From positions 1-40,374 of the forward strand of contig JAKAUI010000005.1 in NCBI GenBank assembly GCA_021827745.1: DNA of 40,374 nt. Reading direction: 5' to 3'. The position numbers were made by a program, and so were the translations under genes. The notes under the pieces are model-generated. The model was not told where the DNA came from. It saw nothing but the letters and a program-made list of their open reading frames with translations, and searched no databases. Origin of the DNA: Bacillota bacterium (GTDB taxonomy: Bacteria; Bacillota; Sulfobacillia; JAJZYS01; JAJZLH01). Numbering within the stretch: position 1 is the stretch's first letter; every line of letters starts with the position of its first letter. Positions 1 through 40,374 of the stretch are shown piece by piece.

Positions 1-154
1 GCAGATCGGCCGGACGGCGTAGCGCTGCCGACCAGCCGAGACCGATTGCCTCGGTTTGCGGGTTGAAGACATGCGACCCGGAAGCGAGTCAGGTCGGTTC
101 CCTGCCTTCGATTCAGGTGCCGACCGAACTTGAGGCGGTTGGGACCCTGTCCCT

Positions 155-829
155 CTATGAAGGCGGCGCCAGGAGTAAGGCCGTCGGTCCTTCGTTCGCC
201 GACGGGCCGATGGCTGCGGAGGCGGAGGACTCCTCGTGCCGGTGCTCCATCGCCGCCATGAAGGCATCGGCGTTGTCCAGAAAGCTGATCGCCGGCGTGC
301 GGTAGTGCATCGGCACCACCCAGCTGGCACCGATGGTGCGGCTCAAGGCAGCGGCCTGCACTCCGTCGATGGTCGGCCCACCGCCGACCGGCAAGAAGGC
401 GAGGTCGATAGGACCGAGGGCAGCCAGTTGCTCAGGGCGCAGCGCCGCCTGACCGAAGTCTCCAAAGTGGGCGATGCGGAATCCCGCCAGGGAGAAGGCG
501 AAGATGGTGTTCGGTCCCCGCCGGGTGCCAGCGACTGCATCGTGCTCGGAGGCGATGGCGGTGACCGGACCCAGAGGCGACTCAAAGGTGCCTGCCGTCG
601 AGCGCACCACGAGAGGCGATCCGCTGACGGCCTCGGCGTGGTTGTGGTCGGCGTGCTCGTGGGTGATGAGCAGCAGATCGGCTGGCTGCACGGCAATCGC
701 CCGGTAGTCAAAGCGCAGGTCGCTGCGGCCCGTTGCGTTCAACGGGCCGAACGGATCGATCATCACCACCGAAACCCCGTCTGTGAGTCGAAAGGCGGAC
801 TGGCCGAACCACTGGATTTGCAGTGCCAC
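155..829 (-). CDS. Metallo-beta-lactamase-fold metal-dependent hydrolase (UlaG/YtkL-like)
   Basis: A 224-residue protein of the small MBL-fold hydrolase group (UPF0173-like). The metal-binding motif THEHADHNH lies at residues 56-64, HFGD at 121-124 and a late His in VVPMHYRTP near 175, which together give the dinuclear site. The family hydrolyses various esters and lactones; the substrate here is unknown. It has no signal peptide, so it is probably cytoplasmic. I chose the GTG at 829 because AAGGAGG sits 7 bases upstream, although the frame stays open further. It follows the recombinase-like gene on the same strand after about 50 bases and may share its transcript. The fold call is firm; the biochemical role is open. 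Confidence 0.85.
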   Translation of the reverse strand: MALQIQWFGQSAFRLTDGVSVVMIDPFGPLNATGRSDLRFDYRAIAVQPADLLLITHEHADHNHAEAVSGSPLVVRSTAGTFESPLGPVTAIASEHDAVAGTRRGPNTIFAFSLAGFRIAHFGDFGQAALRPEQLAALGPIDLAFLPVGGGPTIDGVQAAALSRTIGASWVVPMHYRTPAISFLDNADAFMAAMEHRHEESSASAAIGPSANEGPTALLLAPPS

Positions 830-878
830 AGGTCTACCTCCTTGGATGGTCGGGCTTGGAACCAGGGAGAGGCTGCGA

Positions 879-1811
879 TCAGGCCTGCGGCCAGATGTGA
901 AGCGGCGTGGACTCGGCCAACGATCGGCTGATCCGCTGCAGCCCTGTGACCGTCTGCAGGGTGAGATCCCAGTCCGAGGCCAGCTGAGATGGCTGCTGTC
1001 CGGCCAAGAGGGCGAGGCTGGCACCCGACAGGCGCAGGAGGTGCAAGGTGGGCGCACGCTCCCCGAGCAGGCGACGGCAGGCAGCGCTGACCAGGCGACG
1101 GACCGAGCCCTGGGACAGCGGACGGGTTCCCCTCGGCCCGAACAGGTAGCGGCGATCGAAGCGGTCCCACGGGCCGCTCATCTTCAGCTCCTGCCTCCAG
1201 GCGAAAAACAGAGAGGCGAGTTCACCTGGCACAGCGACCGTCCGCTCGCCCTTCTCTCCGACGGCGATCACGCAGCCCAGGCGGTCTTCCGAATCGCGCA
1301 CAAAGTCCCCCCAGCGCAGAGATCCCGCCTCGTTCGGTCGACAGCCCAAGACCAGGACCGAGAGCACAAGCAGCCGATCGCGCAGGCTGAGCTCGGCGCT
1401 CGCCTCGAGCAGAGCCCACACCTGGCGCGACCCGAGCAGTGACGGTGGCGGACGGCGGCTGCGCGTCGGAAGGGCCACCATGTGGGTGGGATTGCCCTGG
1501 CGCATCACGCCCTCTGGCAGGGCGAAGTCGAACAGGCTGCGCAGCGCGGCCACGGCCCGGGCCACCGAACTGGGCTCGAGCCGCACCTCTTGGTCGAGGT
1601 GGGCGACGAAGCGATTGACGTCGCCGTAGGTGACGTAGCGCAATGACTTCCCAACCCAGGCTCGAAAGCGCCGCACCTCCCGGCGGTAGGCGCGCTGGGT
1701 CTCGGCGCTGGCCGCATGGGTCCTCGCATGCGCCGCAAGCCAGCGCTCCACCAGCTCGTCGTCGGAAACGGCGTGCGGTCTAGCACTGTCCTGAGCGGGC
1801 GGATTGGGCAT
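879..1811 (-). CDS. Tyrosine recombinase-like protein lacking the catalytic tyrosine
   Basis: A 310-residue protein with the two-domain layout of XerC/XerD. An N-terminal SAM-like core-binding domain (about residues 20-110) is followed by a catalytic-type domain. The box I arginine is in GCRPNEAGSLRW, a lysine is in the GEKGERTVAVP hairpin, and HLLR matches the HxxR motif. At the place of the H/W residue it reads SDWD, and nine residues later, where the nucleophilic Tyr should be, there is Gly. No Tyr occurs in the last 60 residues. Start ATG 1811 follows GAGGTGAG. It probably binds DNA but cannot cleave by the usual route. It is transcribed divergently from the OsmC-family gene. Confidence 0.75.
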   Translation of the reverse strand: MPNPPAQDSARPHAVSDDELVERWLAAHARTHAASAETQRAYRREVRRFRAWVGKSLRYVTYGDVNRFVAHLDQEVRLEPSSVARAVAALRSLFDFALPEGVMRQGNPTHMVALPTRSRRPPPSLLGSRQVWALLEASAELSLRDRLLVLSVLVLGCRPNEAGSLRWGDFVRDSEDRLGCVIAVGEKGERTVAVPGELASLFFAWRQELKMSGPWDRFDRRYLFGPRGTRPLSQGSVRRLVSAACRRLLGERAPTLHLLRLSGASLALLAGQQPSQLASDWDLTLQTVTGLQRISRSLAESTPLHIWPQA

Positions 1812-1953
1812 CGGCTCACCTCTGGCTGACTCACTTCCCCAAGCCGGCGCGCGTTCCTGCGCGACGCGAAGAGCGGCGGAGGAACGGCCAGGGCGAGGGA
1901 CAGTGGCATACACTGGTGTCGACGCCGAGCGGCATGGGAAGGATGATCTTGCA

Positions 1954-2391
1954 ATGGGTGAACAGGCCTTGGCCGTCTGGGAGCAGGGACTGCGATTTGA
2001 CGGCCAGTCGGGGTCCGGGCACCAGGTGGCGATGGACGGCGCCCTAGAAGATGGGAAGGGTGCGCGGCCCAAAGAGCTGATCCTGGTCGCCCTCGCCGGT
2101 TGCACCGGCATGGACGTGGCCGCCATCATGCAGAAGATGGGCAAGACGATGGCCCGCTTTGAGATGTCGGCCGAGGGCGATGTGACCGAATCCCACCCGC
2201 GGGTGTTCACCGCCATCCGGCTCAGATACCGGGGAACGGGCGAGGACGGCGCCGCTGCCAACTTTGTGCGGGCGGCCGAGCTCTCGTTCACCACATACTG
2301 CCCGGTGGCGGCCATGCTGAAGCAGGTGGCTGAGGTCAGCTACGAGGTGTACTGGAACGATCGGCTGATCGCCAGCGTGCCTACGGCCTAA
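1954..2391 (+). CDS. OsmC/Ohr-family protein
   Basis: A 145-residue OsmC-family protein, the usual length for the family. Members reduce organic or fatty-acid hydroperoxides with a pair of cysteines and are cytoplasmic. Both are visible: Cys50 in LAGCTGMD on the long central helix and Cys116 in TTYCPVAAM. The N-terminal half reads AMDGALEDGKGARPKEL, typical of the YhfA/OsmC subgroup. Start ATG 1954 is preceded by GGAAGGAT. Its stop overlaps the stop of the convergent propeller gene by about 3 bases, so neither can have a private terminator downstream. Assignment to the exact subfamily (Ohr, OsmC or YhfA type) is not certain. Confidence 0.88.
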   Translation: MGEQALAVWEQGLRFDGQSGSGHQVAMDGALEDGKGARPKELILVALAGCTGMDVAAIMQKMGKTMARFEMSAEGDVTESHPRVFTAIRLRYRGTGEDGAAANFVRAAELSFTTYCPVAAMLKQVAEVSYEVYWNDRLIASVPTA

Positions 2392-4430
2392 GGCACGACC
2401 TGCCAGGTCTGCCCGCCGTCTGTCGTGCGCAAGAAGGCGTCTCCGGAGACGATCCAGCCTACCTTCGCCGTAGCGAAGTCGAGGCTCATCACCTCACTGC
2501 CGCCGAGCGGGCTGAGCGGCACCAGGGAGGACGGCAAGGCGAGCCTGTGCGAATGCCAGCTGACGCCGCCATCTGTGGTGGCGTACAGCCACTCGCTGGG
2601 ATGGGCGCTGAGCGGGGCCACCTCCACCAAGAGCCAGCCCTGGTTCGGGTTCAGAAAGTCCATCGCCTGCATCCAGCCCGGCAGGCTGAGCTGGTCAATC
2701 ACCTGCCAGCTTGAGCCGCCGCTGGCCGAGGCGGACAGCGAGACCGGGAAGTCGGTGCCGGCAGTGTTTTGGGCTGAGGCAGAAAGCTGAGTCGCCAGCA
2801 CGGCCCCAGTCGGCGTCAGGTACTCCAGGGCGTCCCAGGTGCCAGGCGTGCGGGCATAGGTGGCAAGCGGCTGCCAGGAGCTTCCGCCGTCTAGGGTTTT
2901 CAGGACCACAGCGTTGGGAAACCCGAATACCTTCCAAACGCCCTCTGTCGGCGAGAAGAAGTGGATCAGCGGCGCCGCGGCCGGCAGATCGGTGTAGGGA
3001 ACGGCCATCTGGTAGCGGAGCCGCAGATGCTGCGCCGTGCCTGTGTAGAGCAGAAGCCGGTTGGCCAAGGCGGCGTCTTGGCCGCTGACCATCACGTTCC
3101 CGCCGACGGCGCTGACGGCGGTCAGGTCGGCCGGCAAGGATGCCACCTGCCGCCAGCCCTGGCCGCCGTCGTGGCTGACCAGCACGGCGCCGGAGTCGAT
3201 GGGCGATCCGATGCCCACTCCGTTGGTGGCCGAGGTGAAGGCGACGCCCGCCGTCGGCCGCAAGGCCGGCAAGAGGTCCTGCCACTCTCGGCCGCCATCT
3301 GTGGTTTTGGCCAGCACGCTGAGGCCAGACGACTGGTCGATCACCGCCCAGCCGGCGCCGGAGGAAAGCAGCGAGACCGCCTGCAGGCTCCAGGGATTTT
3401 GAAAGGATGTGCCGACGCCGGTCCAGTGCGCTCCTCCGTCAGAGGTGACGTAGAGCCCACCGGGGAAAGGAGCGGCTCCCTGCGAGACCGGAAGCCAGCC
3501 GAGGGTCGGCGAGACGAAGTCCGGCGCCAAGGACACCGTCCGGCCGGAGCCGGGGGCTCCTGCCTCGGCACTCCAGGTCCGTCCGCCGTCCTTGGTCTGC
3601 CAGAGAGACGCCTGCCAGGTCGCGCCGTTCTTGTAGTAGAGCCAGCCGTCTTTGGCGTTGGCAAAAGAGACCCCGGCCGAATACGGGAAGATCCCGCCGG
3701 ATGGGGCGGCATGGAAGAGCGTGTGCCAGACGGCGCCGCCGTCTTGGCTCGAAAGCACGCTCAGCTCGGACACGGCAGCTTGGGGCGGAGTGACCGCCGC
3801 CACCACCACAGTCTTGCCAACGACAGAGAGAGAGGTCGGGGTCAGGCCAGCGGGGATCTGCACCAGATGCCAGCTCAAGGCGCCGTTTGGGCTGGTCAGA
3901 AGCAGCCCGCCGGCCAGCGCCCAGTTCGCCCCCGGACGCTCGATCAGAACCGCCCCCTGCAGCTGAGACAGGTTCTGGAGCAAAGAGGGCAGGATCGGAT
4001 CCTTCCAGCGCACGGCCCAGCTGCCGCTGGCGGTGGTGGACAAGATCGCCAGCTGGCTGCAGACGTAGGAATTGCACCCGGTCTCGGCCAGCATCGCCCC
4101 ATGCTGGCTCGTGCTCATGTCGAGGGCGAGCACGCGGACTCCCGAGAGGCTCTGCAGCTGCCATCTGGCGCCGCCGTCTTGGCTGCTCAGAAGCTGGCCC
4201 TGGCCGCTTGACGGGGTGTAGCCGGCCACCCAGCCGAGGCTGGGTGAGACGAGATCGACGGCGGTCAAGGTGGCGGGAGGGGTCACGGTGGACGCCACCT
4301 GGGCAGCTGGTCCCGCCGGGGCGGGCGGGCGAGTCAGCATGACGACGGACAGCGCCGCCACCAGACAGGCTGCCAAGATGGCGAGCGCCGCAACTGGGCG
4401 CCGGGTCAAGGATCGGTGCGGACGCGCCAT
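2388..4430 (-). CDS. Membrane-anchored Asp-box (BNR/Ycf48-like) beta-propeller protein
   Basis: A 680-residue extracellular protein. The N-terminus is basic (MARPHRSLTRRPVA) and is followed by a hydrophobic segment at about residues 13-35 and a Pro/Ala linker, so it is a signal anchor or signal peptide. The rest holds at least eight Asp-box motifs of the form (S/T)xDGGxxW, for example SQDGGARW, TKDGGRTW, TSDGGAHW, TLDGGSSW and TTDGGQTW at the extreme C-terminus. These mark the turns of a sialidase/Ycf48-type beta-propeller. No sialidase catalytic residues could be assigned, so binding or scaffolding is more likely than hydrolysis. Start ATG 4430 has AAGGGG 8 bases upstream. Confidence 0.8.
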   Translation of the reverse strand: MARPHRSLTRRPVAALAILAACLVAALSVVMLTRPPAPAGPAAQVASTVTPPATLTAVDLVSPSLGWVAGYTPSSGQGQLLSSQDGGARWQLQSLSGVRVLALDMSTSQHGAMLAETGCNSYVCSQLAILSTTASGSWAVRWKDPILPSLLQNLSQLQGAVLIERPGANWALAGGLLLTSPNGALSWHLVQIPAGLTPTSLSVVGKTVVVAAVTPPQAAVSELSVLSSQDGGAVWHTLFHAAPSGGIFPYSAGVSFANAKDGWLYYKNGATWQASLWQTKDGGRTWSAEAGAPGSGRTVSLAPDFVSPTLGWLPVSQGAAPFPGGLYVTSDGGAHWTGVGTSFQNPWSLQAVSLLSSGAGWAVIDQSSGLSVLAKTTDGGREWQDLLPALRPTAGVAFTSATNGVGIGSPIDSGAVLVSHDGGQGWRQVASLPADLTAVSAVGGNVMVSGQDAALANRLLLYTGTAQHLRLRYQMAVPYTDLPAAAPLIHFFSPTEGVWKVFGFPNAVVLKTLDGGSSWQPLATYARTPGTWDALEYLTPTGAVLATQLSASAQNTAGTDFPVSLSASASGGSSWQVIDQLSLPGWMQAMDFLNPNQGWLLVEVAPLSAHPSEWLYATTDGGVSWHSHRLALPSSLVPLSPLGGSEVMSLDFATAKVGWIVSGDAFLRTTDGGQTWQVVP

Positions 4431-4562
4431 CTCGGGTGCCCCTTCTTTCGTCGTTCGGTCGGCGGGCGCCAGAACTGCCACCGCAGTGGGTGGCAGCCGG
4501 GCACATCGGCTCTGCTTGCTCTGACACTCCAGACCGGCGTCGAGGTTCCTTGGGCAACGGGC

Positions 4563-4799
4563 CTAGAGCGCCTGCTCTTCGATCAGTTGGCAGATGGCGC
4601 CGGACTCGGGGAACTCGCCCGAATCCGCCTTCGAGAAGATGCGGCGGTCATTCAGGCTGATCTCGAAGACACCGCCCAAGCCGGGGGACAGGGTCAGGGA
4701 GCGGACCTTGTTCTCGAAGAAGTCGAGGATCTCGACCGCCACCCGGGCGGCCTCGTCCAGATAGCCTCATTCGGTGCAGTAACGAATAATGATCGTCAT
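4563..4799 (-). CDS. SelW/Rdx-family selenoprotein, UGA read as Sec at residue 11
   Basis: Read straight through one in-frame TGA (4767-4769), the frame gives 78 residues starting MTIIIRYCTE-U-GYLDEA and ending QLIEEQAL. This is the SelW/SelT/SelH (Rdx) thioredoxin-like pattern: a beta strand, then CxxU, here Cys8-Thr-Glu-Sec11. Length and the downstream strand pattern (GGVFEISLNDRRIFSK, then GEFPES) fit the family. ATG 4799 is chosen because GGGGGG lies 9 bases upstream; the in-frame ATG at 4808 would sit directly on that site. It lies between the propeller gene (same strand) and cytosine deaminase (divergent). Family members are small thiol/selenol redox proteins. A plain nonsense mutation is possible but would have to hit exactly the redox residue. 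Confidence 0.87.
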
Positions 4800-4820
4800 C
4801 AGGTCCATCCCCCCTTTCAC

Positions 4821-4852
4821 GGGCGCCCGAAAAGCGCCCTGTCATGGTAGCA
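4821..4852 (-). promoter_or_regulatory. Possible extended -10 promoter and 5' hairpin of the SelW-like gene
   Basis: On the minus strand TGCTACCAT (4844-4852) has the TGn plus TAnnnT form of an extended -10 element; no good -35 is visible. Just downstream GGGCGC/GCGCCC (4834-4839 and 4821-4826) can form a 6-bp hairpin with a 7-base loop in the untranslated leader, before the ribosome site. Confidence 0.35.
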
Positions 4853-4948
4853 CGCGGCAGCGAGAGGAGGGGCGCATTCGTTGCGGAATGGGAGTCGAGG
4901 CCAGCGTTGGGTCGGACCAGCGACGCTGATTGGGCAGGGGGGAACGGC

Positions 4949-6211
4949 GTGCATCAGTTGCTGTTGAAGGGTGCTTGGCTCGAAGGCGAGACGGTCGACG
5001 TGGCGATGGCCGATGGCAAGATCACGGCCATCGGCCATGAAGTTCCAGGGCCGGCAGAGGTGGAAAAAGACGTCAGCGGGCTGATGCTGTCTGCCCCCCT
5101 GATCGAGAGCCATGTGCACCTTGACACCACGCTCACGGCCGGAGAGCCGAAGTGGAACGAGAGCGGGACCTTGTTCGAGGGGATCGAGACCTGGGCGCTG
5201 CGCAAGAAGACGCTCAGCCGCGAGGACGTGATCCGGCGCGCCACCCGCCTCTTGCACTGGCAGGCGGCGCAGGGCGTGCTGCACGTCCGCTCGCACGTCG
5301 ACACCACCGACCCCGAGCTCACCGCCGTCAAGGCCCTCTTAGAGGTGCGGCAGAATCTGAAGGGCCTGGTCGACGTCCAGCTGGTGGCCTTTCCGCAGGA
5401 GGGCATCTTGTCCTATCCCAAGGGTGCGGAGCTGATGGAGGAGGCGCTCAAGCTGGGCGTCGACGTGGTCGGCGGCATCCCGCACTATGAATTGACCCGG
5501 GACATGGGAGCGGAGTCGGTCGCTACGAGCTTCCGGCTGGCCGAGAAGTACGGACGGCCGATCGACATCCACTGCGACGAGACGGACGACCCGCAGTCTA
5601 GGTTCTTGGAGATCGTGGCCGCCCTCGCCACCCGCTCCGGGATGGGCGAGATGGTGACGGCCAGCCACACCACCGCCATGGGCAGCTACGACGACGCCTA
5701 CGCCTTCAAGCTGATGGGCTTTTTGCGCCGGGCCCGGATCAACTTTGTCGCAAACCCGCTGGTCAACATCACGCTGCAGGGGCGGATGGACACCTACCCG
5801 AAGCGGCGCGGCCTGACCCGGATCAAGGAGCTGTGGCAAAACGGGCTGAACGTCTCGCTCGGCTACGACGACGTGATGGACCCCTGGTATTCTCTCGGCA
5901 CCGGCAACATGCTGCAGCCGGCGCATATGGCGGTGCATGCGGCCCAGATGACCGGCCGCCAGGAAGTGACGGCCTGCTACGACATGGTGACCGAAAACGC
6001 CGCCCGCACCCTTGGCATCTCGGACCGCTACGGCCTCGAGGTGGGCAAGCCGGCCGACCTGGTGCTGATCGAGGCCAAGGACAAGTGGAACGCCATCCGC
6101 CGCCTGGCCCCCATCCGGCTGGTGGTCAAGGGCGGTAAGGTGGTCTCAGAAACCACCGCCAGCAAGACGACGCTTTTGGGTGCGCCGCTCGACCTCGGGG
6201 CAGAGCGCTGA
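4949..6211 (+). CDS. codA: Cytosine deaminase
   Basis: A 420-residue amidohydrolase that converts cytosine to uracil and ammonia in pyrimidine salvage. It follows the E. coli CodA pattern nearly end to end (that enzyme has 427 residues). Metal ligands are in SHVHLDTT (His55, His57) and HCDETDD (His208), then SHTTAMGSY, and the catalytic Asp region GYDDVMDPWY at about 305-314. The family blocks FPQEGILSYP, NFVANPLVNI and DTYPKRRG are also present. GTG 4949 is chosen because GGGGGGAAC precedes it by about 7 bases and the homology starts there. No cytosine permease is adjacent. It is convergent with aroH, with one base between the two stops. Confidence 0.93.
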   Translation: MHQLLLKGAWLEGETVDVAMADGKITAIGHEVPGPAEVEKDVSGLMLSAPLIESHVHLDTTLTAGEPKWNESGTLFEGIETWALRKKTLSREDVIRRATRLLHWQAAQGVLHVRSHVDTTDPELTAVKALLEVRQNLKGLVDVQLVAFPQEGILSYPKGAELMEEALKLGVDVVGGIPHYELTRDMGAESVATSFRLAEKYGRPIDIHCDETDDPQSRFLEIVAALATRSGMGEMVTASHTTAMGSYDDAYAFKLMGFLRRARINFVANPLVNITLQGRMDTYPKRRGLTRIKELWQNGLNVSLGYDDVMDPWYSLGTGNMLQPAHMAVHAAQMTGRQEVTACYDMVTENAARTLGISDRYGLEVGKPADLVLIEAKDKWNAIRRLAPIRLVVKGGKVVSETTASKTTLLGAPLDLGAER

Positions 6212-6212
6212 G

Positions 6213-6581
6213 CTAGTCCTCCGGCGGCGCCAGGTCCGGCCGCAGGCTGAGCGTGCCGTGCAGGTAAGCCGGGGTCAGCACCTGGCGCTTGGGGCGCTCG
6301 ACTTCGATCAGGATCCGGATCATGCGCTCCGGCATGCCGGGCACGGCCGTCTCTACTGCGCCGAGAAGAGGCACCCGGGTCCAGCCCAGCCGGCGGGCGG
6401 CATAGGCCGGGTAGGCGGCGTTCAGGTCTGGCGTCATCGTGAAAAAGGCAGCCACCACCTCGTCTGGCGAGATGGCATTTAGGCGGATCAGTTCCGCCAT
6501 CAGCTCCTCGCTGGCGTCCCAGATGGCGTGCGCCGTATTGGCCATGGCGACCGTGGCGCCCCTAACTCCGCTAACGGGCAT
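6213..6581 (-). CDS. aroH: Chorismate mutase, AroH type
   Basis: A 122-residue monofunctional chorismate mutase of the trimeric AroH fold, as in Bacillus subtilis (about 127 residues). It converts chorismate to prephenate in Phe/Tyr synthesis. Visible family features are the N-terminal VSGVRGATVAM strand, the FFTMTPDLNAAYPAYAARRLGW block, the VPLLGAVE strand and the C-terminal YLHGTLSLRPDL. The equivalents of Arg7 (in GVRGAT), Arg90 and Tyr108 (in AYLHG) seem present. Its ATG overlaps the end of tyrA by 11 bases, so the two are translated from one transcript and catalyse consecutive steps. Confidence 0.92.
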   Translation of the reverse strand: MPVSGVRGATVAMANTAHAIWDASEELMAELIRLNAISPDEVVAAFFTMTPDLNAAYPAYAARRLGWTRVPLLGAVETAVPGMPERMIRILIEVERPKRQVLTPAYLHGTLSLRPDLAPPED

Positions 6582-7347
6582 CTGACTCCCACCTTTCGCG
6601 GATCTTTCTGGCCTGCTGCTCAGTGCCGGCGAAGTCGTCGTGGTCGAGCAGCCGCTTGGCCTCTTTCGTTAACTCTTCGAGCGCCTCTCTGACCGCCTCG
6701 CCATTGAGCGCCAGGATCTCCTGATAGAGTGGTGCCGGAGCGCTGGCCAGCCGCAGCCACTCAAAGGCAGCCGGGCCGATCAGCTCCGCTGGTGTGTCGG
6801 TGAGGCGGCTGGCCAGGGCGGCGCTGAGCAGGTACAAGAGGTGCGAGCTTTGCGCCACCCGCCGATCGTGGACATCGGCCGGGAGCACGAAGGGAAGGGC
6901 CCCGATCGACTGCACCAGGGAGACGGCCTGGTCTAGGGGGCCGCCCCCTGGACAGAGGGCGAAGCCCCGGCCCGAGAAGAGCCGGCGGCGGGCCGCCCTC
7001 GGTCCAGAACCAGCGCTGCCAGCCAGCGGATGGCCGCCGACGAAGGGACGGGAGCGGGCCTGCGCCGCCTGTACGATCGGGGCCTTCACCGAGCCCACGT
7101 CCAGCCAGAGCGGCGCCTCGCAGGGGCTGTCCAGCAAGGAGAGGCAGGCGTTCGGCAAAGCAGTCAGCAGGACGAGGTCAAAGCTGCCCTTGAACTCAGT
7201 CAAGATGCCGTCGATGGCGCCCATGGCCTCGGCCTCGGCCAGGTGCCCTGCGTTCGGGTCGAAACCGAAGATCTGGTGGCCCTGATCCCTCAGGTCCAGA
7301 GCCAATGAGGAACCGATCATGCCGACACCGGCCAGGGCCACCCGCAT
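6571..7347 (-). CDS. tyrA: Prephenate dehydrogenase (arogenate dehydrogenase family)
   Basis: A 258-residue NAD(P)-dependent enzyme making 4-hydroxyphenylpyruvate from prephenate for tyrosine. The Rossmann glycine motif GVGMIGSSLAL is at the N-terminus, followed by the FDPN acidic end of beta2, the LDVGSVKAPI segment, and GGHPLAGSAGSG, the substrate-binding His-Pro motif. The helical dimer domain carries HDRRVAQSSHLLYLL. It has no C-terminal ACT domain, unlike Bacillus TyrA, so feedback control may differ. GGAGGT lies 7 bases before the ATG at 7347 and 4 bases before an adjacent ATG at 7350; the former spacing is better. It is the first gene of the tyrA-aroH pair. Confidence 0.9.
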   Translation of the reverse strand: MRVALAGVGMIGSSLALDLRDQGHQIFGFDPNAGHLAEAEAMGAIDGILTEFKGSFDLVLLTALPNACLSLLDSPCEAPLWLDVGSVKAPIVQAAQARSRPFVGGHPLAGSAGSGPRAARRRLFSGRGFALCPGGGPLDQAVSLVQSIGALPFVLPADVHDRRVAQSSHLLYLLSAALASRLTDTPAELIGPAAFEWLRLASAPAPLYQEILALNGEAVREALEELTKEAKRLLDHDDFAGTEQQARKIRERWESDAR

Positions 7348-7363
7348 CATGGTCACCTCCACT

Positions 7364-7378
7364 GCGTTGCGGCAACGC
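7364..7378. promoter_or_regulatory. Perfect 15-bp palindrome over the tyrA -10/start region
   Basis: GCGTTGC-G-GCAACGC is a perfect inverted repeat with a single central base. It overlaps the -10 hexamer and the predicted transcription start of tyrA-aroH, a usual place for a repressor operator. Confidence 0.4.
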
Positions 7379-7403
7379 TAGGCTTGTCAGGGACCACCGT
7401 CAA
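7375..7403 (-). promoter_or_regulatory. Promoter of tyrA-aroH
   Basis: On the minus strand TTGACG (7398-7403) is followed after exactly 17 bases by TAGCGT (7375-7380). This is a fair housekeeping-type promoter. Transcription would start near 7368, about 20 bases before tyrA. Confidence 0.55.
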
Positions 7404-7534
7404 GATTTGCGCCCTTCGAGCAGGAGGGAAATGGGCTGATGCCAAATACTGGGAACAATGACTTGTGTGATCCTCGTCGTGCCTCGCCTGTCCTCCCAGA
7501 GCACACGACTACAGAAAAAGGGAGGGTGGCGGCC

Positions 7535-7996
7535 ATGAGGTTCGAAGATATTCGCGTTTTGCATGTGCAACCACTCAGTGGTTACCGGCTGCTCTTGCGG
7601 TACCCCGACGGCTATCGCCTGATCGATCTTTCCGTGGATGTTCATGCCGGGGGCCTACTTGGCAGGCTGAAGCCGATGGAGGTCTTTGCCAAGGTCGGCT
7701 CCGACGAGTATGGGGTCGTCACGTGGCCATGCAACATCGAAATCGGACCAGACACGCTGTATGAAGAGAGCACCAGCGTGTCCGACGAGTGGGCAGAGCG
7801 CCTGCTCGGCAAACCGCTGGAGGCTTCGGCCACTGGCATGCAGACGAACGTCCGCATCGTGATCAGCCAAGCCGTCGGATTGCGCAAGCGCCAATCAGTC
7901 CAGCCAGGATCGACCGAAGCAGGCTGGACGCCGGACTTCTTGATGGAAGCGTCGCCCTTCCTGGAATCGAGAAACCGGGAGTTCGTCCTAAAATGA
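7535..7996 (+). CDS. DUF2442-like domain protein
   Basis: A 153-residue protein. Residues 1-80 look like the DUF2442 fold: a ILHVQPLSGYRLLLRYPDGY strand pair, then DLSVDV, LKPMEVFAKVGSD, and TWPCNIEIGPDTLYEES. Small DUF2442 proteins are often paired with DUF4160 proteins in putative toxin-antitoxin modules, but no partner is seen here. The last 60 residues have no recognisable pattern and may be an extension or altered reading frame. ATG 7535 follows GGGAGGG by 8 bases. Downstream comes a hairpin and then the gene broken by the IS607-type element. Confidence 0.6.
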   Translation: MRFEDIRVLHVQPLSGYRLLLRYPDGYRLIDLSVDVHAGGLLGRLKPMEVFAKVGSDEYGVVTWPCNIEIGPDTLYEESTSVSDEWAERLLGKPLEASATGMQTNVRIVISQAVGLRKRQSVQPGSTEAGWTPDFLMEASPFLESRNREFVLK

Positions 7997-8010
7997 CGCC
8001 GCCGGCCAAG

Positions 8011-8040
8011 CAGTGCGGTTGGATAGACTCTGCCGCACTG
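8011..8040. terminator. Hairpin after the DUF2442 gene
   Basis: CAGTGCGG (8011-8018) and CCGCACTG (8033-8040) form a perfect 8-bp stem with a 14-base loop. There is no T-run after it, so it may be an operator or a weak terminator rather than a standard intrinsic terminator. Confidence 0.35.
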
Positions 8041-8066
8041 TTGCCAAGCTGAGGAGGTCCGCTGTG

Positions 8067-8093
8067 ATGGGCAAAGTCTCGCTGGCCGAAGAG
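8067..8093 (+). pseudogene. 5' fragment of a small gene split by the IS607-type element
   Basis: GAGGAGG at 8051-8057 is followed by ATG 8067 and nine codons reading MGKVSLAEE, then the frame meets TAA at the edge of the inserted element. Rejoined to the segment starting at 10019 it continues QTAYFEHHIQEWLPNH in the same frame, which reads as one natural N-terminus. I take this as the start of the interrupted gene. Confidence 0.65.
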
Positions 8094-8106
8094 TAACTAA
8101 TTGGTA

Positions 8107-8135
8107 TGTAAAAATATAGGCGACTATCATATAAT
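8107..8135 (+). promoter_or_regulatory. Promoter of tnpA
   Basis: TATAAT at 8130-8135, with a weak TGTAAA 17 bases upstream (8107-8112), lies in the AT-rich left end. The expected start is at or next to the tnpA ATG (8142), so the mRNA is probably leaderless; no ribosome site precedes that ATG. Confidence 0.55.
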
Positions 8136-8141
8136 GCATCT

Positions 8142-8756
8142 ATGAAAGAGGCATTTTCGCCGAAAGAGTTTGGCCGATTGATCGCACGCACCACCGGCAC
8201 GCTGCAGCGGTGGGACCGCAAGGGTATTCTCACGGCCAAGCGAACGCCGACCAACCGACGCTACTACACCTATGAAGACTATCTACGGGTGGCAGGACGG
8301 AAGCCCGCTCAGCGTCTGACCGTCACCTACTGCCGCGTCTTGAGCGCTGGGCAGAAAAGCGACCTTGAACGCCAGCGACAGGCGGTGGAACAATTCTGTA
8401 TCGCCTCCGGGCGATCTGTAGACCTGCGGCTGGAGGATGTGGGGAGCGGCCTCAACTATGAGCGCAGGCGGTTTGTCGATCTGATGGAACGCGTGGAGAT
8501 TGGCGAGATCAAAGAGATCGTCGTTGCCCACAAGGATCGTCTGGTGCGCTTCGGCTTCGAGTGGTTCGAGGCGTTCTGCAAGCGTCACGGGACAGAGATC
8601 GTGGTCATGAATGCGCCAAGTCTCTCACCGGAAGAGGAGATGGAGAAGGATCTTCTGTCCATCATTCACTGTTTCTCCTCGCGTCTTTACGGACTCAGAC
8701 GGTACAAGAAAAGTATCGACGCCATGATCCGCAGTAAGGAGGTGCCGCCGCCATGA
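8142..8756 (+). CDS. tnpA: IS607-type serine recombinase TnpA, catalytic Ser replaced by Leu
   Basis: A 204-residue IS607-type transposase. The N-terminal MerR-like helix-turn-helix (residues 4-50, FSPKEFGRLIARTTGTLQRW, then NRRYYTYEDY) is followed by a serine-recombinase catalytic domain (60-190) with QKSDLERQRQ and the VAHKDRLVRFGFEWFE block. The active-site motif, normally YxRVSS, reads YCRVLS, so the first serine, the nucleophile, is Leu67 (codon TTG at 8340-8342). A single C-to-T change from TCG would explain it. The copy is thus probably unable to transpose by itself. Its stop overlaps the tnpB start by 4 bases. Confidence 0.88.
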   Translation: MKEAFSPKEFGRLIARTTGTLQRWDRKGILTAKRTPTNRRYYTYEDYLRVAGRKPAQRLTVTYCRVLSAGQKSDLERQRQAVEQFCIASGRSVDLRLEDVGSGLNYERRRFVDLMERVEIGEIKEIVVAHKDRLVRFGFEWFEAFCKRHGTEIVVMNAPSLSPEEEMEKDLLSIIHCFSSRLYGLRRYKKSIDAMIRSKEVPPP

Positions 8757-10003
8757 CGCTGGCCCACAAGATCGCTCTTGTGCCGACACTGGAACAGGAG
8801 ACGTATTTTCGAAAGGCGTGCGGCACCGCCCGGTTCGCGTACAATTGGGGACTCGCCCGATGGAACGAGCTGTATGCGGCCAAGGAGAAGCCGAGCGCGT
8901 TCAGCATCAAGAAGGAACTGAACTCGATCAAGAGCGAGCAGTTCCCCTGGATGTACGAGGTGACCAAGTGCGCACCGGAAGCGGCACTTGCCGACCTTGG
9001 AGCCGCCTTCAGAAACTACTTCCGCGATCGGAACAAGAAAACAGGCAAACACGCCAAACGACCGACGTTCAAGAAGAAGGGACGATGCCGCGACAGTTTC
9101 TACGTCTCCAACGACCAGTTCGTGATCGAGGGGAAGCGCATCCGGCTGCCGCATATCGGCTTCGTGGCGATGCGGGAGAGCCTTCGCTTCGAAGGCAGGA
9201 TCCTGGGAGCTGCGGTCTGCCGCGAAGCGGATCGGTGGTTTGTAGCTGTGCAGGTCGACGTCGAGGAAGAACCCGTCAAGCGCAAGAACCAAGCGCCGGT
9301 GGGGATCGACCTTGGCGTCCTGCATGCCGCCACGCTATCCACCGGAAGGTACTATGATGCCCCCAGGAGCCTCGCGAGGAATCTCCGGAAGCTGCGCCGG
9401 CTGTCGCGCCGCCTCTCCCGCAGGCAGAAGGGCGGTCGCAACCGGGAGAAGGCGAAGATGCGCCTTGCGCGGCTGCACTGCAGGATCGCTAATATCCGGC
9501 ATGACTGGACCCACAAGCTGACGACGAACCTGACACGGCGCTACGGCGTGATCGCGATGGAGGATCTGGCCGTCGGGAATCTGATGCAGGGCCGCCACCT
9601 GTCGCGGGCGATCGCCGGCGTGGGGTTCGGCGAGATGCGGCGCCAGATTGTGTACAAGGCACCACGCCACGGCGGTTGTGTGGTCTTCGTGGACCGCTTC
9701 TTTCCGTCGTCGAAGCTGTGCCGCCAGTGCGAGAGCAAAAACAACGCCCTCACCCTGGCCGATCGCACCTTCGTTTGCCCGGTCTGCAATCACACGGAGG
9801 ACCGCGACCTGCACGCTTCGCGCAACATCCTAAGCGAAGGTCAAAGGATCATTAGAACTACCCAGGGTCCCTGGGGAAGTGACGCCTGTGGACAGATGGC
9901 CGCTACGAAGCGCACGCGCTTCGCAAGCCGCCTGGTCGAAGCAGGAAGGGCGCAAGCCCACGGTAAGACACCGGAAGAAAGCAGCAGACGTACGCACGTT
10001 TGA
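8753..10003 (+). CDS. tnpB: TnpB, RNA-guided nuclease of the IS607 element
   Basis: A 416-residue TnpB (Cas12 ancestor). The N-terminal helix-turn-helix domain holds the FAYNWGLARWNELY block. RuvC parts are GIDLGV (Asp186), AMEDLAV (Glu270) and the DRD at 350-352 within TEDRDLHASRN. The zinc finger CxxC...CxxC is complete (Cys323, 326, 342, 345), preceded by PSSKLC. All acidic residues are in place, so the nuclease may be active even though tnpA looks dead. TnpB uses a guide RNA made from the element's right end, which here overlaps the last codons and the flank beginning near 10019. A tail of about 55 residues follows the RuvC III motif. Confidence 0.9.
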   Translation: MTLAHKIALVPTLEQETYFRKACGTARFAYNWGLARWNELYAAKEKPSAFSIKKELNSIKSEQFPWMYEVTKCAPEAALADLGAAFRNYFRDRNKKTGKHAKRPTFKKKGRCRDSFYVSNDQFVIEGKRIRLPHIGFVAMRESLRFEGRILGAAVCREADRWFVAVQVDVEEEPVKRKNQAPVGIDLGVLHAATLSTGRYYDAPRSLARNLRKLRRLSRRLSRRQKGGRNREKAKMRLARLHCRIANIRHDWTHKLTTNLTRRYGVIAMEDLAVGNLMQGRHLSRAIAGVGFGEMRRQIVYKAPRHGGCVVFVDRFFPSSKLCRQCESKNNALTLADRTFVCPVCNHTEDRDLHASRNILSEGQRIIRTTQGPWGSDACGQMAATKRTRFASRLVEAGRAQAHGKTPEESSRRTHV

Positions 10004-10018
10004 CTACGTTTTCGGTGA

Positions 10019-10253
10019 CAGACGGCGTACTTCGAGCACCACATCCAGGAGTGGTTGCCTAACCACCTTAGCAAGTGGGTGTTGATCAGAGGCAAGGATC
10101 TGGAAGGCTTCTTCGAGACGCTCGCGGAGGCGTACCAGAGCCGGTGTGCAGAAATTTGGAAGCACGCCGTTCCTGGTCCGTCAGATGACGGAGGACGGTT
10201 CAACGATCAATATCCCAGCGCTATCGACAGGTCTGCTGCTTGGTCGCAAGTAA
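10019..10253 (+). pseudogene. 3' part of the gene split by IS607, with an extra frameshift
   Basis: From 10019 the frame reads QTAYFEHHIQEWLPNHLSKW... to EAYQ, then a +1 shift near 10139 (an extra A in CCAGAGCC) moves to the frame AGVQKFGSTPFLVRQM...LSTGLLLGRK, which stops at 10251-10253. Joined to MGKVSLAEE it makes a protein of about 87 residues, like short conserved proteins of unknown role with a WVLIRG core and a PFLVRQ motif. It is broken twice: by the insertion and by the one-base change, unless that is a sequencing error. Confidence 0.6.
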
Positions 10254-10670
10254 CTCGCCTACTCCCGCCGGCCGATACACTCACGGTTCCTGCTCCCGGT
10301 TGCCATGGCATTCCCTCAGCTTCTTCAACCGCGATGACTACCCAAGGGCACGCCATTCGTGCGGCGATCTAACCGGCTGCCCGCAGCAAAGGTGAGATAG
10401 TGCGCCCTGGCCGTTCGGCAAGGGCCACCAAACGACCGCGGTATCTTTTCTCCCGACCCTGGCTTCGTGACGCCGTGACCGACCTCCTGAAGTCCAGGCC
10501 ATAGGCGAAGGACCAGAAGCGGACAGAGACAAACAGGCGGCGGTGATGAATCGTCCCTGCCCATGTCCGTGCCAGGACAGGCATCCAACCGGGAGAACCT
10601 GCCAACGCTCCGGGGTGCGGGCCCCGACCTGGGTGAAGGACTCGACGCCCGGCCCGCTAATCTGAACCAG
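10254..10670. other. Intergenic region without a supported gene
   Basis: Some 400 bases between the broken gene and the PLP-enzyme gene. Short open frames on both strands have no ribosome site and no recognisable protein. I looked for a SAM or T-box leader, as the next gene is of Cys/Met type, and saw neither the conserved T-box nor S-box blocks. A TAATCT (10658-10663) sits just 7 bases before ATG 10671, so the following mRNA could be leaderless. Confidence 0.4.
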
Positions 10671-11834
10671 ATGATCAAGAGGGATCTCGCTTCCGCCGAC
10701 CCCGCCACCCGGGCGGTCCATCCGCCCACGGTCGAGGTGCGCCAAAGGCCGCTTACGCCGCCCGTCTACGAAACGAGCGTGTTCGTCTTTCCCGACCTCG
10801 AGTCGGTGGACCAATCCTTCAGCACTCCGGGCGACTTCGTGTACAGCCGGATGGAAAACCCGAACACCTTGGCGCTCGGCCAGCAGGTGGCTGCGCTCGA
10901 GGGGGCCGAGGCCGGGATCGTCAGTTCGTCCGGCCAGTCCGCCATGTGGCTTGCCATCGCCGCCGCCTGCGCACCCGGACAGCGCCTGTGGTATGCCCAC
11001 CACCTCTATGGCGGCAGCCTGGACCTGATTCAGACCGAGATCGCCGGGCGTCAGCCCGTTTCGGGGTTCGATCCTTGGGCCGACCCGCTGCCGCCCTTTG
11101 CCGCAGGCGACGCCGTGGTGGTCGAGAGCATCTCGAACCCTCTGTGCCAGCCGAGTCCGCTCGGGCGCCTGGCCGAGCACTGCCAGAAGGCGGGCGCCAC
11201 CTTGGTCGTGGACAACACCTTTGCCACACCGGTCTCCTGCCGGCCGATCGACCGCGGCGCCGATCTGGTGGTGCACTCCCTGACCAAGGCCATCTCCGGC
11301 CATGCCCATGTCATCCTGGGAGCGGTTGCCGGTAAGAAGGATCTGGTGGCGAAGGCCGCCCAGCTCAGGGGCCGGCTCGGCATGACCGCTGACGCCAGGG
11401 CCGCCTGGCTGGCCCTGGAAGGGGCAAAGACCCTGTTCGTCCGCCAGGAGCGGGCGGTGGCCAACGCCATCGACTTGGCCCGCCGCCTGGTTGCCCACCC
11501 GGCGGTCGGGGCCGTCCACCACCCGTCACTGCTGACCGACTCCTCCTGGCAGCGGGACCTTCTGGCACCGGGCGCCCTCTTGGCCTTTGACCTCGGCAGC
11601 CAGGAGCGGGCCAACACCCTGATCAAGGGACTGCGCCTGATCGTGCTGGCGCCGAGCCTGGGCGATGTCGCCACCACCGTCAGCCATCCCGGCCTGACCA
11701 GTCATCGCTCGATCGGTGCCGAACTCGGCGCCAGGATCGGCGTGACGCCCGGTCTGATTCGACTCTCGGTCGGCATCGAGCGGGTGTCCGATCTGTGGCA
11801 GGACCTGGCCCAGGCCTTGGAGGCGCTCCGATGA
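10671..11834 (+). CDS. Cys/Met metabolism PLP-dependent enzyme (cystathionine gamma-synthase/lyase family)
   Basis: A 387-residue fold-type I PLP enzyme. TPPVYETSVFVF and YSRMENPNTLALGQQVAALEG are the N-terminal family signatures. SSSGQSAMW binds the cofactor phosphate, VVDNTFATP holds the Asp that contacts the pyridine nitrogen, and HSLTKAISGH carries the Schiff-base Lys. The C-terminus reads APSLGDVATTVSHPG...RLSVGIE. Members make or break C-S bonds of cystathionine, homocysteine or O-acyl-homoserine; substrate cannot be assigned. ATG 10671 is where homology starts; upstream extension to 10563 has no family match. No ribosome site is seen, but a -10-like TAATCT could give a leaderless mRNA. 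The stop overlaps the response regulator start (ATGA). Confidence 0.85.
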   Translation: MIKRDLASADPATRAVHPPTVEVRQRPLTPPVYETSVFVFPDLESVDQSFSTPGDFVYSRMENPNTLALGQQVAALEGAEAGIVSSSGQSAMWLAIAAACAPGQRLWYAHHLYGGSLDLIQTEIAGRQPVSGFDPWADPLPPFAAGDAVVVESISNPLCQPSPLGRLAEHCQKAGATLVVDNTFATPVSCRPIDRGADLVVHSLTKAISGHAHVILGAVAGKKDLVAKAAQLRGRLGMTADARAAWLALEGAKTLFVRQERAVANAIDLARRLVAHPAVGAVHHPSLLTDSSWQRDLLAPGALLAFDLGSQERANTLIKGLRLIVLAPSLGDVATTVSHPGLTSHRSIGAELGARIGVTPGLIRLSVGIERVSDLWQDLAQALEALR

Positions 11835-12517
11835 CCCGGGTGCTCGTAGTCGACGACGAGCAGCCGATCGTCGACATCCTGGCCTATCACCTGGAGAAGG
11901 AAGGCTTCGAGGTGCAGGGGGCGGCCGACGGCCTGGAGGCGCTGCGCCGGGTGGAGATGATGCCGCCCGACCTGATCATCCTCGACCTGATGCTGCCTGG
12001 GTTGGACGGCATCGCCGTCTGCCGCGAGATCCGCCGCCACCTCGAGGTGCCGATCATGATCCTGACCGCCAAGGGTGACGAGACCGACCGGGTGGTGGGG
12101 CTCGAGATCGGCGCCGACGACTACGTGGTCAAGCCGTTTTCGGTGCGCGAGGTGGTGGCCCGGGCCAGAGCCCTGATCCGGCGCACCACTCAGCCCCGCC
12201 AGCGCACGGACGACCAGCTGGCGGTCGGCCAGCTGGTCTTGGACCCGGCCGCCTACACCCTGACCCAGGGGGACAAGGTGGTGGCCCTGACCGGCCGCGA
12301 GTTTTCCCTGCTGCTCGTGCTGGCCACCCATGCCGGGCAGGTGCTGAGCCGGGACGACCTGACGATGGCGGTCTGGGGCTCGCGAAGCGGCAGCGCCCGC
12401 CTGGTCGACGTCACGATTCGCCGGCTGAGGGCCAAGATCGAAGGCGATCCCAGTCATCCGGTCACCGTCAAGACCAGGCGGGGCCGAGGCTACTACCTTG
12501 AGCTGGAGTCTCACTAG
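11831..12517 (+). CDS. walR: OmpR-family response regulator (WalR/YycF-like)
   Basis: A 228-residue response regulator. The receiver has VVDDEQ, the phosphorylated Asp52 in LIILDLMLPGLDG, ILTAKG and the switch Lys in YVVKPFS. The C-terminal winged-helix domain carries VALTGREFSLLLVLATHAGQVLSR and the recognition segment ARLVDVTIRRLRAKIE, ending RGRGYYLE. It overlaps the PLP enzyme upstream by 4 bases and the sensor kinase downstream by 20. YycH- and YycI-like genes follow, which is the WalRK arrangement of Bacillota; WalR controls cell-wall hydrolases there. PhoP is close in sequence, so the name rests on context. Confidence 0.88.
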   Translation: MTRVLVVDDEQPIVDILAYHLEKEGFEVQGAADGLEALRRVEMMPPDLIILDLMLPGLDGIAVCREIRRHLEVPIMILTAKGDETDRVVGLEIGADDYVVKPFSVREVVARARALIRRTTQPRQRTDDQLAVGQLVLDPAAYTLTQGDKVVALTGREFSLLLVLATHAGQVLSRDDLTMAVWGSRSGSARLVDVTIRRLRAKIEGDPSHPVTVKTRRGRGYYLELESH

Positions 12518-14267
12518 GCGTCTTTTTGCCCCGATGGGCGTCCAGTGGCGGATGCTGCTGGTCAGCCTGCTCTTGGTGCTGCTCACCATGGAGGTCGGCG
12601 GCAGCTATCTGCTCACCTCCCTCAACCGCTACTACCTGACCTCCTTCACCGCCAACCTCTCCACTCAGGCGGCGCTCTTAGGAAGCGTCTTGGAGCCGAA
12701 TTTGGCCCACCCCAGCTCCACGCTCGACCTCTCGCCCCAGATCGCCCAGTTCGGGGCGGTCGGCGGACAGACGGTGGTGGTGGTGAACAGCCAGGCGGTG
12801 GTGGTCGGCACCTCGGGGGCGCTGCAGAGCGAGATCGGAAGCCGCCTGAACTCGCCGCTGGTGGCAGACGCCCTGCGCGGCAAGCGGGTCAGCGGCTACA
12901 CCCATCAGGGCGGCCAGCCGGTGGCCGAGGTGGCGCTGCCGGTCATCGCCCAGGGCCATCTGGTCGGAGCGGTGCTGATGACCGCCCTTTTGACGCCGGT
13001 GGTGGCGGCCATCACCAACATCCGACAGATCCTGTTCTTGGCCACGGCCTTCAGCCTGATGCTGGCCGTGATCGCCGGCATCCTGCTCTCTCGGCTGATG
13101 GCCGACCCGATCCGCCGCCTGGCCGGCCGGGTGCGCCGGGTGGGCAGCGGCCAGTTCGACCCGCCGCCCGACCGCGGCTGGCCAGACGACGACCTTGGCC
13201 AGTTGGGGCGCGCCTTCGACGAGATGACGCTCACCCTGCAGGCCACCTTGGAGACGATCGGCCGCGAGCGGGAGAAGTTGGAGGCCGTGCTCTACAACAT
13301 CAGAGACGGCGTGGTGGCGCTTGGTCCAGACGGCCAGGTGCTCTTCTCGAACCCGGCGGCCGAGACCCTGCTCGGCCGGACAGCGGCAGAACTAGCCGGG
13401 CTTGAGCTCTTGACCGCCCAGGTGACCGGCGCCCGGCTCGCCAACTGGACCGACCAGGGCGAAGAGCGGGTGCTCAGGGTGGAGGGGCGGCCAGCTGCGG
13501 CGCTCGGTGCCTGGGTGGTCACGATCCAGGACGTGACCGAGGAGGCCAGCCTGAACGAGATGCGCCGGCGCTTTGTGGCCGACGTCGGCCACGAGCTGAA
13601 GACGCCCCTCACCTCCTTGAAGAGCTATCTGGAAACACTCAGTTCGGAGAAGGCGCTCAGGCCGACCCTCAGGCGGCGATTCGTCGGGGTGGCGCTTTCC
13701 GAGACAGACCGGATGGTGCGCCTGGTTCAGGACCTGCTCACCCTGTCTCAGGCCGACAGCCAGCAGTTGGGATTGGGCCAGGAGCACGTCGCCGTGGAAG
13801 AGTTGGTGGGGCGGGCCGTGACCGCGGTCGGCCCGCAGGCGACCGAGCGGGGCGTGACCATCGAGCGCACCCTGCCCGACCCGCCGCTTGAGGTGGCCGG
13901 AGACCTGAACCGCCTGACCCAGGTCCTGGTCAATGTGCTCCAAAACGCCATCGCCTACTCGCCGCAGGGCGGCGTCGTGACCCTGGGGGTGCGCCCGACT
14001 GGCGGACAGGTCGAGATTACGGTGGCCGACCGAGGGCCAGGCATTCCTCTCTCCAGCCTGGCGCATGTCTTTGAACGCTTCTATAGGGTGGACAGCGCCC
14101 GCAGCCGAGATGTCGGCGGCACCGGGCTTGGGCTCTCCATCGCCAAGGAGATCGTTCTTGCCCACGGCGGTCAGATCAAGATCACAAACCGCAAAGACGG
14201 CGGCGCCCGGGTGCGCATCACGCTGCCGGCTGCTTCGGCGGCTCAGGCCGCAGGGGGCGGCCGGTGA
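12498..14267 (+). CDS. walK: Sensor histidine kinase (WalK/YycG-like)
   Basis: A 589-residue membrane kinase. A first membrane helix at about 19-38 is followed by an extracellular PDC/Cache-like domain of some 130 residues, a second helix (about 170-195), HAMP (LMADPIRRLAGRV), PAS (IRDGVVALGPDGQVLFSNPA), HisKA with His365 in VGHELKTPLTSL, and the ATPase with N box NVLQNAIAYSP, DRGPGIP and GGTGLGLSIAKEI. This is the complete WalK order. TTG 12498 is chosen, with GAGG about 9 bases upstream; ATG 12534 would be an alternative giving a shorter cytoplasmic leader. Start and stop both overlap neighbours. Confidence 0.88.
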   Translation: MSWSLTRRLFAPMGVQWRMLLVSLLLVLLTMEVGGSYLLTSLNRYYLTSFTANLSTQAALLGSVLEPNLAHPSSTLDLSPQIAQFGAVGGQTVVVVNSQAVVVGTSGALQSEIGSRLNSPLVADALRGKRVSGYTHQGGQPVAEVALPVIAQGHLVGAVLMTALLTPVVAAITNIRQILFLATAFSLMLAVIAGILLSRLMADPIRRLAGRVRRVGSGQFDPPPDRGWPDDDLGQLGRAFDEMTLTLQATLETIGREREKLEAVLYNIRDGVVALGPDGQVLFSNPAAETLLGRTAAELAGLELLTAQVTGARLANWTDQGEERVLRVEGRPAAALGAWVVTIQDVTEEASLNEMRRRFVADVGHELKTPLTSLKSYLETLSSEKALRPTLRRRFVGVALSETDRMVRLVQDLLTLSQADSQQLGLGQEHVAVEELVGRAVTAVGPQATERGVTIERTLPDPPLEVAGDLNRLTQVLVNVLQNAIAYSPQGGVVTLGVRPTGGQVEITVADRGPGIPLSSLAHVFERFYRVDSARSRDVGGTGLGLSIAKEIVLAHGGQIKITNRKDGGARVRITLPAASAAQAAGGGR

Positions 14268-15433
14268 GCCGCCTTTTTGGCTGGGTGGAGGGCAGCGCCC
14301 TGACCCTCTTGGTCCTGCTCTCTGTCGTCTTGGTGGGACGGCTGTGGTTTTCCCTGCCCTCGCTCGCCTATCTGCCCGCCCACAACGCCTACACCCCGCC
14401 GCCGCCGGTGCCGGTGCTCTCGACCTTGCCGCTCGCCATCGAGGCGCTCTCCCCGAACCCTGGCTTGGAGCTCCCGCAGATGGCGGGATATCGGCGGCTT
14501 TGGGCCGCCTGGGAGGCCGACCTGCCGCCGTTGAGCGGCGGCGAGACGCTCAGCGCCCAGGCGGCCTTGAGCGACATCCGAACCGCCAGCCCAGCGATGG
14601 CCGCCGTCTGGCCGAGTGCGGTGCCCTTTTCCGGTGCGGCGCCGAGCGGAACGGTCAGCCTGATCGTGATCACGGGAGGCTCCCATCCGGCCGTCTTCTG
14701 GCTTGAGTCCGGCAGCTGGCACAGGCTGACCGAGAGCGCTCCCTTCTCCCCGAACGCCTTCACCCGGCTGCCGGCAGCCTTCTCCGCCGGCACCCCTTCT
14801 ATGGCGCATCCGCTGCTCTTGATGGCCAGCGGCAGCCTGCCGCGTGGTGCCGTGGTGGCGGCCCCCGTCCCGGTCAACCAGCTGGTGCCGTCCTTCTTGC
14901 CGCTGCCGCTCAGCGTCCAGGCCATCGACGAGGGAGCGGACGGTGTGGCCTACACAGACGGCGCGGCCGTCTTGCACGTCGACCGCTCCGGCGCCTTCCA
15001 GGTCACCTTGGGGTCGGCCGCCCCCGACTTCTTCGGGCTGGGGCCGCTCAGTGCCACCGAGAGCTTCGTCAGCAGCCACCCCGGATTTTCGCCCGACATG
15101 ACGGTCAGCCAGATCACAACCGCCGGAAGTCGGGTCACGGTGGGTCTTGCCCTGACCCTGGGCCGGCTGGTGGTCTTCGGGCCGACCGGGGCCAGCGTTG
15201 AGCTGAGACAGAGCGCGGTCATCGCCGCCAGCTCGGCCGGGCTCGGCGTGGCCGCCTCTGGCAGCCAGCCGTTTTCGATCGAGGCCCTCAATCTGGCCCT
15301 TGGCTCCACCCTCTCCAGCCAGGTGCTGACCGTGGTGCCGGTCGAGCTCGACCAGAACGGACAGCTCACGGTCGGCGCGGCAGCGGTGCTCACAACCGGC
15401 AAGGAAGCCGTTGTGCCGGGGGGCAACGGCTGA
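14264..15433 (+). CDS. YycH-like regulator of the WalRK system
   Basis: A 389-residue protein with one N-terminal membrane helix (about residues 11-31) and a large extracellular part, the topology of YycH. The sequence itself is weakly conserved. The call rests on topology and on lying directly after the kinase (GTGA overlap) and before a YycI-like gene. In Bacillus YycH and YycI sit with WalK in the membrane and restrain it; in Staphylococcus they activate it. No catalytic motif is visible. Confidence 0.65.
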   Translation: MSRLFGWVEGSALTLLVLLSVVLVGRLWFSLPSLAYLPAHNAYTPPPPVPVLSTLPLAIEALSPNPGLELPQMAGYRRLWAAWEADLPPLSGGETLSAQAALSDIRTASPAMAAVWPSAVPFSGAAPSGTVSLIVITGGSHPAVFWLESGSWHRLTESAPFSPNAFTRLPAAFSAGTPSMAHPLLLMASGSLPRGAVVAAPVPVNQLVPSFLPLPLSVQAIDEGADGVAYTDGAAVLHVDRSGAFQVTLGSAAPDFFGLGPLSATESFVSSHPGFSPDMTVSQITTAGSRVTVGLALTLGRLVVFGPTGASVELRQSAVIAASSAGLGVAASGSQPFSIEALNLALGSTLSSQVLTVVPVELDQNGQLTVGAAAVLTTGKEAVVPGGNG

Positions 15434-16215
15434 TGGGCTGGGTCGGGGCGAGACGGCTTCTGATCGGCATCTTCTTGGCCGTCGATGTCTTTTTGATCAG
15501 CCTGCTCGGCGTGAGCGGGCCGATCTCGTCCGGCCAGGGCACGGTCGCCGCCCTGCCGCCGGGAGCGGTCGCCAACCCGCTTGGCGCCTCGGTGCACGAC
15601 CTGCCGCTTCTGCGCATGCGGCTCGTGAGCGCGTCCCAGGTGGCGCTCACCCTCTTTGGCTCGGTGCCCAAGGGAGTGGTCGGGCCAAACGGCTCCGTCC
15701 GCTATCAGCGGGGGCAGGAGTCGGTCAGCCAGCAGTCAAACGGCGCCGTCTGGGTGGAGCTGGCGCCCTCCCCGGCCGAGCTGCCGGTGGTCGGCCAGAC
15801 GGCGGCGATCAGCGCCGCCCAGAGCCTGCTCACCGCCCTCAATCTTGCGACCAATCTCACAGAGCGCGCCGTGCTGAAGTCGAAGAGCACCTACAGCGTG
15901 GTGTTCGGGGAAGAGGTGAACGGGCTTTCGGTCGAGGGGGCGAGTGCGGTGGTGGTGGAAGGGCCAGGCAAGGACTGGCTGGTCCAGATCCGCCTGAACG
16001 AGACGCGATTGGCCGGCGGTCGGGCCAGTTTGCTCTCGGCGGCTGAGGCGGTGGCCTACGACGCCGCCACGGGCGGCAGCGGACGGGTGCAGTCGATGGC
16101 GCTGATCTATCCCCTCGCCTCTTCGAACTGGCAGCTGGTGGCGCCGCAGTGGGTGCTGGTCGGATCTGGGCCCACGGTGCGGATCGACGCCTTCAGTGGC
16201 GAGGAGGTTCCTTAG
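15433..16215 (+). CDS. YycI-like regulator of the WalRK system
   Basis: A 260-residue protein starting MGWVGARRLLIGIFLAVDVF, which matches the YycI N-terminus: a short basic stretch then one membrane helix with an Asp/Asn-Val/Ile-Phe-Leu pattern. The rest is extracellular with two similar beta-rich segments, the second containing EEVNGLSVEGASAVV and LAGGRASLLSAAEAVAYD. It shares one base with the YycH-like stop (TGATG). It probably works with the YycH-like protein on the sensor kinase. It closes the five-gene overlapping operon; no walJ or htrA follows, unlike Bacillus. Confidence 0.68.
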   Translation: MGWVGARRLLIGIFLAVDVFLISLLGVSGPISSGQGTVAALPPGAVANPLGASVHDLPLLRMRLVSASQVALTLFGSVPKGVVGPNGSVRYQRGQESVSQQSNGAVWVELAPSPAELPVVGQTAAISAAQSLLTALNLATNLTERAVLKSKSTYSVVFGEEVNGLSVEGASAVVVEGPGKDWLVQIRLNETRLAGGRASLLSAAEAVAYDAATGGSGRVQSMALIYPLASSNWQLVAPQWVLVGSGPTVRIDAFSGEEVP

Positions 16216-16270
16216 ATCCAAGAGGATCGGCGCGAGAAGGCGATCGATCGTTGGCAAAGGAGCGGAAACG

Positions 16271-16612
16271 GTGGCAGGAGAGGAACTGGGGCAGCTGTTT
16301 TCGGCGTTGAGGAGCCATCAGGGCAAGAAGGTGCAGTGCACCCTGGCCCTGGCCGACGTTCTCTTAGCCCGCCTCGACATGACGCTTGAGGACGTCGTCT
16401 TGGAAGACGGCCGGCTCAGCCTGACCGCCAGCTTTGAGGAGAAAGCCGACCGGGTGAACTATCGCGAGGTGGCCGTGCCGCTTCAGGCAGACAGCAAGAT
16501 GACGGTGTCCCTCTTTGCCGGGGAGATCCGGCTCACCACCGCCGACGGCTTTTTTTTGGAATTGGTGCCCTTCGACCCCCCGAAATCAGCGCGGCCGTAC
16601 GAAGCCGTCTAA
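16271..16612 (+). CDS. Hypothetical protein
   Basis: A 113-residue soluble protein I do not recognise. It starts VAGEELGQLFSALRSHQGKKVQCTLA and has beta-rich alternation (MTLEDVVLEDGRLSLTASFEEK, then VSLFAGEIRLTTADG). No signal peptide or cysteine pair is seen. GTG 16271 is chosen as AAAGGAG lies 9 bases before it; the frame continues upstream into the YycI-like gene without another good site. It may be co-transcribed with the operon above. A run of eight T at about 16549-16556 is within the gene. Confidence 0.6.
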   Translation: MAGEELGQLFSALRSHQGKKVQCTLALADVLLARLDMTLEDVVLEDGRLSLTASFEEKADRVNYREVAVPLQADSKMTVSLFAGEIRLTTADGFFLELVPFDPPKSARPYEAV

Positions 16613-16659
16613 GTGGATTCGGGTCTCAAAGTATACGCACGGTTGAGGGGGACGGTTCG

Positions 16660-18213
16660 ATGCGCCTCAGACACGGGATCACGATGGCCTGCGGGTTTGT
16701 CCTGGTGGCGGCCGGAATGGCGCTGCCGATGGGATCCGGCGCCTTTGCGGCCGGTCAGAGCCAGGGAGCCCAGGTCTCTTTTCGCGACATGAACCAGGCG
16801 CCCTGGGCGACGGAGGATGTGGCCCAGCTGGCGGCCCAGGGGATCATCAAGGGAGTCGGCAACGGGATGTTCGCCCCGAACGCCCCCTTGACCCGGGACG
16901 AGGCACTGGCCCTGATCGTGCGTGCGCTCGGCAACGGCCAGTCCGGCACCGGCGTGACCTTGCAGTTCACAGATGACGCCAACATCCCGGCCTGGGCCAC
17001 GAGAACGCTCGAGGTGGCAGTCCAGATGGGCGTGCTGTCAAACAGCGGCACCCTGAACCCGTCTTCTGCAGCGACCAGAGAACAGGTGATCGTCTGGCTG
17101 ATCAGCGCCATGGGCCTGAACGCCCAGGCCCAGAGCACCTCGACGGCAGACCTTGCGAACTTCACCGACCAATCCCAGATCCTGCCCCAGGACATGGGTG
17201 CGATGGCCCTCGCCGTGCAGCTTGGGCTGCTCAAGGGCACTTCGGCCACCACGATCAGCCCGAACGGCACCATCACCAGAGCCCAGATGGCGGCCATGCT
17301 GGCCCGCGGCCAGCGCCGCTACGGCGCACCGCCCTCCAGCACCTCGAGTGCCTTGGTGGTCGGCACGGTCAGCGGCGTAACCCTGGCCTCTGGCACCAGC
17401 AACGGCGAGGCGACCGTCGGCACGGTCACCGTGACCGAACAAGACGGGACGATCGCCATCATTCCGGTGGCCAGCTCGTCGATCGTCTATGAGAACAACC
17501 AGGCGCAGGCCCTTTCCAGCCTGACCACAGGAGACCAGGTGGCGGTGGCCGAGGATGGAGCCGGAAACGCCATCTTGATCGCCGTCGAAAACACGACCAC
17601 GACCAGCCTGTCCGGCTCTGGCAACGCAAACGAGCAGGAGCAGCAGGCGGTCGAAGGCACCGTGACAGCCGTGACCTCGACCAGTCTGACCTTGACCGCT
17701 CAGGGCAGCCAGGACCAGCAGGACCACTCCGAAGGCGACGGCTCGCAGGGCCAAAGCGTGACCGGACAGACCTATGGCCAGACGGTCAGCGGTCAGACCT
17801 ACACCTACACCCTGGCGCCGGATGCGGCAGCCATCTTCCAGGGCCTGTCCATCCCGCTCAGCCAAGTGACGGTCGGAAGCCAGGTCAACGTGCACCTGAA
17901 CTCAAGCGGCCAGGCCTCCTTGATCATCGTCCAAAAGCAGCAGGCGTCGGTCTCCGGAACGATCGTCGGCATCGGTGAGGACCAGAAGATCCTAATCCAG
18001 GAGGCAGGCGGCACGACCGTCGCAGTCAAGAGCGGCGACCACACCACCATCACCGACCCGAACGGCAATCCGCTCAGCATGAACCAGCTGGCCGTCGGCG
18101 ACGTGGTGTCGGTGAGCGGAACGATGGGCGAAGAGGGACTGAGGGCCTCAACCATCCAGGTGACGACCGAGGTTCAGGGCTCGACCAGTTCGGGCAGCTC
18201 AACCGACAACTGA
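16660..18213 (+). CDS. S-layer homology (SLH) domain surface protein
   Basis: A 517-residue secreted protein. A signal peptide (MRLRHGITMACGFVLVAAGM..., cleavage near SGAFA-A) leads to three SLH repeats at about residues 35-225: FRDMNQAPWATEDVAQLAAQ, FTDDANIPAWATRTLEVAV, and FTDQSQILPQDMGAMALAV, each followed by an LTRDEALA- or TRAQMAAML-type motif. SLH triplets bind secondary cell-wall polymers. The remainder is Ser/Thr/Gly-rich with two or three DUF5666-like beta units (GTVSGVTL..., EGTVTAVTSTSLTL..., SGTIVGIGEDQKILI...). GAGGGGG precedes the ATG by 8 bases. A strong terminator follows. Its C-terminal half is copied in the gene at 19628. Confidence 0.88.
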   Translation: MRLRHGITMACGFVLVAAGMALPMGSGAFAAGQSQGAQVSFRDMNQAPWATEDVAQLAAQGIIKGVGNGMFAPNAPLTRDEALALIVRALGNGQSGTGVTLQFTDDANIPAWATRTLEVAVQMGVLSNSGTLNPSSAATREQVIVWLISAMGLNAQAQSTSTADLANFTDQSQILPQDMGAMALAVQLGLLKGTSATTISPNGTITRAQMAAMLARGQRRYGAPPSSTSSALVVGTVSGVTLASGTSNGEATVGTVTVTEQDGTIAIIPVASSSIVYENNQAQALSSLTTGDQVAVAEDGAGNAILIAVENTTTTSLSGSGNANEQEQQAVEGTVTAVTSTSLTLTAQGSQDQQDHSEGDGSQGQSVTGQTYGQTVSGQTYTYTLAPDAAAIFQGLSIPLSQVTVGSQVNVHLNSSGQASLIIVQKQQASVSGTIVGIGEDQKILIQEAGGTTVAVKSGDHTTITDPNGNPLSMNQLAVGDVVSVSGTMGEEGLRASTIQVTTEVQGSTSSGSSTDN

Positions 18214-18236
18214 TCCTGTGAGCCAGGATCCCATCT

Positions 18237-18275
18237 GGGCCGCCCGCCAAAAGCGGGCGGCCCTTGCCCTTTTGG
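18237..18275 (+). terminator. Intrinsic terminator after the SLH gene
   Basis: GGGCCGCCCGC (18237-18247) and GCGGGCGGCCC (18253-18263) form a perfect 11-bp stem with loop CAAAA, followed by TTGCCCTTTT. Confidence 0.85.
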
Positions 18276-18439
18276 GTGGACCAGAGGTCACCGCCAGCGG
18301 CGACCAGCCCACGGACTGCACGGCGGCGGGCGCAACGACGCGGACACCGTTGGTCACGGCGGGAGATCGTAGGCCAGGCGTCGGAGATTCAGGGATGGAG
18401 ATGACCGTTCCGCAAGATTGCCATCGCATGGGGACAGTG

Positions 18440-19440
18440 ATCCTTTAGCAGGCAGTCGACGAAGCGGGGTGATGGGGCGTGTCCTCAGGCGGGATCCGGT
18501 GGCCAGGAGAAACGGTTCGGCCGTTCGTCCTGGTGGCTCTTGCCCTGGCGCTCTTCGCGACTGTGACGCTCGTTGTCGGTGTTCAGCGACCTGGATTGTA
18601 CACCGGCCCCCTACCACCCCCACGCCGCTTTCAGCGGGCCGATGCGTGGGTTCCAGATCACCTCGGAGCCAACATCGCGTTCTTCGGCGGCACCATGACC
18701 AGTCCAACCGGTCGAGTCATGTTGGTCTGGAACGTCTATTCTGCAGGTACTACATTCACGAGTGACGGGCACAGGTACGCCGCGACCATGGGTTCGATCA
18801 TCGGTGTGACGATCAACCTTCACGATCCGTCCTACGTCGGGCCGGTCTTTCTCATGCAGCCAGGGCACCCCTGGGTTCTGGTCACGACACAGCCGTAGGA
18901 CCTGCTGCCGCGCACCTCTCGCCCGCAGATTGGCCGGACCGGGGCAGATGGAGACGGCCTGTCCGGGAGATGGTCAGCGTATGAGAACAGCGATCTCTTC
19001 TCAGGCAGTTGAGGAAGCGGGGTGATGAAGAGTGTCCTCAGGCGGGAGACGGCGGGCAGGAGAAACCGTGCGGTCCATCGGCTTGGTGACTCTCGCCCTG
19101 GTCCTCTTCGCCGCCTTCGTGTTCGTTGTCGGTGTGCAGCCGCCTAGGCTGAGCGACCCCCTCTCACCGCCGCCACAACCCCCAGCCCGCTTCCAGCAAG
19201 CCGATGCCTGGGTTCCAGACCGCCTCGGCGCCGACATCGTGTTCTTCACCGGTTCCATGACGAGCCCGATCGGGCGGAGGATGCTTGTCTGGCTGGTGCA
19301 GTTTCCAGGCACCACGTTCACCACTGACGGACATAGCTACGTGGCATCTGCCGGCTCCCTGATCGGCGTGACCATCAACCTAAAGGATCCGTCCTACGTC
19401 GGGCCGGTCTACCTCAGGCAAGGGGGCCACCGCTGGGTGC
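18440..19440 (+). repeat. Tandem gene duplication
   Basis: The unit at about 18450-18895 (start of copy 1) is repeated at about 19000-19455. Both the ribosome-site region (GAAGCGGGGTGATG) and most of the protein are shared, with about two-thirds identical residues by eye. Similarity begins some 40 bases before the start codons, so regulatory DNA was copied too. Confidence 0.7.
18479..18898 (+). CDS. Membrane-anchored hypothetical protein, first tandem copy
   Basis: A 139-residue protein of unknown function: short N-terminus, a hydrophobic helix VLVALALALFATVTLVVGV at about residues 19-37, a Pro-rich linker, then an extracellular domain with RRFQRADAWVPDHLGANIAFFGGTM, TSDGHRY and GVTINLHDPSYVGPVF. 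Start GTG 18479 is chosen because GGGGTGAT, matching the 16S tail complement, lies 5 bases upstream. The same site and start exist in the second copy. It ends in TAG after TTQP. Confidence 0.68.
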   Translation: MSSGGIRWPGETVRPFVLVALALALFATVTLVVGVQRPGLYTGPLPPPRRFQRADAWVPDHLGANIAFFGGTMTSPTGRVMLVWNVYSAGTTFTSDGHRYAATMGSIIGVTINLHDPSYVGPVFLMQPGHPWVLVTTQP

Positions 19441-19532
19441 TGGTCCTGACACAGGTGCAGCCCCCACTCCCAGATCTACGGCTGCAGGGCCGCCCGCCGA
19501 AAGCGGGCGGCCCTTCCCCTGCTGGGATCTGA
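19032..19532 (+). CDS. Membrane-anchored hypothetical protein, second tandem copy, extended C-terminus
   Basis: A 166-residue paralogue of the protein encoded just upstream. It has the helix LVTLALVLFAAFVFVVGV, a PPPQPP linker, ARFQQADAWVPDRLGADIVFF, TTDGHSY and GVTINLKDPSYVGPVY. The position matching the first copy's stop codon is not a stop, and the frame runs on for about 25 residues through the terminator hairpin, encoding RLQGRPPKAGGPSPAGI. GTG 19032 has the same GGGGTGAT site. Function unknown; the shared extracellular domain suggests a surface role beside the SLH proteins. Confidence 0.68.
   Translation: MSSGGRRRAGETVRSIGLVTLALVLFAAFVFVVGVQPPRLSDPLSPPPQPPARFQQADAWVPDRLGADIVFFTGSMTSPIGRRMLVWLVQFPGTTFTTDGHSYVASAGSLIGVTINLKDPSYVGPVYLRQGGHRWVLVLTQVQPPLPDLRLQGRPPKAGGPSPAGI
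19487..19518 (+). terminator. Intrinsic terminator inside the 3' end of the second tandem copy
   Basis: GGGCCGCCCGC (19487-19497) and GCGGGCGGCCC (19503-19513) with loop CGAAA, then TTCCCC. The stem is identical to that at 18237-18263; only the loop differs. It lies before the stop codon of the gene that reads through it. Confidence 0.75.
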
Positions 19533-19627
19533 AGGCAGGTCGTCACCCTGCGACCGTCGCAAATCAGGAACTTCCTGCGAACAACTAGATGTGTCGGACC
19601 CCAAATCACCGTCGAAGGGATTGATGG

Positions 19628-20494
19628 ATGATGCGACTCAAACCAATCATCGCCGCCCTGCTCACAAGCGGAATGATGACCGCGGCGATGGCCCTGCCGA
19701 TGGGCCTGGTCTCCCATGCCGCCGACCGCCCTGACTTCGCTCAGAGCCACGTAGGAGCGAGTGCCCAGGGCCAGGACCAGAACTCCCTGCAGGCGAGGGA
19801 GGGCACCGTGACGGCAGTGAGCGCCACCAGCCTGACGCTTGCCACCCAAGGCGACAGCTCACAGGGCCAGACCGTGACCGGAGAGACCTATGGTCAGTCG
19901 GTCACCGGCCAGACCTACACCTACACCTTCGCCACACCGTTCACGATCGTGTATCGCGGCCAGCCGCTTTCGGCTTCGGCGCTGACGGTCGGCAGCCAGG
20001 TCAATGTGCACCTGAACGCCACGGGCCAAGTGTCTGTGGTCATCGTCCAAAAGCTCGACATGACCGTGTCTGGGACCGTGGTGGCCGTCAACAAGGGCCA
20101 CCGGGTGACGGTTCGTGAAGCAAACGGCACGGAAGTCGTGGTCAAGGTCAAGGAGAAGGCAGCCATCACCGGCGTTGGCGGTGTCAGCCTGAACCTCAAC
20201 CAGCTGGCCGTCGGCGACGCCGTGACGTTCATGGGCGTGAGCCAGGACAACGGCCTGATGGCGACCTCGGTGAACGTGACCATGATGGTCACCACCAGCA
20301 CCACGACCGCTACGTCGAGCGATCACCAGGAGAAGTCAGACGTCAAGGGTCAGGTCAAGGGTCAGGACCACAGCAAGGATCAGGCAGACGTCACGGACCA
20401 GTCGAAGGGCAAGGACCACGGCAAGGACAATGGTCAGAGCCTGCAGGCGAACCTGACGGACAGCACGAGCCTCTCCTTCGGTCAGGACAACTAG
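19628..20494 (+). CDS. Secreted DUF5666-like protein, paralogue of the SLH protein's C-terminal part
   Basis: A 288-residue secreted protein. The signal peptide MMRLKPIIAALLTSGMM...AMALPMGLVSHA resembles that of the SLH protein (MALPMGSGAFA). There are no SLH repeats. Residues 57-220 follow the SLH protein's C-terminal region closely: EGTVTAVSATSLTLATQG, GQTVTGETYGQSVTGQTYTY, VGSQVNVHLNATGQVSVVIV, LNLNQLAVGDAVTF. A Lys/Asp-rich low-complexity tail (KGQVKGQDHSKDQ..., KGKDHGKDNGQ) ends it. AAGGGA lies 7 bases before the ATG. Without SLH repeats it may be released or bind via the charged tail. Function unknown. Confidence 0.75.
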   Translation: MMRLKPIIAALLTSGMMTAAMALPMGLVSHAADRPDFAQSHVGASAQGQDQNSLQAREGTVTAVSATSLTLATQGDSSQGQTVTGETYGQSVTGQTYTYTFATPFTIVYRGQPLSASALTVGSQVNVHLNATGQVSVVIVQKLDMTVSGTVVAVNKGHRVTVREANGTEVVVKVKEKAAITGVGGVSLNLNQLAVGDAVTFMGVSQDNGLMATSVNVTMMVTTSTTTATSSDHQEKSDVKGQVKGQDHSKDQADVTDQSKGKDHGKDNGQSLQANLTDSTSLSFGQDN

Positions 20495-20518
20495 GTCATT
20501 CCCTGTCCCTGTTCAACG

Positions 20519-20546
20519 GGGCCGCTCCAATCGGAGCGGCCCTTTC
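20519..20546 (+). terminator. Intrinsic terminator
   Basis: GGGCCGCTCC (20519-20528) and GGAGCGGCCC (20533-20542) form a 10-bp stem with loop AATC, followed by TTTCC. It ends the transcript of the 19628 gene. Confidence 0.8.
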
Positions 20547-20648
20547 CGCTTGGTCGCCGCACCGCCGGCATACCTCGGGAGACTAGGGGCAGACAGGAGG
20601 GCGGCGAACGGCGAGACTAGAAGGCGATCATCAAAAGGGGGCAGCCTG

Positions 20649-21098
20649 GTGGCCGAAGCGACCTTGGCCCAGCGCATGGCCCAGCTGTCGTTGGTTCAGG
20701 GCCAGGTGGCGAAGGAGATTACAGGCCAGGTCATCTTCCCCAGCCTCGATTCCATCGGCCAGCTCGACCGCATGATCGATCAGCGGCTGCCAAAGCGGCT
20801 GCACGGCGAGCCCGAGGAGGTGGCCGAGGTGATCGGCGCCTTTTTGGGCGAGGCGCTGAGAAGGGAGCTCGACGCCGACTGGCAGTCAGGTCCGAAGGGC
20901 CCCCTGCTCGTCTTGAAGGATGGCCGCACGCTCGACCCGATGAAAAGAGCGCTGAGCCGGGTGACGCACGGTCGGGCTTGGTCGCTCTTCGCGTACAGCC
21001 GCCTGGCCCAGGCCTACGCCCAAGATCCTGAGCAGACGAAGTCGCCAGAGGACATCCCTGCCCGCCGGCTCCTGGGACGGGCCAGGAGGAGGAGCTGA
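20649..21098 (+). CDS. Hypothetical protein upstream of ribokinase
   Basis: A 149-residue, probably cytoplasmic and mostly helical protein I do not recognise. Recurrent features are QVAKEITGQVIFPSLDSIGQ, a charged helix PEEVAEVIGAFLGEALRREL, DADWQSGPKGPLLVLKDGRT (two strands) and an Arg-rich end. GTG 20649 follows AAGGGGG by about 8 bases. One base separates its stop from the ribokinase ATG, so the two are co-translated. Confidence 0.6.
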   Translation: MAEATLAQRMAQLSLVQGQVAKEITGQVIFPSLDSIGQLDRMIDQRLPKRLHGEPEEVAEVIGAFLGEALRRELDADWQSGPKGPLLVLKDGRTLDPMKRALSRVTHGRAWSLFAYSRLAQAYAQDPEQTKSPEDIPARRLLGRARRRS

Positions 21099-21099
21099 G

Positions 21100-22008
21100 A
21101 TGGCCCAGCTGGTGGTGGTGGGGTCGGTCAACATGGACCTGACGGTGCCGCTGAGCCGCCTGCCCGAGAGCGGAGAGACCCTGCTCGGCGGAGACGCCCG
21201 CTGGGGGCCAGGCGGCAAGGGCGCCAACCAGGCGGTGGCGGCGGCCAGGCTCGGCGTGTCGGTTGCCTTTTCGGGCGCCGTCGGATCCGACCCGTTCGGC
21301 AGCGCCTTGAGGCAGGCGCTGACCGATGAGGGAGTGGACGTCAGCCACCTGCTCGAGCTTTCTGGGGCGCCGAGCGGCCTCGCCGTGATCATGGGTACCC
21401 CAGGCGGCGAGAGCACGATCTTGGTGTCGCCCGGCGCAAACGGCCGGCTGGGCGCAGATCAGATCGACGCCCTGGCCGAGGCCGGATTCCTAGACGCCAC
21501 CGTCTTGGCCGCACAGTTGGAGATCCCCCACCCGATCGCCGAGCTGGCGATGGCGAAGGCGCGTGCAGCCGGCCTCAGGGTGTTCTTGGACCCATCGCCG
21601 GCCGAGGGCGTGCGACCAGAGATGGTGAACGGCGCCGACCTGGTCACTCCGAACCGGCTGGAGGCCAGTGCCCTGACCGGAATCGCCGTCACGGACTTTG
21701 GATCGGCAGAGGCGGCCGGCCAGCGCCTGATCGCTCTGGGGGCCAAGGCGGCGGTGGTGAAACTTGGCGAAGAGGGCGCTGTGCTGGTGACCGAGCACCT
21801 GGTCGAGACCATCGCGGCGCACCGGGTCAAGACCGTTGATGCGACGGCGGCGGGAGACGCCTTTTCGGGAGGCCTGATCGCCGCCACCCTGCAGGGCGCC
21901 GATCTGGTCGAGGCCTGCCGCTATGCGACGGCCGTCGCAGCCGTCGCGGTCATGAGGCCAGGGGCGATGGCGTCTTTGCCAAGACGCGAAGAGGTCCACC
22001 TGGAGTAG
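21100..22008 (+). CDS. rbsK: Ribokinase (PfkB family)
   Basis: A 302-residue sugar kinase, phosphorylating ribose at O5. The PfkB N-terminal signature lies in GSVNMDLTVPLSRLPESGET, GPGGKGANQAVAAARLG binds substrate, and DATAAGDAFSGGL is the C-terminal signature with the catalytic Asp. LDPSPAEGV, LVTPNRLEA and VVKLGEEG are also typical. Length matches E. coli RbsK (309). No ribose transporter is adjacent, so it may serve nucleoside salvage. It shares a transcript with the unknown gene upstream. Confidence 0.9.
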   Translation: MAQLVVVGSVNMDLTVPLSRLPESGETLLGGDARWGPGGKGANQAVAAARLGVSVAFSGAVGSDPFGSALRQALTDEGVDVSHLLELSGAPSGLAVIMGTPGGESTILVSPGANGRLGADQIDALAEAGFLDATVLAAQLEIPHPIAELAMAKARAAGLRVFLDPSPAEGVRPEMVNGADLVTPNRLEASALTGIAVTDFGSAEAAGQRLIALGAKAAVVKLGEEGAVLVTEHLVETIAAHRVKTVDATAAGDAFSGGLIAATLQGADLVEACRYATAVAAVAVMRPGAMASLPRREEVHLE

Positions 22009-22084
22009 GCCTGGACGCATACGGCTCTCTCCTCTGGCTTGGCTGAGAGCCACCCTAGCCCGAGGATCGGACCCAGTCGTCCTC

Positions 22085-22114
22085 AGTCCGGACGTCGTTG
22101 ACGGCGTCCGGACT
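22085..22114. terminator. Perfect inverted repeat between rbsK and the Pho-box promoter
   Basis: AGTCCGGACG (22085-22094) and CGTCCGGACT (22105-22114) form a 10-bp stem with a 10-base loop. No T-run follows on either strand. It may end the rbsK transcript or serve as an operator. Confidence 0.45.
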
Positions 22115-22135
22115 GATTGGCGCGCCGTGCCCGCA

Positions 22136-22174
22136 TTAACCGAACCTTAATCCGGCGTTAACGGGGCGATAACA
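22136..22174 (+). promoter_or_regulatory. Four direct repeats with 11-bp period, PhoP/PhoB-box-like
   Basis: TTAACC (22136), TTAATC (22147), TTAACG (22158) and ATAACA (22169) are spaced exactly 11 bases apart. This matches Bacillus PhoP boxes (TT(A/C/T)ACA repeats, 11-bp period). A TACGGT at 22184-22189 can be the -10 element, so the repeats lie over and upstream of the -35 place, as at PhoP-activated promoters. They stand directly before the importer operon. Confidence 0.68.
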
Positions 22175-22224
22175 GTCGGCCGCTACGGTGGAGAGGGAAG
22201 AGATAGGTGATCAGGAGGGATCAG

Positions 22225-23274
22225 GTGGTGAAGCCGAGGTTCCTGTACGGAATCGGTGCGACCCTCGCCCTGAGCATGGTGCTGGCCGGATGTGGCGCCA
22301 GTGCGACCCCTTCCAGCTCCTCGTCGGCGTCGAGTTCGCAGAAGCTCGTGTTCTATTCGGCTCAGGGCTACGACCAGGCTGAGGCGACGGCCTTTCAAAA
22401 GGCGACCGGCATCAAGGTCGAGCTGAGCGACATGTCGACCGGGCCGCTTCTGGCCAAGGTCATGGCCGAGAAACAGAATCCCAAGTGGGACGTCATCTGG
22501 TTTGACGGCAACGGCGCCATGGCCTCGCTCGACCAGCAGAACATGCTGCTTCGGGGCTTCACTCCGGCCACCGCCACCAACTACACGAGCCTTGGCCGCT
22601 CGCTCCTGCCGATCGATCACGCCTACTTCCCGACCGGCACCACCGCAGCCGGAGCGATTGCCTACAACACCACACTGGTGCCGCCGAACGAGGTACCCAC
22701 CACCTGGAGCGACCTGCTCAGCCCGTTCTTCAAGGGTGCTGTCGGGATGAACAACCCGGCCATCTCCGGCCCCACCTACCCGCTGGTCGCTGGCATGTTC
22801 AAGCAGATGGGCGTCAGCCAGGGCATGGCCTACTTCAAGGCGCTGAAGGCAAACGGGCTCCAGATCTTCGCCACCAACGGCAACACGCTGCAGGCGCTCG
22901 AGAACGGCACGATCAAGGTGGCCATGTTCCAAGACTCGGCCGAGCTGAACGCCAAGCTTTCGGGAGCGCACATCGGGGTGGTCTATCCGTCCGACGGTGT
23001 GACACTTTTGCCGAGCGACATCGCCATCAACGCCAAGGCCCCGGACATGGCGGCCGCCAAGAAGTTCGTCACCTGGGTGCTCTCGCAACAGGGCCAGAAG
23101 ACGATGCAGGACATCCAGGCCGCCGGTTCTGACTCCCTCTTCCAGCCGGTCACCTCGGTGATCCAGCCCTTGGTCACCCGGCCCGGTGTGGTCTGGATCA
23201 ACGTCAACCCGGTGTGGGCCGGTGCCCACCAGCAGGCCTGGACGACCTGGTTCACCAACAACATCGTCAGGTGA
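22225..23274 (+). CDS. ABC importer solute-binding lipoprotein (iron/phosphonate type)
   Basis: A 349-residue lipoprotein: MVKPRFLYGIGATLALSMVLAGC with the lipobox LAGC, a Ser-rich linker, then a family-1 periplasmic-binding-type fold. KLVFYSAQGYDQAEATAFQK, TGIKVELSDMSTGPLLAKV, WDVIWFDGNGAMASLD and AIAYNTTLVPPNEVPTTWSDLL are typical of the FbpA/2-aminoethylphosphonate binding group. AGGAGG is 6 bases before GTG 22225 (an adjacent GTG at 22228 is also possible). The Pho boxes upstream favour a phosphorus compound such as a phosphonate or phosphate ester over iron. First gene of a three-gene operon. Confidence 0.82.
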   Translation: MVKPRFLYGIGATLALSMVLAGCGASATPSSSSSASSSQKLVFYSAQGYDQAEATAFQKATGIKVELSDMSTGPLLAKVMAEKQNPKWDVIWFDGNGAMASLDQQNMLLRGFTPATATNYTSLGRSLLPIDHAYFPTGTTAAGAIAYNTTLVPPNEVPTTWSDLLSPFFKGAVGMNNPAISGPTYPLVAGMFKQMGVSQGMAYFKALKANGLQIFATNGNTLQALENGTIKVAMFQDSAELNAKLSGAHIGVVYPSDGVTLLPSDIAINAKAPDMAAAKKFVTWVLSQQGQKTMQDIQAAGSDSLFQPVTSVIQPLVTRPGVVWINVNPVWAGAHQQAWTTWFTNNIVR

Positions 23275-25079
23275 TCGGGCCACGCTTCCTGACGCCAGAC
23301 CCCAAGTCAGCCGGTCAGGCTGACTTGGGTGCCGAACCGGGGCCGTCCCCAGCCCGGCCGAGCCTGCTCGGCCGGGGTTTCGCCTGGATCGGCAGGCTGG
23401 CGGTTGGGGGGCCGATCGCCACCACGGCCGCCGTTGTGCTGGTCGTGCTGCCGCTGTGCGCCATCTTGTTCCAAAGCGCCCTCCCCGGTCTGTTCGGGGT
23501 GCCGCCCAGTCTGCGGCTCTCCGGGGCTGGCTTTGGGGCGATGGCCGCCGACCCCTATGCGCTCCAGTCCGGCCTCGACTCCTTGTTGCTGGGTCTTGCC
23601 ACCGCCGTCTTGGCGACGGCGCTTGGCGCCTTGGTGGCCTGGCTGCTCACCGTCTCCGACCTGCCGGCGCGCCGACTCTATGCCGGGGCGGTCTGGGCGG
23701 TGTTCTTGGCCCCCACCTTCCTGATCGGCCAGGGCTGGAGTCTCCTGCTCGGCCCGGGCGGACTGGCCGGCACCTTTGCCGGCGGCGCCCTGCTCAGCCC
23801 GGTCGGCGTGATGATCGTGCTCAGCCTGAAACTCTTTCCCTTCGCCACCTTCACCGTTCAGAGCGGTCTCGAGGGGCTCGGCGACGAGGTGATCCAGGCC
23901 GGTCGGATCAGCGGCGCAAGAAGCGGCACCGTCTGGCGTCGGCTGCTGATTCCGCTTCTGGTGCCGGCGCTGACGGCCGGCGGGCTGATCGTGTTCGCCG
24001 AGGTGCTGAGCGACTTCGGAGTCGCCGCCACCCTGGCTCAGAGCGCCAACTTCCCGCTGACCACCTATGCCATCTACACGGCGCTCGAGAGCTTCCCGAC
24101 CAACTTCTCCGAGGCGGCGGCCATGTCCGTGATGCTGGTCGCTCTGGTCATGCTGGTGCAGATCGGACAGCGCCGTGCGGTCGGCCGCCGCGGCTTTGCC
24201 ACCCGCTGGGGTGGGCACAAGCCCTTGGCGCCGCGCCTGCTCGGTCGCTTTCGGCACCTGGCCGGCGTCGGCCTCGGCCTGCTCTTCGTCCTGGCGCTTG
24301 GCGTGCCGGCCGTGGCCACGCTGTGGTCCAGCATCAGCATCCATGTCGGGGCCGGATTCAACCTGTCCAACCTGACCACGGCCTTCTACCAGGCGGCCAT
24401 CAACGTCCCCTACGGCATGTCGGCATTTGCCCTCTCCCTGGTGCTGGCGGCGGTGGCCGCCTCTTTGACGCTGATGCTGGGTGTCTTGCAGTCGTTCTCC
24501 TGGCGGCGCAGCTCCGGTGCCCTGGGCAGGGTGGTGGACGTCATCCTGACCACGTCGATCGCCGTCCCCGGCATCGTGCTCGGCGCCGGCTACATCTTCC
24601 TTTGGAACCAGCCGTGGCTGGCGGCGATCGGCCTGGGCCTCTATGGCACCACCGTGCTCTTGGTGCTCGGCTACATCGCCACCGGACTGCCCTACGCCGT
24701 CCGCCTGGCCAGCGGCGCCATGGCGCAGCTGCCCGAGGGCCAGATCTCGGCCGCCCGGATGGGTGGTGCCAGCACCAGGACGGTGCTCGGTCGGATCGTG
24801 GTCCCGCAGCTGGCCCCGACCTGGCTTCGGATCTGGCTGCTCGTGTTCGCCGGCGCCGTCTTTGAGCTGCCGATGTCGATGCTGCTCTACCCGCCCGGCC
24901 AGCCGACGGCGGCGGTGGCCATCTTGCACCAGTTCCACAGCATGCAGATCGGCACCGGAGCCGCCCTGACCGTATTGGCCACCCTCGGGTTGGGGGCGGT
25001 CGTCCTGGTGCTGAGCGGACTCCTCGCCCGCCTGACCCGGTCCGTGCACCTCGATCAGTCGTTAGGAGGGAGATTGTGA
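23271..25079 (+). CDS. ABC importer permease, two fused membrane domains
   Basis: A 602-residue membrane protein with two copies of the binding-protein-dependent permease domain, about 12 helices in all. Each half has its EAA-type coupling loop: AGRISGARSGTVWRRLLIPL near 220-240 and ISAARMGGASTRTVLGRIVVP near 495-515. This double layout is usual for Fe3+ and 2-aminoethylphosphonate importers (FbpB, PhnV-like). GTG 23271 overlaps the binding-protein stop by 4 bases (GTGA), and the same kind of overlap links it to the ATPase. A hydrophilic leader of about 35 residues precedes the first helix. Confidence 0.87.
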   Translation: MIGPRFLTPDPKSAGQADLGAEPGPSPARPSLLGRGFAWIGRLAVGGPIATTAAVVLVVLPLCAILFQSALPGLFGVPPSLRLSGAGFGAMAADPYALQSGLDSLLLGLATAVLATALGALVAWLLTVSDLPARRLYAGAVWAVFLAPTFLIGQGWSLLLGPGGLAGTFAGGALLSPVGVMIVLSLKLFPFATFTVQSGLEGLGDEVIQAGRISGARSGTVWRRLLIPLLVPALTAGGLIVFAEVLSDFGVAATLAQSANFPLTTYAIYTALESFPTNFSEAAAMSVMLVALVMLVQIGQRRAVGRRGFATRWGGHKPLAPRLLGRFRHLAGVGLGLLFVLALGVPAVATLWSSISIHVGAGFNLSNLTTAFYQAAINVPYGMSAFALSLVLAAVAASLTLMLGVLQSFSWRRSSGALGRVVDVILTTSIAVPGIVLGAGYIFLWNQPWLAAIGLGLYGTTVLLVLGYIATGLPYAVRLASGAMAQLPEGQISAARMGGASTRTVLGRIVVPQLAPTWLRIWLLVFAGAVFELPMSMLLYPPGQPTAAVAILHQFHSMQIGTGAALTVLATLGLGAVVLVLSGLLARLTRSVHLDQSLGGRL

Positions 25080-26317
25080 GCCTCAAGGTCAGATCGCTGC
25101 ACTATCGCTACGGATCGGTCACTGCACTGGCGGACCTCAGTCTGGAGCTGCCCCAGGGTCAGATCTGGGCGGTGCTGGGCCCGTCTGGAAGCGGCAAGAC
25201 CACCCTGCTCGGCCTCTTGGCCGGGCTGCTCGCCCCCACCGCCGGCGAGATCTGGGGCGAAGGTCGGCTCTTGTCTCGTCCCGGCTGGGCGCTCCCACCG
25301 GAACGGCGGCGGATGTCGATGGTGTTTCAGGACTTCGCCCTATGGCCGCACATGACGGTGGCGCAGACGGTCGCCTTTCCGCTGACCGTGGCCAAGGTTC
25401 CAGAGAGCGAGCGCAGGCGGCGGGTCGAAGAGGTGCTGAGAAGCGTGCGGCTGGAGGCCTTCGCCAAGCGCTACCCGCACGAGCTGTCCGGCGGCCAGCG
25501 GCAGCGGGTCGCCATCGCCCGGGCTCTCGTCGGCCGCCCGTCTCTGGTCCTCTTGGACGAGCCGATGTCGAACCTAGACGCCAGGCTGCGCGAGAGCATG
25601 CGGCTTGAGCTCGCCGCCACCCTCCGCCAGGAGGGTGTGAGCGCCCTCTATGTGACCCACGACCGGATCGAGGCCCTGGCCATCGCCGACAAGATCCTCT
25701 TGATGGACGCCGGGAAAAAGGTGCAGGAGGGCACGCCGCAAGACCTCTACCAGCGGCCGCAGACGCGCTTTGCGGTCGACTTCATGGGGGCTGCCAACCT
25801 GCTGGCCGTGAAGCCGGACCCAGATCGGCGCGGGGTGTGGACGACCGGCTTTGGCGTCCGCCTGCATGGGACCGAGGAAGAACCTCGCCAGGAAGAGGGC
25901 CAGGCCCTGTGGCTGCTGCGCCCTGAGCAGGTGGCGCTTTCCGCCAAGGCGGCTGTGGTGCCAGACGGCATCGTCTGGGCAGCGACCGTGACCGATCGGG
26001 TCTACCTTGGAGCCTACTGGGAGGTCGCACTGAGAAACCCGGACGGCACCCAGCTGCGTGCCCACAGCCAGGAAGGATGGAGCATCGGCGAGGAGGTAAC
26101 GGTTGCGGCCCTGCCGACTGCGCCCTGGCTGATCCACGAGCCGATGCCCGGCCAGGAGACTGATCAGCCGGAAGACGCCTCGCTCCAGGACCCGCAGGGC
26201 CCCGGACCGACGCTTCTGCGCCGCCGGATCAGAAAGACGGTGGCGCCACGGGATGGTACAAGCCACCGAGACCAGTTGGCGAGAGCACCGGAGGACAGCG
26301 ACTCGACCAGCGCCTGA
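25076..26317 (+). CDS. ABC importer ATPase with TOBE-like C-terminal region
   Basis: A 413-residue ATPase powering the importer above. Walker [10 protein letters not shown] (about residues 36-44), Q-loop [11 protein letters not shown], signature [15 protein letters not shown], Walker [13 protein letters not shown] and switch YVTHDR are all present. From about 240 onward a TOBE-like beta domain follows (LLAVKPDP..., [11 protein letters not shown]). The last 50 residues (after [10 protein letters not shown]) are Gln/Asp/Arg-rich, not a family feature. GTG 25076 overlaps the permease stop by 4 bases. Confidence 0.9.
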
Positions 26318-26556
26318 AGGGCTCAGCCACGCGGCCCCGTGCCCTGGGGTGTCCTTGGCTGCGATCTTCAAGTTGCGTCCAGGTGCCCCTTTTCGCCCCT
26401 CGCCTGTGGGCAGGGATCGGGCGCGCCCTAAGGCCGAGCGCGCCGGGCCGAAGCGGCATCGGCCAGGAGCCGGGCCGACTGGACGACCCCCAGGTGATCG
26501 GGTATCCTTCGGCCATGTTCCCCGACCCGTTGGCAGACAAACCATCGTGAGGAGCT

Positions 26557-27396
26557 GTGGCGTTGCATCCATCGATCTGGTTGGCAGCGGTCGCCGGTCT
26601 GGTGCAGGGCGTGGTCGAGTGGCTGCCGGTCAGTTCGAAGACGATCATCACCTTGATCTTTGCGGCCGGCGGTGTGTCCTTCACCAACGCCTACGTGCTC
26701 GGGCTCTTGGCCAACTTCGGGTCGTTCTTCGCCGCCCTCTGGTACTTTCGGCGCGAGATCGGGCTGGCCCTACGGGGGCTCGCCCATCCCTTTGCGAACA
26801 GCGACGACGCCGTGGTGCTGCGCTATCTGTTTTTCGCCACCTTGGCCACCGGCGTGATCGGACTGCCGATCTATGTGGCGGTGCGGCACGTCTTTGGCAC
26901 CACCTCTGCCACCGTGGCCATGCTGCTGATCGGACTCCTCCTGGTCGTGACCAGCCTGATCAGCCGGCGCAGGGAGCAGCTGGCGGCGAAGCAGCCAGAG
27001 GCCAGCTCCGTGGCGGCCCCGGGCATCGTGACCACCTTGATCGTCGGGGCCTGCCAGGGCCTCGCCGCCTTGCCCGGCATCAGCCGCAGCGCCGTCACCG
27101 TCACGCCGCTCCTCTTGCGGGGGCACTCGGCCAAGGACGCCCTGCGCCTGTCCTTTCTGCTCGACGTGGTCGCCCTGCTCGGGGCCGCAGCCGTGCCGCT
27201 GGCGCTCGCCCACGGCAAGCTGGCGGCGCTCGGCCACGGCAACCTGGAGCCGACCCTGGTCATGATCGTAGTGGCGGCCGTGGTCAGCTTCTTCACGATC
27301 GACGCCATCTTGCGGGCCGCCCAGCGGCTGCGTTCTTCCGTCCTGACCCTGGCCATCGGCATCCTGACCATCCTGGCGGCGATCGTCGTTCACTGA
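26557..27396 (+). CDS. uppP: Undecaprenyl-diphosphatase-like membrane protein (UppP/BacA family)
   Basis: A 279-residue protein with 7-8 membrane helices. The family removes a phosphate from undecaprenyl diphosphate in wall-lipid recycling. The two signatures are QGVVEWLPVSSKTII at residues 17-31 and LPGISRSAVTVTP at about 172-184. Compared with E. coli, Glu21, Ser27 and the Arg in GISRS are kept, but Glu17 is Gln and His30 is Ile, so this is a variant of the family. GTG 26557 lies close to GAGGAG; TTG 26563 has better spacing and is possible. A PAP2 phosphatase is next. Confidence 0.82.
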   Translation: MALHPSIWLAAVAGLVQGVVEWLPVSSKTIITLIFAAGGVSFTNAYVLGLLANFGSFFAALWYFRREIGLALRGLAHPFANSDDAVVLRYLFFATLATGVIGLPIYVAVRHVFGTTSATVAMLLIGLLLVVTSLISRRREQLAAKQPEASSVAAPGIVTTLIVGACQGLAALPGISRSAVTVTPLLLRGHSAKDALRLSFLLDVVALLGAAAVPLALAHGKLAALGHGNLEPTLVMIVVAAVVSFFTIDAILRAAQRLRSSVLTLAIGILTILAAIVVH

Positions 27397-27486
27397 CCGA
27401 GCGGCGCAGGTCCGCCTCGGCAGTAGACGGATGGACGCTGCTTGGCCTATGATCTGTTGCTAGCACCAGGTATCGGAGGTGCCGCT

Positions 27487-28092
27487 TTGAATGAGCTCAC
27501 GATTCTCTTGGCGATCAACCACGCCGCCGCCTCTTCGCCGTGGCTCGGCCACCTGGCCGTCTTCTTCGCCAGCTACAGCCCCGAGATCTACGCCGTCTCC
27601 CTGACCGTCTTGTTCTTCGCCCTGCCCCGCCAGGCCACCCGAGCCAGGCGGGCCCTGATCTATGCCGCCGTGTCCGCCGTCGTCTCGGTCGTGGTCGCAA
27701 CGGCCATCAGCCTGATCGTGTTCAGAGAGCGCCCGGAGTTTGCCTACCCGCTCTTGGTCCATGCCCTGGTCAGGCACGCCAATGACTCGTCCTTCCCGTC
27801 CAGCCATGCCACCGGCGCCTTCGCCACAGCCGCCGCCATCTTCTTCGGCGGTGCCGCCCTGGGCTGGCCGTACCTGATCCTGGCCGTCTTGGTCGGAGTC
27901 GCCCGGCTGGCAGTCGGGGTGCACTGGCCGACAGATGTGGTGGCCGGCGCCGTGATCGGCGGAGCGGGTGGGCTTGTGGTGCTGCGTCTGCGCCACCTGA
28001 TCGAAACGCCGGTCGCCGCCTTCATCCGCCTCTTCGGCTTCGACCCTGGCACAGACCAGGCGCCGATGCGGCTCAGAGCGAGGGCCCGCTAG
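27487..28092 (+). CDS. PAP2-family membrane phosphatase
   Basis: A 201-residue integral membrane phosphatase of the acid phosphatase/PAP2 group, with about five or six helices. Motif I ends in FRERPEF, motif II is FPSSHATGAF with the His proton donor, motif III is ARLAVGVHWPTD with the nucleophilic His. Such proteins dephosphorylate undecaprenyl diphosphate (BcrC type) or phosphatidyl lipids; the first would duplicate the preceding UppP-like gene. TTG 27487 is chosen because GGAGGTG is 6 bases upstream and the frame's earlier start has no site. fabH follows after one base. Confidence 0.85.
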   Translation: MNELTILLAINHAAASSPWLGHLAVFFASYSPEIYAVSLTVLFFALPRQATRARRALIYAAVSAVVSVVVATAISLIVFRERPEFAYPLLVHALVRHANDSSFPSSHATGAFATAAAIFFGGAALGWPYLILAVLVGVARLAVGVHWPTDVVAGAVIGGAGGLVVLRLRHLIETPVAAFIRLFGFDPGTDQAPMRLRARAR

Positions 28093-28093
28093 G

Positions 28094-29086
28094 GTGGCGG
28101 CTGTGCCGGTTCGGGTGCGCGGCATCGGCGCCTATGTGCCTAAGCGCGTTCTGACCAACCACGACCTAGAGCAGATGGTCGACACCACAGACGAGTGGAT
28201 CGTGACCCGCACCGGGATCAAAGAGCGGCACATGGCCGCAGACGGAGAGGCCGCCTCAGACCTCGCCTACGCCGCCGCCTGCCAGGTCTTGGAGCGCACC
28301 GGCGTCAGGCCAGAGGAGATCGACTTCATCGTGGTGGCGACCGTCACCGGCGACATGCAGTTCCCGTCGGTGGCCTGCCTCGTCCAAAACCGGCTGGGGG
28401 CAAAAGCGGCCGCCGCCGTGGACGTCGCTGCCGGCTGCACCGGATTTTTGTATGCCTTTCATCTGGCCCGCGGCCTGATCGCGTCTGGCGTGCAGAAGCG
28501 GGCGCTGGTGGTGGGAGCGGAGTGCCTGTCTCGGATGCTGGACTGGTCCGACCGCGCGACCTGTGTGCTGCTCGGAGACGGCGCCGGGGCGGTGATCTTG
28601 GAGGCGGCGGAAGACGGCGTGGAAGGCGTGCTCTCCTCGCACCTGGGGTCAGACGGCGGGCTGTGGGACCTCTTGTATTTCCCGGGCGGCGGCTCGCGCA
28701 ACCCGACCACCCACGAGACGGTGGACCAGGGGCTGCACTTTTTTAAGATGAACGGCCAGGCCACCTTCAAGCAGGCCTGCGGCGTGATGGAGCGGGCCTG
28801 CCAGCAGGCGCTGGAGGAGGCCGGGGTGACCTTGGACCAGATTGATCTGGTGGTGCCGCACCAGGCCAATCTGCGCATCTTGAACCAGCTGGCCGAACGG
28901 ATGGGCATCCCGGAGGGCAAGATGGCGGTGACGATCGACCGCTACGGCAACACGTCTGCGGCGAGTGTGCCGATGGCGCTGAACGACTACTACCAAGAAG
29001 GCCACCTGAAGTCAGGGGACCTGGTGCTGATCGTGTCCTTCGGGGCCGGCCTGACCTGGGGCGCGGCCGTCTTCCGCTGGAGTTGA
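28094..29086 (+). CDS. fabH: 3-oxoacyl-ACP synthase III
   Basis: A 330-residue condensing enzyme that starts fatty-acid chains from acetyl- or branched acyl-CoA plus malonyl-ACP. The Cys-His-Asn triad is visible: Cys115 in VAAGCTGFLY, His256 in VPHQANLRI and Asn286 in YGNTSAAS. The N-terminus GIGAYVPKRVLTNHDLE and TDEWIVTRTGIKERH are typical. It stands apart from other fab genes. GTG 28094 is 10 bases after GAGGG; a second GTG at 28103 is also possible. It directly follows the PAP2 gene. Confidence 0.92.
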   Translation: MAAVPVRVRGIGAYVPKRVLTNHDLEQMVDTTDEWIVTRTGIKERHMAADGEAASDLAYAAACQVLERTGVRPEEIDFIVVATVTGDMQFPSVACLVQNRLGAKAAAAVDVAAGCTGFLYAFHLARGLIASGVQKRALVVGAECLSRMLDWSDRATCVLLGDGAGAVILEAAEDGVEGVLSSHLGSDGGLWDLLYFPGGGSRNPTTHETVDQGLHFFKMNGQATFKQACGVMERACQQALEEAGVTLDQIDLVVPHQANLRILNQLAERMGIPEGKMAVTIDRYGNTSAASVPMALNDYYQEGHLKSGDLVLIVSFGAGLTWGAAVFRWS

Positions 29087-29093
29087 ACCAAAG

Positions 29094-29981
29094 GTGAAGC
29101 TGGCTCGCCTAGGCGGTGCAAGAGGACCGCGGGTCGTGGCCGTGACCGAGCGCGGCGTGGCCGATCTGGGCGATCTGCTCTCGCTTCGAAAGCTCGCCCC
29201 GGATGCGATGCGCGCCCTGATCGCCGCCTGGGACGAGCTGGCACCTAGCGTCCAAGACGAAGTCGACCGCCAGGCGAGAGACCGCCTGACCACACCGCTT
29301 GTGGCGAGCGACCTGCTCTTGCCGGTGGACTGTCCCGCCCGCGTGATCGGGATCGGCCGCAACTACGCGCGCCACGCCGAGGAGAGCGGCCATGCGCCGC
29401 CTACGTTGGTGCCGGAACTCTTTTTGCGCCTTTCCTCCAGCCTGACCGCTCCCTACGGCGACATCGTGCTGCCACAGGCCAGCGAGCAGCTTGACCTCGA
29501 GGTCGAGCTGGCCGTGGTGATCGGCCAGGGCGGTCGAGCGCTTCCGAAAGAAGAGGGCCTTTTGGGCGTCTTTGGCTACAGCGTGGCCAACGACACAAGC
29601 GTGCGCGACTTCCAGCACCGAACGAGCCAGTGGACGCCCGGCAAGAACTTCGATCAGACGGCGCCGGTCGGGCCCTGGATCGTGACCAAAGACGAGATCA
29701 AAGACCCGCAGGCCCTTCGCCTGCGCTCATGGATCGGGGATGAGCCGATGCAGGATGCATCGAGCGCCGACATGATCTTCAGCGTGGCCGAACTCGTGTC
29801 TGCCGTCTCACAGTTCACAACGCTCGAGCCGGGAGACCTGATCCTGACCGGAACGCCGGCCGGGACGGGCGGATGGCGGACACCGCCGCGCTGGCTTTTG
29901 GCCGGCGAGGTGGTGACCGCGTCGGTGTCAGGGATCGGTCAGCTGTCAAACAAGGTGGTGGCGGAGAAAAAGCGGGTCTAG
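29094..29981 (+). CDS. Fumarylacetoacetate hydrolase (FAH)-family protein
   Basis: A 295-residue enzyme. The N-terminal region is followed at about 80 by the FAH catalytic domain: VIGIGRNYARHAEESG, PELFLRLSSSLTAPYGDI, the metal ligands in DLEVELAVVIG, then GYSVANDTSVRDFQHRTSQW, GKNFDQTAPVGPW and ILTGTPAGTGG. Family members hydrolyse acylpyruvates or decarboxylate 4-oxalocrotonate-type acids, mostly in aromatic breakdown; substrate is not predictable. Close placement after fabH (7 bases) suggests one transcript. Confidence 0.87.
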   Translation: MKLARLGGARGPRVVAVTERGVADLGDLLSLRKLAPDAMRALIAAWDELAPSVQDEVDRQARDRLTTPLVASDLLLPVDCPARVIGIGRNYARHAEESGHAPPTLVPELFLRLSSSLTAPYGDIVLPQASEQLDLEVELAVVIGQGGRALPKEEGLLGVFGYSVANDTSVRDFQHRTSQWTPGKNFDQTAPVGPWIVTKDEIKDPQALRLRSWIGDEPMQDASSADMIFSVAELVSAVSQFTTLEPGDLILTGTPAGTGGWRTPPRWLLAGEVVTASVSGIGQLSNKVVAEKKRV

Positions 29982-29998
29982 AAATGGCCTCCGCCGTG

Positions 29999-30004
29999 TA
30001 TAAT
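29999..30004 (+). promoter_or_regulatory. -10 element of the polyamine operon
   Basis: A consensus TATAAT preceded by GTG (TG just upstream) about 48 bases before the TTG start of the arginine decarboxylase. No good -35 hexamer is seen. Confidence 0.5.
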
Positions 30005-30051
30005 TCGGTCCGGCCTCTTGGCTGGAGCGAAAAGAAAGGAAGACACCAGCA

Positions 30052-30513
30052 TTGCTGCAAACGCCGACCCGATTCACCCTGGTCGCTGCCTCGTCCGAGG
30101 GTGCCACCACCCTGAACGCCTTTGACGGCGCCCTTTTGAACGCCGGCTGCGGCAACATGAATTTGATTCGGGTCAGCTCCATTCTGCCGCCAGGCGCCGA
30201 AGAGACAGCCGCCCTTGCCATCTCGCCCGGCAGCCTGCTCCCCACCGCCTACGGCCAGATCGCCTCGACCACTCCTGGTGAGCGAATTGCGGCGGCGGTG
30301 GGGATCGGCTTCGGCGCCCCGGGCAGCTTCGGGCTGATCATGGAGACGGCCTTTTCGGGCTCGGGCCAGGAAGCGGAGACCCGGATCCGAAAGATGTTGG
30401 AGGATGGATTTTTGCTGCGCGGTCTCACCCTGACCAGGGTGCTCGTCAAGTCGGCGGAACATGTGGTCGTCTCCTGCGGCTGCGCCTTCGCCGCAGTCTG
30501 TCTTTGGGGGTAG
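30052..30513 (+). CDS. Pyruvoyl-dependent arginine decarboxylase
   Basis: A 153-residue proenzyme converting arginine to agmatine. It self-cleaves at a Ser-Ser bond to give a beta and an alpha chain, the latter with an N-terminal pyruvoyl group. The site is in LIRVSSILPPGA (Ser42/Ser43). ALLNAGCGNMNL before it and GSLLPTAYGQIAST after it are family blocks, and the Glu proton-donor segment is GLIMETAFSG. TTG 30052 is taken because AAAGGAAG lies about 10 bases upstream. The next two genes carry on the agmatine route to putrescine and spermidine. Confidence 0.92.
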   Translation: MLQTPTRFTLVAASSEGATTLNAFDGALLNAGCGNMNLIRVSSILPPGAEETAALAISPGSLLPTAYGQIASTTPGERIAAAVGIGFGAPGSFGLIMETAFSGSGQEAETRIRKMLEDGFLLRGLTLTRVLVKSAEHVVVSCGCAFAAVCLWG

Positions 30514-30517
30514 GCAG

Positions 30518-31345
30518 ATGAAGCGGGACGAGCTGTGGGTGGATGAGGAGCAGACAGAAGACCTGCGGCTTGGCCTTCGGGTGAAGTCGGTGCTCTTGAG
30601 AGAGCGCACCGCCTATCAGGATCTTTTGGTGGTCGACACAGACGCCTTCGGCCACGTCATGTTCTTGGACGGCTGCTTCATGGTCACGGAGAAGGACGAA
30701 TTCTTCTACCACGAGATGCTGGCCCACGTGCCGCTGATGGCCCACCCCGATCCGAGACAGGTGCTGATCGTGGGCGGCGGAGACGGTGGCACCCTGCGCG
30801 AGGTGCTAAAGCACCCGGAGGTGGAGCAGGCGGTCTTGTGCGACATCGACCAGCGGGTGACAGAGGCCGCCCGCGCCTTTTTCCCGACGCTTAGCGTCTC
30901 CTTGGACGACCCAAGGGCCACGATCATGCACCAAGACGCCATCGACCTGGTGGCCAAGGCCTCGGCCAAGTGGGACGTGATCCTGGTCGACTCCACCGAC
31001 CCGGTGGGGGCGGCGGAGGGGCTTTTTTCAAAGCCCTTCCTCCGTGACCTGAAGCGGGCGCTCGCCCCGGGCGGGATCGCCGTCTGCCAGGCCGAATCGC
31101 CGCTCGTCAACGCAGACGTGATGCGCCGCACCTATCTCGGGCTGAAAGAAGCCTTCCCAAAGGCGTCTTTGTACACCGGGCCGGCCCCGACCTATCCGTC
31201 TGGTTATTGGTCCTACGCCGTCGGCCACGAGGGAGGAGACCTCTTGCCTCAGCTTCGTCCTCAGCCTCTTGGCCGCTATTACACGAAGGCCGTGCATGCG
31301 GCCGCCTTCGCCCTGCCGCCCTTCGTCCAGGAGCTCCTGCGATGA
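30518..31345 (+). CDS. speE: Spermidine synthase (polyamine aminopropyltransferase)
   Basis: A 275-residue aminopropyltransferase that moves the aminopropyl group of decarboxylated S-adenosylmethionine onto putrescine. LWVDEEQTEDLRLGLRVKSV is the N-terminal strand region, IVGGGDGGTLREVLKH the glycine loop, CDIDQRV the acidic end binding the ribose, and DSTDPVG the catalytic Asp loop. YPSGYWSYAVG follows the GP-loop. It starts 4 bases after the decarboxylase stop and its stop overlaps speB (ATGA). Confidence 0.94.
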   Translation: MKRDELWVDEEQTEDLRLGLRVKSVLLRERTAYQDLLVVDTDAFGHVMFLDGCFMVTEKDEFFYHEMLAHVPLMAHPDPRQVLIVGGGDGGTLREVLKHPEVEQAVLCDIDQRVTEAARAFFPTLSVSLDDPRATIMHQDAIDLVAKASAKWDVILVDSTDPVGAAEGLFSKPFLRDLKRALAPGGIAVCQAESPLVNADVMRRTYLGLKEAFPKASLYTGPAPTYPSGYWSYAVGHEGGDLLPQLRPQPLGRYYTKAVHAAAFALPPFVQELLR

Positions 31346-32199
31346 GCCTTTCAGCGCGCAGACCAGGCATGATGTTTGCCCAGGGCAAGGCAGAAGAGAG
31401 CCAGATCGCCGTCTACGGCATGCCCTTTGACGGCACCGCCTCCTTTCGGCCGGGCAGCCGCTTTGGGCCGCAGGCGATCCGGGAGGCGACCTACGGCCTT
31501 GAGCTCTTCTCCCCGATCCAGGGCCAGGAGGTGCCGGTGCACGCCATCTGGGACGCCCTTGACCTCGAGCTGCCAGCCGGCGGGGTGAAGCGGGCACTTT
31601 CGGGCATCGAGCACTTCGTGGACGGCATCTTGGATCAGGGGCTGATCCCCTTTGGCCTGGGCGGCGAGCATCTGGTCTCGCTCGCTCCGGTGCGGGCCTT
31701 GGCCAAGCGGCACAGCGACCTCTGGCTGATCCAGTTTGACGCCCACCCCGATCTCAGAGACACCTTCCAAGGCGAGTCACTCTCTCACGCCACCGTGATG
31801 CGGCGGATTTTGGACATCATCGGTCCGGGACGGGTGCTGCAGTTTGGGGTGCGCTCGGCCGACAAAGACGAGTGGCCGCTCACCCACCGGCTGCCGGTGA
31901 CGGTAGAGGGCATGGAGACCGCCCGCCGGCTGGTCGGCGATCGACCCTGCTATCTCAGCCTCGACATCGACGGCTTTGACCCGGCGTTTGCCCCCGGCAC
32001 CGGCACCCCGGAGCCGGGCGGCTTCTCCTGGCAGGACTGGGAGGCGCTGATCGGCCCGATGACCGGCTTCACCTGGGTGGGGATGGACCTGGTCGAGGTC
32101 GCACCCCAGCTCGACCCCTTTGGAATCACAGAGCTCTTGGCGGCCAAGGCCGTGCGGGAGCTTTTGATCATCCTTTCGGCGTCTGGACATGCTGCGTAG
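31342..32199 (+). CDS. speB: Agmatinase
   Basis: A 285-residue ureohydrolase that converts agmatine to putrescine and urea. Manganese ligands lie in GGEHLVSL (the family's GGDH/GGEH), DAHPDLRDTF and SLDIDGFDPAFAPGTGTPEP. FDGTASFRPGSRFGPQAIRE is the conserved substrate-side segment of agmatinases, not arginases. Together with the pyruvoyl decarboxylase and SpeE it completes the arginine to spermidine path. ATG 31342 overlaps the speE stop; argS starts 11 bases before its end. Confidence 0.94.
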   Translation: MSLSARRPGMMFAQGKAEESQIAVYGMPFDGTASFRPGSRFGPQAIREATYGLELFSPIQGQEVPVHAIWDALDLELPAGGVKRALSGIEHFVDGILDQGLIPFGLGGEHLVSLAPVRALAKRHSDLWLIQFDAHPDLRDTFQGESLSHATVMRRILDIIGPGRVLQFGVRSADKDEWPLTHRLPVTVEGMETARRLVGDRPCYLSLDIDGFDPAFAPGTGTPEPGGFSWQDWEALIGPMTGFTWVGMDLVEVAPQLDPFGITELLAAKAVRELLIILSASGHAA

Positions 32200-33838
32200 C
32201 CGGCTGAGAGGTCTCTTGGAAGAGGCGGCGGCTCAGCTGCAGGAAGACGGAAGCTGGCCGAACGGGACCCTGCCCGACTTTACGGTCGAGATCCCGGACG
32301 ATCTGGCGCACGGACATCTGGCTGCCAACTGGCCACTCGTGCTCGCCAAGACGCTGCGTCGTGCGCCCCGCCAGGTGGCGGACGAGCTCTTGGGGCGGAT
32401 CGCGCCTGACCCCTGGTTCTCGCACCTCGAGGTGGCGGGAGCCGGTTTTCTAAACGCCTTCCTGGCACCGGGCGCTTCTTCGGCGGCAGTGCTGGCGGTG
32501 GAAGCGGGCCAGGACGACTACGGCAAGGTGGCACCTGGAAGTGGCGAGCGGATATTGGTCGAGTTCGTCTCGGCCAACCCGACCGGGCCCTTGAACGTGG
32601 TGTCGGCCAGGGCCGCCGCCTACGGAGACGCCCTGGCCCGACTGCTCCAGGCCGCAGGACACGAGGTGTGGCGGGAGTTCTACGTCAACGACGCCGGCGC
32701 CCAGGTCGAGGCCTTGGGCAAGACCGTCTCCTACTGGCTGAAAAAGGGCAGCCCAGAGGAGATCGCCTTTCCGGAAGACGGCTACAAGGGAGACTACGTC
32801 GAAGAGATCGCCCAGGCGTTTTTGGCCGAGCGGGGGGCCAAGGCACTCGTCGGCCTCGATCCCACGGCCGAGATCCGTGCCCTGGCCGAGTTCGCCGTCG
32901 AGATGATCGGTCGGTGGCGAGAGCGCGACCTGCTCGCCTACGGCGTGCGCTTTGACCGCTACTTTAGCGAGCAAAAAGACCTCAGGGCATCCGGCCGGGT
33001 GGAGGAGGCCCTGGCCGAACTCGAGCGCCAGGGGGTGCTCTACAGTCAGGACGGGGCCCGCTTCATGCGCACCAGCGCCTTTGGCGACGACAAGGACCGG
33101 GTGGTGGTGAAAAAGGACAAGGCACCCACCTACTTCGCCGCCGATGTCGCCTACCACTGGGACAAGTACCGCCGCGGCTTTTCGCGGCTGATCGACGTGC
33201 TCGGCCCGGACCACCACGGCTATCTCGGCCGGATGCGGGCGGCGGTGGCCGCAACCGGCAAGCCGGCTGAGAGCTTCGAGGTGGTGCTGGTGCAGTGGAT
33301 CCGGCTCCTGCGCGACGGCGAGCTGGTGGCGATGAGCAAGCGGGCCGGAGACTTCGTGCCGCTGGGTGACTTTTTGCAGGAGGTGGGCGTGGACTCCGCC
33401 CGCTTCACCTTCCTCTTGCGCTCGCCGGACTCTCCTCTGGACTTTGACCTGGCGCTGGCCGTTCGGGAGTCTCAGGACAACCCGGTCTACTACGTCCAGT
33501 ACGCCCACGCCCGCATCGCCTCCTTGCTGCGGCAGGTGGCCGACCAAGGTGCGGGCGACCTGATGCTCCTTTCCGAGCCAGAGGAGCTGCTCTTGGCCCG
33601 CCGCCTGCTGTCTTTCCCGGAGGAGCTGGCCCATGCCGCAGAGGGGCGCGCCCCCCACCACATCGCCCACTACGCCATGACGCTGGCCCAGGAGTTTCAC
33701 GCCTTTTACAACCGGCACCGGGTGCTGGGGGTGGAGCCTGCCCTGTCCCAGGCCCGGCGCCGGCTTGCAGCGGCGGTGGGGTCGGTGCTGAAAGAGAGCC
33801 TAGGGCTGCTCGGGGTCAGCGCACCGGATCGGATGTGA
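32189..33838 (+). CDS. argS: Arginyl-tRNA synthetase with altered HIGH motif
   Basis: A 549-residue class I synthetase charging tRNA-Arg. The N-terminal Add-1 domain (residues 1-100) precedes VEFVSANPTGPL. At 136-139, where HIGH/HVGH is expected, the sequence is NVVS, then ARAAAYGDALARLLQAAG and EFYVNDAGAQVE as usual. The KMSKS-like loop is AMSKRAGDFV near 380. The DALR anticodon domain has NPVYYVQYAHARI and HAFYNRHRVLG. Everything else is typical, so it is likely active with a variant signature. It overlaps speB by 11 bases, so tRNA charging and arginine use share a transcript. Confidence 0.9.
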   Translation: MLRSRLRGLLEEAAAQLQEDGSWPNGTLPDFTVEIPDDLAHGHLAANWPLVLAKTLRRAPRQVADELLGRIAPDPWFSHLEVAGAGFLNAFLAPGASSAAVLAVEAGQDDYGKVAPGSGERILVEFVSANPTGPLNVVSARAAAYGDALARLLQAAGHEVWREFYVNDAGAQVEALGKTVSYWLKKGSPEEIAFPEDGYKGDYVEEIAQAFLAERGAKALVGLDPTAEIRALAEFAVEMIGRWRERDLLAYGVRFDRYFSEQKDLRASGRVEEALAELERQGVLYSQDGARFMRTSAFGDDKDRVVVKKDKAPTYFAADVAYHWDKYRRGFSRLIDVLGPDHHGYLGRMRAAVAATGKPAESFEVVLVQWIRLLRDGELVAMSKRAGDFVPLGDFLQEVGVDSARFTFLLRSPDSPLDFDLALAVRESQDNPVYYVQYAHARIASLLRQVADQGAGDLMLLSEPEELLLARRLLSFPEELAHAAEGRAPHHIAHYAMTLAQEFHAFYNRHRVLGVEPALSQARRRLAAAVGSVLKESLGLLGVSAPDRM

Positions 33839-33841
33839 CGT

Positions 33842-33883
33842 TTGCGCTATGAAAAATGTAGTGATACGCTGGTCATCAGACCA
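33842..33883 (+). promoter_or_regulatory. Promoter and small inverted repeat of the UGA-containing thioredoxin gene
   Basis: TTGCGC (33842-33847), 17 bases, then TGA-TACGCT (-10 at 33865-33870, with a TGn extension). TGGTC-ATCA-GACCA at 33870-33883 covers the predicted start point and may bind a regulator. AGGAGG (33891-33896) follows. Confidence 0.5.
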
Positions 33884-33904
33884 AGCGGTCAGGAGGTTTT
33901 GCCC

Positions 33905-34486
33905 GTGAGTGAAGGGATCCACTGGCTTAGCACATTGGAGGAGGGCCACAAGGCGGCCCGGGAGAGTGCGAAGCTCCTCTTCGTCGACATGGTGAAGACC
34001 CCCGGCTGAGGCGGCTGCGCCAAGATGGATGCGGCTACGTATCCCATAAAAGAGGTCCAGGACTCGATTGCCCAGCACGCCGTCGCCGTGCGGATCAACA
34101 CCGCCGATGCCGACGACGCGGCCAAGGCCGCCATGCGCCAGCTGCGCCTAGTGTGGACGCCCCTTCTCGTCTGGTTCGACCACCACGGCGTCGAGCTCAG
34201 GCGGTCTGTTGGCTATGTGGAGCCGGCCAGCTTTCAGGCCGAGATGGCGCTGGCCGACGGCCAGGCCAAGCTGTTCCATGCCGAGTACCAGGCGGCCGAA
34301 ACCGCATTCTTGAGTGTTGTCGAGCGGTGGCCAAAACTGGCCCAGGCGGCCGAAGCGCAGTTTTGGTCCGGCGTGGCGGCGCTTCGGGCCGGAGACCGCG
34401 AGCGCTTTTTGGCCAACTGGCGGGTGCTGAAGGAGCACCACGGCGACACCATCTGGTGGGAGAAGGCGAGCTTCGCCGCCGTCTGA
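33905..34486 (+). CDS. Selenoprotein: thioredoxin-fold protein with UGGC motif and TPR-like C-terminus
   Basis: Read through one TGA (34007-34009), the frame gives 193 residues from GTG 33905, which has AGGAGG 8 bases upstream. Residues 1-105 form a thioredoxin fold: LLFVDMVKTPG-U35-GGC38-AKMDAATYP has the redox motif UxxC at the start of helix 1, and VWTPLL near 84-88 holds the cis-Pro. Residues 110-193 look like tetratricopeptide helices (EYQAAETAFLSVVERWPK, AQFWSGVAALRAGDRERFLANW). I recall Cys homologues with KTPGCGGC. Without Sec decoding only an N-terminal stub, or a product from the internal ATG 34025 lacking the motif, would be made. It is separate from argS, with its own promoter and terminator. 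Confidence 0.88.
34013..34036 (+). promoter_or_regulatory. Candidate bacterial SECIS hairpin
   Basis: GGCTGCG (34013-34019) can pair with TGCGGCT (34030-34036) over 7 bp (two G-U), with the loop CCAAGATGGA. It starts 4 bases after the TGA, the region where bacterial SECIS elements lie within the coding sequence. Folding was done by eye only. Confidence 0.4.
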
Positions 34487-34535
34487 TCGGCCGGGACGGA
34501 GCCGAGGACCCTCGTGGTGCGAGGCCTCGAGCAGG

Positions 34536-34563
34536 GGCGCGCTGGCATCTGCAGCGCGCCTTT
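34536..34563 (+). terminator. Intrinsic terminator after the thioredoxin-fold selenoprotein gene
   Basis: GGCGCGCTG (34536-34544) and CAGCGCGCC (34552-34560) form a perfect 9-bp stem with a 7-base loop, followed by TTTGCG. Confidence 0.72.
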
Positions 34564-34581
34564 GCGTGTCCGAAATTCCAA

Positions 34582-34610
34582 TTGACAGGCGCCTTCTTGG
34601 GTGATACAAA
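34582..34610 (+). promoter_or_regulatory. Strong promoter ahead of the leader peptide and ABC-2 exporter
   Basis: TTGACA (34582-34587), a 17-base spacer ending in TGA, then TACAAA (34605-34610). It is the best -35/-10 pair in the window. Transcription would begin near 34617. Confidence 0.72.
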
Positions 34611-34659
34611 TACGACGCCTCATGCGGCTTGTGCCCATGTTGTGAGAGGAGGAACGCCG

Positions 34660-34749
34660 GTGCGAATCATCATGGACGTCAGTGCCGATGGCACAGGGCG
34701 TCTTCGCGCCACTGGCGCCATCTCACAGTCGAATAGGCGGCAAACCTAA
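34660..34749 (+). CDS. Short leader peptide upstream of the exporter operon
   Basis: GTG 34660 opens a 29-residue frame (VRIIMDVSADGTGRL... SNRRQT) ending in TAA. AGGAGG at 34647-34652, 7 bases before, is one of the strongest ribosome sites in the window, and a near-consensus promoter precedes it. No protein family is recognised. A long terminator hairpin follows within 25 bases, and then the ABC-2 exporter. This order suggests a regulatory leader whose translation affects termination. A stand-alone small protein is the alternative. Confidence 0.5.
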   Translation: MRIIMDVSADGTGRLRATGAISQSNRRQT

Positions 34750-34755
34750 CCTAGC

Positions 34756-34808
34756 GACACGCTGAAGAGAGCGGCCGGGGGCGGTGCCCCCGGCCGCTTT
34801 GTCGTGTC
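34756..34808 (+). terminator. Terminator/attenuator hairpin before the ABC-2 exporter
   Basis: GCGGCCGGGGGC (34771-34782) and GCCCCCGGCCGC (34786-34797) give a perfect 12-bp stem with a GGT loop, followed by TTTGT. A further arm pair GACACG (34756-34761) and CGTGTC (34803-34808) can extend it. The T-tract is short, so termination may be partial. Confidence 0.7.
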
Positions 34809-34843
34809 CAGGGCTCAAAGAGGCGAGAGGAGTTAAGAGCACC

Positions 34844-35677
34844 ATGAGTTTGGCGCCAGATTTGGCGGTATCGGTCAAAGACGCCAGGAAGGCCTTCTGG
34901 GAGTCCCCAGACGGCGGGGAGTCCGGAGTCTTCACCAGGCACAAGCGGCGGGTGATGGCACTCGACGGCGTGTCCTTCACCGTCCGCCGCGGCGAAACGT
35001 ACGGCATCTTGGGCACCAACGGGTCGGGCAAGTCGACCCTGATCCGGCTGATGGGCAGCCTGCTCTACCCGGACGGCGGCGAGATCCGCATCTTCGGCAA
35101 GGACCCGGTGACCGAGGCGATGGCCGTGCGGCGGATGATCAACCGGGTGTCGGTGGAGGCGTCTTTTTTCAAGAAGCTCTCTGCCTACGAGAACCTCTCC
35201 TACGCCGCCGGTCTCTACGGCGTGCCGCAGTCGGAGGTGCACAGCCGGGCGAAGGACATCCTGCGCCGGCTGGGACTGAGCGAGCGCAAGCTGAGGGCCC
35301 CCTTGGAGAACATGTCGCGGGGCCAGCAGCAGAAGGTGGCGATCGCCAGAGCGCTCCTCACCTCGCCGACCCTGATGCTCCTAGACGAGCCGACGACCGG
35401 ACTCGATCCCCGCTCCAAGCACGACGTGCAGGAGTTCATCGAGGAGATCCGGCGCACCCATGACGCCACGATCGTGCTCTGCACCCATGACATGGACGAG
35501 GCAAGGCGGCTGTGCGACAAGGTGGCCGTCATCCATCATGGCCACTTTGTGGCCGAGGGCACGCCGACCGAGCTGATCGCTAGGTACGCCCCGGGCGGCG
35601 GGCTGGAAGACGCCTTCTTGGCCCTGGTCGGCGCCACCATGTCCGATCTCTTGGAACAAGAGGAGGCCGAACTCTAA
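34844..35677 (+). CDS. ABC-2 type exporter ATPase
   Basis: A 277-residue ATPase of the DrrA/CcmA-like exporter class. Walker A is GTNGSGKSTL, the Q-loop VSVEASFFKKLSAYENL, the signature MSRGQQQKVAIARAL (LSGGQ changed to MSRGQ, common in this class), Walker B LMLLDEPTTGLD and the switch CTHDMDEA. A 30-residue N-terminal insertion before the first ATP-binding strand reads FWESPDGGESGVFTRHKRR. It pairs with the permease one base downstream. Drug, polysaccharide or lipid export are all possible. GAGAGGAG precedes the ATG by about 11 bases. Confidence 0.88.
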   Translation: MSLAPDLAVSVKDARKAFWESPDGGESGVFTRHKRRVMALDGVSFTVRRGETYGILGTNGSGKSTLIRLMGSLLYPDGGEIRIFGKDPVTEAMAVRRMINRVSVEASFFKKLSAYENLSYAAGLYGVPQSEVHSRAKDILRRLGLSERKLRAPLENMSRGQQQKVAIARALLTSPTLMLLDEPTTGLDPRSKHDVQEFIEEIRRTHDATIVLCTHDMDEARRLCDKVAVIHHGHFVAEGTPTELIARYAPGGGLEDAFLALVGATMSDLLEQEEAEL

Positions 35678-35678
35678 G

Positions 35679-36488
35679 ATGTCGTCCCTACGGATCGAAT
35701 CGCGGGCCGCCCTGTCCTTGGTCCAGCGCAATCTGAACCTGGTCAAGCGCTACTTTGGCTGGGAAGCCGTGTTCTTGTTCTACAACGTGATCAACACCCT
35801 GACCATCGGGCTGATCGCCTCTCTGACGCCGCCGGCCGAGCGGGCGGGGATCGTGCTCTATCTGGTGATCGGTGCCCTGCTCTGGAACTTTCTCTCCATC
35901 TTGTTCCAGGAGGTCTCGAACTCGATCCAGTGGGAGCGCTGGGAAGGCACCATCGAGTACTCGATGATGGCGCCGATTCACCGCCTGACCTATCTGGGCG
36001 GAGTCTGCCTCTGGGGCTCCTTGTACGGGCTTTTGCGCACCGCCGTGGTGCTGTTGGCCGTCATCTTCTTCTTTCATCTGTCGTTGGCCGGGGCCGACCT
36101 GCCGGGCGCTCTCCTGATCATCCTGGCCTCGATCCTACCCTTCATCGGGCTCGGTCTGATGGGCGCTGTCCTGCCCCTGATGTCGGCCGAGCGGGGGGCG
36201 CAGGCCACCCAGGTGATCCAGGGCGTAATTTTGCTTGTCTCTGGCGTCTACTACCCGGTCTCGGCCCTGCCCCAGCCGCTTCGGGCGATGGGCATCTTGT
36301 CGCCGGCCACCTACACCCTGCAGGCCACCCGGGCCGCCATGCTGCATGGGGCATCTGTGGCCTCTTTGCTCCCGACGGCTGGCGGGCTGGTGCTGGCCGG
36401 GCTGATCACCATCCCGATCGGGCTCCTGATCTTCTCCTGGGGCGAGCGTTACGCCATGCGGGCCGGCAAGCTGAAGCGAAACGGATAA
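35679..36488 (+). CDS. ABC-2 type exporter permease
   Basis: A 269-residue membrane protein with six helices in the ABC-2 arrangement. NSIQWERWEGTIEYSMMAP is the cytoplasmic coupling segment typical of these permeases, and VSGVYYPVSALPQPLRAMGILSPATY is the late ABC-2 signature, close to DrrB and similar transporters. It begins one base after the ATPase stop. With the ATPase it forms the complete exporter, presumably two copies of each chain. Substrate unknown. Confidence 0.88.
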   Translation: MSSLRIESRAALSLVQRNLNLVKRYFGWEAVFLFYNVINTLTIGLIASLTPPAERAGIVLYLVIGALLWNFLSILFQEVSNSIQWERWEGTIEYSMMAPIHRLTYLGGVCLWGSLYGLLRTAVVLLAVIFFFHLSLAGADLPGALLIILASILPFIGLGLMGAVLPLMSAERGAQATQVIQGVILLVSGVYYPVSALPQPLRAMGILSPATYTLQATRAAMLHGASVASLLPTAGGLVLAGLITIPIGLLIFSWGERYAMRAGKLKRNG

Positions 36489-36601
36489 CTAGAGCTCCAA
36501 GACGCCGTGGTCCTTTTGCCGCCGCCGTGTCCCGTGGGCGACCATCCGGGCCGGGCGGGCGAGCAGTTCGGCGCCGGGACCGCTCGCATCGGCCACCACG
36601 G

Positions 36602-36859
36602 TCAGTTGGGAAGCGAACGACGCAGGTCGAACAGCTGGGCCAGCTCCTCTTCGGTCATTCCCGTCTGCTCAAGGATGCGATCAACCGTACCCCCCAGCTT
36701 CTTGACGGCGCGCTGAAGCGGCTCCCAGTCCCGCTCGAGAGGGATGTAAAAGCCGATCACCTGCCCATGCTTGCTGACGGCGACCGGATCGGAACCGGAC
36801 AGGTAGGTAGTGGCGTGATCCCTAAACTCCCGGACGCCGATGCGCTTGAGCCTTGCCAT
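36602..36859 (-). CDS. Phd/YefM-type antitoxin, no toxin adjacent
   Basis: An 85-residue protein with the Phd DNA-binding fold at the N-terminus: MARLKRIGVREFRDHATTYL, then SDPVAVSKHGQVIGFYIPL. The C-terminal half (LQRAVKKLGGTVDRILEQTGMTEEELAQLFDLRR) is the helical toxin-binding part. Such antitoxins bind their own promoter and neutralise PIN/VapC, Doc or RelE toxins, but no toxin-like frame lies next to it: downstream is the exporter permease in convergent orientation. A perfect palindrome overlaps its ribosome site. Confidence 0.75.
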   Translation of the reverse strand: MARLKRIGVREFRDHATTYLSGSDPVAVSKHGQVIGFYIPLERDWEPLQRAVKKLGGTVDRILEQTGMTEEELAQLFDLRRSLPN

Positions 36860-36880
36860 TGTGGTCACCTCGTGACCACA
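36860..36880. promoter_or_regulatory. Perfect palindromic operator before the Phd-type antitoxin
   Basis: TGTGGTCAC-CTC-GTGACCACA has 9-bp arms without mismatch. On the minus strand the GAGGTG ribosome site is inside it, so a bound repressor would block both transcription and initiation. It is very likely the autoregulation site. Confidence 0.7.
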
Positions 36881-37271
36881 AGATACCGCGGGAGGAGTGA
36901 CGCAGCCAACTCTTAGGGGTGGGTGCCACGCCAAGCGCAGTGGCAAGGGGCCGAATGGGTTGGGGCGCCGCCAGTCCTTCCCTTGAGGAGTCCGAACGGT
37001 ATGCCACTCCGCCACAGGTCCCACCCTTGTTCGTGTACCTTTTTCTTCTGAGGCAACGATGCCGCTACGTGCAGCTTTTTTGTGAGGCAAGTCGCCACCT
37101 TGAAGACCGAGCGTCGCTGCGACACACTCGCACACGGAAGCACTTCCTCAGCTGTGTTTGTCGTCAGTACCCACAGTCTTCAGCGTAGAGCCACCTCGGC
37201 TGACTAGAGATGGGCATTCAACGGCCCGGACCGGGGAAATGCCTGGGCTGCCCAAGGTGGGGGGCGAGCGT
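36881..37271. other. Non-coding stretch with a repeat array
   Basis: About 390 bases between the antitoxin and the GNAT gene with no supported gene. It holds the left repeat array (37029-37090). The part 36900-37000 shows nothing recognisable. The region is less GC-rich than its neighbours. Confidence 0.45.
37029..37097 (+). repeat. Left repeat array flanking the toxin-antitoxin pair
   Basis: GTTCGTGTACCTTTTTC (from 37029) is followed by GAGGCAACGAT (37050-37060), a diverged second unit ending in GCAGCTTTTTTG, and GAGGCAAGTCG (37084 on). The unit is about 35 bases. The two blocks recur word for word on the opposite strand at 38291-38321. Confidence 0.55.
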
Positions 37272-37826
37272 TCAGATGCCTGCTTGCCGCGGGGCGTCAG
37301 GCAGCAGGCGGCGAAGCGCTTCTCGTGCCGTCTTGATCGGGATAAACAGGCGCAAAGGGTTGTCCTGGAACTGGACAAATCCGAGGCGCTCGTAGAAGGG
37401 AAGCACACCCTTGCTCTTTGCTTCCACGACGACCGCATAGATGCCGATCACCTGTTCGCTGGTCGTGCAGGATCGCCATAGGGCGTCGACAACCAGGTGA
37501 GAGCCACACTGCTGGCCCTGGTACTTACGGTCGATCGCGAGTCGGCCGACCAGGGAAACGGGGACATGAGGGTACTTGGGGAGTTTCCTTGTGATCTTCT
37601 TTGGGAAGGTGTCAAGCGGAATGCTGGATGCAGACAGCGTGTAGAATCCAGCAATCATGGTCGGGGTGGACACATCGACCAGTACATATACGACAGCGAA
37701 CCCGCGAGCGACGTCTTGCCCAGCGAACTCCCTGAGATATCGGTCAAGTGCATCCTCCCCGCAAGAGAAGGCCGCACGATCATGTGCATCGCTCAGGATC
37801 TCAACACGATACCGCCTATCGCTCAA
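37272..37826 (-). CDS. GNAT-family toxin (TacT-like)
   Basis: A 184-residue acetyltransferase of the TacT/AtaT group, which stops growth by acetylating aminoacyl-tRNA. The N-terminus has the typical FSCGEDALDRYLREFAGQD. The acetyl-CoA loop is LAIDRKYQGQQCGSHLV (one Gly of the usual Q-GxGxG pattern is Gln), and FYERLGFVQF holds the conserved Tyr. Its start overlaps the end of the DUF1778 antitoxin gene by 11 bases; antitoxin first, toxin second, is the standard order. The cassette lies between inverted repeat arrays. Confidence 0.88.
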   Translation of the reverse strand: MSDRRYRVEILSDAHDRAAFSCGEDALDRYLREFAGQDVARGFAVVYVLVDVSTPTMIAGFYTLSASSIPLDTFPKKITRKLPKYPHVPVSLVGRLAIDRKYQGQQCGSHLVVDALWRSCTTSEQVIGIYAVVVEAKSKGVLPFYERLGFVQFQDNPLRLFIPIKTAREALRRLLPDAPRQAGI

Positions 37827-38097
37827 CGGATGAGTTGTAAGCTGTCACAGCGGCCTTCAGTGCCTCGTTCGGCGCAGGCGGGTTCATCAGGGCGCTGATG
37901 AAAGCCACTTGATCGCGTCGACTCAAGACGATCAGATCGCGGCGGGCAATGACCTGCTCGGCATGCTCACGAGCACTGGAGGTCACGAAGTCGGTGACGC
38001 TCATCCCGAGATACCGGGCGGCCTCTTCGATGAACACCTTATCGTCAGGGCGTACCCTGGCCTCGATCCGCTGTGTCTTGAGAGCCCCGACCGGCAT
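37816..38097 (-). CDS. DUF1778 (TacA-like) antitoxin
   Basis: A 93-residue antitoxin. The N-terminal ribbon-helix-helix part (ALKTQRIEARVRPDDKVFIEEAARYLGMSVTDFVTSSAREHA) binds DNA. The C-terminal tail (VLSRRDQVAFISALMNPPAPNEALKAAV) is the region that wraps the GNAT toxin. It is typical of TacA in length and order. AAGGTAGG lies upstream of the ATG. The AT-rich stretch just before it (38105-38160) should hold the promoter and operator. Confidence 0.88.
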   Translation of the reverse strand: MPVGALKTQRIEARVRPDDKVFIEEAARYLGMSVTDFVTSSAREHAEQVIARRDLIVLSRRDQVAFISALMNPPAPNEALKAAVTAYNSSVER

Positions 38098-38226
38098 GTT
38101 GCGTTCCTACCTTCCATCACTAGCTATATCTATCCTCATATCTCATACGAACCATACTCAATGTACGGCAGTCTGCCGCACGCGTCAACCTCGTTCCTCG
38201 ACTCTCATGACTCTTGATGACTCTTG

Positions 38227-38330
38227 GGGCAACGACCACGTTCGCCGTGCGTTTTTCTGAGACGAACCGGAGGCCCCGTTGACTCATCAGAAAAGGTACA
38301 CGAACGAGTGATCGTTGCCTCAAAAAGAAA
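38227..38330. repeat. Right repeat array, partly inverted, flanking the toxin-antitoxin pair
   Basis: On the plus strand GGGGCAACGACCACGTTCG...GTTTTTCTGA (38227-38261) is one unit. On the minus strand 38275-38325 holds GAGGCAACGAT (38311-38321) and GTTCGTGTACCTTTT (38291-38305). The two arms face each other and TTTTCTGA/TCAGAAAA can pair, so the whole may fold as one long imperfect hairpin. Confidence 0.55.
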
Positions 38331-38434
38331 GGAACTCAAGGACTGACTCCTGCGGGTGCATCGGCGTAGGGGCTGATCTTGAGAGGCGGGCCGGGTCTGC
38401 GCTGGGGCAGCGGAACGAAGGGTTCGTCGGAGGC

Positions 38435-38462
38435 TTGCCTCGGCTTAGCCAGCCCGTATACT
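38435..38462 (+). promoter_or_regulatory. Promoter of the delta-like gene
   Basis: TTGCCT (38435-38440), a 16-base spacer, and TATACT (38457-38462). The start would be near 38469, about 34 bases before the ATG. Confidence 0.6.
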
Positions 38463-38502
38463 GACAGGGCGAGACCCGACGCTGGGAGGAGACGGAGCCC
38501 AT

Positions 38503-38880
38503 ATGGCCGAGTTGACAGACGACCAGTTGCTGGAAAAGGCATGCCAACATGTCCGCGACAAGCACCAGGCGGTCCCCGCCAAGGAGCTTCTGACTTCTGT
38601 GCTGGGTGCCAAGGCGGCAACGCCGGCCAAGATGGCCGAGCTGCACAGCCTGCTCTGCCTGGAGCCCCGCCTCGTCTACGGCTCCGACGGCTGGGGCCTC
38701 AGGGACTGGGGGCCGAAGCCCAAGGTTGTGAAAAAGAGCGAGCCGAAGCCCACCGGCACCGTTTCGGTCAGCCGCAAGCGCCGGCTGGAGCCGGCACCGG
38801 ACGTCGAGCAGGTCGACGAGGCGGACGACGAGCCGCAGGACGAGGTGGTCAGCGACGAAGTCGAGGAGACGTGGGAGTAG
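38503..38880 (+). CDS. RNA polymerase delta-subunit-like protein (HARE-HTH plus acidic tail)
   Basis: A 125-residue protein in two parts. Residues 1-70 look like the HARE winged helix: LTDDQLLEKACQHVRDKHQAVPAKELLTSVLG... and the wing LVYGSDGWGLRDWGPK, which resembles the GxWGLRxW end of the delta subunit (RpoE) of Bacillota. Residues 95-125 are highly acidic (DVEQVDEADDEPQDEVV...), as in delta, where the tail competes with nucleic acid on RNA polymerase. The linker between them is Lys/Pro-rich. GGAG lies 8 bases before the ATG. The family call rests on pattern only. Confidence 0.58.
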   Translation: MAELTDDQLLEKACQHVRDKHQAVPAKELLTSVLGAKAATPAKMAELHSLLCLEPRLVYGSDGWGLRDWGPKPKVVKKSEPKPTGTVSVSRKRRLEPAPDVEQVDEADDEPQDEVVSDEVEETWE

Positions 38881-38919
38881 CGCCTAAGGCGCAGAGCAAA
38901 CGGGTTGTGGGACCGATCG

Positions 38920-38945
38920 GGGGGGGCCATCTGGCCTCCCCTTTT
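38920..38945 (+). terminator. Intrinsic terminator after the delta-like gene
   Basis: GGGGGGGCC (38920-38928) pairs with GGCCTCCCC (38933-38941) over 9 bp with one G-U, loop ATCT, followed by TTTT. An alternative pairing GGCCATCT/AGATGGCC overlaps it. Confidence 0.75.
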
Positions 38946-39056
38946 AGATGGCCAGCCCCCTCTCCTCTGTGCCTTGTGCGAAAGGGACCAAACAGAGGGC
39001 GTCGAAGGCGTCTCGCCAATGGGTGCGGTGCCTTGAGGCGGCCGTGAGCTAAGGGG

Positions 39057-40313
39057 ATGGAGCGCACGGAACAGACCGTCACGTTGCCAATGGCGGTGTT
39101 GCCGGTATGGGCTGTGGCCGTCTTGTGCCTGGTGTCTGCTCCCTTCTTTGGCTCTTTGCCGCGGATGGGCGGCGAGGCCCTGGCCGGTCCCTTCGCCCGG
39201 CTGTCTTTGATGGTCGGTCTGACCCTGGCCGACGAGGCGATGTGGCTTTCGGCGTCCACCAGCGCAGCTGCCCTGACCTGGGCCAGACTGGCCGTTCCAC
39301 TGGCGCTGTTGGCGTCTGTGGCGGCCGTGGACGGAGTTTCGGCCATCGTCCACAGTCCGAGGCCGACCTGGCTGCGCTGGACCTGGGTGTTCGGCGGTCT
39401 GGTCCTGGTCGTGTCCTTCCTCCTGCCGAGCTCTGTGCTGACCCAGGTCAGCCCGAGTGCAGCGGGCCAGTGGCTGGGGCCAGTCGGGAGCGGGCCGGTG
39501 GCCGTGCTTGGGGTGCTTGTGACCGTCTTCTGCCTCGGTACGGCCATCTTGTTGCTGGCCCGCCAGGCGCTGAGGCCCGGGGCGGCCATGAAGTGGCGAC
39601 TCTATGCGCTATTGGCGCTCGTCATGGCGCCTGTCTTTGTGTTCGCCTTTGTCCTCGGCATAGCCGACGGCTTCACCACCAGCTGGCTCGCCGCCCTCGG
39701 CGGCTGGAGTGTGCTCTGGGTGGAGATGCGCGGCCAGGCCGGCGTGCAGCAGACCTATCTGCGCCAGGATCAGAACACCAAGTCCTACAACCGGAGGTGG
39801 GGTGAGGAGTACCTGGCCGCCTGCCTGCGGCGCGGGTCGGCCGCGGTGCTCTACGCCGACTTAGACGACTTCAAGGCGATCAACGATCGCTTTGGCCACG
39901 CCGCAGGAGACAGCGTCCTGGAGCTGGTGTCACACCGGCTGAGCGGGGTGCTGCGCTCGGAAGACATCGTGGCGAGATTAGGCGGCGACGAGTTCATGGT
40001 GGTGTTGCCGGGCGTACACGCGGTCCAGATCCCGGCCATCACGCACCGGGTGCAGGCGGCGCTCGCCACCCCTGCCCTCAAGGTTCCCGGCGGCGATCAG
40101 GTGATTTCGATCAGCGTGGGGGCGGCGCACGCCGAAAAGGGCGGCTCCTGGCGCGACCTGGTACAGCAGGCCGACCGCAGGATGTACGCCGAAAAGGCCT
40201 CTCACCATGCCGGATTGGGGTCAGTTGCGGAAAGTTCACCACCCTCCGTGTCAATCGTCAGTGAAAATGTCCGCTTAATTCGTCAGAGAAAATGTCCTCC
40301 CCCTGTGGACTAG
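39057..40313 (+). CDS. Membrane diguanylate cyclase (GGDEF), C-terminus altered by an insertion sequence
   Basis: A 418-residue protein: an N-terminal region with about seven membrane helices (to roughly residue 230), then a GGDEF domain that makes cyclic di-GMP. LYADLDDFKAINDRFGHAAGDSVL and the active site ARLGGDEFMVVLPG are intact. The inhibitory site RSED lies five residues before GGDEF, the normal RxxD place, so product inhibition is expected. ADRRMYAEK marks the domain end; the last 20 or so residues (VSIVSENVRLIRQRK...) are encoded by the IS end, so the original stop was lost. AAGGGG touches the ATG directly, so the exact start is less sure. Confidence 0.86.
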   Translation: MERTEQTVTLPMAVLPVWAVAVLCLVSAPFFGSLPRMGGEALAGPFARLSLMVGLTLADEAMWLSASTSAAALTWARLAVPLALLASVAAVDGVSAIVHSPRPTWLRWTWVFGGLVLVVSFLLPSSVLTQVSPSAAGQWLGPVGSGPVAVLGVLVTVFCLGTAILLLARQALRPGAAMKWRLYALLALVMAPVFVFAFVLGIADGFTTSWLAALGGWSVLWVEMRGQAGVQQTYLRQDQNTKSYNRRWGEEYLAACLRRGSAAVLYADLDDFKAINDRFGHAAGDSVLELVSHRLSGVLRSEDIVARLGGDEFMVVLPGVHAVQIPAITHRVQAALATPALKVPGGDQVISISVGAAHAEKGGSWRDLVQQADRRMYAEKASHHAGLGSVAESSPPSVSIVSENVRLIRQRKCPPPVD

Positions 40314-40374
40314 CGTGGTCGGGACAAGGGCTTGGTAGCGATGTAGGCAGCCATCACGGCATCGCTCTTGCGGT
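40249..40374. mobile_element. End of an insertion sequence, cut by the window edge
   Basis: From about 40249 (TGTCAATCG...) two direct repeats, CGTCAGTGAAAATGTCC (40256-40272) and CGTCAGAGAAAATGTCC (40281-40297), are spaced 25 bases apart. Such repeats are usual at the ends of DDE-type insertion sequences. The end of a transposase frame follows on the minus strand. Confidence 0.65.
40310..40374 (-). CDS. Transposase C-terminal fragment
   Basis: The last 20 codons or so of a frame entering from the right edge, reading RKSDAVMAAYIATKPLSRPR and TAG (40310-40312). Placed just inside the IS end, it is most likely the C-terminus of its transposase. Only the tail is visible, so the family is not known. 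Its stop overlaps the stop of the GGDEF frame on the other strand. Confidence 0.5.
   Translation of the reverse strand, partial: RKSDAVMAAYIATKPLSRPR

Follow-up and report, generated by a model that had tools for sequence, protein, structure and literature searches.

The window, by which we mean the whole stretch of 40,374 nucleotides that was analysed, contains a gene that is almost certainly a genuine selenoprotein gene, with the in-frame UGA at 34007 decoded as selenocysteine (Sec). This assignment draws on comparative sequence evidence. The encoded protein is very probably a cytosolic thiol-disulphide oxidoreductase with a TPR domain for docking. A preliminary description of this DNA had proposed both a selenoprotein and the fusion of a thioredoxin fold to TPR-like helices. 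The former is supported by a UGA at the same codon in relatives, Cys homologues, the Sec machinery, a SECIS hairpin and purifying selection, and the latter by Pfam, AlphaFold2 and Foldseek.

Reading frame and selenocysteine machinery

A Shine-Dalgarno-like AGGAGG was read in the sequence at 33891-33896, 8 nt 5' of a GTG codon at 33905. The frame that opens at this GTG runs to TGA 34484-34486, with TGA 34007-34009 as its sole interruption. With readthrough, the full product has 193 residues and carries UGGC at residues 35-38, with U as residue 35 in the context MVKTPG-U-GGCAKMD (KTPGUGGCAKMD, residues 31-42). The preliminary description had reported a ribosome site with GTG 33905, a frame broken only by this TGA and running to 34484, and a UGA at the redox position of KTPG-(TGA)-GGCAKMD; all three readings were confirmed on the sequence. 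It had also expected gene callers to split or truncate the gene and, when readthrough was disallowed, the ORF finder indeed yielded just the 153-aa frame ATG 34025..34486, in which the first strand of the fold is missing along with the attacking residue and the resolving Cys. Routine annotation would place the gene start just past the catalytic residues. The features of the locus are as follows:

33891..33896, forward strand: Shine-Dalgarno-like AGGAGG (sequence)
33905..34486, forward strand: predicted selenoprotein gene, 193 aa, with thioredoxin fold at about residues 3-110 and TPR-like part at about 104-190
34007..34009, forward strand: in-frame UGA codon, decoded as selenocysteine at residue 35 (in UGGC); the position is occupied by Cys in eight homologues (alignment)
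34016..34018, forward strand: putative resolving Cys38 of UxxC; unchanged in 17 homologues (alignment)
34025..34486, forward strand: truncated 153-aa ORF expected from a standard gene caller (ORF finder)
34026..34045, forward strand: candidate bacterial SECIS hairpin region, stem GGAUGCG/CGUAUCC, loop within 34033-34038
34160..34162, forward strand: Pro86 of WTP; unchanged in 17 homologues (alignment)
34214..34483, forward strand: C-terminal TPR-like helical domain (Pfam, AlphaFold2 model, Foldseek)

The selenoprotein gene is preceded by ArgS and followed by an ABC transporter. Its neighbours in other families include a succinate dehydrogenase/HTH region, sugar kinases, an SDR gene and a guanylate kinase-like gene, and no operon partner was conserved beyond the genus when neighbourhoods were compared across the homologue genomes. 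The interval between the gene and the ABC transporter (34640-34803) contains GAGAGGAGG followed by GTG, from which a very short ORF might begin, and after that GTG a terminator-like arrangement of a GC-rich palindrome, GCGGCCGGGGGCGGTGCCCCCGGCCGC, and a short T stretch.

The machinery for Sec insertion, which the preliminary description had named as something to look for, was present in the window's genome (1.62 Mb, 97% complete). A tRNA-Sec with anticodon UCA (ARAGORN) was located at contig C49:68877-68968 (72.7 bits), SelB at C49:41381-43210 (358.8 bits) and SelA at C2:40009-41304 (479 bits). The tRNA-Sec model gave weaker matches in every genome including controls, and for the window's genome only the strong, ARAGORN-confirmed match was counted. 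Adjoining selA is selD, which has its own UGA, in SGUGCK (G000:C2:41354-42277; L107:3355-4278), and a formate dehydrogenase alpha subunit with UGA in NRTUHAP was found at G000:C2:12455-14329 (L112). Genes for selC, selB, selA and selD scored above curated cut-offs in all nine genomes with a UGA-type family member.

Readthrough of the UGA, itself strongly indicated, might also insert an ordinary amino acid through a reassigned code or a suppressor. This explanation is scarcely credible and was rejected on the UGA codons that terminate the window gene itself and several of its neighbours. Moreover, homologues show only Cys as the alternative at residue 35, and both a UCA-anticodon tRNA-Sec and a SECIS hairpin are present.

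Homologues, selection and the SECIS hairpin

A homologue search of 151 genomes (the window's own and 150 relatives) returned 17 full-length members, the window's included, together with one remnant; the same 17 were recovered when 154 genomes of the class were searched with a profile. TGA occurs precisely at residue 35 in nine of them, namely the window's gene and eight relatives that are 83 to 27% identical to the window protein. The other eight have a Cys codon at this position, in the motif CSGC. The nine UGA genomes belong to one Bacillota class and are spread over five genera in five families (f1, f2, f48, f25 and f10). Twelve positions are unchanged in all 17 members: C/U35, G37, C38, T45, W84, P86, G103, E150, G156, W172, L175 and W184. 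No family members outside the window's own genus were found in a phylum sample of 398 genomes, and none were found in viral and plasmid collections.

The preliminary description had suggested that alignment to Cys homologues would be informative, and those recovered (eight members, Cys at residue 35) do align across both sides of the UGA; the relatives with TGA carry it at the identical codon, not as random lesions elsewhere. Because the same codon is TGA in nine Sec-type homologues down to 27% identity and Cys elsewhere, the in-frame TGA is not a chance event. Within the genus, pN/pS was 0.19-0.27 for the codons preceding the UGA and 0.20-0.32 for those following it; values of 0.38-0.71 were obtained for the upstream part in genus g76, where the comparisons are short and cover just 15-18 synonymous sites. 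Sequence comparison thus indicates that both flanks of the codon are under purifying selection.

These data bear directly on two simpler explanations of the interrupted frame. One holds that the gene is a Cys-type gene inactivated by a chance nonsense mutation; an in-frame stop does exist, and genome G107 contains a remnant of the family that really has decayed. This pseudogene explanation was rejected, its probability being close to nil, as it is contradicted by the homologue alignment and by pN/pS: nine genomes share the codon, selection is purifying on both sides, and the SECIS hairpin and full Sec machinery are in place. According to the other, translation starts at ATG 34025 and gives a 153-aa protein without redox residues, the upstream part remaining untranslated. 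The ATG and its open frame are present, yet the 34 upstream codons show the substitution pattern of translated sequence, with pN/pS near 0.2 within the genus, and they align in the Cys homologues, which have no stop there. A start at 34025 would also deprive the fold, predicted at pLDDT 94.6, of its first strand and its two redox residues. The downstream start, very improbable in our estimation, was rejected on the upstream coding signal and the Cys homologue alignment. Translation from GTG 33905 through the UGA is the reading retained below.

A hairpin was found downstream of the UGA in all nine UGA genes, with GATGGAT[GA]C-(6 nt)-GTATCC at alignment columns 18-38, counting the T of TGA as column 1. 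It has 6-7 pairs, and its apical loop, 4-6 nt long, carries G within the first two positions. The distance from the UGA to the six-base loop is 23 nt, and predicted energies range from -8.2 to -10.4 kcal/mol. A bacterial SECIS model has been published with four limits (PMC13188914), and the hairpin falls within all four in 9/9 UGA genes.

Constraint on synonymous sites was compared between lineages at positions with the same amino acid. In codons +4..+11, the UGA forms were identical at 127 of 146 comparisons vs 68.7 expected, the top of 175 windows, with GAT, ACG and TAT unchanged. The corresponding count for the Cys forms was 24/98 vs 25.9 expected. These counts are descriptive and are not P-values, since the comparisons are phylogenetically dependent; a single genus supplies most of the Cys rows. 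At the sequence level, nucleotide constraint in the hairpin was observed only in the genes that carry the UGA. No two-sided covariation was detected in the SECIS pairs; five of the seven pairs never vary, so covariation cannot decide on the element. Single-sequence folding of 54 nt gave unremarkable Z-scores (-0.25 to -2.15), and the SECIS claim therefore rests on position, fit to the model and synonymous constraint.

The history of residue 35 can be read in more than one way. A tree built without the U/C column requires two Sec/Cys changes, of which the starred branches alone force one. One Sec member, L009 (genome G128, motif PGUSGC), falls inside a well-supported group of Cys rows, although its exact place is weakly supported; its SECIS hairpin is near-identical to those of distant UGA forms, despite its grouping with the Cys forms L010-L018. 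Sec may have been the ancestral state and then been lost, or it may have been regained.

Most Cys-type members sit in genomes that retain Sec machinery. The Cys-type genome G113 (L011) keeps selA and a UGA-containing selD, and gave no convincing selC and no SelB match over the cut-off; it may have lost Sec decoding, or the genes may be missing from the assembly. A genus g76 relative, G107, appears to have lost the selenoprotein gene recently: only a decayed C-terminal remnant lacking the UGA part is left (L105, G107:C14:76855-77175), in a genome that retains selC, selB, selA and selD.

Predicted fold and comparison with known proteins

Two thioredoxin-related Pfam families scored over their gathering thresholds, PF13098 at 39.9 bits and PF13899 at 30.1 bits (cut-off 27 for each); TPR_16 was below its cut-off in the window protein. 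AlphaFold2, run on the family alignment, predicted a thioredoxin fold followed by helices (107-124, 128-141, 146-161, 165-179 and 183-188) with pLDDT 94.6 and pTM 0.89. The best Foldseek match for the N-terminal part was DsbD-gamma (E 5e-8). VIA-align gave Z of about 16-17 for DsbD-gamma and the Thermus thioredoxin 2LST (16.9 for the latter). The (C/U)xxC pair lies at the start of helix 1 (36-45 in the model), and C/U35, C38 and P86 are the same in all 17 members. Pro86, in the WTP motif, we take to be the cis-proline expected of a thioredoxin fold. No hydrophobic N-terminal segment was found, which points to a cytosolic location.

The C-terminal part, about 90 residues, was predicted at pLDDT 93.7 when modelled alone. 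Its first match was the TPR of YbgF (2XEV), with TM 0.85 over 82 columns and rmsd 1.2; the best Foldseek E-value for this part alone was 0.014, with probability 1.00. The model has the geometry of a TPR domain, with two or more antiparallel helix pairs.

DsbD-gamma is the best solved relative both by sequence and by Foldseek, and has its redox CxxC at the same place. It belongs to a membrane protein and is periplasmic, whereas the window protein has neither membrane part nor signal, carries Sec for the first Cys and has a TPR domain added after the fold. A 2026 inventory of prokaryotic selenoproteins comprises 119 families (PMC13188914), among which no thioredoxin-TPR fusion is listed and no entry mentions TPR. 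The nearest entry, a thiol:disulfide interchange protein, shares PF13098 and UxxC with the window protein; compared by description only, it names PF13098 and no TPR (PMC13188914).

Weak profile similarity was also seen to the thioredoxin-like VPGUxxT and Trx7/PDZ selenoproteins (NF041382, NF041383 and NF041199), which were far under their curated cut-offs (e.g. 19 bits vs 350) and have another motif and partner domain; no fitting NCBIfam model scored above cut-off. DUF255/YyaL-like proteins (Thioredox_DsbH) contain a related thioredoxin subfamily (PF03190 21.8 bits, below cut-off) and are much longer, with a different C-terminal part. Profile A1 gave weak matches to proteins of ~600-700 aa in the class, probably DUF255/YyaL-like proteins, with no internal stop among the matches listed. 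No description of UGGC, thioredoxin-TPR or Sulfobacillus selenoproteins, and no selenoproteome study of this Bacillota class, was found in the literature searched, which lay mostly outside subscription journals. A thioredoxin-TPR selenoprotein family may possibly have been annotated elsewhere unnoticed, NCBI protein records lying outside the scope of the search.

By analogy, the closest match in architecture is CnoX/YbbN, which has the same order of an N-terminal thioredoxin fold and a C-terminal TPR. E. coli CnoX has SxxC, and Caulobacter CnoX a working CxxC-type site combined with holdase activity in a reductase (PMC6282202). A Sec-dependent chaperedoxin, in which the TPR would hold unfolding proteins and UxxC would keep their thiols reduced, is a conceivable though rather unlikely special case of the oxidoreductase proposed here. 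In its favour are the thioredoxin fold and TPR helices in one chain, no sign of export, and a Foldseek match along the full length to E. coli YbbN/CnoX 3qou (194 columns, E 2.8e-6). That whole-chain match nevertheless has 10% identity and rmsd 11 and reflects agreement in domain order only. YbbN was not matched by sequence in the PDB search and was absent among the VIA-align rows listed, a result still compatible with kinship. CnoX differs further in its thioredoxin subfamily, the window's domain scoring as PF13098/PF13899 and lying nearest to DsbD-gamma, and Sec is absent from it. Its TPR part, at 20 kDa (PMC10490939), is about twice the size of the roughly 90 residues found here, and no chaperone genes were seen beside the selenoprotein gene. 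The window protein is accordingly not called a CnoX.

Proposed mechanism and meaning

For the oxidoreductase reading, the following sequence of events is proposed. The SECIS hairpin 23 nt downstream would recruit SelB with Sec-tRNA(UCA), so that UGA 34007 is read as Sec35. Within a cytosolic thioredoxin fold resembling DsbD-gamma, Sec35 would pair with Cys38 as the UxxC redox site. When this site is reduced, the Sec35 selenolate would attack a disulphide, or another oxidised thiol, of a client, with Cys38 acting as the resolving residue. Thioredoxin-fold selenoproteins are the basis for the attacking role of Sec35, the resolving role of Cys38 and the cis-proline assignment of Pro86. The Se-S bond would presumably be re-reduced by the host thioredoxin reductase system, trxB having been found in the window's genome, and the C-terminal TPR-like helices may serve as the docking site for the client or for a partner protein. 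The reductive direction of the site is assumed from the cytosolic location and trxB.

A thioredoxin-like UxxC selenoprotein with a TPR domain would add to the inventory of 119 families an architecture that is missing from it. If the chaperedoxin reading were true, a Bacillota lineage would have kept a Trx-TPR protein able to hold damaged proteins and to reduce their oxidised thiols by means of selenocysteine. The family also offers matched natural Sec and Cys variants of one enzyme, which would permit a direct test of the benefit of selenium in an active site.
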